Assembly (NCBI GenBank): GCA_029246085.1
Contig: JAQWOB010000023.1
Location: 1-54,541 of the forward strand
Direction of reading: 5' to 3'
DNA: 54,541 nt
Source of the DNA: Gammaproteobacteria bacterium
GTDB lineage: Bacteria > Pseudomonadota > Gammaproteobacteria > GCA-002705445 > GCA-002716945
How positions within the stretch are numbered: position 1 is the first letter of the stretch; each line of letters begins with the position of its first letter. The notes under the pieces are model-generated. The model saw only the letters and a list, made by a program, of their open reading frames with translations, was not told the origin of the DNA and did no database searches. Below, one piece after another: positions 1 to 54,541 of this stretch. The translations under genes were made by a program, and so were the position numbers.

Positions 1-58
1 GACAGAGTTATTAGTTTAATTCCATATCAAAATAATAGTACCTACACATACACTCACT

Positions 59-67
59 TGCTATAAT
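59..67 (+). promoter_or_regulatory. Putative extended -10 promoter element (TGCTATAAT)
   Basis: TG-C-TATAAT at 59-67, 24 nt upstream of a small ORF with a GGAG Shine-Dalgarno-like sequence at 81-84. Confidence 0.5.
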
Positions 68-90
68 ACATTCGAATCAAGGAGCTAAAT

Positions 91-195
91 ATGGATAGTC
101 TAAGCGAATTTATATATAACTGGGGCCCACTAGTAACATTCTTCATATTCATAGGGGCAATGGTATACATTTACTTTACAGGTGAATTTGATTAA
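91..195 (+). CDS. 34-aa single-TM microprotein, unknown function
   Basis: ATG..TAA, MDSLSEFIYNWGPLVTFFIFIGAMVYIYFTGEFD; GGAG RBS 7 bp upstream; preceded by extended -10. Confidence 0.5.
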   Translation: MDSLSEFIYNWGPLVTFFIFIGAMVYIYFTGEFD

Positions 196-350
196 TTGAG
201 AGAACCTAGGTTATTGAGGGTATAGGGATACTTTAACATTTGAAAGCATTGGTATCACTGGAAATGAGAGGAGGTGCAAGACTCATCCTTGATCATTCAA
301 ACATATTTTGTGTAGTTTTTGTTTTAGGGTTTATAGGCTAACATTCTGTT

Positions 351-476
351 ATGAACAATTATTTTATTTATATTTTTTCATCATATGCAATAGTTATTAC
401 TTTTATGGTTATAAATTTATTACTACTTTATAAGCAATTTAGTGATACGAAGACTATGATCAAGAAAAGAGGCTAA
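351..476 (+). CDS. ccmD: Heme exporter protein CcmD
   Basis: 41 aa, MNNYFIYIFSSYAIVITFMVINLLLLYKQFSDTKTMIKKRG; single TM, directly upstream of ccmE. Confidence 0.7.
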   Translation: MNNYFIYIFSSYAIVITFMVINLLLLYKQFSDTKTMIKKRG

Positions 477-480
477 GTAT

Positions 481-942
481 ATGAAAAAAAGAACCCTGAG
501 AATTTATTATGTTGCTTTCATTCTAATCTCATTAAGTATTATTTTTTTCTTATTTATAAAAACTTTTAATGAAAATCTTTTATTTTATAGAAGCCCATCT
601 CAAATAACTGCCGGAGAATTTCCGAAAGATTATATATTTAGAGTTGGAGGGGTCGTACTAGATGGAACTCTGATTAAAAGTAAAACCTCAACTAATGTAA
701 AGTTTTCCATAACTGATTATGAAAAAACAATTGGTATTAGTTATAATGGAATTCTTCCAGATTTATTTAGAGAAGGACAGGGTGTAGTGATCAGAGGAAA
801 GCTAGGTACTGATGGCATTTTTTATGCAGAAGAAGTATTGGCTAAGCATGATGAGACATATATGCCGCCAGAAGTATTAGACAGCTTAAAAATGAAAGAA
901 AAAACAATAGAAGATACTACAAAATCTATGAATATTTATTAA
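481..942 (+). CDS. ccmE: Cytochrome c maturation heme chaperone CcmE
   Basis: N-terminal TM plus OB-fold; heme-binding His context VLAKHDETYMPPEV. Confidence 0.95.
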   Translation: MKKRTLRIYYVAFILISLSIIFFLFIKTFNENLLFYRSPSQITAGEFPKDYIFRVGGVVLDGTLIKSKTSTNVKFSITDYEKTIGISYNGILPDLFREGQGVVIRGKLGTDGIFYAEEVLAKHDETYMPPEVLDSLKMKEKTIEDTTKSMNIY

Positions 943-946
943 CAAT

Positions 947-2875
947 ATGATTTCTTATATAGGATCTTTTATAATATTAATAGCTCTTCTAAACGCAAGT
1001 TTATTAGTTCTATCTAAACCTATACTGTCCAAAATAACTTCTGACTATGATTCTTTAATTTTATCTACATCAAAACTTCAATTTCCATTAGTTCTAATAG
1101 CTTTTATTTGTTTGATTGTTGCTTTTGTAAACGATGATTTCTCTTTAAAATATATTTCTTCTAATTCAAATTCTGCATTACCGTTCTTCTATAAAATATC
1201 AGCCACTTGGGCCGGACATGAGGGGTCTATGCTTTTATGGTGTTTAATATTAAGTTTTTGGACATTTATGGCAAGCATGTATAGCAAATCTTTGGATACA
1301 CAATTCAGGCTTAAATTTTTATCAATTATGGGTTTTCTAAATCTAGGATTTTTACTTTTTCTAGTATTCACCTCAAACCCTTTTGAAAAGAATATTTCGA
1401 TACCTATTGATGGAAAAGACTTGAATCCTTTGTTACAAGACTTTGGTTTAATCATACACCCGCCTATGCTTTATATGGGATATGTGGGATTATCTGTTGT
1501 TTTTAGTTTTGCCGTTACTTGTCTCTTGCAACATGATTTTAAAAAGGAATGGGCAAAATGGATACGACCTTGGGCTCTAATGTCATGGAGTTTCTTAACA
1601 CTAGGAATAGCTCTAGGCAGCTGGTGGGCATACTATGAGTTAGGTTGGGGAGGTTGGTGGTTCTGGGACCCTGTAGAAAATGCATCATTTATGCCATGGC
1701 TTATAACTACAGCTTTAATACACTCATTGATAACATGTGAACAGAAATCAATGTTTAAAAACTGGACTATTTTGCTTTCAATTATGGCTTTTTCATTAAG
1801 TTTGTTAGGAACCTTTTTAGTAAGGTCAGGAATTCTTATTTCAGTACACTCATTTGCAAATGATCCAGCAAGAGGGGCTTTTATCTTATTATTCTTAACT
1901 ATAGTTGTCGGAGGATCACTTTTAATTTATTTTAAAAATTCACCTAAAATTAAAGATAATATTTCATTTGATTTCTTTTCAAGAGAAAGCTTCTTTTTAA
2001 TTAATAATATTCTTCTTGTAACAGCAACTTTTACAATATTATTAGGAACAATGTATCCTTTACTGTTAGATTTGCTTGGACTTGAAAAAATATCTGTCGG
2101 TGTTCCATACTATAATGCAGTTTTTCTTCCAATCATGACACCATTAGCACTTCTTGCGGGGTATATACCTATATTGTTTCTTTCAAAGCGTAAGGATAAA
2201 AAATACATACTCAACCACTTACTCGCAAGTTTATTGGTTGTAATATTTTTGTCTTTATTAAGTATAGCTTTTTTTGATAACTTCAATTTAAATGTATTGT
2301 TGGGAATTTTCATATTCATCTGGATATCATTCAACATAATATATGATTTGATCAACAGATATTATCTTTCTAAGACAAAGAATATATTTTTCAAAAATAT
2401 AGGAATGACTTTAGCTCATCTTGGATTAGCAGTTTTTATTTTAGGAGCAACAATTGTTGAAAATAATAAGGTTGAAAAAGAAATTGTAGTAAAAATTGGG
2501 GAAACAATAGAAATTAAAAATTATGCTTTTAAATTTAAAAGTATAAGCGAATATGATGGACCTAATTACTTAGGAGTTAAGGCTAAATTTCTTGTATATG
2601 AAAACAATAATCTTATAACAGAGCTTTATCCTGAAAAAAGAATATATGCTTCTAATAATAATATGCCAATGACAGAAGCTGGCATAGATCCAGGGCTCAG
2701 TAGAGATTTATACATCACCCTGGGCAGTCTTATAAATGATGATGTGTGGTCTGTTAGAATATATCATAAGCCTTTTATTAGACTGATATGGTTGGGAGCC
2801 TTGATGATGGTTTTCGGCGGAGTTCTCAGTGTTCTCTCTAAAAGAAAGAGTAAATCTATAGCTCTTTCAGGGTAA
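947..2875 (+). CDS. ccmF: Heme lyase CcmF
   Basis: Multi-TM; WWD-type motif GWGGWWFWDPVENASFMPWL. Confidence 0.97.
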   Translation: MISYIGSFIILIALLNASLLVLSKPILSKITSDYDSLILSTSKLQFPLVLIAFICLIVAFVNDDFSLKYISSNSNSALPFFYKISATWAGHEGSMLLWCLILSFWTFMASMYSKSLDTQFRLKFLSIMGFLNLGFLLFLVFTSNPFEKNISIPIDGKDLNPLLQDFGLIIHPPMLYMGYVGLSVVFSFAVTCLLQHDFKKEWAKWIRPWALMSWSFLTLGIALGSWWAYYELGWGGWWFWDPVENASFMPWLITTALIHSLITCEQKSMFKNWTILLSIMAFSLSLLGTFLVRSGILISVHSFANDPARGAFILLFLTIVVGGSLLIYFKNSPKIKDNISFDFFSRESFFLINNILLVTATFTILLGTMYPLLLDLLGLEKISVGVPYYNAVFLPIMTPLALLAGYIPILFLSKRKDKKYILNHLLASLLVVIFLSLLSIAFFDNFNLNVLLGIFIFIWISFNIIYDLINRYYLSKTKNIFFKNIGMTLAHLGLAVFILGATIVENNKVEKEIVVKIGETIEIKNYAFKFKSISEYDGPNYLGVKAKFLVYENNNLITELYPEKRIYASNNNMPMTEAGIDPGLSRDLYITLGSLINDDVWSVRIYHKPFIRLIWLGALMMVFGGVLSVLSKRKSKSIALSG

Positions 2876-2881
2876 AATAAG

Positions 2882-3406
2882 ATGAAGATTAAAATACCTC
2901 TGATTATTTTTATTTTTTTTATAGCAGTTCTTTTTTTTGGTTTATTTATAGAAACCAGAACTATACAGTCGCCGTTGATTGGTAAAAAATTGCCGAATTA
3001 TGAATTAGTAGAATTAAATACTGGTTATAAATCAGATATATACATGTTGCCTAATGAGCCATTCCTATTAAATGTATGGGCTAGCTGGTGTTTAGAATGC
3101 ATCAGAGAACATTCAGTATTAACAAATATAGCTAAAGATAAAAAATTAAAGATAGTTGGTATAAACTATAAAGACGAGAGAAATGATGCGCTTGGCTGGT
3201 TATCAATTTATGGCAACCCATACCTTTATAATATATATGATTATACTGGTCAGCTTGGTTTAGATTTGGGAGTATATGGAGTACCAGAAACTTTTTTAGT
3301 TGATAAAAATAGAATAATCAGAGCAAAGCATATTGGAGCTATCACTAATGATATTTATCAACAGCAAATAATACCCATGGTTGAGAAGATTAATGAAGGC
3401 AATTAA
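2882..3406 (+). CDS. ccmG: Thiol:disulfide interchange protein CcmG/DsbE
   Basis: Signal anchor, thioredoxin fold with WCLEC active site, GVYGVPETFLVD. Confidence 0.93.
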   Translation: MKIKIPLIIFIFFIAVLFFGLFIETRTIQSPLIGKKLPNYELVELNTGYKSDIYMLPNEPFLLNVWASWCLECIREHSVLTNIAKDKKLKIVGINYKDERNDALGWLSIYGNPYLYNIYDYTGQLGLDLGVYGVPETFLVDKNRIIRAKHIGAITNDIYQQQIIPMVEKINEGN

Positions 3407-3767
3407 AGATTTTATATATGCTGGAATACTGATATCTATTATACAAATAGGAGCATTAGCTGACGCAAAAAAAGATGATATTCTTTATAATCAAATGATA
3501 ACTGAAATAAGGTGTATGGTTTGCCAAAATCAAAATATTGCTGAATCTGAAGCTCCTCTAGCAATTGATCTAAGAAATAAGGTAAGAGAGATGGTAGATG
3601 AGGGAAAAGATGAAGACTATATCAAAGGATACATGTCTGAAAGATATAGTGATTTTATATTATATGAACCTTCTTTTTCTCCTAGAAATTTAATATTATG
3701 GCTTGGGCCATTTTTATTTTTATTTATTATTAGTTATTACTTTTTTCGGAGAAGTTTGAAAAAGTGA
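3393..3767 (+). CDS. ccmH: Cytochrome c maturation protein CcmH
   Basis: RCMVCQNQNIAESEAPLAIDLR motif; start trimmed to the internal ATG. Confidence 0.93.
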   Translation: MKAIKDFIYAGILISIIQIGALADAKKDDILYNQMITEIRCMVCQNQNIAESEAPLAIDLRNKVREMVDEGKDEDYIKGYMSERYSDFILYEPSFSPRNLILWLGPFLFLFIISYYFFRRSLKK

Positions 3768-4726
3768 TTTATTTAATTTTAGCCCTTTTATCATTTATAT
3801 ATTTTTTGTTTCTATATAAAAACTTTGGTGAAAAATCTAGATTAGCAAAACAAGGTTTGAGCATCAATTTAATTTTTATAATTCTATTCATTGGGGCTAC
3901 CATAATTTTTTTTAAAGATTCTGGGGTATTAGAAAAACAAGAGTATGATGAAATATTAAGTAAACACCAAGAGATTAGAAATAATATTCTTACTATTAAA
4001 AAGAATATACCTGTGCTTAAAATAAAATTAGAAAAAGATTCTGATTATTATCAAGGCTGGGTCATGTTAGCTAAATCTTATATTATTACGGATAATCTGT
4101 TATTGTCTGCAGATTCTTATGAAAAAGCTATATCAATAAAAAATAATGATAGTTTGATTTTGGAAGAATATATTAATATTTTAAGAAGAATTGATTCCAA
4201 GTCAAATAAAGAAAAAATTATAAAAACTTTTGATAAGCTTATATTTTTGAATCCATCTGATATAACTGTCTATAATATGAAGCTAAATTATTCTGTTGAA
4301 ATAAATGATGCTACCTTAACAAAAGAAATTTTAAATAATGTTGTTAATAATAATTTAATTAAAGATAAGACTCCTTATATTCAAGCATTAAAAGAATTAA
4401 ATTCATCTTCTAATAAATTTACATTTGAAATAAAATTATCTAACAAAATATATAAATCTTTAAAATTAATACCATATATATTTTTTATCTTAAAAGATAA
4501 GGTTGACGGACCACCTTTTGCTGTAAAAAAGGTTTCTAGCATTACTCTTGGTAAAGAGATAATCATCTCGTCTGAAAATAAAATGATAAAGGGTTTGGAT
4601 CTTCCAAAAAATGTTACATTATATATTAAAGGAAGTGAAAATAATTATGTTGATGATAAGATGCTTGATTTGTTTGAATCTGAAGCTTTGAATCTTTTAT
4701 CCAATACATCTTATGTTGTGGACTAG
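3764..4726 (+). CDS. ccmI: CcmI-like c-type cytochrome biogenesis protein (TM + TPR)
   Basis: GTG start overlapping the ccmH stop; TM helices then TPR-like repeats; end of ccm operon. Confidence 0.8.
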   Translation: MIYLILALLSFIYFLFLYKNFGEKSRLAKQGLSINLIFIILFIGATIIFFKDSGVLEKQEYDEILSKHQEIRNNILTIKKNIPVLKIKLEKDSDYYQGWVMLAKSYIITDNLLLSADSYEKAISIKNNDSLILEEYINILRRIDSKSNKEKIIKTFDKLIFLNPSDITVYNMKLNYSVEINDATLTKEILNNVVNNNLIKDKTPYIQALKELNSSSNKFTFEIKLSNKIYKSLKLIPYIFFILKDKVDGPPFAVKKVSSITLGKEIIISSENKMIKGLDLPKNVTLYIKGSENNYVDDKMLDLFESEALNLLSNTSYVVD

Positions 4727-5421
4727 AGAGTTATCCTGTCATCAAATACGAAACAATCGCCTTCCCACCTGCCTTTGCTTTTATTTTTGTTCAGGTAATT
4801 AATTATGCCGCCCTTGAGCTGAAAAACATTTTTAAAACCAAGATTAGTTAAGGCTACACTAGCTTTTTCACATCTTATTCCACCAGTGCAAAATATTGCA
4901 ATATCTTTTTCTTTATCTATGTCTTCTATTGTTTTAAGTGATTTTTCTATATCACTGAAATTCAAAAGATTAAGGCTTTTTGAATTTTTGAAAGTCCCCA
5001 TTAGGTATTCAAATCTATTTCGCATATCAATTACAAGGGTCTCTTGTTCTAGCAGTACATCCCAATCCTTAGGCTCTAAAGATTTATTTTTAACAATTAC
5101 TTCTTCTGATATAGAAAAACCTGCCTTAATAATTTCATCTTTCACTTTCACTTTTAACTTAGTAAATACTTTTTTACTCACTTTTGATTCATTAAAATGT
5201 ATATCTCCTAAACCTAATAATTTCTTGATATATGTTTTGGCTGACTCAATATCTTGTATTGGTCCGCATATATTTGCATTAATACCTTCATTCGCAATTA
5301 GTACTGTCCCTAATATATCTAAGTTGTTTAGAAAATTAAAAATATTAAATCTAGTTCTTTCGGTTTCTGTTATTTGAGTAAATTTGTAGAAACTAATTAC
5401 TCTATCTATTTTTTTATGCAT
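4723..5421 (-). CDS. trhO: Rhodanese-related tRNA uridine hydroxylase (UPF0176/TrhO), short form
   Basis: Rhodanese active site CTGGIRCEKAS; N-terminal acylphosphatase-like domain. Confidence 0.85.
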   Translation of the reverse strand: MHKKIDRVISFYKFTQITETERTRFNIFNFLNNLDILGTVLIANEGINANICGPIQDIESAKTYIKKLLGLGDIHFNESKVSKKVFTKLKVKVKDEIIKAGFSISEEVIVKNKSLEPKDWDVLLEQETLVIDMRNRFEYLMGTFKNSKSLNLLNFSDIEKSLKTIEDIDKEKDIAIFCTGGIRCEKASVALTNLGFKNVFQLKGGIINYLNKNKSKGRWEGDCFVFDDRITL

Positions 5422-6074
5422 AAAGTCATTCCGTCATAAATCGATATAAGGCAATGATCAACTCTTTCATCCTTAGCTATGAAATTATTTAACAATTTTA
5501 TAGATTTAGTGCTAGAAGAGTTATCATTTTCATCTAATACTTTTCCTTTCCAGATTGTGTTATCTATAATAATTATTCCGCCCGATCTAATTAATTTTAA
5601 AGATTTTTCATAATAATCTAAATAATTACTTTTGTCAGCATCTATAAATACGAAATCAAATGTATTTTCAAGATTACTAGAAATAAAATTATCCAAGGTA
5701 TCTTTAGCATTCCCTAGTAAAAGCTCTATCTTATTATTAAGTTTTAGTTTATCCCAATATTTTTCTGCAATGTGAGTAAACTCTTTAGATTTATCTAGGG
5801 CAAATAGCTTTCCATTTTTTACCATGCCTTCTGCTATACAAATAGAGCTATACCCTGTAAATACACCTATTTCAATACATTTTGTAAACCCACCTAACGT
5901 ACAAATCATTTTAATTAATGCTCCTTGTGCTGCACCAATTTGCATTATAGAGATATCGCCAAGTCCAGATGTCTCATCACGTAGTTCTTTCAAGACAGGA
6001 GATTCTTTATAGCCAACTAAATCTATATATGACCTTAATTTATTTGGATCTAATTGAGTATCTTTATGCTTCAT
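5406..6074 (-). CDS. SAM-dependent O-methyltransferase (family 3)
   Basis: CIEIGVFTGYSSICIAEG, FIDADKSNYLDYYE, GGIIIIDNTIWKGKV. Confidence 0.9.
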   Translation of the reverse strand: MKHKDTQLDPNKLRSYIDLVGYKESPVLKELRDETSGLGDISIMQIGAAQGALIKMICTLGGFTKCIEIGVFTGYSSICIAEGMVKNGKLFALDKSKEFTHIAEKYWDKLKLNNKIELLLGNAKDTLDNFISSNLENTFDFVFIDADKSNYLDYYEKSLKLIRSGGIIIIDNTIWKGKVLDENDNSSSTKSIKLLNNFIAKDERVDHCLISIYDGMTLCIKK

Positions 6075-6659
6075 CTATTGTTTAATTGCTTCAAACTCTA
6101 TTATCAAATCTATTTGATCGCCAACAAGATTTTTTTTAACAGCATAATTCATGCCAAAGTCTGATCTATTAAAGCTAGCTGTTGCAGATACACCCATCAC
6201 AATTGGTTTAGTGAAACCAAAGGGATATTTCTCAATTTTATTAATAACAGCATTTAGAATAATTTTTTTTGATATACCTAATAATGTTAATTCTCCAGAA
6301 ACTTTATTAGGGTTTTTATTTAAATCATTATTAGCTGCTTTAAAAGTCATTATTGGAAAACTTTTTACATTAAGAAAGTCAGGACTTTTTAAGTGTGAAT
6401 CTCTTTTTTCATGATTGGTAAATACGCTAGATGTATCAATAATTATTTCTACATTTGAGAGAATATTTTTATCTTTATCATAGGAGAATGAACCACTGAC
6501 TTTTTTAAACATTCCAAGTGTTTTTGCATAGCCAGCATGCTCAACTAGAAATCCTAAACTAAAGTGAGATTCATCAATAACATAAGCATCATCTTTAGCA
6601 ATAACTAATTGAGTAAAAAATATACTTACGATGATAATTAATACCTTATATGTTCTCAT
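6075..6659 (-). CDS. YceI-like periplasmic lipocalin-fold protein
   Basis: Signal peptide MRTYKVLIIIVSIFFTQLVIA; YVIDESHFSLGFLVEHAG..HLKSPDFLNVKSFPIMTF. Confidence 0.9.
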   Translation of the reverse strand: MRTYKVLIIIVSIFFTQLVIAKDDAYVIDESHFSLGFLVEHAGYAKTLGMFKKVSGSFSYDKDKNILSNVEIIIDTSSVFTNHEKRDSHLKSPDFLNVKSFPIMTFKAANNDLNKNPNKVSGELTLLGISKKIILNAVINKIEKYPFGFTKPIVMGVSATASFNRSDFGMNYAVKKNLVGDQIDLIIEFEAIKQ

Positions 6660-7374
6660 GCTTTTCCCTCTTATATAACCAAAGTATATCCTTTGCGAAA
6701 GAAAAAGTAATGACAAATAATGATATCAATACTAAATAACTTAATGATATATCTTTAATATATTGGCTATGACAAATTATTAATAAAAATGTTGATAGGG
6801 CGCAGCTAATTTTCCTGTAATAACTTTCTGGAAGATCATACTTCATCCATTTACATTTATTCATGGATATTAAAAATAAATATCTATAGGTAGGGATTAA
6901 AAATACTATTATAGATACATCTTTATTCAGATATAAAGAGATAGATAGTATTAATATTAATAGAGTATCAGCATCTTGATCAAATATTTCTCCAAAACTA
7001 TTTTGTTCATTAAATCTTCTTGCTATATACCCATCAACCCCATCCAAGCATAAAGCTAAAAAAGCTATCAAGGCAAAGTAGCTATTATGGTAAAAATTTT
7101 TTAAAATATCTTGGTCTGAAAATGCATTTATAGATATAGATAGAAGAATTATTGATATTATTACCCTTAAATATGTCACCTCAGAAGCATATGTAAATTT
7201 ATTTTCCTTAAAATGGTTAAATATATAAAATATAAGAGTTGAAATAATTAAAAATAATATAGTATTTTGTAGTACTATTAATAGTGTTAGGTCTTTGTAT
7301 AAAATAGCACCAAGCAATATTATTAAGGCTAAATATGCTCTCGAGATAGTTTTTAGTATAAAGAAATTAATCAT
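6646..7374 (-). CDS. CDP-alcohol phosphatidyltransferase family protein
   Basis: DG-VDGYIARRFNEQNSFGEIFDQDAD matches the CDP-alcohol phosphotransferase motif; multi-TM. Confidence 0.88.
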   Translation of the reverse strand: MINFFILKTISRAYLALIILLGAILYKDLTLLIVLQNTILFLIISTLIFYIFNHFKENKFTYASEVTYLRVIISIILLSISINAFSDQDILKNFYHNSYFALIAFLALCLDGVDGYIARRFNEQNSFGEIFDQDADTLLILILSISLYLNKDVSIIVFLIPTYRYLFLISMNKCKWMKYDLPESYYRKISCALSTFLLIICHSQYIKDISLSYLVLISLFVITFSFAKDILWLYKREKHENI

Positions 7375-7394
7375 AATTAATATTTAAGTGTAGT

Positions 7395-8378
7395 ATGAAA
7401 AAAATAAACGCACAATCATTCTGGATTAAGAAAAAAAATAGTAGTTATATAAAAAGCCATACTATTGATTCACCAAAGGAAAACGAGATTTTAATTCAAA
7501 CAGTATATAGTGGAATCAGCTATGGAACAGAAAAAATTGTTTATACCGGAGCTGTTCCTGACAGTCAAAAAGAATTAATGAAGTGCCCATATCAAGAGGG
7601 AAAATTCGGCTCAGATGTTAAATATGGGTATATGAATATAGGTAAAGTAATAGAAGGTTCATCTAAGTTTAAAGGAAAATATGTATATACATTGTACCCT
7701 CATCAAACACATTATGTATTAAATGAATCTGAGGTAACTCTAATTTCAGAATCAATTCCACTAAAAAGGTGTTTATTGACAGCAAACATGGAGACTGCAG
7801 TAAATGGTATGTGGGATACGTTGCCGTCTTGTGGTGATAAAATATTAGTCATAGGTTCTGGAGTAGTTGGATTTTTAATGGCCTACTTACTGAAATCCAT
7901 ACCTGGTTGTGAAATATTACTGGTTGATAGTGATACAAAAAAAAGTAAACTTTCTAAAATATTTAATATTAATTTTAAAACCCAGATACCTAAAAACTAT
8001 AAGGCAAATATTATTTATGAGTGTTCTGGAAATGCTGATATTATAAATAGCCTAAGCAAGCATGTTAAAGATGAGGCCACTATTTGTATATTGAGTTGGT
8101 ATGGAGATAATGTTTCCAGAGTTAAATTTGGTGAAGAATTCCTTTCAAAAAGGATTAAGATTATTTTTTCTCAAGTATCAAAAGTTTCCCATAATAGAAG
8201 CAAATACTGGAATAATGTCCAAAGAAGAGAGTTAGCAATTAGTATGTTAAATGATGAGAGATTAGATCATCTAGTAGAAAACAAAATGATAAATTTTAAT
8301 AAGCTGCCAAAATTTTTCTCTGAAATGATAAAAGGACAGAAATTTTTTTGTAAAGTAGTAAGTTATGGAGATAAATAA
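7395..8378 (+). CDS. MDR-superfamily zinc-less dehydrogenase, BchC-like
   Basis: YSGISYGTEK..CPYQEGKFGSDVKYGYMNIGKV; Rossmann ILVIGSGVVGFLMAYLL; canonical Zn-ligand Cys not evident. Confidence 0.75.
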   Translation: MKKINAQSFWIKKKNSSYIKSHTIDSPKENEILIQTVYSGISYGTEKIVYTGAVPDSQKELMKCPYQEGKFGSDVKYGYMNIGKVIEGSSKFKGKYVYTLYPHQTHYVLNESEVTLISESIPLKRCLLTANMETAVNGMWDTLPSCGDKILVIGSGVVGFLMAYLLKSIPGCEILLVDSDTKKSKLSKIFNINFKTQIPKNYKANIIYECSGNADIINSLSKHVKDEATICILSWYGDNVSRVKFGEEFLSKRIKIIFSQVSKVSHNRSKYWNNVQRRELAISMLNDERLDHLVENKMINFNKLPKFFSEMIKGQKFFCKVVSYGDK

Positions 8379-8380
8379 CT

Positions 8381-8779
8381 ATGTATGAAGTAACTGTAAG
8401 AGATAATTTATTTATAGCTCATAGCTTAAAAGATGATTTTTTTGGGCCCGCTAAAAACCTCCATGGCGCAACTTATGTAATAGATTTAGTGATTAGAAGT
8501 AATCGAATAACAGATAAAAATGTTGTAATAGATATTGGGCTTGCGTCAAAATTACTTAATAATTGTATCAAGGCTTATAATTATAAAAATCTTGATGATA
8601 TTGATTTATTCTCAGGGATAATAACAACTACAGAATTTATGGCAAAACAATTAACTATGGACTTTATAAGCCAATTAAAAAAAGAAAAATTTGATATTTC
8701 ACAGTTATATTCAATTAAGATGATTTTAAATGAGTCACATGTTGCATCAGCATCTTATGAACAAAAAATTAATGAATGA
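8381..8779 (+). CDS. Divergent 6-pyruvoyl-tetrahydropterin synthase/QueD-fold protein
   Basis: FIAHSL..AKNLHGATYVIDL..VIDIGLASKLLNN..YNYKNLDD..TTTEFMAKQL..LNESHVASASY; PTPS-like layout with altered catalytic residues. Confidence 0.75.
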   Translation: MYEVTVRDNLFIAHSLKDDFFGPAKNLHGATYVIDLVIRSNRITDKNVVIDIGLASKLLNNCIKAYNYKNLDDIDLFSGIITTTEFMAKQLTMDFISQLKKEKFDISQLYSIKMILNESHVASASYEQKINE

Positions 8780-9774
8780 GAAAAATATATTTTATTTATC
8801 CTAAATTCGGCAGTACTATTACCGGTGGAACATTATATGATATTCAATTGTGCAAGTATTTAAAAAAAATATTTATTTATCACTCTGGCATAGTAGTCAA
8901 ACATGATATTTCTAGTATTGAGCTTTTTACAAAATTAAAGAAAATACCAAAAGAGTCCATTATAATAGTAGATGGCTATCTGGCTAACAGAATCAAATAT
9001 ATTATAAAAAAATTTGGCAATATTAGTTTACTAGTACATCATCCATGCTCATTAGAAGATCCCTCTAAAAGATCATCTAATCTTAAATTATATTTTAATG
9101 AAAAAATAGCTTTTACATATGCAAAATCAATAACAACTGTAAGCAAATATATGAAATTAAAAATTAGTAAGTATTTAAATAAGAATTCAAAGATACATGT
9201 AGTATATCCAGGTATCAGAGATTGTTTTTTTAATTATAATACCGCTACTAATTCTAAAAACCTTATATCAATTGGTAATATAATTCCAAGGAAAGGACAT
9301 GAGTGGCTGATAAAGTCATTGAGTAAACTAAAATTTGATTGGCATTTAAATATTATAGGAGATTATAGTATTGATAAGGATTATTACCAAAGACTAGACC
9401 TTTTGGTTAAGAGTTATAGACTGGAAGATAAAATAACATTTTTAGGTTCAGTGGAAACTGAGACTATGCTTGATTATTTAAAAAAATCAAAGTTATTCAT
9501 ACTTGCGACACATTATGAAGGCTTTGGCATGGCATTACTGGAGTCTTCAATTTCTGGAGTTAAAGTTATTACTACAGATTTGCCAGTATTAAGGGAAGTA
9601 TTGAAAAGCAGAGATGTTGATTTTGTCGAAGAAAATAATATTCAATCATTAGCTGAAACCATCGAGTATAATTTCAATAATTATACTTCTAAAAAAGTAT
9701 CTTCTAGCATTGGGAAGTATGGCTGGAAGAGAGCAGCAAGAAATTTTAAAATGGTGTTATATGGAACAAGGTAA
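8776..9774 (+). CDS. Family 4 glycosyltransferase
   Basis: ISIGNIIPRKGHEWLIKSL..FILATHYEGFGMALLESSISGVKVITTDLPVLREV; ATGA overlap with the upstream gene. Confidence 0.88.
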   Translation: MRKIYFIYPKFGSTITGGTLYDIQLCKYLKKIFIYHSGIVVKHDISSIELFTKLKKIPKESIIIVDGYLANRIKYIIKKFGNISLLVHHPCSLEDPSKRSSNLKLYFNEKIAFTYAKSITTVSKYMKLKISKYLNKNSKIHVVYPGIRDCFFNYNTATNSKNLISIGNIIPRKGHEWLIKSLSKLKFDWHLNIIGDYSIDKDYYQRLDLLVKSYRLEDKITFLGSVETETMLDYLKKSKLFILATHYEGFGMALLESSISGVKVITTDLPVLREVLKSRDVDFVEENNIQSLAETIEYNFNNYTSKKVSSSIGKYGWKRAARNFKMVLYGTR

Positions 9775-10633
9775 ATTTTCATTATCGTGGATTAAAGCAC
9801 GAGAACAATATGATTTAAAATATAGAAGTAATTTGTTAAAAGAACAGTATAAAAAAGACAGGTCTTCCTTTAATCGAATCATTGACCTAGGCTCTGGAAA
9901 TGGATCATTTTTAAGATACTGTCATTGCAAGAAAATAATTTTCAAGGAAATGCTTCTCATAGATTATGACTCTAAGCTTTTAAGAGATTTTTATGCATCA
10001 ACTTATAGTTATCTAAATGGAAAAGACTATAATATTTTAAAAGAATCTCCGACAAAGTATAAGTTAAAAAAAATAGATACAATCAAAACTAAAAATATTC
10101 AATTAATGAATGCTGATATTTTAAAATCATTAAATATTATTAATAATTATGATTTAATTAGTTTGTCAGCAATGTCAGATATACTTCCAACATTATTTAT
10201 TAAGAAACTTTTAGATAAAGTAGGTAAAAATAAAATAATATATTTTTCTATATGTTTTGATGGGAGAATTAAATGGGCTTCTAGTCATAAGTATGATAAA
10301 TATATTTTAACGATGTTTAATAAAAATCAGGAAACTAATAAGAGTTCTGGATATGTGGTTGGCGCAAAAAGCATTGAACTTATAAGAGAGTGTAGTATGA
10401 AGAAAAAATATAATTTTCAGATTGAAGACTCTTCTTGGGAATTAAAATCTTATGATGAAAATTCCAAATGTTTTCAAAAAATGTATTTAGATACAATATG
10501 TAAACCATTAAAAAAAGATGATATCACAAATAAAGATATGCTGAGTGAATGGCGGAAGGTAAAATTGAAAGATATTGTAACTGGTAAATCAAAAATTATT
10601 GTAGGCCATAAAGATATTTTAATATTAACATAA
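9761..10633 (+). CDS. Class I SAM-dependent methyltransferase
   Basis: RIIDLGSGNGSFLRYC..LMNADILKSL; start at internal ATG, overlaps GT4 by 14 nt. Confidence 0.75.
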   Translation: MEQGKFSLSWIKAREQYDLKYRSNLLKEQYKKDRSSFNRIIDLGSGNGSFLRYCHCKKIIFKEMLLIDYDSKLLRDFYASTYSYLNGKDYNILKESPTKYKLKKIDTIKTKNIQLMNADILKSLNIINNYDLISLSAMSDILPTLFIKKLLDKVGKNKIIYFSICFDGRIKWASSHKYDKYILTMFNKNQETNKSSGYVVGAKSIELIRECSMKKKYNFQIEDSSWELKSYDENSKCFQKMYLDTICKPLKKDDITNKDMLSEWRKVKLKDIVTGKSKIIVGHKDILILT

Positions 10634-11526
10634 TGAATATCAAAGATTCTTTAAAGTATATTCTATCTATTTTAATAATTTATTATATTATTGAGCATTA
10701 TGGAATCAATATATCTAATATGCTTTCCATCATAGACATACGGTATATTTTATTAATTATGCTCATAAGTATTATACAGCATTTTTTATCAGCATATAGA
10801 TGGATGTATATTTCTAAAATTACTAATCTGGATATTAGTTTTAGAAATTCTATCCAATTTTATTATATATCTAGTTTTATGAATAATATTTTGCCAGGTG
10901 GAATTATGGGAGATATGTTTCGCATTTATCATACTACAGAAAATAAAATGGAAATTCTAAAAATAGGAAAATCCGTACAAGCTGTTATTTTTGAGAGATT
11001 ATCTGGTCAAATTATGCTGCTTGCTTTTTTCATAGTTTCTCTAACTTTTTATTTTCTTATAAATAATAAATACGAAGCTTTCCTTTACTTATTTTTCCCT
11101 TCATTATTAATATTTTTTATATTTAAATTATTTCTGAATAAGAAAATTAAAAAAATGCTAAATGATAAGAAAATTGGTCATAATATTTATGCAGTTTTTT
11201 CCGGGGAGGTGTTTTGGAGGCATTTAATACTATCGTTTTTCGTTGTGTGTTCATATGTACTTATCTATGTAATATCTGCAGTTTCATTAGGGCTAGATAT
11301 TGATTATCTTGCGTTTATGGTTTTTTCTCCAATAATCTTATTTTCTATGACTTTACCAATCAGTATTGGAGGTTGGGGGATAAGAGAATTAACCGCTCTT
11401 TTACTATCTTTGCTTTTAGGGCTTTCAGCGTCTTCAAGTATTAGTGTATCCATCATATATGGGATATTAAATTTAATATGCTCTTTACCAGGACTTTATT
11501 TTTTTTTACAAATTAAATCAAAATAA
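10633..11526 (+). CDS. Lysylphosphatidylglycerol synthase TM/UPF0104 flippase-like membrane protein
   Basis: Multi-TM; NNILPGGIMGDMFRIY and ISIGGWGIRELTALLLSLLLG signatures; TAATG coupling with upstream gene. Confidence 0.85.
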   Translation: MNIKDSLKYILSILIIYYIIEHYGINISNMLSIIDIRYILLIMLISIIQHFLSAYRWMYISKITNLDISFRNSIQFYYISSFMNNILPGGIMGDMFRIYHTTENKMEILKIGKSVQAVIFERLSGQIMLLAFFIVSLTFYFLINNKYEAFLYLFFPSLLIFFIFKLFLNKKIKKMLNDKKIGHNIYAVFSGEVFWRHLILSFFVVCSYVLIYVISAVSLGLDIDYLAFMVFSPIILFSMTLPISIGGWGIRELTALLLSLLLGLSASSSISVSIIYGILNLICSLPGLYFFLQIKSK

Positions 11527-12387
11527 ATCAATATCACATAAAATATCACTACCCATCTTCATATAAGATATTTTGTGTTCACAAACTTCTTTTAATGACT
11601 TTTGTTTTGGAATTATAAAGCTACTAATTCCTTCCCCTAATATTATTGGACTGATACATAAATGTAATTTATCAAGTAAATTTTTTTCATAAAATTTTGA
11701 AATAGTTTTTCCGCCACCTTCTATGAAAACTATTCTTTTATTTAGCTTAGTTAGCAATGATAGTATATCTTTTTCATCAAACTGATTATTTATTAGAGGT
11801 AATTGAAATATATTTTGATCTCTTGATTTTAATTTATCATGAATAATTTTATAACCATTATCGTCTTTATGATTAAATACATGATATTTTTTACTAAGCT
11901 TGTTGTTTTTATCTAAAATAATCCTCATAGGATTTTCACCTTTTACGAGTCTTGTTGTAAGCATAGGATTATCTGATTTAACAGTATTAGACCCTACAAT
12001 AATTATATCTGATATTGCTCTTAACATATGTATATGGATAAGATTTTCTTGAGAGCTTATATATTTTGACTCACTTGATTGTGTTGCTATGAATCCATCC
12101 AAGGTTTGCGCTAAATGACCTATCAGAAAAGTCTTTTTATTATTAAATATTATAGGAAGATATAGCTTGAAGAGATTATTTGTATATTCATCTATATCAA
12201 AATTATTATCAATCACCTCTTGTTTCTCTATACTATATTTATACTGATATTTTTTCTTATTTAATACTTTTTCTATAGTTACCTGAGATATGTCATCAAA
12301 ATTATCTAGCTTGAAGTATTTAGCTGCTAAAATTAGTGACCATGAAGATTTTTTTGTTATACTGAATTTATTAGATTTATTGTTCAT
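11518..12387 (-). CDS. RibD C-terminal (pyrimidine reductase/DHFR-like) domain protein
   Basis: LAQTLDGFIATQSSESKYISS..VGSNTVKSDNPMLTTRLV..VFIEGGGKTISKFYEKNLLDKLHLCISPIILGEG. Confidence 0.85.
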   Translation of the reverse strand: MNNKSNKFSITKKSSWSLILAAKYFKLDNFDDISQVTIEKVLNKKKYQYKYSIEKQEVIDNNFDIDEYTNNLFKLYLPIIFNNKKTFLIGHLAQTLDGFIATQSSESKYISSQENLIHIHMLRAISDIIIVGSNTVKSDNPMLTTRLVKGENPMRIILDKNNKLSKKYHVFNHKDDNGYKIIHDKLKSRDQNIFQLPLINNQFDEKDILSLLTKLNKRIVFIEGGGKTISKFYEKNLLDKLHLCISPIILGEGISSFIIPKQKSLKEVCEHKISYMKMGSDILCDIDLF

Positions 12388-12393
12388 AAGGTT

Positions 12394-12630
12394 ATGGGTT
12401 ATTTAAAAAGTACTATTATCAATATAATACATGGAGCACTCATTATTGTTCCCGTTATAATATTTATTCATTTTACATACTATTATTTTTCTAATTATAG
12501 CCCGATTCCGTCTATATATTATTTTTATGCTTCAATGGAATTAGGGCCTTTATATTTAACTATAAACTTTTATATTATAGGCTTACTAGGAAGATTTTTT
12601 AGTCAAAACCTTAGTTTTAATAATTTATAA
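12394..12630 (+). CDS. 78-aa predicted membrane protein, unknown
   Basis: Two hydrophobic segments, divergent from the RibD-like gene with a 6-bp gap. Confidence 0.55.
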   Translation: MGYLKSTIINIIHGALIIVPVIIFIHFTYYYFSNYSPIPSIYYFYASMELGPLYLTINFYIIGLLGRFFSQNLSFNNL

Positions 12631-13080
12631 TATAGTGGGGTTAGGAGCATCTCCATATACCTCATCTGGATCAAATACTTTTTCTTTTTCAGTAAAGGTT
12701 AGTTTCGCTTTTTTACCATCATATTTTATTTCACGATAAAAACATGAAAAATAACCGACATGACAGCTTGCATTTCCAGCTACAGTCACTTTAATCCATA
12801 CACAATCTTGGTCATCATCAATAAATATGCTATCAACCTTTTGTACAAAACCACTAGTGGCACCTTTATGCCATATGCATTTTCTACTTCTACTATAATA
12901 ATGAGCTTCTCTTTTCTCAATTGTAAGCTTAAGAGCCTCTGCATTCATGAATGCATGCATTAATAGGACACCTGTTTTTGTATCAGTAGTAACAACTGGG
13001 ATAAACCCATCAGAATTAAACTTTGGACTAAGTTCATTTCCTTCTTCTACTTCTTTAATTGATATTCTATCTTTAAACAT
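12625..13080 (-). CDS. hisI: Phosphoribosyl-AMP cyclohydrolase
   Basis: AFMNAEALKLTIEKREAHYYSRSRKCIWHKGATSGFVQKV..DDQDCVWIKV. Confidence 0.93.
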   Translation of the reverse strand: MFKDRISIKEVEEGNELSPKFNSDGFIPVVTTDTKTGVLLMHAFMNAEALKLTIEKREAHYYSRSRKCIWHKGATSGFVQKVDSIFIDDDQDCVWIKVTVAGNASCHVGYFSCFYREIKYDGKKAKLTFTEKEKVFDPDEVYGDAPNPTIL

Positions 13081-13082
13081 AA

Positions 13083-13262
13083 CTACTTTTTCTTAAACAT
13101 TGATTTCTGTATAAAATTCTTACCGCAATAATAACATTCTACAGTTCCATCTTCACTATTAACTTTTAAGAATATTTGAGGGTGGGAACCACTTATATCG
13201 TCACCAGAGCAACTTATTATGTCTATATCATCTTCTATTATTTTGATATTAGATACTCTCAT
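13083..13262 (-). CDS. CHCC-type zinc-finger small protein (59 aa)
   Basis: Hand translation: MRVSNIKIIEDDIDIISCSGDDISGSHPQIFLKVNSEDGTVECYYCGKNFIQKSMFKKK; C-x8-H-x14-C-x2-C. Confidence 0.8.
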   Translation of the reverse strand: MRVSNIKIIEDDIDIISCSGDDISGSHPQIFLKVNSEDGTVECYYCGKNFIQKSMFKKK

Positions 13263-13266
13263 ATAT

Positions 13267-13926
13267 CTATAAAGAACTATAATCTCCTAGTTTCATCAAT
13301 CTTTCTCTAAACCTTTCCTTGATTTCTTCTGTCAAATATTTTAAGTCTACCGCTTTCTTCATTTTATCAATATTATTTATATCTTGAAATAATATCTCAG
13401 AAATTTCATATATAGACATACTGTCACTTTCTTTTCTTATATATTCAACCTCATCACCTCTAGATATGCTTCCTGTTTCTAATACTCTTAAATAAGATCC
13501 TAATAGACCACTTTGAGAAAACTTTTTTGTAAAATCTCTACTATTCATTTTTATTCCAATTTTATAACAGGGAATTCTTGGTTGAGAGATTTGGAAGAGA
13601 CAATTACCAATTTTTAGTTCATCACCAATATATATTTCTTTTTCATCAAAATCATCAATTGTAAGATTTTCTCCAACTAGTCCAAATTCACTATAATCTT
13701 GATTCATTTCTTTTGACCAAGTCTGGTAATGCTTATGTGAGTATGCATATAGAGCTTTGTCATACCCTCCATGAACTTTCATATCTGCTTGCCTATCACC
13801 AAGCAATCCAACCTCAGTAACCTCAATGGAGCCTTCTATTGGTTTTTTATATATACTAGTGGTAAGCTCTTTGCCGTTAAACATGACTTTTTTGGGCTCA
13901 GAAATATTTATAGATAAAATTTTCAT
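13267..13926 (-). CDS. MOSC domain protein (YiiM-like)
   Basis: VGLLGDRQADMKVHGGYDKALYAYSHKHYQTW; GENLTIDDF; PRIPCYKIG. Confidence 0.9.
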   Translation of the reverse strand: MKILSINISEPKKVMFNGKELTTSIYKKPIEGSIEVTEVGLLGDRQADMKVHGGYDKALYAYSHKHYQTWSKEMNQDYSEFGLVGENLTIDDFDEKEIYIGDELKIGNCLFQISQPRIPCYKIGIKMNSRDFTKKFSQSGLLGSYLRVLETGSISRGDEVEYIRKESDSMSIYEISEILFQDINNIDKMKKAVDLKYLTEEIKERFRERLMKLGDYSSL

Positions 13927-13978
13927 ATTTTAGATAAAGTAATTATATAATCTCATTATAAAAAAAGGATAACTTAAG

Positions 13979-14878
13979 ATGACTTCATATACAACGAATT
14001 GGATATTATTATTACTGTTATCGGCTATTTGGGGAGGCGCTTTTACTCTTAATAAGTTTGCGCTAGAAGCTTATAGTCCAGAAGTCTTAGTAACAGGACG
14101 CCTACTTATTGCTAGTATAGTGCTTCTGGGTTTTGTCTTAACAGTTTTTAAAAAGATTAATATCGATTTATCAAACTGGCGTTATTACTTTTTTATGAGT
14201 ATTGTGGGAATTGTAGCTCCTTTTCTATTAATTTCATATGGACAAATTGGAATTGATAGTTCTTTGGCTGGTATATTAATGTCAACAATGCCTATCTCTA
14301 CATTAATATTGTCTCATTTTTTTTTGAATGATGAAAATATGACAAAGAAAAAACTTATTGGTTTTTTAGTTGCATTTACTGGAATTATTATTTTAATTAT
14401 GCCGGACAAAAATATTATTGAAAATAATATAATTGATGGTATTTATTCTGAATTGATGGTCATAAGTGGAGCAATACTTTATTCATTTGCTGCAGTGTAT
14501 GGAAAGAGATTTAAAATTACAAATCCTCTGAATGCATCAACAGGAGTGATATTGTATTCTGCAGCTATTATGAGCATATATATAATGTTAAATATTGACC
14601 TAGCCCCACACTCATATGGCGATTATGAACATATTTTGGCAATAGTTATATTAGGAGTTTTTTGTACAGCTATTGCAACGATTATATATTTTCAAATATT
14701 ACAATCTTCAGGGGCAACCTTTATATCTATAATGAATTATCTTATCCCTGTCTGGGCTATCTTGTTCGGTGTTATCTTTTTTAATGAAGATGTGTCATGG
14801 AATTATCTTGTAGGCTTAATTATTGTGATATTAGGTATACAAATAAGTCAAATTAAAAGAAAGCCTAATAAAATCTAA
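13979..14878 (+). CDS. EamA/DMT-family transporter
   Basis: 10-TM-type sequence, two EamA repeats (LLLSAIWGGAFTLNKFAL..YLIPVWAILFGVIFFNE). Confidence 0.9.
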   Translation: MTSYTTNWILLLLLSAIWGGAFTLNKFALEAYSPEVLVTGRLLIASIVLLGFVLTVFKKINIDLSNWRYYFFMSIVGIVAPFLLISYGQIGIDSSLAGILMSTMPISTLILSHFFLNDENMTKKKLIGFLVAFTGIIILIMPDKNIIENNIIDGIYSELMVISGAILYSFAAVYGKRFKITNPLNASTGVILYSAAIMSIYIMLNIDLAPHSYGDYEHILAIVILGVFCTAIATIIYFQILQSSGATFISIMNYLIPVWAILFGVIFFNEDVSWNYLVGLIIVILGIQISQIKRKPNKI

Positions 14879-14943
14879 AACATGAACACTTTGGTTCACT
14901 TGGTTTCATGGTATATTTATATTATAAATATATGAGGAATACT

Positions 14944-15258
14944 ATGTTATATGATGACAAGCTTGCAATGGCTAAAAAATTAAAAATAGAATCTGCAACA
15001 TTTCAAAAGATACTTGATCATTTGAGAAAGAACCCTGATGTTCAAAATATTGACATGATGAATTTGGCAAACTTCTGCCGTAATTGTATATCTAAATGGT
15101 ATATGTCAGAAGCTGAGAAATTAGGAGATAAATTGACTTATGATGAAGCTCGAGAATTAGTTTATGGAATGCCTTATTCTGAATATAAGAGTAAGCATCA
15201 AAAAGAGGCAACTAAAGAACAACTTGAGAAGTTTAATGAAGGTAAAAAAAAGAACTAG
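14944..15258 (+). CDS. DUF1244 family protein
   Basis: HLRKNPDVQNIDMMNLANFCRNCISKWY..EARELVYGMPYSEYKSKHQ. Confidence 0.88.
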   Translation: MLYDDKLAMAKKLKIESATFQKILDHLRKNPDVQNIDMMNLANFCRNCISKWYMSEAEKLGDKLTYDEARELVYGMPYSEYKSKHQKEATKEQLEKFNEGKKKN

Positions 15259-16003
15259 ACTTCAATTATCAAATGATGATCTTTTGAGATATAACAAACA
15301 TATTCTTTTAGAAGAAATTCAGACTGATGGGCTTGAGATCTTAAAACAAAAACATGTGGCGATAATAGGCCTTGGGGGTCTTGGTTGTCCAGTTGCTCAG
15401 TATTTATCAACTTCAGGGCTTGGTAAAATTACATTGATAGATGATGACGTAGTGGATGAAACAAATCTTCAGAGACAAATACTTTATACTTCTGAAGACC
15501 TTGGCCTATATAAGGCTGACGTAGCATGCAAAAGATTGAAGATATTAAATCCTGATATAAATATTGAAGGTTACAATATACGATTCACAAATGATTCAGT
15601 TAGTCTTATGAAAGATGTAGACATAATTATTGATGCTACTGATAATTTTAAATCAAGATCACTGATTAATAAGATATCTTTATTTTTAAAAAAACCCTTA
15701 GTGATGGGTGCTGCCATAAAGATGCAGGGACAAGTTGCAGTTTTCCGAAATGATTTATCTGATATGCCTTGCTATAATTGTCTTTATGACGATATAGAGG
15801 ACGAAATCAACTCATGTATAGACCTCGGAGTTTTATCTACATTAACTGGGATGATAGGTTCCCTTCAGGCAACTGAGGTTATAAAGACTTTGATAGGCTT
15901 TGGTGAATCACTAGAAAGCAAATTATTATTAGTAGATTTAAAGTATATGGGTTTTAGAACTGTTAAAATAATTAAAGATAATAAATGTAAAGTTTGCAAT
16001 TAA
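15236..16003 (+). CDS. moeB: Molybdopterin synthase adenylyltransferase MoeB/ThiF-like
   Basis: RYNKHILLEEIQTDGLEILKQKHVAIIGLGGLGCPVAQYLSTSGLG; start trimmed to internal ATG. Confidence 0.9.
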   Translation: MKVKKRTRLQLSNDDLLRYNKHILLEEIQTDGLEILKQKHVAIIGLGGLGCPVAQYLSTSGLGKITLIDDDVVDETNLQRQILYTSEDLGLYKADVACKRLKILNPDINIEGYNIRFTNDSVSLMKDVDIIIDATDNFKSRSLINKISLFLKKPLVMGAAIKMQGQVAVFRNDLSDMPCYNCLYDDIEDEINSCIDLGVLSTLTGMIGSLQATEVIKTLIGFGESLESKLLLVDLKYMGFRTVKIIKDNKCKVCN

Positions 16004-16004
16004 A

Positions 16005-17015
16005 ATGATCAAAGATAAACTAAATAGACAATTTGAGTATCTAAGAATTTCAGTCACTGATAAATGTAATTTTAGATGTACATATTGTATGCCTAAGGAG
16101 ATATTTGATAGTAAGCATCAGTTTCTGAAAAAAAATGAATTACTGACATATGAGGAAATCATAGAGGTTGCTAAAACTTTAAAACCATTTGGTTTAAAGA
16201 AAATTAGACTTACTGGTGGAGAGCCGCTTCTAAGAAAAAATATTGAGTATTTGGTTGAAGGTTTGAAAAAAGATGCATTGATTGATAAGGTTATGATTAC
16301 TAGTAATGGGTCTTTATTAACTAAAGAAAAACTAATAGCCTTACAGAAAAGTGGGTTAGATTCAGTAACTATAAGTTTGGATGCTTCGTCTCAAAAAGTA
16401 GCGAATATAATGAATCCTGTTAATAATAACTATATTTTAGTATCAGAGGCTATAGATAATGTTATTAGTATATTTGATAGTGTTAAGGTAAATATGGTTG
16501 TTATAAAAGGAGTAAATGATAAAGAAATTATCCCTATGGTAGAAAAATTTTTAGGCAAAAGCGTTGAGTTAAGGTTTATTGAATATATGGATGTAGGAGA
16601 ATCTAATAATTGGTCTCTGAGTAATGTATTTTCTTCAAAAGAAACCAAAGATTTAGTTGGGAAATATTTTAGTTTAAAAAAACTACCTGATTTAATAGAT
16701 TCTACATCTGAGAAATGGTCTATAGATAATTATGCATTGAATATTGCTTTTATTTCGTCTATATCAAAACCTTTTTGTTCTGAATGTAACCGTGGCAGGC
16801 TATCAGCAAATGGTAATTTTTATACATGTTTGTTTTCAGATAAGCCTTATAATTTTTCTAGTTACTTTAGAAATGAAAAAAACAACTTATCTTTTAATGA
16901 TTATTTTATTAAAGTTTGGTCTAATAGAAATGACCAGTATTCTCAATTGAGAGTTATTAATAAGATTGATAAAAGTAAAAAAAATAAAGTAGAAATGTCA
17001 TATATTGGTGGATAA
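16005..17015 (+). CDS. moaA: GTP 3',8-cyclase MoaA
   Basis: CNFRCTYCMP, LTGGEPLLR, FCSECNRGRLSANGNFYTCLFS, C-terminal GG. Confidence 0.97.
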   Translation: MIKDKLNRQFEYLRISVTDKCNFRCTYCMPKEIFDSKHQFLKKNELLTYEEIIEVAKTLKPFGLKKIRLTGGEPLLRKNIEYLVEGLKKDALIDKVMITSNGSLLTKEKLIALQKSGLDSVTISLDASSQKVANIMNPVNNNYILVSEAIDNVISIFDSVKVNMVVIKGVNDKEIIPMVEKFLGKSVELRFIEYMDVGESNNWSLSNVFSSKETKDLVGKYFSLKKLPDLIDSTSEKWSIDNYALNIAFISSISKPFCSECNRGRLSANGNFYTCLFSDKPYNFSSYFRNEKNNLSFNDYFIKVWSNRNDQYSQLRVINKIDKSKKNKVEMSYIGG

Positions 17016-17074
17016 TAATTATATTTATAGTCTGCTAAGTTGTAATATCAATATTAGAAAGTTAATATCAGTAT

Positions 17075-17338
17075 ATGTATATATTTATGAGTTATTTTTT
17101 TTATCTGATATCGGCTGTTGCCGGTTATATGGCTGCCTTTGATTTACTCATTCAAGTGTTTCCAGATTATGGATTTATAGAACTCACTACTGGATTTTTT
17201 GTCACTCTTATGTTTTTCCCTTTAGTCCCACTTTATCCTGGTATAAACAGTGGAGAATGGCTTTTAGCTATTATTTGTTATGCTTCTATAATGTTAGGGG
17301 TAATATCAGGTAATCAAGCAAGAAAATCTAAGACTTAA
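17075..17338 (+). CDS. 87-aa predicted membrane protein
   Basis: Hydrophobic ORF inside the moa cluster. Confidence 0.5.
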   Translation: MYIFMSYFFYLISAVAGYMAAFDLLIQVFPDYGFIELTTGFFVTLMFFPLVPLYPGINSGEWLLAIICYASIMLGVISGNQARKSKT

Positions 17339-17431
17339 ACATACTGTTTTAGTAATTTTTGACTTTTTTAAAGCAAATTGTTAATTTTGTTGATAATAAT
17401 CATTTTTATAACTATGATACATAGGCAAATC

Positions 17432-17665
17432 ATGAAAATTTATGTTAAATATTTTGCTAGTGTTAGAGATATAATGGGCAAAGATTCTGAAGATCTTAAA
17501 ATTGAGACTAGCCTCTCAGCTAATGAATTATGGAAAAGCTTAACAGTTGGTAAAAAGACTCCCATCAGAGTATTAGTAGCTGTAAACCATGAGTATGTTG
17601 ACAAAAACTTTAAATTAAAAAATGGAGATGAAATTGCTTTTTTCCCTCCAGTTACAGGTGGTTAA
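17432..17665 (+). CDS. moaD: Molybdopterin synthase sulfur-carrier subunit MoaD
   Basis: MKIYVKYFASVRDIMG..GDEIAFFPPVTGG; start trimmed from track ORF. Confidence 0.93.
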   Translation: MKIYVKYFASVRDIMGKDSEDLKIETSLSANELWKSLTVGKKTPIRVLVAVNHEYVDKNFKLKNGDEIAFFPPVTGG

Positions 17666-17667
17666 TT

Positions 17668-18126
17668 ATGAAAATTGAAATTATGAATGAAAAATTTGAC
17701 CCATGGCAGTCATTGGTTGATTATAAAAAAAATGTTTTACAAAACAATCCTAAGATTGGAGCAACATCTGTTTTTGTAGGTACTGTGAGAGATTTTAATG
17801 ATGATGAAGAAGTTCAGAATATGGAGTTAGAACATTATCCGGGAATGACAGAAAAATATCTAGAAGACATAGTGAATGCTGCAATTAAAAAATATAAGAT
17901 TATTGATGGCCTTGTTATCCATAGAGTTGGAGCATTAGAACCAACAGATCCAATAGTTATTGTTGCTTCTTGGTCAGAGCATAGAGACAATGCATTCAAT
18001 GCTACGCGCGATATCATGGAAGCATTAAAGGCAGAAGCTCCTTTTTGGAAAAAAGAGTCAACTAATAATGGTTTCAGATGGGTAGAGCCTACTATTGGAG
18101 AAGAAAATAACATTGATGAAATTTAA
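17668..18126 (+). CDS. moaE: Molybdopterin synthase catalytic subunit MoaE
   Basis: [52 protein letters not shown]. Confidence 0.96.
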
Positions 18127-19312
18127 AAAAGTTGTTTTAGCATATTCTGGTGGATTAGATACATCAGTCATCGCAAAGTGGTTGATGGAGAAGTATGAGT
18201 GTGAAGTTATTACGTTTACTGCTGATATAGGCCAGGGCTCGGAAACTAAAGATGCTAAAGTTAAAGCCAAAAAACTTGGAATTAAAAAAATATATATAGA
18301 GGATTTACAGGAAACATTTGTTAAGGATTATGTGTATCCAATGTTTAGATCTAATGCTATATATGAGGGTGAATATTTTCTAGGAACATCGATCGCAAGA
18401 CCTTTGATTAGCAAGAGACTGATAGAGATAGCTAAAAAAGAAGGGGCAGACGCTATATGTCATGGGGCGACTGGAAAAGGAAACGATCAAGTCAGGTTTG
18501 AATTATCGGCATATGCCTTAAATCCAAAAATTAAAATTATAGCTCCTTGGAGAGAATGGGCATTTAATTCAAGAAAAGATTTAGTCAGATATGCAAGGTT
18601 AAATAAAATAGCTATAGATTTTGATTTAGGCAAAAAAAGCCCATACTCCATGGATGCAAATATATTACATACTTCCTATGAAGGTGGAATTTTGGAGGAC
18701 CCCTGGAAAACCCCAGAAGAGTCAATGTGGTTAAGAACTAAATCTATTGAAAAGGCGGCTAATAAAGCGGATATTTTAGAGTTAGAATTTAAAAATGGGG
18801 ATATTATTAAAATCAATAAGAAAATATTGTCACCATGCAAAGTACTAGAGAAGCTAAATCAATTAGCTGGAAAACATGGCATTGGAAGAATAGATATCGT
18901 GGAAAATCGCTATGTTGGTATTAAATCTAGGGGCTGTTATGAAACCCCTGGTGGTACGATATATCATAAAGCGCATAAAGCCATGGAGTCTATAACCATG
19001 GACCGTGAACTTTTACACCTAAAGGAAGATCTTGCGAACAGGTATACGAGACTAATCTATAATGGTTATTGGTTTAGCCCCGAAAGAGAAAGTTTGCAAA
19101 AATTAATCAATGATTCGCAGAGGAAGGTTAGCGGTATAGTCAGAATTAAGCTTTTAAAAGGTAATGTGATGGTGCTTGGAAGAAAATCCCCTTATTCTAT
19201 ATATAGCGAGGATTTATCTACTTTCGAGACAGATTCTGGTGATTATGATCAAAGAGATGCGGAAGGTTTTATTAGAGTTAATTCGCTTAGATTAAGAAAT
19301 AAGCAGAAGTAA
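18116..19312 (+). CDS. argG: Argininosuccinate synthase
   Basis: [55 protein letters not shown]. Confidence 0.97.
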
Positions 19313-20035
19313 TTATTTGTAAACCTCATTTAGTATTACGGTAAAAACTAGAGCTTCTTTACGATATTGCTCTATTTTTACAGGTATAAAATCATAATCG
19401 ACAGCATACCAAGTTAAAGTACTTCGTTTATTATTTTCGATTAATTTTTTAATAACTATAGTATTAGTCTCTCCAAAGACTGTATTAATAATAGCATCAG
19501 AATGCAGGACAAAAGAATACTTTCTTAACCTACCTTTATCAATAATATTGTATTTATATTCAAATACCCCTGTTTTCATCTTTTCTTGGAAATCAATTTG
19601 TACAGATAGCCTATCTAGAGAATAAGGTATGTTAGTATGTTCTTGTTTATTATTATTCTCTATTGTATAAGCATAATTATTATCTAAATTAAAAATAGTT
19701 TCTATTAGTTGATAGCTGTTCTTTTTCTCTTTTATAAACTTATATGATATTGGTTTTATCATACGATTTTCTTTGATAAAACTTGTTGTCTCCAATCTAT
19801 TATCTTTTTTAAGTTTAAATATTCCAGCAGATTTACTCTTAATATTAAATTTATAAATGGAACCATTTTTAAATAATGTTTGTTCACTTGAGCCAAAATG
19901 GATATTACCTTTATATAGATCATACTGATATTTTGAAATTAATAATTCTTCTGCATAAGTATTATTAATAAATATAAAAAAAATAAATATCAGATATTTA
20001 TAATTCACTAATCTGCTAAGTGTTCTATAGGGCAT
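19313..20035 (-). CDS. DUF3108-like periplasmic protein
   Basis: N-terminal signal-like segment; YDLYKGNIHFGSSEQTLF; downstream of purN. Confidence 0.7.
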   Translation of the reverse strand: MPYRTLSRLVNYKYLIFIFFIFINNTYAEELLISKYQYDLYKGNIHFGSSEQTLFKNGSIYKFNIKSKSAGIFKLKKDNRLETTSFIKENRMIKPISYKFIKEKKNSYQLIETIFNLDNNYAYTIENNNKQEHTNIPYSLDRLSVQIDFQEKMKTGVFEYKYNIIDKGRLRKYSFVLHSDAIINTVFGETNTIVIKKLIENNKRSTLTWYAVDYDFIPVKIEQYRKEALVFTVILNEVYK

Positions 20036-20640
20036 TCTAATTCCTCATTATCAAAAAAACATTTATCTTTAACTTGCTTAATATGTTTTTCTATAAACCA
20101 TTTTATTGCTAAAGGAAAAATATTATGTTCAATTCTATGAACTCTATCCCGCAAAGTATTCTCACTATCACTTTTTAGTATTTTAGTCTTACCTTGTATT
20201 ATAACTGGCCCATCATCTAGTTTTGATGTTACAAAATGTACTGATGCGCCATGATATTCTTCCTTTGAAGCTAAAACCTTCTTATGTGTATCTAAGCCTT
20301 TAAATTTTGGAAGTAATGATGGATGCAGGTTCATAATCTTCCCATAAAATTTATCTGTAAAATCTTTTGGTAATATTTTCATAAATCCAGAAAGTAAAAT
20401 AAGATCTATATTATAAGTATTTATCAGAGTTAGTAGTCCATCAATATATTTATTAGATGTGTCAATTATCATAGTTTCTATACCTGCTTCTTCGGCTCTT
20501 ACGAGACCTTTCGCATTAGGATTATTTGATACAACTGCAGTTATGTCCATTTTAAGAAAATCATTATCAATATTATTAATTATATTTTGGAGATTACTCC
20601 CATTCCCTGATATAAATATTATTACTTTAGATCTACTCAT
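20008..20640 (-). CDS. purN: Phosphoribosylglycinamide formyltransferase
   Basis: VIFISGNGSNLQNII; MNLHPSLLPKFKGLDTHKKVL; GASVHFVTSKLDDGPVI. Confidence 0.96.
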   Translation of the reverse strand: MSRSKVIIFISGNGSNLQNIINNIDNDFLKMDITAVVSNNPNAKGLVRAEEAGIETMIIDTSNKYIDGLLTLINTYNIDLILLSGFMKILPKDFTDKFYGKIMNLHPSLLPKFKGLDTHKKVLASKEEYHGASVHFVTSKLDDGPVIIQGKTKILKSDSENTLRDRVHRIEHNIFPLAIKWFIEKHIKQVKDKCFFDNEELECPIEHLAD

Positions 20641-21670
20641 AAACTATACTTTTGTTATTATTACGATTGCCAATATAACCTATAATTTTTGGCTTATATT
20701 TAGTTTTACTAAATATCTTTATAAATGCATCAATATCATTCTTATTAATTATCAATACCATTCCAATGCCACAATTAAAAGTTTTCAACATTTCTTTTTT
20801 ATTAAGCATAGATTTTTCTTGTATCAATTTAAATAAATCTGGAATTTTTAACATACTTTCATCGATATGAGCTGTATATTTTTCTGATATTACCCTGGGA
20901 AGATTCTCTGTTAAGCCACCCCCAGTTATATGTGCGGCACCATTAATACTAATTTTATTTCTCAATAACTCAAAAATATCAGCATAAAGTTTTGTTGGTT
21001 TTATCAGAGCTTTACCTAAATTAGTATTTTTAAATTTTTGTCTTAAAGATATTGATCTATTTTCTATTAATTTATTTATTAGAGAAAACCCATTTGAGTG
21101 AAAACCACTGGATTCAAACCCAATCAAGATATTGCTTTTTTTAACTTTACTCTTATTGATAATATTTTTTTTATCTACAACACCAACACAAAACCCTGCT
21201 AAATCATAATCATCTTTGCTATACATACCAGGCATTTCTGCAGTTTCACCACCAATCAATGGGATATTAATAGATTCACAAGCTTTTTTGATTCCTTTTA
21301 AAACCTGTGTATGTAATTTGACATCAACTTTACTTGTAGCCAAATAATCTAGAAAAAATAAAGGGGTTGCTCCAGATGTTATTACATCATTTACACACAT
21401 AGCCAGTAAATCTTGCCCTATATATCGATGTTCTTTAAGTTTTGATGCTAACTTTAATTTTGTCCCAACTCCATCAGTACCGCATACAATTACTGGGTTC
21501 TTATATTTTTTTATATCTAAGGCATATAAACTTGAAAAACCACCTATACCAGCTAATACATTAGGATAAGTTTTTTCAGTCTTTTTTGAGATAGTTCCTA
21601 TAAGTTTATCAGCATTCTTGATACTGACACCTGATTTTTCATAAGTTAGCTTATTAATTTTTTTTTTCAT
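20633..21670 (-). CDS. purM: Phosphoribosylformylglycinamidine cyclo-ligase
   Basis: YEKSGVSIKNADKLI; GTDGVGTKLKLA; GGETAEMPGMY; HITGGGLTENLPRV. Confidence 0.97.
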   Translation of the reverse strand: MKKKINKLTYEKSGVSIKNADKLIGTISKKTEKTYPNVLAGIGGFSSLYALDIKKYKNPVIVCGTDGVGTKLKLASKLKEHRYIGQDLLAMCVNDVITSGATPLFFLDYLATSKVDVKLHTQVLKGIKKACESINIPLIGGETAEMPGMYSKDDYDLAGFCVGVVDKKNIINKSKVKKSNILIGFESSGFHSNGFSLINKLIENRSISLRQKFKNTNLGKALIKPTKLYADIFELLRNKISINGAAHITGGGLTENLPRVISEKYTAHIDESMLKIPDLFKLIQEKSMLNKKEMLKTFNCGIGMVLIINKNDIDAFIKIFSKTKYKPKIIGYIGNRNNNKSIVYE

Positions 21671-21722
21671 GTTTAAATGATTTGAATTTAATTATATATT
21701 AGTTTATTAATTATATACTTTT

Positions 21723-22418
21723 ATGAAAGAAACTAAACTCAATAAAGATCAAATACCTATTAATTTCAGTTTTATTACTGATAAGAGCTTTGATAATTTT
21801 GTTCTTGGGAAGAATAGTATTGCTATTGAGCTCCTAAAGAATTTAACTATAGCTGATAGAACAAATATTATCTTCATAAGAGGAAATCATTCTAGTGGCA
21901 AAACTCATCTCTGTTTAGCAGTAAATAATTTAACTAATAGAAGTATATTTATATTAAATAAAAAAAATATAGCATTAATAAATTTTCAAAATATATTGAG
22001 GCATGACTCTCTTGTTATTGATGATATTGATCTTTTAATCACTAATAGCATCAATGAAGAAGTCATCTTTTCTTTAATCAATGAGTTTATTTTAATGAAG
22101 AAAAGTATGATTATTACGTCTACTGAAAAATTAAATAATATTAATTTTACAATTCCTGATTTAGCTTCTAGACTTAAGTGGGATCAAATACTTGAAATAC
22201 CTGAACTTAATGATAGTGATAAAATAAAGGTCTTACAAAAAAATGCATATGAAAGAGGCTGGGACCTCACGCCTAAAGTATGTGACTATATAATGAATCA
22301 CTATAAAAGAGACTTATATTTTTTATGTAATTGCATTAAATTTATTGACGAGACTTCATTGTCATTAAAGAAAAAAATTACCATACCCTTTATTAAAAAA
22401 ATTATAGAGTATAAGTAG
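21723..22418 (+). CDS. hda: DnaA-family regulatory protein Hda-like
   Basis: DnaA-like AAA+ segment (FIRGNHSSGKTHL, LVIDDIDLL, DLASRLKWDQILEIPEL); next to purM. Confidence 0.8.
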   Translation: MKETKLNKDQIPINFSFITDKSFDNFVLGKNSIAIELLKNLTIADRTNIIFIRGNHSSGKTHLCLAVNNLTNRSIFILNKKNIALINFQNILRHDSLVIDDIDLLITNSINEEVIFSLINEFILMKKSMIITSTEKLNNINFTIPDLASRLKWDQILEIPELNDSDKIKVLQKNAYERGWDLTPKVCDYIMNHYKRDLYFLCNCIKFIDETSLSLKKKITIPFIKKIIEYK

Positions 22419-22424
22419 TTTTTA

Positions 22425-22988
22425 TTAGTTCAATTTTTTTGCTAGAGTGGCTATCCTTTTTCCAAAATTTATACATATATCTTTTTCATCATCAGTTATC
22501 TCTATATCTGATTCAAATGAAACATGACTTGGTCCATAGGGAGTCCCTCCACCCTTAGTGGTACTAAGTTTTTTTTCACTATATGGCACACCTGTAATAA
22601 TTACTCCATGATGAAGTAGGGGTAGCATCATACTTAGTAGGGTTGACTCTTGTCCACCATGCATGCTTGATGTTGAAGTAAACACCCCTCCTGGTTTTCC
22701 AGTTAAACATCCATTAAACCATTCTGCAGTTGTTGTATCGATGAAAGCTTTCATAGAACCCGACATGTTTCCAAAATGAGTTGGGCTCCCAATTATTATT
22801 CCATCACATTGATCTAAATCTGATTTATCTACGATAGCATCAGTATTGGTAGTATTATCACTAGATATATTTATAACTGTTCGAATTACAGATGAAACAC
22901 CTTCTACCATCTCTACGCCTCTAGCTATTAATCTAGCCATTTTTTTCGTTGAGCCATTTCCAGAATAATATATAATAAGAACATTCAT
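22425..22988 (-). CDS. wrbA: WrbA-like flavodoxin-fold NAD(P)H:quinone oxidoreductase
   Basis: IIYYSGNGSTKKMARLIARGVE; GSPTHFGNMSGSMKAFIDTT; KPGGVFTSTSSMHGGQE. Confidence 0.88.
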   Translation of the reverse strand: MNVLIIYYSGNGSTKKMARLIARGVEMVEGVSSVIRTVINISSDNTTNTDAIVDKSDLDQCDGIIIGSPTHFGNMSGSMKAFIDTTTAEWFNGCLTGKPGGVFTSTSSMHGGQESTLLSMMLPLLHHGVIITGVPYSEKKLSTTKGGGTPYGPSHVSFESDIEITDDEKDICINFGKRIATLAKKLN

Positions 22989-23044
22989 TATAGATTAGGA
23001 TATTCTATATGAATGATAAAATAAAACTTTTTAAGAAGAATATT

Positions 23045-23347
23045 ATGAATAGATTTTTAGTTTTTTTAGTTTTGATGATTTTTATTAACCCTATTATAGC
23101 GTCAGATGCTACTAAACAATCATCAGAAAAATATATTTCAGAAGCTAAAAAAACATATAAGAAAGCATTGAAGCTCAATAATGCTTGGAGAGATACAGGT
23201 AAAATAATTAAAAAAGCATCCAAAGAGCATTCAAAAGAGAATTATGAGAAATCAGTTAAATTAGCCAAAGAAGCCTTAAATCAAGCAAAGATGGCAATTG
23301 AGCAACATAATAAACAGAGGGACTCTTATAGGTTTTTAGATAATTAA
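23045..23347 (+). CDS. Small secreted SoxXA-binding (SoxK)-like protein
   Basis: Signal peptide MNRFLVFLVLMIFINPIIA; helical WRDTGKIIKKASKEHSKENYEKSVKLAKEALNQAKMAIEQ resembles the SoxXA-binding family. Confidence 0.5.
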   Translation: MNRFLVFLVLMIFINPIIASDATKQSSEKYISEAKKTYKKALKLNNAWRDTGKIIKKASKEHSKENYEKSVKLAKEALNQAKMAIEQHNKQRDSYRFLDN

Positions 23348-23355
23348 GAATTTTA

Positions 23356-24609
23356 TCAATTGAGCTTGCTTACTATTTCTTCCACTTTAATTTCAAACTT
23401 AGTATTTTCAGTTCTCGCTCTATAAGTAATTGTTTTATTTTTAGCTTCATTATTCCCAATGATAATCATATGGGGTATTCCAATTAATTCCCAATCTTTC
23501 ATTTTATTGCCAAAGTTTGCATTTCTGTCATCGTGAATTATATTCTTTTTAGAATTTTTTAGTAAACTATATACTTCGTTTGAGTGTGATCTAACTTCTT
23601 TATTTTTATGACCATCTATTTCTATAATAACAGCTTCAAAAGGACTGATTGATTTCGGCCATATGATTCCATTTGAGTCATGACTTTGTTCAATTGCAGC
23701 TGCAACTATTCTTGTAATACCAATTCCATAGCAACCCATAAACATATTTATTGATTTTGAGTCTTTAGTAGTTATTTTAGCCTTCATTTTCTCTGAATAT
23801 TTTTGTCCTAATTTAAATATATGGCCAACTTCTATACCTTTTTTATGTGTTAAGCCAGTTTTCTTTATTATTGACTCCAAGCTATCTTCTGAATATTTAA
23901 TTTTTGCAATTTCTAAGTTCATTCCATTGCATTTATTATCCAGCAAGAGATCATCTTCACCAGTTTCAGCTATCACATGAAATTCATTAGACTCATTACC
24001 CCCAATATTTCCACTATCAGCATCCACTATTGTATAGTCGAGCATTAACCTTTTAAAAATTTTTTGATAAGCTGATTTATAAATTTCATATGTATTATCC
24101 AGACAGTCTTGTGTTTCATGAAATGAATAAGCATCTTTCATTATAAATTCTCTAGCTCTCATTACCCCAAATCTTGGTCTAATTTCATCTCTAAATTTTG
24201 AAGATATTTGAAATAGATTCATTGGCAATTGCTTATAACTAGAAACATCTTTCCTTATTAAATCTGTTATTACTTCTTCAAATGTTGGCCCTAAGCAAAA
24301 TTCTCTCTCATGCCTATCCTTAAATCTTAATAATTCTGGACCATACTCATCCCATCTACCAGACTCTTTCCATAATTCTGCAGGTTGCACAGATGGCATT
24401 AATATCTCTGCACACCCAATATTATTCAATTCTTCCCTTATAATTTTTTCTATTTTTTGAATAACTCTTAGGCCTATAGGAAGCCAAGAGTATTGCCCTG
24501 ATGATAATTTCCTAATCATTCCTGACTTAATCATTAATTGATGACTCGTTATTTCTGCTTCAGAGGGAACATCTTTCTGGGTAAAAATTGGAAAATTTGA
24601 TACTTTCAT
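23356..24609 (-). CDS. proS: Prolyl-tRNA synthetase, short form lacking INS editing domain
   Basis: GPTFEEVITDLIR, FRDEIRPRFGVMRAREFIMKDAYSFH, IEVGHIFKLGQKYSEKMKA; 417 aa. Confidence 0.95.
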   Translation of the reverse strand: MKVSNFPIFTQKDVPSEAEITSHQLMIKSGMIRKLSSGQYSWLPIGLRVIQKIEKIIREELNNIGCAEILMPSVQPAELWKESGRWDEYGPELLRFKDRHEREFCLGPTFEEVITDLIRKDVSSYKQLPMNLFQISSKFRDEIRPRFGVMRAREFIMKDAYSFHETQDCLDNTYEIYKSAYQKIFKRLMLDYTIVDADSGNIGGNESNEFHVIAETGEDDLLLDNKCNGMNLEIAKIKYSEDSLESIIKKTGLTHKKGIEVGHIFKLGQKYSEKMKAKITTKDSKSINMFMGCYGIGITRIVAAAIEQSHDSNGIIWPKSISPFEAVIIEIDGHKNKEVRSHSNEVYSLLKNSKKNIIHDDRNANFGNKMKDWELIGIPHMIIIGNNEAKNKTITYRARTENTKFEIKVEEIVSKLN

Positions 24610-24709
24610 CGTCTAATAGTATTGATATATTATAAATTGATGTTTTAGTTTACCATGAATATGGTTATTATATATAAAGCAATTTAAACGAGTTTAAAGC
24701 TAATAGAGT

Positions 24710-25771
24710 ATGTTCAAATTTTTTAAAGAATGGTATGAGAGCCATTTAACTGACCCAAATCAAGTAGCATTAGCTCTAATAATATTATCTATTTCTCTAA
24801 TTACTTATATATTATTAGCCACGGTCACACCTATTTTAGTAGCCATCATACTCGCCTATATGCTAGAGGGATTGGTACACCGATTCACTAAAAATTATTC
24901 ACTCAAAAGAAATACTATTGTATTGCTTGTCTATTTCTCTTTTATTGCTATCTCAATGGTTACATTATTTTTAATATTGCCGCTTATGATTGATCAGTTC
25001 ACTTTATTTGTAAAATCTTTACCTTCGATATTGGAAAAAGGGAAAATTTTATTACTCAATTTCACGTCATCAGATAACGCTATGGTTACCGAAGGCCAAT
25101 TAACAAATATTTTTTCAGCATTAAACACTGAGATATATAATATGTATGGCTCGATTGTATCTTACTCTTTATCATCTGCAGGAAGTATTATAGAAACAAT
25201 GATTTATATGTTGATTGTCCCTATATTAATTTTTTTCTTACTTTTTGATAAAAAAGAAATTAATGGATGGTTTAAAAAATTTTTTCCAGAAAAATTAGAT
25301 TTATCAAAAAAAGCTTATGCAGAGCTAGATTTAAAAATAGGAAATTATATTCGGTGCAAGTTTATAGAGATTATTATCGTGTGGGTAGCATCAACTTTAT
25401 TTTTTACTATTCTAGGGCTCAACTATTCTTTAGTATTAGGTTTTCTCTGCGGAATATCAGTAATTATTCCATATGTCGGGGCCATTGCTGTCACTATACC
25501 GATAGTATTTGTAGGATATTTTCAGTGGGGAACATCTTCGGAGTTCTGGTATATCGTGTTTGCTCATATCATTATACAAATTCTAGACGGCAATGTGGTA
25601 GTGCCTGTTTTATTCTCTGATGCAGTAAATCTCCACCCTCTAGCAATTCTGATTTCAATTTTATTTTTTGGTACAATATGGGGAATTTGGGGTGTCTTTT
25701 TTGCAATACCTTTGGCGGTATTAGTTAACACATTGTTAAATATTTGGCCAAAAACTGAGTATAGGCCTTAA
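24710..25771 (+). CDS. AI-2E/PerM-family transporter
   Basis: Multi-TM; PYVGAIAVTIPIVFVGYFQWG..QILDGNVVVPVLFSDAVNLHPLAILISILFFGTIWGIWGVFFAIPLA. Confidence 0.92.
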   Translation: MFKFFKEWYESHLTDPNQVALALIILSISLITYILLATVTPILVAIILAYMLEGLVHRFTKNYSLKRNTIVLLVYFSFIAISMVTLFLILPLMIDQFTLFVKSLPSILEKGKILLLNFTSSDNAMVTEGQLTNIFSALNTEIYNMYGSIVSYSLSSAGSIIETMIYMLIVPILIFFLLFDKKEINGWFKKFFPEKLDLSKKAYAELDLKIGNYIRCKFIEIIIVWVASTLFFTILGLNYSLVLGFLCGISVIIPYVGAIAVTIPIVFVGYFQWGTSSEFWYIVFAHIIIQILDGNVVVPVLFSDAVNLHPLAILISILFFGTIWGIWGVFFAIPLAVLVNTLLNIWPKTEYRP

Positions 25772-25789
25772 ACTAGACTAGGAGTATGT

Positions 25790-26674
25790 ATGTTTAAAGG
25801 AAGTATGGTGGCTATTGCTACACCAATGAATGGAGACGGTTCTCTAGATTATGAGTCTTTAGAGAGACTTATTGAGTTTCACATTGAAAATAAGACAGAC
25901 GTTATAGTTTCTGTTGGTACCACAGGTGAATCTGCTACTTTAAATTTTAAAGAACACTCGGAAGTTATTAAAGCAACACTATCAGTTGTGAACAAAAGAA
26001 TACCAGTAATTGCTGGTTCTGGTGCTAATTCTACTAGCGAAGCCATAGAGCTCACTCAAAGATCAAAAGAGCTTGGAGCTGATGGATGCTTGCTAGTAAC
26101 CCCATACTATAATAAACCTACGCAGAATGGCTTGTATGAGCACTATAAAATGATTGCTGATAAGGTTAATATTCCACAAATTTTATATAATGTACCTGGC
26201 AGAACATCTGTCGACATGCTTCCAGATACAGTCCATAAGTTATCTAGTCATCCAAATATTATTGCCATAAAAGAGGCTTCTGGAAATCTAGAAAGATCAA
26301 AAGAGCTCCTTGAAAAATGTGCTGATAACATATCCATATTTACTGGCGATGATAAAACATCTGTTAGAGACCTCTTGCTAGGTTTTAAGGGTAATATTTC
26401 TGTAACTGCGAATGTAGCGCCACTAAGTATGCATGAAATGTGTAAATTTGCCATAGAAGGTAACGCTGAGGAAGCAAACAAGATTAACTCTAAGTTAGAT
26501 ATATTACATGATAATCTTTTTACTGAGTCTAACCCTATACCTGTTAAATGGGCTCTTCATAGAATGGGTTTAATTAAAAAAGGCATAAGGCTGCCATTAA
26601 CATGGCTGGACAGTAAATATGAGAATATTCTAGAAGAATCTCTGTATAATGCTGGTATAATATCTAAAAGTTAA
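25790..26674 (+). CDS. dapA: 4-hydroxy-tetrahydrodipicolinate synthase
   Basis: VSVGTTGESATLNFKEH; VTPYYNKPTQNGLYEHYK; LYNVPGRTSVDM; AIKEASG. Confidence 0.97.
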   Translation: MFKGSMVAIATPMNGDGSLDYESLERLIEFHIENKTDVIVSVGTTGESATLNFKEHSEVIKATLSVVNKRIPVIAGSGANSTSEAIELTQRSKELGADGCLLVTPYYNKPTQNGLYEHYKMIADKVNIPQILYNVPGRTSVDMLPDTVHKLSSHPNIIAIKEASGNLERSKELLEKCADNISIFTGDDKTSVRDLLLGFKGNISVTANVAPLSMHEMCKFAIEGNAEEANKINSKLDILHDNLFTESNPIPVKWALHRMGLIKKGIRLPLTWLDSKYENILEESLYNAGIISKS

Positions 26675-26677
26675 ATA

Positions 26678-27769
26678 ATGAAATCAAAACTATTATCCAT
26701 AATAATACTTCCTTTGCTTGTTTTTAGCGGATGTTCCCCAATAACTGAATATATAGATAATCTAACATCTCCAGAGAGAAAAGACTTGGTGGTGTACAAA
26801 AAAAGTAAATCTTACGATGACACGCAATTTGATTTGATAATTCCACCAGATTTAATTAATCCAAGCCAGAAAGATGCTCTAGAGATACCGGGCTATAGTG
26901 ACGAAGGGATAGAAATTTTTACGGTAGATACTAAACTAGAAGGAATAAGCATTCTGAGGTCAGGTAGGGATTCATTTATCAGTGTAAAGACAACTGATAA
27001 AGAATATATTTGGAAGAAGCTTTCTGATTTTTGGCTGGCTGAAGGTTTTCGTTTATCCAAGAAGGATTATATGCTAGGAATAATGAAAACTGGTTTCTTG
27101 GAAAATTTAAGCGAAGCTCAATTAGGCACTATGCAAAGAATTGTTGGCAGATATGTGCCTCTCCTTGTAGCTCCTGAAACACGGGATAGTTATAGTACTA
27201 GAGTTTTGCTAAAAGATGATTCCTTAGATATTTTAATTACGCATTATGGTAAAGAATATATGTCCGATGGAGATACAGAATTTAGGTGGCAGAATAGGCC
27301 TAGAGACCCAGAATTTGAAAGCGAGATGATATCAAGGTTATATATATATCTTGGAGGGGAAGAGGCTAAATCAAAAGGTTATTCGGTTGTTCAATCAACA
27401 GGTGTTAGAAGTAAGGCAAGCATGAGTATAGATGAAAATGGGTTTCACACATTATATATTAATGATATTTATGCAAGAGTTTGGCCAGCAGTCATAAAAT
27501 CTCTAGAAGTTTATGGGATTAATATTTTATCCGCTAAAGAAGAAGATGGTCTAATCAAAGTATCTGTTGAGGATAGTGAGGCTAGTAGCTCATCAATGCT
27601 GGATTATCTAGCTTTTTGGAAATCTTCAAAAGATGTTAATTCGTTCAACATAGTAATAATTACTAAGCAAGAAGGAACAGTGATTGAAATTCAAAACGAT
27701 ATGTTTTCGAATATCACTAATACTGCAACGGAAGAAGTAATCCGAGCACTTTATGCAGATTTAAGATAG
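26678..27769 (+). CDS. bamC: Outer membrane assembly lipoprotein BamC-like
   Basis: Lipobox LLVFSGCSP; LIIPPDLINPSQKD; directly downstream of dapA. Confidence 0.8.
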   Translation: MKSKLLSIIILPLLVFSGCSPITEYIDNLTSPERKDLVVYKKSKSYDDTQFDLIIPPDLINPSQKDALEIPGYSDEGIEIFTVDTKLEGISILRSGRDSFISVKTTDKEYIWKKLSDFWLAEGFRLSKKDYMLGIMKTGFLENLSEAQLGTMQRIVGRYVPLLVAPETRDSYSTRVLLKDDSLDILITHYGKEYMSDGDTEFRWQNRPRDPEFESEMISRLYIYLGGEEAKSKGYSVVQSTGVRSKASMSIDENGFHTLYINDIYARVWPAVIKSLEVYGINILSAKEEDGLIKVSVEDSEASSSSMLDYLAFWKSSKDVNSFNIVIITKQEGTVIEIQNDMFSNITNTATEEVIRALYADLR

Positions 27770-28588
27770 TTAGTCTTTTATTTGGTGAATTTGAGCATAT
27801 GCTGAATGATTATGAATAGATTCAAAATTTTCAGACTCGACAGTATACTCCCTAACTCTATCGTCCTTAGTAAAATGACCTGCAATATCTCTAACCATGT
27901 CTTCAACAAACTTAGGATTATCATAAGCTAATTCAGTTACATGTTTTTCATCAGGCCTCTTTAATAATGCATATAACTCAGAAGACGCCTCTTTCTCTAC
28001 TACATCTATTATTTCTTCAATCCAGATAAAATCTTTTATGCTTACAGTAACCGTTACATGTGATCGCTGATTATGAGCACCATACGCTGATATTTTTTTT
28101 GAGCAAGGACATAGGCTAGTCACAGGGACCAATACTTTTACTTTTAAGCTAGATACTCCTTTCTCAATCTCACCAATAAACGTAACAGTATAGTCTAGTA
28201 AACTTTTAACTTTAGAGGCTGGAGCAGTTTTATTTATAAAATAAGGAAACTGCATCTCAACATGACCAGATTCTGCTTCTAAGAGAACTAGCATTTCTGT
28301 TATCATTGTTTTAAACGTATCTACAGTTATATGGTCTTCATGGTTATTGAGTATATGTACAAACCTAGACATATGAGTCCCTTTTAAATTATGAGGCAAA
28401 TTTACATACATATTAAAATTTGCAACTGTTGTTTGTTCTTTCCCTGATCTCTGTTTAATAACCATTGGGTGAAGAATATCTTTTATACCAACTTTATTAA
28501 TTGGTAAATTCCTCGTATCCTCAAGACCTTGAGTATCAGGTAAGCTCGATTTGTTTAATTCTTTGATAGATTTTTTATTAGTAGACAT
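27770..28588 (-). CDS. folE2: GTP cyclohydrolase FolE2 (type IB)
   Basis: [35 protein letters not shown]. Confidence 0.95.
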
Positions 28589-28591
28589 TAT

Positions 28592-28960
28592 TTATCCTGT
28601 AAAAGTTACCGCTGATTTTTCTGTTTCCCATAGCTTAATTGATTTAACTTCTATTTGCTTATCATTCATTATTACAGATAATTCTTTATGAATATACTGG
28701 GCAATATTTTCAGCCGTTGGATTTATTTCTTTAAATGGCTTTAAATCATTCAGAAAACGATGATCTAACTGATCAACGACACTTTTTGTCATGTTTCTGA
28801 TTTCCTTAAAATCTATTACCATTCCGATATTATCTAGTTTATTTCCACAAACTTCAACTTCAACTTTCCAATTATGTCCATGCATTCTTTTACAAGCCCC
28901 TTCATGGCCATTCAGTACATGCGCAGATGAAAACTCAACAAATGTGGTTAGAGTATAAAT
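28592..28960 (-). CDS. queD: 6-carboxytetrahydropterin synthase QueD with non-canonical (ATT or ATC) start
   Basis: Extended translation IYTLTTFVEFSSAHVLNGHEGACKRMHGHNWKVEVEV..LDHRFLND..NPTAENIA..LWETEKSA; track ORF (from 28885) lacks the first Zn-His strand. Confidence 0.85.
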   Translation of the reverse strand: MYTLTTFVEFSSAHVLNGHEGACKRMHGHNWKVEVEVCGNKLDNIGMVIDFKEIRNMTKSVVDQLDHRFLNDLKPFKEINPTAENIAQYIHKELSVIMNDKQIEVKSIKLWETEKSAVTFTG

Positions 28961-28977
28961 ATCGATTTCTCCAGTTT

Positions 28978-30861
28978 TTACTTTTTACTACTTATTTTTA
29001 CCATATTATCCACATGGTCATTAGTAATCTTTTCTATACCAAGTGCGTCAAGACCTAATTCTGATAATATTTCATCTTGGCTTCCATGAGGTATCATTTT
29101 ATCTGGAACACCTATATTTACCAGGTTATTTTTTAACAAATATTTAGTCATAACCTCATTAACAGCAGTTCCAGCACCGCCTAGTGTGACATTGTCTTCT
29201 ACGGTAAATATATAATCATGTGTATTACAGATATCTATGATCATATCTTCATCGATAGGTTTAACAAATCTCATGTCAACCAGAGTTGCACCATTTTTCT
29301 TAGCTACTTTCTTAACAGTGTTCAATAACGTTCCAAATACAAGATAGGCTATTTTGTTTCCTTTCTCAATTATTCTAGCTTTCCCAATCTCTATAGTTGC
29401 ATGATCTAAGCTAATATCTTCTCCTTGACTATATCCTCTTGGATATCTGACTGCAGCTAATCCTTTATGCTTTTGACCAGTTGATAACATTTTCCACATC
29501 TCTAATTCATCAGATGGAGTCATAAGAACTATTTTAGGAAGAATTCTTAAGAAGGAAATATCATATATACCTTGATGAGTCTCTCCGTCAGCTCCAACTA
29601 TACCAGCCCTATCAATTGCCAATAGAATATCAAGGTCTTGTACAACAATATCATGTATTAATTGGTCATAAGCTCTTTGAAGAAAGGTCGAGTATATTGC
29701 TATAATAGGTTTTAAGCCCCCACAAGACATGCCTCCAGCTAACGTAATCGCATGTTGTTCCGCAATCCCCACATCAAAATATCTTTCTGGATATTTTTTC
29801 TCAAAATCAACAAGCCCAGAACCTTCTCTCATTGCAGGTGTAATGACTACAAGCCTAGTATCTATATTTGCAGCTTGATCTACCCACCTACTAAAAATCT
29901 CAGTATATGTTAATTTATTATTAATTTTTTTTATTTTTGGCTTGCCAGTTTTGATATCAAACGGTGTTACTCCATGGTATGAAATTGGGTTCTGTTCAGC
30001 TAACTTATATCCCTTCCCCTTTTTTGTAATTACATGAAGAATTCTGGGGCCAGATTGATCTTTTAGATTTTCTAATACATCAATTAAACCATTAACATCA
30101 TGACCATCTGTCGGCCCATAATATTTAAATCCTAGTTCTTCAAATAATAAACCCGGAGTTATAAGACCTTTTGCTTGATTTTCTACTTTTTTTGCTATCT
30201 CTTCTATTGTTTTAACTTTACTCAAAACTTTCTTGCCACTTTCTTTGAAGGATGAAAATGTTTTGCCAGTTAATATTTTAGTGAGGTATTTATGAACTGC
30301 TCCAACATTTGGGGAAATAGACATTTCATTATCATTTAGTATCACTAATATATTGGATTTAATACCACCAGCATGGCCAAGTGCTTCAAATGCCATACCT
30401 GCAGTCAAGCCTCCGTCACCAATTATTGCGATAATTTTATTATTTTTTTTATTTAGCTTTGAAGCAATTTCATATCCTATTGCTGCACTAATAGAAGTAC
30501 TTGAATGACCAGCACCAAAGGAATCATATTCGCTTTCATCTCTTTTCAGAAATCCTGATATACCATCTTTTTTTCTAAGAGAAGGCATTAATTTTTTTCT
30601 CCCAGTCAATATTTTATGCGGATAGCATTGATGCCCAATATCCCATACCAAAATATCTCTCGGTGTATCATATACATAATGAAGGGCTATCGTAATATCC
30701 ACTGTTCCAAGTCCAGCAGCTAAATGCCCGCCAGTTTGAGAAACTGATTCAATAATAAATTCCCTTAGTTCTTCTGATAGGGATGATATTTCACTTTTAG
30801 TAAGACCTTTTAAATCAGCCGGACTATTAATCATATCTAATATTTTATAATTTTCGCTCAC
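28978..30861 (-). CDS. dxs: 1-deoxy-D-xylulose-5-phosphate synthase
   Basis: VWDIGHQCYPHKILTGR; GDGGLTAGMAFEALGHAG; YYGPTDGHDV; FDVGIAEQHAITLAGGM. Confidence 0.97.
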   Translation of the reverse strand: MSENYKILDMINSPADLKGLTKSEISSLSEELREFIIESVSQTGGHLAAGLGTVDITIALHYVYDTPRDILVWDIGHQCYPHKILTGRKKLMPSLRKKDGISGFLKRDESEYDSFGAGHSSTSISAAIGYEIASKLNKKNNKIIAIIGDGGLTAGMAFEALGHAGGIKSNILVILNDNEMSISPNVGAVHKYLTKILTGKTFSSFKESGKKVLSKVKTIEEIAKKVENQAKGLITPGLLFEELGFKYYGPTDGHDVNGLIDVLENLKDQSGPRILHVITKKGKGYKLAEQNPISYHGVTPFDIKTGKPKIKKINNKLTYTEIFSRWVDQAANIDTRLVVITPAMREGSGLVDFEKKYPERYFDVGIAEQHAITLAGGMSCGGLKPIIAIYSTFLQRAYDQLIHDIVVQDLDILLAIDRAGIVGADGETHQGIYDISFLRILPKIVLMTPSDELEMWKMLSTGQKHKGLAAVRYPRGYSQGEDISLDHATIEIGKARIIEKGNKIAYLVFGTLLNTVKKVAKKNGATLVDMRFVKPIDEDMIIDICNTHDYIFTVEDNVTLGGAGTAVNEVMTKYLLKNNLVNIGVPDKMIPHGSQDEILSELGLDALGIEKITNDHVDNMVKISSKK

Positions 30862-31073
30862 TATTCTTCTATATCATCCGTGACTTGTTTGATTTTTTGC
30901 TCAGCTTCCTCTAATGCTTTTTGACATTTTTTGGATAACTCAACGCCTAGTTTATATTTTTCAATAATCTCTTCCAAGTTAAGATCTTTTGACTCAATCT
31001 CTTCTAAGATTAATTGCATTGACTTTAAATCTCTTTCAAATGTAGATAAATTGCTTTTTAATTTTTTATTCAT
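30861..31073 (-). CDS. xseB: Exodeoxyribonuclease VII small subunit
   Basis: 70 aa; TFERDLKSMQLILEEIESKDLNLEEIIEKYKLGVELSKKCQKALEEAEQKI. Confidence 0.92.
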   Translation of the reverse strand: MNKKLKSNLSTFERDLKSMQLILEEIESKDLNLEEIIEKYKLGVELSKKCQKALEEAEQKIKQVTDDIEE

Positions 31074-31085
31074 AATTATATAATA

Positions 31086-32333
31086 CTATTTTTTTGTGAC
31101 CTTTACATTCTTTACGAAATTATTACTCACTTCAATCATTTCATATATGAAGCCATCTTTTTCAAATGTAATGCCTTTTGACGGGATATTTTCTAAGCAT
31201 TCTAGTATATAACCATTCACTGTTTTTGCTATATTTTCAGATAGTTTCCATCCTAAGATTTTATTAAGCTCTCTAATTTGAATACCTCCCTCTATGAGAT
31301 ATATATTGTTTTTGATTTTAATAATTCCTTTATGTTTCTCTTCATCTCTATATTCGCCTACAATCTCTTCAAGAATATCATCTAATGTGACTACTCCTTT
31401 TACATCCCCATACTCATCTATCACAAATCCAATTCTTTTTCTTTCTTTCTTGAATTCTATGAGCTGACTTGTTAGAGATGTATCTTCTGGAATAAAGTAG
31501 GGTGCATTAATATTACTTATAATTTTTTCTTTTGTGATGCCTCCGCTTATTAGCATTTGAATTACTTTTCTTTTATGAAGAAAGCCTAAAAGCTTATTAA
31601 ATTCATTTCTATATATTGGGATTCTTGAGTATTTACAATTTAAAATTTCTTCAGATATTTTTTTAAGATCATCATTAATGTCAACGGCTACTAATATACT
31701 TCTTGGTATCATTGCATCTTCAATTTTAACTTTTTCTAAATCAAGCATATTTACTATCATATCTTCATGACTTTTTGGTATTTTCTTACTCGACTCTTTT
31801 ACAATTAGCTTTATTTCATCTTTAGTTAATAATTCCTGATTAACATTTTCAGGATTTACACCAAATATTCTCAGCAGGATTTTTGCAATTAAATTAATAA
31901 TAAGAACTATTGGGCTAAATAACTTCATTAAAGGATAAACTATCCATGATACTGGATATGCAATTTTATCTGGATAAAGAGCAGCAAATGTTTTTGGTGT
32001 TACTTCTGCAAAAATTAATATTACGATAGTTAGCATTATAACAGATATGGCAACGCCTGCTTCTCCATATAATTGAATTGCTATTAAAGTACTTATAGCA
32101 GATGCTAAAATATTCACAAAATTATTCATTAATAAAATTAAACCTAATGTTTTGTCAGGATTGGCAACTAAGAAATGAACTCTGGCTGCAGACTTATCAC
32201 CTGTCTTAAATTTATGTTTTAACTTATATCTATTAACACTCATTAAAGATGTTTCAGCTCCAGAAAAAAACGCAGAAAGCAAAAGTAGTATAAAAAGAAT
32301 TATAAATAGATTTTCAATTGTAATATTAGTCAT
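31086..32333 (-). CDS. CorB/CorC-type CNNM + CBS domain transporter-associated protein
   Basis: DUF21 TM region (LSAFFSGAETSLMSVNRYKLKH), CBS region (IPIYRNEFNKLLGFLHKRKV), GVVTLDDILEEIVGEYRDE. Confidence 0.92.
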   Translation of the reverse strand: MTNITIENLFIILFILLLLSAFFSGAETSLMSVNRYKLKHKFKTGDKSAARVHFLVANPDKTLGLILLMNNFVNILASAISTLIAIQLYGEAGVAISVIMLTIVILIFAEVTPKTFAALYPDKIAYPVSWIVYPLMKLFSPIVLIINLIAKILLRIFGVNPENVNQELLTKDEIKLIVKESSKKIPKSHEDMIVNMLDLEKVKIEDAMIPRSILVAVDINDDLKKISEEILNCKYSRIPIYRNEFNKLLGFLHKRKVIQMLISGGITKEKIISNINAPYFIPEDTSLTSQLIEFKKERKRIGFVIDEYGDVKGVVTLDDILEEIVGEYRDEEKHKGIIKIKNNIYLIEGGIQIRELNKILGWKLSENIAKTVNGYILECLENIPSKGITFEKDGFIYEMIEVSNNFVKNVKVTKK

Positions 32334-32357
32334 AATGGATTGGTTAAATTATATACG

Positions 32358-33143
32358 TTAATAAATCTCAAAAAATAGTTTAGTTCCAAGATAGGCTACA
32401 AACAAGAAAGACATACCAATTAAAGTGAAACTTGTTGCCTTCCTACCTCGAACACCTTTAGAAAATCTGCTATATATTAGGTACGAATATGTTATCCATG
32501 CAATTATTGAAAATAATATCTTTTCTAGCAAGCCTGGATGTTTATCCATAGAAACAAATGGAGCTCCGCTTAGCAATGATAATGTAAGCAAAATAAATCC
32601 AAAAATAATTAAATCAAACATTACTTTCTCCATTTTCTCTATTGGAGGCAATATTGTAAGAAATAATGAGTCTGTCACATCTTTAAGTTTCTTTTCTTGA
32701 TAGCGCAATAATATTGCCTGAATGGCTCCTAGAGCAAGAAAACCATAAGAAGCTATAGAAACTATTATATGCATTCTTAAGCCTGGGTCTATAAATCCTA
32801 GGTTAGTATTATCTTTATATGCCATAGATATTAAGACTGCAACAGCAGTTAGAGGCAATAAGACCAAGCCGAGATGTTTAATTGGCTTTGTAAACATAAA
32901 TAGAAAAAATAGATAGTTAACTATAAGAAATGTTATCTCTAGTGATGTGATGAAATTAAATTTTTGATAAACATCGCTAACAAGAGAGTAGTTATAAATA
33001 CTGAATAAAAGCAGACTTAAGAAGAAAATAACATCAAAAGATATTTTTTTATAAAAATTATATTCTTCTTCAATTAGCACATATTTAATGCTTAGAGTTG
33101 ATAATATATAACCAGTTATAGTTAATGTGCCTAATAGTTCCAT
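32358..33143 (-). CDS. CcsA-like cytochrome c assembly membrane protein (YpjD family)
   Basis: 8-TM-type; LRMHIIVSIASYGFLALGAIQAILLRYQE; WITYSYLIYSRFSKGVRGRKATSFTLIG. Confidence 0.88.
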   Translation of the reverse strand: MELLGTLTITGYILSTLSIKYVLIEEEYNFYKKISFDVIFFLSLLLFSIYNYSLVSDVYQKFNFITSLEITFLIVNYLFFLFMFTKPIKHLGLVLLPLTAVAVLISMAYKDNTNLGFIDPGLRMHIIVSIASYGFLALGAIQAILLRYQEKKLKDVTDSLFLTILPPIEKMEKVMFDLIIFGFILLTLSLLSGAPFVSMDKHPGLLEKILFSIIAWITYSYLIYSRFSKGVRGRKATSFTLIGMSFLFVAYLGTKLFFEIY

Positions 33144-33329
33144 TTTATTACAGTTTGAGCAAATATATTATATTAGCCTATATCTAGGAATTAGATAGCT
33201 ATTAAATATCTTTATAACGAGATTAACTCGCTATTTCTATGATGATAGCAAATTTAATACATAAAAATACCTAGATATCTGATTATTACAAGATTTCCAA
33301 TAAAATAACTAACTAGTTGCAATAAGTAG

Positions 33330-33338
33330 TGATATAAT
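33330..33338 (+). promoter_or_regulatory. Putative extended -10 promoter (TGATATAAT) for rpsP operon
   Basis: TG-A-TATAAT about 35 nt upstream of the rpsP start; RBS AAGGAG at 33355-33360. Confidence 0.6.
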
Positions 33339-33373
33339 TTGGCTGTTTCTAATGAAGGAGATATTTAAAGATT

Positions 33374-33793
33374 ATGGTTAGAATTAGATTATCAAGAGGC
33401 GGAGCCAAGAAAAGACCTTATTATCACATAGTGGTAATGGATCAAAGAAATAGACGTGATGGCAGAAGCTTAGAAAGAATTGGCAGCTATGATCCTGCGC
33501 TTGAAACCGAAGACAGAATTAAGATTGATATTGAAAGATTAGATTACTGGGTGTCAAAGGGAGCTCAAATTAGTGATCGCGTAAAATATCTTAAAAAATA
33601 CTCATTAGACCCTGAAAATATCAAAACACGTGAAAAAATTAAATCTGTGCAGCTAGAAAAAGTTAAACAAAAAAGATTATCCAAAAAAGAAGCAGAAGCT
33701 GAACCAGTAGTTGAAGCAAAAGCAGAAGCTGAACCAGTAGTTGAAGCAAAAGCAGAGGCGGAAACTAAGCCGGCTGAAAATACAGAAAAGTAA
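33374..33793 (+). CDS. rpsP: 30S ribosomal protein S16 with acidic C-terminal extension
   Basis: MVRIRLSRGGAKKRPYYHIVVMDQRNRRDGR; AEAEPVVEAK tail. Confidence 0.97.
   Translation: MVRIRLSRGGAKKRPYYHIVVMDQRNRRDGRSLERIGSYDPALETEDRIKIDIERLDYWVSKGAQISDRVKYLKKYSLDPENIKTREKIKSVQLEKVKQKRLSKKEAEAEPVVEAKAEAEPVVEAKAEAETKPAENTEK
33691..33750 (+). repeat. Perfect 30-bp tandem duplication inside rpsP
   Basis: agcagaagctgaaccagtagttgaagcaaa at 33691-33720 and again at 33721-33750. Confidence 0.97.
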
Positions 33794-33800
33794 ATCATAA

Positions 33801-34304
33801 ATGTCATATGACAATCACATTATTGTCGGCAAGATACTCACTACACATGGCATAAAAGGGTGGCTTACGATAGGATCCTTCACATCTAATCCTGAAGATG
33901 TATTCAAATATAACCTTAAAGTAGTAATAGATAATAAGTTTAAACAGCTAGTGGTAACTGAGTATAATCTCATGCCAAAAAAAATCATAATGAAATTAGA
34001 AGATGTAGATTCCATTGAATCATGTAATAAATATATGAATCTCGATTTATATACACTTATGGATGAATTGCCAGAAGTAGAAAGTAATGAGTATTACTGG
34101 CATGATCTAATAGGATGCGCCGTATTTAATGAGAACAATATTTTATTAGGAGTTGCTGACAGCTTATTTACTAGTGGGGATACCGATATACTTGTTGTGA
34201 AGAATGATAATGCACAAAAAGAAACTCTAATACCTTTTTTAAAATCTAATATAGTTAGTGTTATAGATGGTAAAATTATTGTCAGGTGGAAGAGTGAAAT
34301 TTAA
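33801..34304 (+). CDS. rimM: Ribosome maturation factor RimM
   Basis: IVGKILTTHGIKGWLTIGSFT; YYWHDLIGCAV; ETLIPFLKSNIVSVI. Confidence 0.95.
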   Translation: MSYDNHIIVGKILTTHGIKGWLTIGSFTSNPEDVFKYNLKVVIDNKFKQLVVTEYNLMPKKIIMKLEDVDSIESCNKYMNLDLYTLMDELPEVESNEYYWHDLIGCAVFNENNILLGVADSLFTSGDTDILVVKNDNAQKETLIPFLKSNIVSVIDGKIIVRWKSEI

Positions 34305-35034
34305 TATTCTTACGATATTTCCAGAATTAATTACTATGTTTTCTAAGACAGGATTCATTAAAAGAACTATCTCGGAAAATATTATTGACATGAATATTGT
34401 TGATATTAGGGAATATTCTGACAATATTCATAAAAGAGTTGATGATAAAACATATGGGGGTGGACCTGGTATGGTATTACAATATCCGCCTATCAAGAGT
34501 GCGATTCATAACCTTAAAGATAGAGGTCATATAGTATATCTCTCGCCGCAAGGCCAAGTATTAACACAAGAAAAACTTAACTCCCTGTCTAGCTTTAATC
34601 AGATTACCTTTCTATGTGGTAGGTATGAAGGCATAGATCAAAGAGTTTTAGATGAATTAGTAGATGAAGAAATATCTCTTGGCGACTATGTGATATCGGG
34701 TGGTGAGATTGGATGTATGGCTATAATTGAAGGAATTACTAGATTAATACCTGGTGCGATAGATGACCTTGAATCAGTTAAACAAGACTCCTTTCAAAAT
34801 GGCATTTTAGACCACCCGCATTATACGAGACCTGACAATATAGATGGCAAAAAGGTACCAGAAGTACTATCTAGTGGCGACCATGGAAGAATAGCAAAGT
34901 GGAGAAAGAAGCAAGCATTGGGAGTCACATGGACAAAGAGACCTGAATTGTTAAAAAACGTGAAACTTTCAAAAGAAGATGATAAACTCCTCAAAGAATA
35001 TATAGCTGAGTTTAAAGAAAATGAGCATAAATAA
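34294..35034 (+). CDS. trmD: tRNA (guanine37-N1)-methyltransferase
   Basis: [62 protein letters not shown] start probable. Confidence 0.96.
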
Positions 35035-35371
35035 GATAATAGACAAAATAGAGTCAGAGCAATTAACATCGCATCCTAAATTTTCAAGTGGTGATACTGT
35101 TGAAGTATCAGTCAAAGTAAAAGAAGGCAAACGTGAAAGAATACAGCTTTATGAAGGTATAGTCATAGCTAAAAAAAATAGAGGTATTAACTCATCTTTT
35201 ACTGTTAGAAAAATATCTTATGGTGAAGGAGTTGAGAGAGTATTTCAGTTACATAGCAAGGTCATTTCTGGTATAAAAGTTAAAAGAAGTGGAAGTGTTC
35301 GTAGAGCAAAATTATACTACTTAAGAGAGTTATCTGGAAAATCTGCTAGAATAAAAGAAAAACTAAACTAA
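35021..35371 (+). CDS. rplS: 50S ribosomal protein L19
   Basis: [52 protein letters not shown]. Confidence 0.98.
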
Positions 35372-35383
35372 GTTTAAGATCTT

Positions 35384-35830
35384 TTGAATACTGTATTTAT
35401 AGCTTTGGGTAGCAATCTAGATAATCCCGTTTACCATGTTGAAAAAGGAATAGTAGATATAAGTCATCTTCCTGAAACAGAAGTAACAAAAGAATCGTCT
35501 CTTCATAAATCAAAGCCTGTTGGCCCACAAAATCAGCCTGATTATATAAATGCAGTAATAAAAATAATTACAAACTATGAGCCACTTCCCTTATTGGATG
35601 TTTTGCAAGATATTGAGAATAAACATCACCGCAAGAGGGCAGAAAGATGGGGTCCTAGAACCTTAGACTTAGATATACTCATGTATAATGATTTAATAAT
35701 TAATCATGAGCGGCTAGTAATACCACATCCTGAAATGATTAATAGAGAGTTTGTGTTAATTCCTTTGAAAGAGATAACGAATTATGATTTCATCATTCCA
35801 AAGTATGGTAAGTTATTACAATATATTTAA
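35384..35830 (+). CDS. folK: 2-amino-4-hydroxy-6-hydroxymethyldihydropteridine diphosphokinase
   Basis: FIALGSNLDNP; HHRKRAERWGPRTLDLDILMYND; IPHPEMINREFVLIPL; TTG start. Confidence 0.96.
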   Translation: MNTVFIALGSNLDNPVYHVEKGIVDISHLPETEVTKESSLHKSKPVGPQNQPDYINAVIKIITNYEPLPLLDVLQDIENKHHRKRAERWGPRTLDLDILMYNDLIINHERLVIPHPEMINREFVLIPLKEITNYDFIIPKYGKLLQYI

Positions 35831-35842
35831 TAAAAAAATAAT

Positions 35843-36505
35843 ATGAAAAATAAATATAAATCTATTGTTATTGAGGGTCCTATAGGCGTTGGAAAGACTA
35901 CGCTTGCAACAAAGCTTTCTAGTAGTCTAGAAAGCAAGCTCATGTTAGAAAGTTTTTCTGAAAATCCTTTTCTTGAAAAATTTTATAAAGATGTTGGTAA
36001 ATTTAATAAATATACAAAGACAAGTAAATATGCTTTAGCTACTCAGTTATACTTCCTCTTACAAAGGGTTGATGAGTTTAATAGCAAGGAGTATCAGGCC
36101 ATAAAAAGGCATAACATTGTCTCGGATTACTTTATTGAAAAAGACAAACTTTTTGCAAAAACAATTTTATCTTCAGATGAGTATCTTTTATATAATAGAG
36201 TGCATGAGGGGCTCAAGCTTGATATTGAGAAGCCTGGTTTAGTAATTTATCTGCAGACAGATGCGCAAACACTTATTAGTAGAATAAAAGAAAGAGGGGT
36301 GAAATTTGAAGGGAATATTACTGAATCTTATCTCCAAAAAATTATTGACTCATATACTGAGTTTTTTCATTCTTACAAGGACTCACCTTTATTAATAATT
36401 AATACATCTAATGTTAATGTCAATGACTCGCATGATTATGCCATGCTATTAGAAGAGATTAATAAAGATATAAAAGGTAAAATATATTTCAATCCAGTAT
36501 CTTAG
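35843..36505 (+). CDS. Deoxynucleoside kinase family protein
   Basis: IVIEGPIGVGKTTLATKLSSSL; SDYFIEKDKLFA; LVIYLQTDAQTLISRIKERG. Confidence 0.92.
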   Translation: MKNKYKSIVIEGPIGVGKTTLATKLSSSLESKLMLESFSENPFLEKFYKDVGKFNKYTKTSKYALATQLYFLLQRVDEFNSKEYQAIKRHNIVSDYFIEKDKLFAKTILSSDEYLLYNRVHEGLKLDIEKPGLVIYLQTDAQTLISRIKERGVKFEGNITESYLQKIIDSYTEFFHSYKDSPLLIINTSNVNVNDSHDYAMLLEEINKDIKGKIYFNPVS

Positions 36506-36517
36506 CGAGCATAGTGT

Positions 36518-37291
36518 ATGCCTAAAATTTCTTTAAAAAAAATTAACTCTTTAAAAAAAAATAAAATTGGTATAAGCGCTCTTACATCATATGATGCTAG
36601 TTTCGCTAAATTAGCCGATAATTGTGGAATAGATATAATATTAGTTGGTGACTCTTTAGGAGAGGTTATTCAGGGAAACTCTAATACTCACTCAGTAACA
36701 ATGGATGATATGTGTTACCACACTAGAATAGTGTCTAGGGGAATTAAAAAAGCATTCCTTATTGCTGATATGCCAAAAAATTCATATAAAACCAAGAATC
36801 AAGCTCTTAAGAATGCCAAGAAATTAGTTGCAAAAAATATGGCCGATATGGTTAAAATTGAATTTAAAGAAAAGGATATAGAGATTGTTGAGCATTTAAT
36901 ATCGCATGAAATTTTAGTATGTGCGCATATTGGTATTTTGCCGCAAACTATTAAGAATAAATCTGACTATAAGAAAATTGGAAAGACTAGAGATGAAGAA
37001 AACCGTTTAATTAATGAAGCCATGCTTATTGAAAAATTAGGATCCCAGATGCTTATAGTTGAATGTGTAGATGAACAGGTTGCAAGGAAAATATCTGAGA
37101 AATTACATATTCCTACAATTGGAATTGGGTCAGGTAAAAGTTGTGATGGTCAGATTAGAGTAATTTATGATATCTTTGAAATAAGTTTCAATGGAGTTCC
37201 CGGATTTCTTAAATCTAAAAATACAAAATTAAATCCTATGAAAATAATTTTGGAAAAATATATTAAAAATATTAATAAATATAAACTTTAA
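36518..37291 (+). CDS. panB: 3-methyl-2-oxobutanoate hydroxymethyltransferase
   Basis: ALTSYDASFAKLAD; ILVGDSLGEVIQGNSNTHSVTMDDM; IGIGSGKSCDGQIRVIYD. Confidence 0.96.
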   Translation: MPKISLKKINSLKKNKIGISALTSYDASFAKLADNCGIDIILVGDSLGEVIQGNSNTHSVTMDDMCYHTRIVSRGIKKAFLIADMPKNSYKTKNQALKNAKKLVAKNMADMVKIEFKEKDIEIVEHLISHEILVCAHIGILPQTIKNKSDYKKIGKTRDEENRLINEAMLIEKLGSQMLIVECVDEQVARKISEKLHIPTIGIGSGKSCDGQIRVIYDIFEISFNGVPGFLKSKNTKLNPMKIILEKYIKNINKYKL

Positions 37292-37292
37292 A

Positions 37293-38141
37293 TTGAAAAT
37301 AATTACATCCATTAAAGATCAAACAGATTATTGTAATTCTCTTAGAAAGAAAGGAGAAAGTATTTCATTAATCCCAACTATGGGAAACCTTCATAAGGGG
37401 CATGAAAGTCTTCTTTTTGATCCTAGCTATATAAAAAATAAAAAAATTGTATCATTATTTGTTAACCCACTTCAGTTTAACAATTCAGATGATTACAAAA
37501 ATTATCCTAAATCCATTGATGCTGATATTGAAATATTAGAAAAGAATAAGGTAGATTGCTTATTCATGCCTTCAGAAGATGAAATACTGGGGGATATTAG
37601 CGAATCAGAATCTTTTGACCTTCCTGAACACATGAATATATTGTGTGGAAAATATAGAGATGGGCATTTTCTTGGTGTTTTTAAAATTATTAAGCAGCTA
37701 TTTAAAATTGTAAGACCAACAGCAGCTTATTTTGGAAAAAAAGATTATCAGCAACTAATTATGATTAATCATATTGCTAAAGAATATTTTAAGAATGAAA
37801 TAAAAATAGTTGCCTGTGATACGATACGTGAAGATAATGGGCTAGCTATGAGTTCTAGGAATAATAGGATGACAAAATCACAAAGAAATATTGCGTCATT
37901 TGTATATAAAAAATTAGTTGTTCTGAGAGAGATTATAAAGACTGATAAAAATTATAATTTCAAAGAACTCCAGAAAATCTCTATAAAGGAATTATCTATA
38001 ATTGGTATTAAAATTGAGTATTTAGAATTATTGTCCTCTAATAATTTTTCTGTAATACAAAAAGATGATACTGATAATCTGATGTTATTTGTAGCATTTT
38101 ATATATCAGGAGTTAGATTAATTGATAATATTGAGGTATAA
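37293..38141 (+). CDS. panC: Pantothenate synthetase
   Basis: LIPTMGNLHKGHESLL; VNPLQFNNSDDYKNYP; AAYFGKKDYQQL; GLAMSSRNNRM; TTG start. Confidence 0.96.
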   Translation: MKIITSIKDQTDYCNSLRKKGESISLIPTMGNLHKGHESLLFDPSYIKNKKIVSLFVNPLQFNNSDDYKNYPKSIDADIEILEKNKVDCLFMPSEDEILGDISESESFDLPEHMNILCGKYRDGHFLGVFKIIKQLFKIVRPTAAYFGKKDYQQLIMINHIAKEYFKNEIKIVACDTIREDNGLAMSSRNNRMTKSQRNIASFVYKKLVVLREIIKTDKNYNFKELQKISIKELSIIGIKIEYLELLSSNNFSVIQKDDTDNLMLFVAFYISGVRLIDNIEV

Positions 38142-38166
38142 TTTATTCAACTATAAAGTGTAACCG

Positions 38167-38550
38167 ATGAAAAAATCATTCTTAAGCTCGAAAATACATA
38201 AAGCTACTGTTACTGATTCTCAATTAGATTATGAAGGGTCTTGTGAGATAGATGTCTCCTTATTAAATGCAGCGGGTATAAGTGTTTATGAAAAAATTGA
38301 TATATATAACATCACAAATGGTGAGCGCTTTACTACATATGCAATTGAAGGCAAAGCAGAAACAGGAAATATTTGTATAAATGGTGCCTGCTGCCACAAA
38401 GCTTCAATTGGTGACAAAATCATTATATGCACCTATGTGGATATTGATAGCAAAGAAATAAAAAACCATAAACCAAAAGTTATTCATGTAGATGGTCAGA
38501 ATAGAATATTAGATTTGAATGCTTATGAGAATGTTAGTTTAGTAGAGTGA
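38167..38550 (+). CDS. panD: Aspartate 1-decarboxylase
   Basis: SKIHKATVTDSQLDYEGSCEID; ICINGACCHKASIGDKIIICTY. Confidence 0.93.
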   Translation: MKKSFLSSKIHKATVTDSQLDYEGSCEIDVSLLNAAGISVYEKIDIYNITNGERFTTYAIEGKAETGNICINGACCHKASIGDKIIICTYVDIDSKEIKNHKPKVIHVDGQNRILDLNAYENVSLVE

Positions 38551-38895
38551 ATGTATGTTTATATGAGTGAATTAATCAATATTAATGATATTGGTGGAAG
38601 CATAACTAAAGAAGATGAACGTTATGTTGTAAAAGATAACAACTTGCTAAAGAATCTTGTTGTTAGTAGTACAGATTTAAAGCCACTGAAAAGTACTTCT
38701 GGGCATGAACATAAAGGCCAAGAAGAAGTATATTTTTTTGTAAAAGGTAACGGCAGAATGGAATTAGATGGAAAGGAAATTAATGTTGATGTTGGTGATA
38801 CTGTTCTAATTGAGGATGGTGTTTTCCATAGAGTGCATGCTGGATCGAAAGGTTGTTATTTTGTTTGTGTTTTTGATGGGAAAAGATCCCATTAA
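38551..38895 (+). CDS. Small cupin-domain protein
   Basis: GHEHKGQEEVYFFVKGNGRMELDGKEINVDVGDTVLIEDGVFHRV. Confidence 0.9.
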   Translation: MYVYMSELININDIGGSITKEDERYVVKDNNLLKNLVVSSTDLKPLKSTSGHEHKGQEEVYFFVKGNGRMELDGKEINVDVGDTVLIEDGVFHRVHAGSKGCYFVCVFDGKRSH

Positions 38896-39971
38896 AAAAA
38901 TGATTTACTAATTTTATTCACATTCTCTATTAAGTCTTTTTTGTCATCATTAGTTATTGTGATGTGACCTAGTTTTCTATTTAACCTTTCTGATTTTCCA
39001 TAGTCATATACTTTATAAGTATTATTGCTTTTATTAATATTTTTAGGCATTTTTGAGATAATATTGAGCATTGCTGAATTACCATTAACTGAGATATTTT
39101 TAATATTAATATCTGCGATCGCCATAATATGAGCTTCAAATTGGCTAATATTGGCACCCTCATTTGTCCAATGACCAGAATTGTGAACTCTGGGGGCCAT
39201 TTCATTTGCAATAAGATTACCAGATTTATCTAAAAAGAATTCTATTACTAGCACCCCAGTATAGTTTAATTCTTTGGTTATTTTATTATGATAAGACTCT
39301 GCTAATTTTTGAAGTTTAGGATTTTCATATGGAGCAATGCTTAAGTTTAAGATTCCATCTCTATGGAAATTTTCAACAAGAGGATAAAAAATTGTTTCAG
39401 ATGATTTAGGACAGACCCCTATTATTGATACTTCAGTTTTAAAGTCTACTTTTTTTTCAAGGATAGATTCTGTTTCTCCAGATAGTCGCCATGCTTCTTC
39501 TGCACTGTATTTATTAATTGTAATTTGATTTTTACCATCATAACCCAATCTCCTTGATTTCAGAATTGAGTCATTGCCAAGTATCTCAATAGCTAGAGAA
39601 AGATCACTTATAGAATTAACAGTACGAAATTCAGTTGTCGGAATATTACATCCATTAAATATATTTTTTTCTTTGAGCCTATCTTGACAAATTTCTACTG
39701 CATATGAGCCCGGGTATACCGAAACTTTATTTTCTAAGTATTTCAATGCTTCTGATGGTACATTTTCAAAATCGATAGTTACAACATCGCACTCAGTAAT
39801 TAAAAGGTCTAGAGAGCCTTTGTCATTATAGTCAGATTTAATACATTGGACATATTTTGATGCTGGCGGGTTATCACTTGGATCCACAACTATGAAGTCA
39901 ATATTATGTTTTTCAGACATTTGAATCATCATCATTGCTAACTGTCCGCCACCAAGAATTCCAATACGCAT
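38892..39971 (-). CDS. purK: 5-(carboxyamino)imidazole ribonucleotide synthase
   Basis: IGILGGGQLAMMM; VVDPSDNPPA; NEMAPRVHNSGHWT. Confidence 0.96.
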   Translation of the reverse strand: MRIGILGGGQLAMMMIQMSEKHNIDFIVVDPSDNPPASKYVQCIKSDYNDKGSLDLLITECDVVTIDFENVPSEALKYLENKVSVYPGSYAVEICQDRLKEKNIFNGCNIPTTEFRTVNSISDLSLAIEILGNDSILKSRRLGYDGKNQITINKYSAEEAWRLSGETESILEKKVDFKTEVSIIGVCPKSSETIFYPLVENFHRDGILNLSIAPYENPKLQKLAESYHNKITKELNYTGVLVIEFFLDKSGNLIANEMAPRVHNSGHWTNEGANISQFEAHIMAIADINIKNISVNGNSAMLNIISKMPKNINKSNNTYKVYDYGKSERLNRKLGHITITNDDKKDLIENVNKISKSFF

Positions 39972-39972
39972 T

Positions 39973-40470
39973 TTATTTTCTCGGATCTCCATTCTTTAAA
40001 ACATCAACCGTTTGTTTCTTTCTAAATTTAATTAGAGCATCTTTTATTTTTGGATACTTAGAACTTAGGATGCTTGCGGCAAGTAATGCAGAATTAATTG
40101 CACCACTTTTCCCAATAGCTACTGTAGCAACTGGAATACCTTTTGGCATTTGTGCGATTGACAATAAAGAGTCTAAACCATCTAAACTTTTGGACTTAAT
40201 TGGCACACCAATAACAGGTAAGTGTGTTTTTGAAGCAACCATTCCTGGTAAATGTGCAGATCCACCTGCACCTGCAATAATTACTTCAATCCCTTTTGAA
40301 TCTGCAGATGACGAAAAATCATAAAGAAGATCCGGTGTTCTATGCGCAGAAACTATCTTAACTTCATATTTAATTTTTAACTTGTCAAACATGAGAGCTG
40401 TATTTTTCATGGTAGGCCAATCTGATTTAGACCCCATGATTATAGCTACTAATATGTCAGATTTCTTCAT
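39973..40470 (-). CDS. purE: 5-(carboxyamino)imidazole ribonucleotide mutase
   Basis: [43 protein letters not shown]. Confidence 0.97.
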
Positions 40471-40585
40471 AAACAGATTGTATCAGTATCAATTGTACCT
40501 TAACAATACTTATTATCTTTTATTAGTCAAATTATGATTTGTTTTATATAATCTTACTTAGTCTAATTAAATGGAATAAATCAAT

Positions 40586-41536
40586 ATGTTAGTAATTACT
40601 GGTGGAGCTGGCTTTATTGGCAGTAATTTAGTCAATTTTTTAAACAATAATCAAGATGAAGAAATCTTAATTATAGAAGAAATGGATACTTATCTTAAAA
40701 AATTTAAAAATCTTGATGATTTAAAATATATTGACTGTATAGATAAAAATACGTTTATTAATGATATAAACAATAATTCATCAAAATATAAAGGCAAGAT
40801 TAATAATATATTTCACTTAGGAGCATGTTCCAAAACTACAGAACCTGATAGAGATTATATCATGTCAACAAATTTTGAGTATTCAAAAGATATCTTGAAA
40901 TACTCGGCTAATAATAAAATTTCATTGATTTATGCTTCCTCCGCATCAGTCTATGGAGAAACTAAACTATTTATCGAGGAACCCGAGCACGAATCATTTC
41001 TCAACCATTATGCTGAGTCTAAATTATTATTTGATCAGTATTATAGGATTAATAGAGAAAAAATTACTTCGCAAGTTGTGGGATTAAGATATTTCAATGT
41101 ATTTGGGCCAAGAGAATTTCATAAAGAAGGAATGTTTAGTGTGATATATCATTTTTTTACTCAGATGAATGAATCAGGCAGTATTAATCTTTTTAAAGGC
41201 AGCCATGGTTATAAGGATGGAGAGCAAAGAAGAGATTTTATACATGTAGATGATACAGTAAAGGTAAATAATTGGTTCAAAACAAATCCAGGAGTATCTG
41301 GAATATATAATGTTGGAACAGGGAAAAGTAGAACTTTTAATGATATAGCGAATTGTGTTTTAGATTATTATAAAAAAGGATCTATAAATTACATAAATTT
41401 TCCAGATAATTTAGAAGACCAATATCAGGCATTCACTGAAGCTGATATGTCAAAAATAAAGGCCAAAGGGTATTCCGATAATTTTATTAATTTAGAAGAA
41501 GGCGTTAAGTCTTACTTGGACTGGTTATCAAAATAA
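40586..41536 (+). CDS. hldD: ADP-glyceromanno-heptose 6-epimerase
   Basis: [58 protein letters not shown]. Confidence 0.93.
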   Translation: MLVITGGAGFIGSNLVNFLNNNQDEEILIIEEMDTYLKKFKNLDDLKYIDCIDKNTFINDINNNSSKYKGKINNIFHLGACSKTTEPDRDYIMSTNFEYSKDILKYSANNKISLIYASSASVYGETKLFIEEPEHESFLNHYAESKLLFDQYYRINREKITSQVVGLRYFNVFGPREFHKEGMFSVIYHFFTQMNESGSINLFKGSHGYKDGEQRRDFIHVDDTVKVNNWFKTNPGVSGIYNVGTGKSRTFNDIANCVLDYYKKGSINYINFPDNLEDQYQAFTEADMSKIKAKGYSDNFINLEEGVKSYLDWLSK

Positions 41537-41538
41537 TT

Positions 41539-42546
41539 ATGAGTTCAAAAGAAACATTTTTAATTATCGCTCCTTCTTGGATTGGTGATTTAATTATTTC
41601 TCAATCATTGATTAAATATTTAAAAAAAGAATACCTAGATTGTCAAATTGATATTATTGTTAGGCCAGAATTAGTTAAATTAGCAAAGATGATGCCAGAG
41701 GTTCAAAATATTTATTCTCTAGATATTGAGCATAAGGAATTAGGTTTGATTAAAAGACATATATTGGCAAAGGAGATAAAAAAATATTCATATTCAACTT
41801 CCATAATACTGCCAAATAGCTTCAAGTCAGCTATTATTCCTTGGTTAGCAAATGTACCGCTTAGGGTTGGGTATAATAGAGAATTAAGATTATTTCTACT
41901 AAATAAAAAATACTCTTTAATTAAACATAAAGATAGTATGGTCAACCGATATTTAAAATTAGCAGATGGATCTTACTCAGATAGCATTAGGCCGTCACTT
42001 GTAATTGATAGAGATTTAGCTGACTCGATTGGTAGAAAATATCTAATTAATAATTCTAAAAAAAATATAGTCTTATGTCCAGAAGCTGAATATGGATCAG
42101 CTAAAAGATGGCCAACCAATAAATGGGTGCAGCTAGCTAATTTTTATAAGGAAAAAAATTATAATGTTTATTTGCTTGGCAAAAATAAAAATCTTGATAT
42201 AAAATATAATAGTGTCTTGAAAAAAGATTCAGTCATTTCATTATTAGGAAAAACTAGCCTTGAAGAAGCCACTTATCTTTTGTCGTTAGTAGATTTAGTG
42301 ATTACAAATGATTCTGGGTTAATGCATATTACAGCTTCAGTTAACACTAATTTAATTTCAATATTTGGCTCTTCGTCACCATTTTATACGCCACCACTAA
42401 TGAAGGATCAATTTGGCGAGGTAGTATATAAAGCTCTTAAATGTAGCCCATGCTTTAAGAGAGAATGTCCATTACAGCATCTAAATTGCCTTAATCATAT
42501 TAGTGCTGAAGAAATACTTAATAAATCCATCAAATACTTAAGTTGA
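41539..42546 (+). CDS. waaF: Lipopolysaccharide heptosyltransferase II
   Basis: IIAPSWIGDLIISQSLIKYLK; LCPEAEYGSAKRWP; ITNDSGLMHI; KCSPCFKRECPLQHLNCL. Confidence 0.93.
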   Translation: MSSKETFLIIAPSWIGDLIISQSLIKYLKKEYLDCQIDIIVRPELVKLAKMMPEVQNIYSLDIEHKELGLIKRHILAKEIKKYSYSTSIILPNSFKSAIIPWLANVPLRVGYNRELRLFLLNKKYSLIKHKDSMVNRYLKLADGSYSDSIRPSLVIDRDLADSIGRKYLINNSKKNIVLCPEAEYGSAKRWPTNKWVQLANFYKEKNYNVYLLGKNKNLDIKYNSVLKKDSVISLLGKTSLEEATYLLSLVDLVITNDSGLMHITASVNTNLISIFGSSSPFYTPPLMKDQFGEVVYKALKCSPCFKRECPLQHLNCLNHISAEEILNKSIKYLS

Positions 42547-43551
42547 TGAAATAAATTTCTGCATTTTTAAGAGTGATTTTTTAATATCTATGCTTATGAA
42601 ACTTTTATTATTCCCGGTATCGGTAAAAGATAATTTATTTTCAAAATTATTTATTGTTTCCCACCTCAAACTTGTTGATGATTTCTTTTTTGGATAAAAT
42701 CCTATTGTTTTCTTATTTAAAGAACCAGCAACATGTAATGGTCCAGTAGAGCCAGCAATAAATACATCACAGACACTTATATTATTAACCATATTCAAGA
42801 TACTTTTTTTAGGCTCAATTACTCTAATTGTTACCTCATTATCAATACTGATTTTTAAATTTTTAGCAATCTGTTCTTCTTCTATTGAACAATGAATCAA
42901 AAAATTATAATCATCAAACTTTCTTAGGCCTTTGCATATATTGCCAAAATCATCCAAGCTTAATCCCTTTGATGAGCCACCTGTGCCTGGATGTAAAAAT
43001 ATTATTTTTTTATCTGGATTTAGATTATATTCATTCATAAAATTAACTTTATTCTTAGAAGCCATTTCATAGTTATAAGTTAAATAAGGACCAAGACCCA
43101 TTTCTTTAATATTAGATATATTCATTATTTTAAAAACTTCATATACAAGATCTATATTATATTCATATTCAGGTTTTTTAGACTTAGACCTTTTTTGATA
43201 AAGTTTATGATTATAAAATATTTGAGCTAGTTTTGTTTTAGGAGCGAATCTTAAGGGTATATTTAGTTTTTTTAATAAATACCCAATTCTAAATGTTGAA
43301 AAAAATGATATTGCTACATCAAATTTATATTGCTTTAGGAGTGGATAGAGATCTTTGATTTTTTTATCTACCACTACTTCATCAATGAATTCACACTGCT
43401 GAGCAAGCTCTTCTACATTTTTTGACACAAGACATACTATTTTGGAATCAGGAATATTTTTTTTTAGTGAAGCAACCGCAGGTAATATTAAAGCAAAATC
43501 TCCAATCTTATCATTTCTGATTATTAAGATTTGTTGGGTTTTTTTTGTCAT
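42538..43551 (-). CDS. Glycosyltransferase family 9 (heptosyltransferase-like)
   Basis: IIRNDKIGDFALILPAVASLKK; FLHPGTGGSSKGLSLDDF; VFIAGSTGPLHVAGSLNKKTIGFYP. Confidence 0.9.
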   Translation of the reverse strand: MTKKTQQILIIRNDKIGDFALILPAVASLKKNIPDSKIVCLVSKNVEELAQQCEFIDEVVVDKKIKDLYPLLKQYKFDVAISFFSTFRIGYLLKKLNIPLRFAPKTKLAQIFYNHKLYQKRSKSKKPEYEYNIDLVYEVFKIMNISNIKEMGLGPYLTYNYEMASKNKVNFMNEYNLNPDKKIIFLHPGTGGSSKGLSLDDFGNICKGLRKFDDYNFLIHCSIEEEQIAKNLKISIDNEVTIRVIEPKKSILNMVNNISVCDVFIAGSTGPLHVAGSLNKKTIGFYPKKKSSTSLRWETINNFENKLSFTDTGNNKSFISIDIKKSLLKMQKFISST

Positions 43552-43556
43552 TCCTT

Positions 43557-44489
43557 TTAAAGCTGTTTTTTAAAATAAAGTATTGTTTCTTTAAGGCCAT
43601 CTATCACGTCTACATGAGGCTCCCAATCAAGATACTTTTTAGCTTTACTTATATCTGGCCTACGCCTAACTGGATCATCTATCGGCAATCCTTTATTTAT
43701 AATTTTAGATTTTGAATCAGTAAGCTTAATTATCATTTGAGCTAATTCAATAATTTTAAACTCTACAGGATTGCCTAAATTAATAGGACCGGTGGTTGTT
43801 TTTTCTGATAACATCATTTTCATCATGCCATTAACTAAATCATCGATATAGCAAAATGATCTTGTCTGTTCTCCATTACCATATACTGTTATATCTTCAT
43901 TAGTTAAAGCTTGCATTATAAAGTTACTGACAACTCTGCCATCATTAGGATGCATATTAGGGCCATATGTATTAAATATTCTTACTACCTTGATATCCAA
44001 GTCATGCTGTCTCTTATAATCAAAAAATAAAGTTTCAGCGCATCTTTTGCCTTCATCATAACAACTTCTTGGGCCGATAGGGTTAACATTACCCCAATAA
44101 CTTTCAACTTGCGGATGCACGTCAGGATCACCATAGACTTCTGATGTGGAGGCTTGCAATATTCTTGCATTAATTCTTTTAGCTAACCCAAGCATGTTAA
44201 TAGCGCCATGAACTGTTGTTTTTGTTGTTTGGACAGGATCATGTTGATAGTGAATAGGAGAAGCTGGACAAGCTAAATTATAAATTTCATCAACTTCTAC
44301 ATATAAAGGAAAACAGATGTCATGCCTTATAGCTTCGAAGTATGTGTTTTTGAAAAGGCCGCTTATGTTTTCTTTAGTGCCAGTAAAATAATTATCGATG
44401 CATAGAACATCATTGCCTTCATCAAGAAGCTTCTTACATAAATGCGAACCAATGAATCCTGCTCCACCTGTAACTAAGATTTTTTTCAT
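43557..44489 (-). CDS. UDP-glucuronate decarboxylase (UDP-xylose synthase)-like SDR
   Basis: [74 protein letters not shown]. Confidence 0.92.
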
Positions 44490-44511
44490 ATGTTTTATTT
44501 CACTTTAAAAA

Positions 44512-44520
44512 ATTATACCA
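44512..44520 (-). promoter_or_regulatory. Putative extended -10 promoter (TGGTATAAT, minus strand)
   Basis: ATTATACCA on + strand, upstream of the UXS gene start at 44489. Confidence 0.5.
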
Positions 44521-44540
44521 TACCTTAATCTATTCAATTT

Positions 44541-44549
44541 TGCTATAAT
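44541..44549 (+). promoter_or_regulatory. Putative extended -10 promoter (TGCTATAAT)
   Basis: TG-C-TATAAT 12 nt upstream of GT4 ATG at 44562. Confidence 0.5.
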
Positions 44550-44561
44550 ATTCTAATATTT

Positions 44562-45650
44562 ATGAACAAGATACTAGCAATATGTACATCACCTGACAAA
44601 GGCGGCCTAGAGCTATATTTTGTTAACATGGTCAATCATTTTCATTTGAGTGAAAAAAATATAACTGCTGTTTGTCAAGAAGATAGTCAAATTTCAAAAT
44701 TAGTTAAATCACCCGTGATTGGAGTAACTAAGACCTCAATATTTAATATTTTCTACAAATCTTATAAATTATCTAACTATATAAACAAAGAGAATATTAA
44801 AATAGTTCATGTGAGCTGGACTAAAGATTTATTTTTTGCTGCTCTAGTAAAATTATTTTCAAATCAACAGGTAAAAATTATTTATCATAGACAAATGAAA
44901 ATAACTAGATATAAAAAAGATTTTTATCATAATTTTATCTATAAAAGCATTAGTATTGTTTTAGTTATAACAAAAGGCTTGCTTATTGATTGCCAAAAAT
45001 ATCTTCCAATAGATGGCGATAAAATAATTGAATTGCCATATGGAATTTCATTACCTGACAATAATAAAATCTATGATAAAAAAATATTCTTAAATGACCT
45101 TAAGCTTAAAGAAGATATTTTTACTATTGGTGTTTTCTCGCGTATAGAAGAACAAAAGGGACAGCATTTAGTGATAGAGGCCTTAAACCTGCTATCAGAA
45201 AAAAATATACAATTAGTTGTAGTAGGGCATTGTATGGACCCTAGTTACCAGAATAATTTAATTGATATGATTAATAAATACAAAATGAGTCATCGAGTTG
45301 CTTTTACGCCTTTCATTGAGTCTCCAATGAAATTGATGCCAATGCTAGATTTAATTATTTTACCTACTTACGAAGAAACGTTTGGCTTGGTTGTCGCAGA
45401 ATCTATGTTAATGGGAACTCCGGTTATTGGTAGTAATGCTGGTGGAGTACCAGAAATCATTAGCGATGAGCATAATGGTTTATTATTTGAGTCAAAGAAT
45501 TATAAATCTTTAAGTGAGAAAATAATTTCTATTTATAAATCAGAAGAGTTTAGGGTAAAACTATCAAATAATGCTAAAATATTTGCTAACGAACATTATG
45601 ATTACCAGAAACATTTTTCTAGACTAGAAAGCATTATACAGAAATTATGA
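44562..45650 (+). CDS. Family 4 glycosyltransferase
   Basis: IGVFSRIEEQKGQHLVIEAL; ILPTYEETFGLVVAESMLMGTPVIGSNAGGVPEII. Confidence 0.93.
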   Translation: MNKILAICTSPDKGGLELYFVNMVNHFHLSEKNITAVCQEDSQISKLVKSPVIGVTKTSIFNIFYKSYKLSNYINKENIKIVHVSWTKDLFFAALVKLFSNQQVKIIYHRQMKITRYKKDFYHNFIYKSISIVLVITKGLLIDCQKYLPIDGDKIIELPYGISLPDNNKIYDKKIFLNDLKLKEDIFTIGVFSRIEEQKGQHLVIEALNLLSEKNIQLVVVGHCMDPSYQNNLIDMINKYKMSHRVAFTPFIESPMKLMPMLDLIILPTYEETFGLVVAESMLMGTPVIGSNAGGVPEIISDEHNGLLFESKNYKSLSEKIISIYKSEEFRVKLSNNAKIFANEHYDYQKHFSRLESIIQKL

Positions 45651-46438
45651 ATAAGATAAGCGGAACAATAATAACACTTAATACTGAAAAACTGATTACA
45701 GACTGTATTATATCTTTGAAAAAAGTATGTGATGAAATAATAGTGCTTGATTCTCTAAGCACTGATAAGACTGCTCAAATTGCTAAAGAGCTCGGTGCAA
45801 AAGTTTACTTCCAAGATTTTTTAGGCGATGGACCTCAAAAAAGATTAGCAGCATCTTATGCGTCCAATGATTGGGTATTTAGTTTAGATGCAGATGAAAG
45901 ACTTGAAGATGATTTGATTGAGTTTGTCAATTCTTTAAAATTAGACTCAGGCAATTATAATGCTTATTCATTTAGAAGAAGAAATTTTTGTGGAAAAAAA
46001 TGGATTAAAGCTGCTAGCTTCTATCCAGATAGAGTCATACGTCTTTATAATAAGTCACAAGTAAATTACACCATGAGTACATCGCATGCTTATGTAGACT
46101 CATCAGCTAAAAACATAGACTGTCATTTATTACACTATACTTATAGTTCATACACAGACTGGATCAATAAGATTAATTTCTATAGCTTGGAAAGCGCAAA
46201 AACTATGCATATTGCTGGAATTAAAAGATCAAATATTAGACCTATTACGCATTCATTGTTTTCATTTTTTAAAAAAATGTTTTTTAAAGGTGGAATCTTT
46301 CAAGGAATTGACGGCTTTACTGTTGCCTTAACTACTATGTTTAATACTTATATGAAATATATAAAGCTAAATGAGTTATATGATAATAAAGAGGATCCAA
46401 GCAAACATTTTCCAGTAAAAAAATCAGATAACGAGTAA
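45647..46438 (+). CDS. Family 2 glycosyltransferase (WaaE/KdtX-like)
   Basis: GTIITLNTEKLITDCIISLKKVCDEIIVLDSLSTDKTAQIAKELGAKVYFQDF; SLDADERLEDDL. Confidence 0.9.
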   Translation: MNKISGTIITLNTEKLITDCIISLKKVCDEIIVLDSLSTDKTAQIAKELGAKVYFQDFLGDGPQKRLAASYASNDWVFSLDADERLEDDLIEFVNSLKLDSGNYNAYSFRRRNFCGKKWIKAASFYPDRVIRLYNKSQVNYTMSTSHAYVDSSAKNIDCHLLHYTYSSYTDWINKINFYSLESAKTMHIAGIKRSNIRPITHSLFSFFKKMFFKGGIFQGIDGFTVALTTMFNTYMKYIKLNELYDNKEDPSKHFPVKKSDNE

Positions 46439-47005
46439 GTCTTCCGGCTTATCAATATCTTTTAATTCTGTTAATAATTCTAAATCTAATGAACGAGATC
46501 TGATATTATTTTTTACATTTTGAATATCCATGGTTTTCATGCAATCTATGAAATCTTTATACTGTCCCTTGATTCCAATTAAGTAAAAACCACCATCTAT
46601 TGATGGGCCAATAACAACATCTTTTTTTAAAAGAGCATGTTTAGCATTCATGATAGTACCTTTAGTTAAGGATGGGATATCGGATCCAATTAATATAGTT
46701 TTTTCATGTTTTGAGCTTTCTAGTAATAAGCAGTTGTTCATTCTTTCACATAGAGATGATCCTTTCTGCTGCCTTATATTCATTTTATATTTTTTCTTAA
46801 TATCATTAAATAAATTATGTTTAAAGTGAGGATATACCCATAATGTAATTTTAAAATCATTATTAATATCTGAAACTTCATCCAATATGTTTGTTAGCAT
46901 ATGTAGAGTTATAAAAGATCTCTCTTCTTTGTTTAATAAATTTTTTAACCTTGTTTTAGGATTACCATTATATGGACATTTTGAGAAAATATTTAAAGAA
47001 ATCAT
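46424..47005 (-). CDS. rSAM/selenodomain-associated transferase 1-like (DUF2064)
   Basis: FSKCPYNGNPKTRLKNLLN; ILIGSDIPSLTKGTIMNAKHALLKKDVVIGPSIDGGFYLIGIK. Confidence 0.85.
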   Translation of the reverse strand: MISLNIFSKCPYNGNPKTRLKNLLNKEERSFITLHMLTNILDEVSDINNDFKITLWVYPHFKHNLFNDIKKKYKMNIRQQKGSSLCERMNNCLLLESSKHEKTILIGSDIPSLTKGTIMNAKHALLKKDVVIGPSIDGGFYLIGIKGQYKDFIDCMKTMDIQNVKNNIRSRSLDLELLTELKDIDKPEDLLVI

Positions 47006-47661
47006 TTATAAAGTCGCTTTAAAATATGAGTTTTAACTCCAATATGGTATAAAAACCTTAGAGCCCTCATTTTTAATATAGTCCTCATAAATCCATGATC
47101 ATCCCATCTTCTAGATGATGTGATAGCATGACTATTAATTATGATAGGGGTAGATATTCTCTTTAGCATCGAGCATATCGCTATATCCTCCATTATCATC
47201 AAATTAGGAAACCCTTTGATTTTATTAAAAATATTTTTCTCAATATAAAGAACTTGATCACCAGTCCCATAATTATATAGCGTCGATCTTAAATTTATAA
47301 AGAAACTTAAAATTTTGTATTTGATTTTATCATTATTAAATTTAACTTTAAAAAATCCCCATATCTTATCTTCTTTTATAGATAATAATTGTTTTGTAGT
47401 TATGTATGTATCGGCATGCAAGAAAACAAGAGTATTACCTTTAGCAATTGATGCACCAATATTTTGCTGTATTGCTCTTCCTGGCTTAGTTTTCAGTATA
47501 TGATCAACTAAATTGTTTGCTATCTCAGTGGTATTATCAGTACTGCCCCCATCCACTAAAATTATTTCACAACTATTATGCCTTCTTAGTTCTTGCAAAT
47601 GATTAAGATTTTTAGACATATTCTGAGCTTCATTTTTTACAGGTATAATAATTGAAATCAT
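47002..47661 (-). CDS. rSAM/selenodomain-associated transferase 2-like family 2 glycosyltransferase
   Basis: ISIIIPVKNEAQNMSKNLNHL; EIILVDGGSTDNTTEIA; KPGRAIQQNIGASIAKGNTLVFLHADT. Confidence 0.87.
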   Translation of the reverse strand: MISIIIPVKNEAQNMSKNLNHLQELRRHNSCEIILVDGGSTDNTTEIANNLVDHILKTKPGRAIQQNIGASIAKGNTLVFLHADTYITTKQLLSIKEDKIWGFFKVKFNNDKIKYKILSFFINLRSTLYNYGTGDQVLYIEKNIFNKIKGFPNLMIMEDIAICSMLKRISTPIIINSHAITSSRRWDDHGFMRTILKMRALRFLYHIGVKTHILKRLYK

Positions 47662-47680
47662 TTTTTGATTTAATTTAAAC

Positions 47681-48130
47681 TCATTCTACAGTGATTGTAA
47701 TCTTTTTAGATATTAATGGCTTATCATGTGGTATATGCATATAGTCTCCAAAAATTAACTGGAGTGTATGGGTTCCACTCTTTAAATCTATGAAGGCTCT
47801 TGTCTGACCTTTGCCAAAATGTAAATGTTTCTTATCAGAAGGGATGGGTTTAGAAAGACTTGGCAATATATCGGTATCAATAATTAGATGATGATGTCCA
47901 GATAATTCTTTTTTAATCCCAGCAGGAGCAACAGTCATATTGCTAATACCAAAGATTACTTCAACTGGACTCGAGACGACCTCTTTATCTAGTGGGCTTA
48001 TAATAAAAACTTCTGCGTTTGAATTTGATAAAGACTTAGATAATCCTCCAGCAGAATTTACTAGCTTGTATGGCAATAAAAGAGAGCATAGAAATAATGT
48101 AAGTATTAAAATTTTTATTTTTTTGGTCAT
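47681..48130 (-). CDS. DUF4399-like secreted protein
   Basis: Signal peptide; SPVEVIFGISNMTVAPAGIKKELSGHHHLIIDTDILPSLSKPIPSDKKHLHFGKGQT. Confidence 0.8.
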   Translation of the reverse strand: MTKKIKILILTLFLCSLLLPYKLVNSAGGLSKSLSNSNAEVFIISPLDKEVVSSPVEVIFGISNMTVAPAGIKKELSGHHHLIIDTDILPSLSKPIPSDKKHLHFGKGQTRAFIDLKSGTHTLQLIFGDYMHIPHDKPLISKKITITVE

Positions 48131-49077
48131 AATAATGCTCCGCCGCAGCTACTCCCAGACCCAGCTGTACACCCATAACAGTGATCTGCTATATTTATTT
48201 TATCTAAAATATTGATTTTAGATAACATTGATATGTGTTTTTTTATATTGTCACTTAGATTTATTCCAAGCATTTGATTAAAATCACAATCATATATATA
48301 TCCCTCATAATCAATGCTTATCAAAGATTTGCACATTAAGTGATTAAGAGCTTCTTCATTAAAGTTATTTTTCAGTAATTTCATATATGGATTAAATTCA
48401 TTTTTAGTTATTAGTGTACTGCCAAATCTAGCTATAGGCATATTAGTTATTAAGTATAAATTATTAAAGACAATACCGTACTCTTCTTTCAAAATTTTTT
48501 TATATTTATTTTCTAAATCTAGTTGATTAGGCGGCAATATGGGACCTTGAGGATTATAAACAAGGTTGATTGCCAAATCTCTCTTATAACCATAGCCAGA
48601 TTTATTAAGTTTTTTTAAAACCTCAATGCTTTTTTTAAAAACACTTTTCCCCCTTTGGGCATCTACATTAGATTCTTCGTAGCAAGGCAAGGAAGCAATT
48701 ATCTCGACTTTATTATTTTTAAAAAAATCAAATAGATGAGTTTTCCCTGGTTCCAGTAGCACGGTTAAGTTACATCTATCAATTACATGACAGCCTAGTT
48801 TTTTTGCTTCTATAATTAAATATTCAAAATGATCATTAAGCTCTGGTGCACCGCCAGTTAAATCAATTGTTTTTATTTTAAACTTATTTATAGCAAGTAA
48901 TATTTGCTCAATTACCTTTAGAGACATCATTTCTTTTCTTTTAGGGCTAGCATTAACATGGCAATGGAGACATGCTTGATTGCATTTATAGCCAAGATTA
49001 ATTTGAAATGATTTTAATTGGCCCCTAGAAATATGAGGGAATTTCGTTTTTTTTAATAATGGGTAAACATCATGCAT
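48127..49077 (-). CDS. arsS: Radical SAM/Cys-rich domain protein, ArsS-like; alternative start at 49116
   Basis: GYKCNQACLHCHVNASPKR; DLTGGAPELNDHFEYLI; C-terminal DHCYGCTAGSGSSCGGALL. Confidence 0.85.
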   Translation of the reverse strand: MHDVYPLLKKTKFPHISRGQLKSFQINLGYKCNQACLHCHVNASPKRKEMMSLKVIEQILLAINKFKIKTIDLTGGAPELNDHFEYLIIEAKKLGCHVIDRCNLTVLLEPGKTHLFDFFKNNKVEIIASLPCYEESNVDAQRGKSVFKKSIEVLKKLNKSGYGYKRDLAINLVYNPQGPILPPNQLDLENKYKKILKEEYGIVFNNLYLITNMPIARFGSTLITKNEFNPYMKLLKNNFNEEALNHLMCKSLISIDYEGYIYDCDFNQMLGINLSDNIKKHISMLSKINILDKINIADHCYGCTAGSGSSCGGALL

Positions 49078-49091
49078 TGCTTGCGACTGAG

Positions 49092-49100
49092 TGTTATAAT
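49092..49100 (+). promoter_or_regulatory. Putative extended -10 promoter (TGTTATAAT) for tldD
   Basis: TG-T-TATAAT 14 nt upstream of tldD ATG. Confidence 0.5.
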
Positions 49101-49114
49101 ATTTCAATAATAAC

Positions 49115-50548
49115 ATGAAAGATAATTTTATAAACCTAGTGAAACCATTATTGCCTAAGACGGACTATTGTTCATTTCGTTTTGTCAGCAAATATACCAA
49201 TATTATTTCTGCAACTAGAGGGGTTGTTGAGCCAGTTATTACCTCTGAAGATGATGGTTTAATGGTTACAATATTTCATAATGGTGGTTTTGGGTATGGG
49301 GCAACCAGTAATCTTACTCAACAAGGTATCTTGCAGGCTGTAGAATCTGCTAAGGAGTGGGCTGATTTCTCAAAAAATAAATTAACATACCGTCCAAATC
49401 TATCAAAATTAAAAAATCAGACTGGTAGTTATTATACGGAAGAAGAAGATAATTGGTCTAAAGTATCGATGAAAGATAAAGCAGATTATCTTTTGAGTGT
49501 CAATAAAGCTTTAAAGTCACAACCTACAATTTCTAATTGGGGCGCGAGTATGAGATTCAATAAAATAGAAACTTTGTTCATGGATACAAATGACTCACAT
49601 GTTAGACAAAAAATTTCATATCTATTACCTCAAATTATTGCTTCTGCTGAACATAAAAAAGAAATACAAACAAGAACGTTTGGGGGTCATGCGCATGCTA
49701 GACAGATAGGATATGACTTTATTGATCAAATAAATATGGTTCAAAAAGCTAAGATATTAGCAGAAGAGGCAGTAGAATTATCTAAATCTCCTAACTGTAG
49801 TGATAAAATTACTAATGCCGTTATAGCGCCAGATCAAATGATATTACAAATACATGAATCTATCGGACACCCTTTAGAGTTAGATAGGATTTTGGGTGAC
49901 GAGAGAAACTATGCTGGATCCAGTTTTGTTACTCCAGAAATGTTTGGAAAATATCAGTATGGCTCTAAACTTCTAAATATAACATTTAATCCAACACTTG
50001 AATCTGAATTAGCGTCATATAACTATGATGATGATGGTACAAATGCAGAAAAAAAATATTTAATTAAAGATGGATTATTGGTAAGACCTATAGGAGGGTT
50101 ATTTTCTAGCCAAAGGTTAGATTTAGATCATGTTGCTTGTTCTAGGGCATCAAATTGGAATAGACCTCCAATTGATAGGATGGGAAATATTAATCTAGAG
50201 CCAGGGGAAGATAGTTTTGAGGATATAATATCTTCTGTTGAAGACGGCATCTATCTTCAAACCAACAACTCATGGTCAATAGATGATAAAAGAAATAAAT
50301 TTCAATTCGGGTGCGAGAAAGGGACTTTAATAAAGAATGGAAAATTTGCTGGCGTTGTAAAAAATCCTAGTTATCGCGGAATAACAGAATCTTTCTGGCA
50401 AAATTTGTCAAAAGTTGGGAATAGTGAAAGTAATAATATTTTAGGGACATCTAATTGTGGCAAAGGAGAGCCTAATCAAACAATATTTGTTGGCCATTCT
50501 ACACCCGCATGCCTATTTGAGAATGTTGATGTATTTGGTGGCGTCTAA
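49115..50548 (+). CDS. tldD: TldD-family metallopeptidase
   Basis: HEXXXH motif in IHESIGHPLELDRILGDERNYAGSSFVTPEMFG; NPSYRGITESFW. Confidence 0.9.
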   Translation: MKDNFINLVKPLLPKTDYCSFRFVSKYTNIISATRGVVEPVITSEDDGLMVTIFHNGGFGYGATSNLTQQGILQAVESAKEWADFSKNKLTYRPNLSKLKNQTGSYYTEEEDNWSKVSMKDKADYLLSVNKALKSQPTISNWGASMRFNKIETLFMDTNDSHVRQKISYLLPQIIASAEHKKEIQTRTFGGHAHARQIGYDFIDQINMVQKAKILAEEAVELSKSPNCSDKITNAVIAPDQMILQIHESIGHPLELDRILGDERNYAGSSFVTPEMFGKYQYGSKLLNITFNPTLESELASYNYDDDGTNAEKKYLIKDGLLVRPIGGLFSSQRLDLDHVACSRASNWNRPPIDRMGNINLEPGEDSFEDIISSVEDGIYLQTNNSWSIDDKRNKFQFGCEKGTLIKNGKFAGVVKNPSYRGITESFWQNLSKVGNSESNNILGTSNCGKGEPNQTIFVGHSTPACLFENVDVFGGV

Positions 50549-51870
50549 TGAAAGATTACTTCCAAAAGATTTCCCATAAACTTTTCAATAGTTTAGAAAA
50601 AAATGAAATATTAATATTAAATTTTGATGCTGAAAAAACAGATTTTGTTAGATTTAATCATGCAAAAATAAGACAGGCTGGAAATGTAAATCAGGCAACA
50701 CTAACTCTAAATTTAATATTTAAGAGAAAAACATTGACATCAGTTATTCGCTTAAGTACAGATTTTGGAAAAGATTCACTTTTATTATTGAGAACTCTCT
50801 ATTATCTCAGAAGGGAAATTCCTGAGCTACCTGCAGATCCATATTTGATGTATGAAAGAAATATAAATTCATTTGAAAACGATATCACTAGCAACAAACT
50901 TGATGCTTATGCTATGACTGGAAATATTATTGATAGTTGCAATATGCTTGATATGGTTGGAATATTATCCAGCGGAACTATTATAAAAGGTTTTACTAGT
51001 TCCTTAGGGCAATTTAATTGGCATGAGAGTGAGTCATTTAATTTTGATTGGTCTATGTATACAGAATCTGGCAAAGCAATTAAGCAAAACTATTCTGATC
51101 AGGAGTGGAGTCAAAAAAGATTTACCGATTTGCTTTCAGAAAGTAAAGAAAAGTTAAAAGTAATAGACAATAAAGAAATTATACTTGAGCCTGGAAAATA
51201 TAGAGTCTATTTGTCGCCGTCAGCATTAAATGAAATTGTGGATATGTTGTCATGGGGTGGATTTAGTTATAAAGCAAATAAGATTGGTTCAAGCCCACTT
51301 CATTTAATGGAGAAGGGTGAAAGAAGTTTCAGCAAAATAGTTTCTTTTAGTGAAAATCTCTCTAATGGGATTTCACCAAAATTTCATTCTGATGGGTTTA
51401 TCAAGCCAGAAAAAACAGACTTAATCGTTAATGGTAAATATATTAACTCATTGGTATCACCAAGATCAGCCTTAGAATATTCTGTAAATCATAATGCTGC
51501 TGAATATTATGAGTCACCTGTATCTATTCATCTCAATAAAGGTTTAATAAATTCGAATAAGATTTTAGAGACATTAAAAGATGGAATCTATATCAGTAAT
51601 CTTTGGTATTTGAATTTTTCAGATCGAAATAATGGTAGGGTAACTGGCTTAACAAGATTTGGGTGCTTTATGGTAGAGAATGGAGAATATAAAGGGCCAA
51701 TTAATACTATGAGATTTGATGAGACAGTATATAATGTTTTTGGTGATAAATTAGTTGGCTTAACAGACAAGTCGCAGTTATTGATGGACTCAGGCACATA
51801 TGATGAGAGGTCAACCTATAGCTCTACAATTCCAGGAGCAATTGTTGAAGATTTTAAAATGACATTATAA
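50548..51870 (+). CDS. tldE: TldE/PmbA-family protein, partner of TldD
   Basis: VYLSPSALNEIVDMLSWGGFSYKANKIG; ATGA-type overlap with tldD. Confidence 0.8.
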   Translation: MKDYFQKISHKLFNSLEKNEILILNFDAEKTDFVRFNHAKIRQAGNVNQATLTLNLIFKRKTLTSVIRLSTDFGKDSLLLLRTLYYLRREIPELPADPYLMYERNINSFENDITSNKLDAYAMTGNIIDSCNMLDMVGILSSGTIIKGFTSSLGQFNWHESESFNFDWSMYTESGKAIKQNYSDQEWSQKRFTDLLSESKEKLKVIDNKEIILEPGKYRVYLSPSALNEIVDMLSWGGFSYKANKIGSSPLHLMEKGERSFSKIVSFSENLSNGISPKFHSDGFIKPEKTDLIVNGKYINSLVSPRSALEYSVNHNAAEYYESPVSIHLNKGLINSNKILETLKDGIYISNLWYLNFSDRNNGRVTGLTRFGCFMVENGEYKGPINTMRFDETVYNVFGDKLVGLTDKSQLLMDSGTYDERSTYSSTIPGAIVEDFKMTL

Positions 51871-51874
51871 TATT

Positions 51875-53233
51875 ATGATAAAAACAAGATTTGCGCCAAG
51901 CCCTACAGGATGGCTACATATAGGCGGAGTTAGAACAGCATTATTTTCTTGGCTATTCGCCAAAAGTCAGTCAGGTCAATTTTATATTAGAATTGATGAT
52001 ACGGACACATCAAGAAGCACGAAAGAATATTGTGATTCAATTATTTCAGCGTTACATTCATTAGGATTAAATTCAGATAGAGAATTAATGTACCAATCAA
52101 AAAGATTTGATGTTTATATAGATAAAATTGAATATCTATTAAATAATAATTTAGCTTATTATGATCAAGTTGAAGTAAATGAGAAAACTAAAGATACAAA
52201 TCTTGATATTCAGTATGAGAATAGATTAAATAAACTAGGACATGTTATTAGGTTTAAAAATCCTAAAGAAAACCCTGTTAAGCTAAAAGATTTAGTTCAT
52301 GGTGAAATTACGTTTAATCCGAAAACTTTCCATGATGTAGTTATTCTCAGGTCTAATGGCGTCCCAACTTATAACTTGACATCAGTAGTTGATGATACTG
52401 AGCTAGGCATTACACATATTGTTAGAGGCGATGATCATTTAAGTAATACCGCTATACAAATTAATCTATTCAAAGCATTTAATGAAACAGTTCCAGTTTT
52501 TGCGCACCTTGCCATGATTCATGGCGTAGATGGCAAAAGACTCTCTAAGAGGCATGGCGCCGTAGATATTAATTCTTTTCTTGATGAAGGTTACTTAGTA
52601 GAAGCCTTAATTAATTATTTAGTAAAAACTGGATGGTCGCATGGAGATCAAGAATTTTTCTCTACTGATGACTTGTTAAAATTATTTACAATAGATAAAG
52701 TTACAAAATCATCTGCTATATTTGATTATGACAAGCTTAATTGGCTAAATCAGCATTATATTAAAAATAAAGATTTGTCAGATATAGCTGATATGATATT
52801 ACCATATCTTACAGATTTAAATATTAAGGTAAGCGATAGGAAATACCTTGAAAATATTTTAAGCTTAGGGATTGATAGAGATTATAATTTAAAAAATATT
52901 GCATCAGGATTAACTTATTATTTTGAGAATGATTTAAATTATAAATCAGATGACTTTGTAAAGTTTGATCCCATAAAATCTAAAGCTGTTATTGAAAATG
53001 TTATAAAAAAAATATCAAATATTGATTTTGATAATAAAGAAAATATCAGTAATTGCATCAAAGAAGTCTGCTCTGATATGTCGCTTAAATTTAAAGACGT
53101 TGGTCCTGCCGTGAGGTTTGCCTTAACAGCACGACTCAAAGCTCCATCGATAGATGAATTATGCTTTACTCTGGGAAAAGATAAGGCATTGAAGCGTCTT
53201 AATGATTTCTATGCTTTTCTATCATTGGCTTAA
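51875..53233 (+). CDS. gltX: Glutamyl-tRNA synthetase
   Basis: TRFAPSPTGWLHIGGVRTALFSWLFA; VDGKRLSKRHGA (KMSKS-type). Confidence 0.97.
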   Translation: MIKTRFAPSPTGWLHIGGVRTALFSWLFAKSQSGQFYIRIDDTDTSRSTKEYCDSIISALHSLGLNSDRELMYQSKRFDVYIDKIEYLLNNNLAYYDQVEVNEKTKDTNLDIQYENRLNKLGHVIRFKNPKENPVKLKDLVHGEITFNPKTFHDVVILRSNGVPTYNLTSVVDDTELGITHIVRGDDHLSNTAIQINLFKAFNETVPVFAHLAMIHGVDGKRLSKRHGAVDINSFLDEGYLVEALINYLVKTGWSHGDQEFFSTDDLLKLFTIDKVTKSSAIFDYDKLNWLNQHYIKNKDLSDIADMILPYLTDLNIKVSDRKYLENILSLGIDRDYNLKNIASGLTYYFENDLNYKSDDFVKFDPIKSKAVIENVIKKISNIDFDNKENISNCIKEVCSDMSLKFKDVGPAVRFALTARLKAPSIDELCFTLGKDKALKRLNDFYAFLSLA

Positions 53234-53338
53234 TCCATGTCACAGCTAGATAATATCTAATTTTTAGATTGAGCTTTTATAAATTACTTTTCTTATGTAT
53301 AATATTCGATATAAAAACCAATAATATTTATGATATAT

Positions 53339-53411
53339 GTCCCCATCGTCTAGTGGCCTAGGACACTGGGTTTTCATCTCAGCAACAGGGGTTCGACTCC
53401 CCTTGGGGATG
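53339..53411 (+). tRNA. tRNA-Glu (anticodon TTC, 53373-53375)
   Basis: Cloverleaf by eye: acceptor GTCCCCA/TGGGGAT, anticodon stem CTGGG/CTCAG, loop TTTTCAT, T-arm AGGGGTTCGACTCCCCT; no encoded CCA. Confidence 0.95.
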
Positions 53412-53431
53412 CATATCATGGTAATCATTTT

Positions 53432-54004
53432 GTGAAAGAAAATTCTATAAATAATCCTAAACTGCCTAGTCAAAAATATTGCTCAGATTGCTCCTATCCG
53501 ATTAATATTGAAATCCCTGAGGGTGATACTAGAAATAGAGCAGTATGCAGTAAATGCAAAACAGTATTCTATGAGAATCCCAAGATTGTAGCCGGCTGCT
53601 TATTAACATGGGAAAATAAAATTTTGCTTTGCAAAAGGGCAAATGAACCGAGGTCAGGATTTTGGACTTTGCCAGCAGGATTTATGGAAAACCATGAAAC
53701 AGTTGAAGAAGGTGCTTTAAGAGAAACCATGGAAGAAGCTGGGGCACGTTCCAGTAATGCAAGATTATTTTTAATGTGTAACTTACCTCATATAAGTCAA
53801 GTTTATATGATGTATTATGGTGACCTAGATGATGGAATATATGAAGCTGGACTTGAAAGTTTAGAGGTGAAGCTCTTTGCTAAAGAAGAAATCCCTTGGG
53901 AAGACTTAGCCTTCACTGTGATTGAAAAAACTATTAAATTATATTATCAAGACTTAGAAAAGGGTAACATTGACATTCATTTTGATACTATAATAAAGAG
54001 ATGA
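53432..54004 (+). CDS. Nudix hydrolase with N-terminal zinc ribbon
   Basis: CSDCSYPI..CSKCKTVFYENPKIVAGCLL; Nudix box GFMENHETVEEGALRETMEEAGA; GTG start. Confidence 0.93.
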   Translation: MKENSINNPKLPSQKYCSDCSYPINIEIPEGDTRNRAVCSKCKTVFYENPKIVAGCLLTWENKILLCKRANEPRSGFWTLPAGFMENHETVEEGALRETMEEAGARSSNARLFLMCNLPHISQVYMMYYGDLDDGIYEAGLESLEVKLFAKEEIPWEDLAFTVIEKTIKLYYQDLEKGNIDIHFDTIIKR

Positions 54005-54541
54005 GTAAAAATCTCTCTTATTTAAAATATTTTTTAATCTTATTATTGTTGCCTATTACTTCAATAGCGCATGATGATAAAGATGATAGGATAAAATTTT
54101 GGAAAGAATATTATCACCCAAAGCTCGAGGTACATCAAAATAATATTCCTGAGATTAAAATTTCTCTAAATAAAATTGGACCATTTTTCCAGCTTCAGTC
54201 AAAAGTAATAAACTTTACACTAACACCCGAACAAGATTTAAAAAATAATAATAGCTGGACTGGATATGGGAAATTATTTATAAATGGCATATATATAACA
54301 AGGGTTTATAGCGAATATCTTTTTTTAAAAGAAGTTCCTGTTGGTAATAATGAAATTAAAGTGATACTAAGTAGCAATATGGATGTTGATATTGCGCACG
54401 ATAGCAAGATTATCAGCGACTCAATTGTTTTTCAATTTCCTGAATATAATTTTGCAGAAGCCAGATCAAAAGCTTTTGGCCTATCTACACAGTGTGAATT
54501 TTCAGATAAAGGCTTGATTGCAAGAGATGAACTATCTAGAG
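54001..54541 (+). CDS. Secreted protein of unknown function, truncated by window end
   Basis: ATGA overlap with Nudix gene; MSKNLSYLKYFLILLLLPITSIAHDDKDDRIKFWKEYYHPKLEVHQ.. open to the last base (not in ORF track). Confidence 0.75.
   Translation, partial: MSKNLSYLKYFLILLLLPITSIAHDDKDDRIKFWKEYYHPKLEVHQNNIPEIKISLNKIGPFFQLQSKVINFTLTPEQDLKNNNSWTGYGKLFINGIYITRVYSEYLFLKEVPVGNNEIKVILSSNMDVDIAHDSKIISDSIVFQFPEYNFAEARSKAFGLSTQCEFSDKGLIARDELSR

Follow-up and report, generated by a model that had tools for sequence, protein, structure and literature searches.

Gene organization of the locus

The window, that is, the whole 54,541-nt stretch of DNA that was analyzed, comes from a small marine bacterium. 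All seven ORFs that the original prediction had placed in 6646–12630 were recovered at the same coordinates by an ORF check of the window, although two probable members had been missed, a YceI-family gene and a 78-aa ORF. The features are as follows.

6075–6659, minus strand: YceI-family protein with a signal peptide (PF04264, 129 bits), probable accessory member
6646–7374, minus strand: gene A, CDP-alcohol phosphatidyltransferase family (PF01066, 62 bits)
7395–8378, plus strand: gene B, MDR-family dehydrogenase (DH) without the classical catalytic-zinc Cys motif
8381–8779, plus strand: gene C, PTPS-IV subfamily T-fold protein by its sequence (PF01242, 60 bits; FGPAK...HGATY)
8776–9774, plus strand: gene D, GT4 glycosyltransferase (PF00534, Glycos_transf_1, 102 bits)
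9761–10633, plus strand: gene E, class I SAM-dependent methyltransferase (MT) of an unnamed family, from its predicted fold
10633–11526, plus strand: gene F, LPG_synthase_TM/flippase-like membrane protein (PF03706, 129 bits; TIGR00374, 49 bits, above its cut-off)
11518–12387, minus strand: gene G, stand-alone RibD_C reductase without the deaminase domain (PF01872, 118 bits)
12394–12630, plus strand: 78-aa ORF for a membrane protein, divergent from gene G; accessory specific to the host's family and conserved in it

The Pfam scores of CDP-OH_P_transf, PTPS, Glycos_transf_1, LPG_synthase_TM, and RibD_C were all above the curated cut-offs. The DH and PTPS genes are separated by 2 nt, and the junctions that follow are coupled or overlapping just as first described: an ATGA overlap of PTPS and GT4 at 8776–8779, a 14-nt overlap of GT4 and MT (MT ATG at 9761, GT4 stop ending at 9774), a TAATG between MT and the flippase-like gene at 10631–10635, and a convergent 9-nt overlap of the latter with RibD_C at 11518–11526. 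The YceI gene abuts the CDP-alcohol gene and is 53–95% conserved across the host's family, while the 78-aa ORF, for which a Pfam search gave no match, is 52–96% identical in all other loci of this family tested. An Rfam scan of 5000–14000 returned no match, and scans of the locus for promoter and terminator consensus sequences gave matches at chance level only.

Conservation of the cluster across phyla

Gene neighborhoods were compared in a set of 104 related loci, for which the gene B dehydrogenase was the best marker, and counts refer to this set unless PTPS-seeded loci are named. DH adjoined PTPS in all 98 loci having both and PTPS adjoined the GT4 gene in 97/97; in a PTPS-seeded check, DH was likewise next door in 30/30 Pseudomonadota loci examined. 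Gene order and orientation are kept across Gamma-, Beta-, and Alphaproteobacteria, Acidobacteriota, Gemmatimonadota, and Actinomycetota, i.e., four phyla, and an actinobacterial plasmid carries all seven genes with only the CDP-alcohol transferase inverted. Additional genes of the fuller clusters encode GTP cyclohydrolase II (GCH2, 45 loci), creatininase, YceI, a sulfatase-fold protein, and an FkbM methyltransferase, besides mdoG/mdoH. In line with co-inheritance, the seven core families showed correlated pairwise distances (r = 0.84–0.93, uncorrected for the shared species phylogeny). The grouping of the seven genes is thus more than chance, and the neighborhood analysis bore out the proposal that they form a single biosynthetic system found again in unrelated genomes, where the fuller versions include a GTP cyclohydrolase.

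The PTPS-IV marker was found in 32 of 397 sampled near-complete Pseudomonadota genomes (about 8%), a frequency that, together with the cross-phylum conservation, suggests that the product should be generally useful to bacteria. Natural laboratory hosts include Halomonas, Methylosinus, Variovorax, and Streptomyces, and the cluster is also retained in marine genomes of about 1 Mb. A Streptomyces plasmid copy groups the CDP-alcohol transferase, DH, PTPS, GT4, MT, creatininase, and GCH2 genes; unlike the window, it showed no RibD_C within the stretch searched, which counts against the pathway proposed below. An F420-dependent oxidoreductase gene lies near this copy, and cytochrome b561 occurs in some others. 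A search for phage carriage of PTPS-IV gave no match, and distant PTPS matches (26–32%) came from Haloarcula plasmid sequences. We take the seven genes to be the core of a widespread and probably horizontally spread biosynthetic cluster.

Family assignment of the cluster proteins

The folds originally named for these proteins hold, and that of gene C has a solved homologue, its nearest structure being SCO6650 (PDB 3d7j, E = 2.5e-29). PTPS subfamilies are defined by motifs (PMC5041015; PMC5445326), and the window protein carries AKNLHGA instead of the CxxxHGH of PTPS-I/QueD. PTPS-I/QueD was rejected, as this motif is absent and the QueD model scored 32.8 bits against a cut-off of 89; PTPS-II (CxxxxxHGH) and PTPS-III (ExxHGH) were rejected on their motifs. 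The PTPS-IV signature FGPAQ is found in most cluster copies, with FGPAK in the window, and the neighbors expected for this subfamily, PF00925 and PF01872, recur as GCH2 (45/104 loci) and RibD_C (88/104), of which the window itself has only RibD_C. Gene C is therefore, as judged from sequence, a member of PTPS-IV (COG0720). Among the cluster homologues, the Cys position is Ala in 97%, the third His is Ala in 92%, and Glu118 is 100% conserved. Since the catalytic Cys is replaced, as is one zinc His, the standard PTPS chemistry, for which action on pterin triphosphates had been suggested, is not expected.

The "BchC-like" description of gene B stands as a distant similarity only, and BchC identity was rejected at 58 bits versus an equivalog cut-off of 291 (TIGR01202). 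Gene E had no match in Pfam or NCBIfam. Its AlphaFold2 model (pLDDT 96) retrieved SAM methyltransferases in Foldseek with E-values to 4.5e-9, so that a class I SAM methyltransferase fold is predicted.

Gene A carries the CDP-alcohol phosphotransferase motif Dx2DGx2AR...Gx3Dx3D, and in 73 cluster homologues its active-site residues D111, D114, G115, G128, D132, and D136 are invariant and R119 is 99% conserved; the best named model, PgsA, scored 41 bits (cut-off 109). The CDP-alcohol gene was present in 74/104 loci and the flippase-like gene in 51/104, with some contigs truncated. These genes are thus missing in about 30% and 50% of the loci, respectively, and the lipid step may accordingly be dispensable or rely on genes located at another site. 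YceI proteins are a periplasmic lipid-binding family, and in 31 of the 33 loci having both, the YceI and CDP-alcohol genes are no more than 1 kb apart.

RibD_C reductase, GTP cyclohydrolase II, and precursor supply

Gene G belongs to the RibD_C domain proteins (118 bits versus a cut-off of 24 for PF01872), has its own N-terminal stretch of about 80 residues, and keeps the conserved RibD_C residues. The nearest solved relatives of a cluster RibD_C homologue are the 2,5-diamino-6-ribosylamino-pyrimidinone phosphate reductases 6p8c/2azn. Against the archaeal-type reductase model TIGR01508, gene G scored 89 bits, below the equivalog cut-off of 186, and so it probably works like such a reductase rather than being one.

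GCH2 adjoins RibD_C in 36 of the 43 loci having both. In cluster GCH2, the three zinc Cys and the equivalent of E. coli Tyr105 are invariant (45/45), while the N-terminal half has a DHBP-synthase fold without the DDEDRENEGD motif; going by these residues, the GCHII half is intact and the RibB half dead. The fuller clusters encode a cyclohydrolase of the riboflavin type, II and not I, so that 2,5-diamino-6-ribosylamino-pyrimidinone phosphate, and not dihydroneopterin triphosphate, is the likely precursor. A proteobacterial GCH2 halting at the formylamino product, with creatininase as deformylase, was rejected on the conserved Tyr105. The GCHII of the Streptomyces plasmid copy has Met at this position, and the idea may still apply there. 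The same Met is presumably present in the SCO6655-type GTP cyclohydrolase II of Streptomyces coelicolor, and SCO6655 reportedly yields the formylamino product.

No intact GTP cyclohydrolase II was found in the host genome or in its family, whose members searched included relatives with 99 and 100% completeness; RibBX lacking the zinc Cys was the only RibBA-type protein found there, and neither GCH III nor creatininase was found in the host genome. The proposed precursor consequently lacks an identified source in this host, which counts against the pathway proposed below. FolE2 at about 28 kb, originally considered as a substrate source, is an unlikely supplier because it adjoins and pairs with a true QueD bearing CxxxHGH, and it is more likely queuosine/folate equipment.

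Proposed pathway and alternative explanations

The product is probably a sugar-bearing, methylated, riboflavin- or pterin-related ring compound that may be attached to a membrane lipid. Starting from the observed gene set, families, and active-site residues, we tentatively propose that the cluster core forms a side branch of riboflavin biosynthesis starting from the first intermediate of that pathway, which would be reduced, bound by PTPS-IV, glycosylated, methylated, lipid-linked, and flipped. The first two steps draw on family knowledge: GTP cyclohydrolase II, which many genomes encode within the cluster, would convert GTP to 2,5-diamino-6-ribosylamino-4(3H)-pyrimidinone 5′-phosphate, and the stand-alone RibD_C would reduce the ribose to ribitol without prior deamination, so that in this proposal a 2-amino, pterin-like edge is kept. 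No deaminase families were found among the recurrent neighbors. The later steps, above all the lipid link, we infer from cluster membership only. The zinc-triad-deficient PTPS-IV could bind the 2-amino-4-oxo ring via the invariant Glu and, with the MDR dehydrogenase, alter the ring or a side chain in a non-canonical step; the product would be decorated by GT4 and the methyltransferase(s); the CDP-alcohol transferase would attach a lipid phosphate; the LPG_synthase_TM protein may help the product cross the membrane; and its handling in the periplasm may fall to YceI or the sulfatase-fold protein. A bolder and rather doubtful extension is a new membrane lipid class in at least four phyla, with a reduced, glycosylated, methylated GTP-derived 2-amino-pyrimidinone or pterin as head group, possibly passed to periplasmic glucans in some species.

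It is also conceivable, if somewhat unlikely, that the glycosylated and methylated pterin or pyrimidine is soluble (a cofactor, pigment, or signal), with the CDP-alcohol and flippase-like genes serving export or an unrelated envelope role. The DH-PTPS-GT4 core is indeed far more constant than these two genes, and a Palleronia cluster has neither nearby; however, in 67 of the 74 loci having both, no more than 1 kb separates the CDP-alcohol gene from DH, and this gene co-evolves with the core (r about 0.9). A role of the cluster in decorating envelope or periplasmic glucans, with the sulfatase-fold (OpgB/EptA-like) enzyme transferring a lipid-linked, flipped head group onto an osmoregulated periplasmic glucan, appears unlikely. 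Consistent with it, mdoH lies beside the cluster in 26/104 loci and 8/30 PTPS-seeded ones, in several arrangements and classes, and adjoins DH on Methylosinus pOB3b1, with mdoG in 15 loci and sulfatase-fold genes in 19. MdoG was, however, not found in the host genome, and the actinobacterial carriers are not known to make such glucans; glucan decoration would at most be one of several uses to which the product is put.

An F420-like or other deazaflavin/redox cofactor seems improbable. PTPS-IV has been tied to archaeal F420 synthesis in an unpublished remark (PMC5041015), the combination of GCH, creatininase, and RibD_C recalls archaeal ArfA/B/C, and the oxidoreductase and cytochrome b561 genes noted above would fit; yet no CofG/CofH-type or other F420 genes were found among the recurrent neighbors, and because the deformylating Tyr is retained in proteobacterial GCH2, a separate deformylase should be unnecessary. 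Chance adjacency of ordinary queuosine, folate, or riboflavin genes, as the family names (QueD-like, RibD-like, GCHII) might suggest, is hardly credible and already contradicted by the canonical QueD/FolE2 (28 kb) and RibD/RibE/RibBX genes that the host genome carries separately, a cluster PTPS without CxxxHGH, a RibD_C without its deaminase half, and a block kept across phyla.

Comparison with known systems

A literature search covering few subscription journals found no description of the whole cluster or its product and no characterization of its enzymes, whose genes bear misleading names (QueD, zinc alcohol dehydrogenase, RibA). The closest precedent is the 2017 AGeNNT neighborhood study, whose cluster-node 62 (561 sequences) shares the FGPAQ signature and lists PTPS-IV with PF00925 and PF01872 (PMC5445326). 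That study reported the association only, called PF00925 "GTP cyclohydrolase I/FolE2", and gave no function; its text does not include the dehydrogenase, GT4, methyltransferase, CDP-alcohol, flippase, creatininase, YceI, or glucan genes (PMC5445326).

The archaeal/fungal riboflavin and F420 order (GCH, the creatininase-type deformylase ArfB, and the reductase ArfC) likewise unites a cyclohydrolase with a creatininase-family protein and a RibD_C reductase that stands alone, but the cluster has GCHII with the deformylating Tyr in place of GCH III, and nothing there corresponds to its PTPS, DH, GT4, MT, and lipid genes. Like RibBX, a degenerate RibBA, cluster GCH2 appears as a two-domain RibB-GCHII protein with one half dead, though as a mirror image, the RibB half being dead and the GCHII half intact. 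By pure analogy, a CDP-alcohol phosphotransferase, a GT4 enzyme, and membrane translocation recall phosphatidylinositol-mannoside type lipids, from which the proposed head group, a GTP-derived heterocycle, would differ. For the PTPS-IV subfamily and the S. coelicolor protein SCO6650, the closest solved homologue of the window PTPS, the cluster offers a concrete candidate pathway.

Recurrence of the Gene Cluster in Unrelated Genomes

Re-reading of the sequence bore out the coordinates and junctions originally predicted for the seven window genes, encoding a CDP-alcohol phosphatidyltransferase (CDPOH), an MDR dehydrogenase (DH), a PTPS homologue, GT4, a methyltransferase (MT), a flippase-like LPG_synthase_TM protein (FLIP) and RibD_C. 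The proposed families also stood, except that MT had no family model and DH is only distantly like BchC; the predicted MT structure (pLDDT 96) matched SAM methyltransferases. Two further genes, both kept in the host's family, are probably cluster members:

6075-6659, minus strand, YceI protein with signal peptide, abutting the CDPOH gene
12394-12630, plus strand, 78-aa membrane ORF

A DH profile scan, with one genome per species, yielded at least 568 confirmed relatives, and 104 loci were used for neighbourhood analysis, with genes labelled by HMMs made from these neighbourhoods and representatives verified with Pfam/NCBIfam. PTPS was found in 98 loci, GT4 in 97, RibD_C in 88, MT in 84, CDPOH in 74, FLIP in 51, GTP cyclohydrolase II (GCH2) in 45, creatininase in 36, YceI in 35, FkbM in 30, MdoH in 26, sulfatase in 19 and MdoG in 15, all lower bounds because contigs end within loci. 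Co-occurrence in unrelated genomes, ideally with a GTP cyclohydrolase, which the original prediction had named as the outcome that would support a system, was found in several phyla and on plasmids. The usual proteobacterial order is <YceI <CDPOH >DH >PTPS >GT4 >MT >FLIP <RibD_C >GCH2 <creatininase <FkbM <MdoH <MdoG, and closely related versions of it occur in Acidobacteriota and Gemmatimonadota. The DH-PTPS and PTPS-GT4 pairs were adjacent and co-directional in each analysed locus with both partners, and pairwise distances of the seven core families correlated at 0.84-0.93 (uncorrected for the species tree).

With the PTPS-IV profile as an independent seed, 32 of 397 Pseudomonadota genomes matched, all strongly (E 7e-49 or better), and DH adjoined in 30/30 and GT4 in 28/30 of the loci examined. 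Copies also lie on plasmids of Streptomyces, Microbacterium, Agrobacterium, Rhizobium, Methylosinus, Palleronia and Thiodictyon. In Microbacterium, the plasmid set is exactly the seven window families in the same order, CDPOH alone being inverted.

DH was present in 21 of 369 class members and 18 of 25 family genomes searched (the window's own counted), with 97 to 47% identity among the host's family relatives. The YceI-CDPOH-DH-PTPS-GT4-MT-FLIP-RibD_C array was intact and unchanged in order in the family genomes whose context was fetched. Among the matches listed in the DH scan, the closest named records were uncultured marine Gammaproteobacteria.

Alpha-, beta- and gammaproteobacteria, as well as Gemmatimonadota, include loci (L077, L085, L094, L107, L110, L114, L119, L144 and L151) in which the periplasmic glucan synthesis genes mdoH/mdoG directly adjoin the cluster. 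The mdoG/mdoH and sulfatase-fold gene linkage suggests product transfer to periplasmic glucans in some species. Cytochrome b561 genes lie near or next to the cluster in L149, L150, L154, L117, L087 and L139, and YceI occupies a flanking position in other genomes.

Residue Patterns of the Cluster Enzymes

AHS, FGPAQ and HGATY are conserved among the cluster PTPS homologues, Glu118 is invariant, and Ala occupies the positions of the QueD catalytic Cys (97%) and the third zinc His (92%), a pattern that is the PTPS-IV signature (PMC5445326). In a cluster subtype (L023, L064, L066), PTPS instead has the motif GAEN...HSHHY / HAHQY, with the HxH zinc pair present. The closest solved structure to the window PTPS is Streptomyces coelicolor SCO6650, in which its authors reportedly found neither zinc nor the triad, nor any PTPS activity. 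A FolE2 gene adjoins a canonical QueD gene (CxxxHGH) at 27770-28978 on the minus strand; the two form the usual queuosine/folate pair of this genome and are distinct from the PTPS-IV gene.

In the cluster GCH2, the zinc Cys and the Tyr105 equivalent are invariant, and a DHBP-synthase fold makes up the N-terminal half, with its acidic motif gone. It mirrors RibBX, the degenerate RibBA, in that its GCHII domain is intact and the RibB (DHBP synthase) domain fused to it is dead, for example:

L145:15161-16327, intact GCHII and dead RibB
L123:15441-16541, intact GCHII and dead RibB

Met at the GCHII Tyr site gives a formylamino product, and the Streptomyces plasmid GCHII (L147) has Met at the Tyr105 site. 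The L147 stretch holds a creatininase and, nearby, an F420-dependent oxidoreductase gene, and no RibD_C was found within it. Among solved structures, cluster RibD_C is closest to diaminopyrimidinone reductases, but it scores under the named equivalog cut-offs.

Proposed Pathway and Precursor Supply

Most likely, the cluster would divert the first riboflavin intermediate, which would be reduced without deamination, processed by PTPS-IV and DH, glycosylated and then methylated. Family knowledge underlies the first two steps, while we infer the later ones from membership and order. A lipid-linked, exported product is suggested by the CDP-alcohol enzyme, the flippase-like protein and YceI.

The host assembly (960 kb, 41 contigs, 91% complete; the window is contig C9) carries RibD, RibE and RibH-type genes. 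Its sole PF00925 protein is RibBX-type, lies in a riboflavin operon and lacks all three zinc Cys in its GCHII half, as does that of every matching family member, including two that are 99-100% complete. Across the family (L155, L158 at G000:C17:5500-11000, L165-L176), no GTP cyclohydrolase II was found intact, and the host genome showed no GTP cyclohydrolase III, creatininase or MdoG. Judged from these genes, riboflavin synthesis in the family appears to have a hole at step 1. The pyrimidine would therefore come from another enzyme or from uptake, or the cluster precursor would differ. For the host genome, the model is weakest at this missing precursor source.

Comparison With Known Systems

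We found no literature that treats the cluster as a whole or describes its product, most subscription journals lying outside the search, and we call the cluster a pterin/riboflavin-type branch pathway with an end product not found described in the literature searched. PTPS-IV itself was associated with PF00925 and PF01872 in a 2017 network paper (PMC5445326), and a PTPS-IV–F420 connection was mentioned as unpublished in 2016 (PMC5041015).
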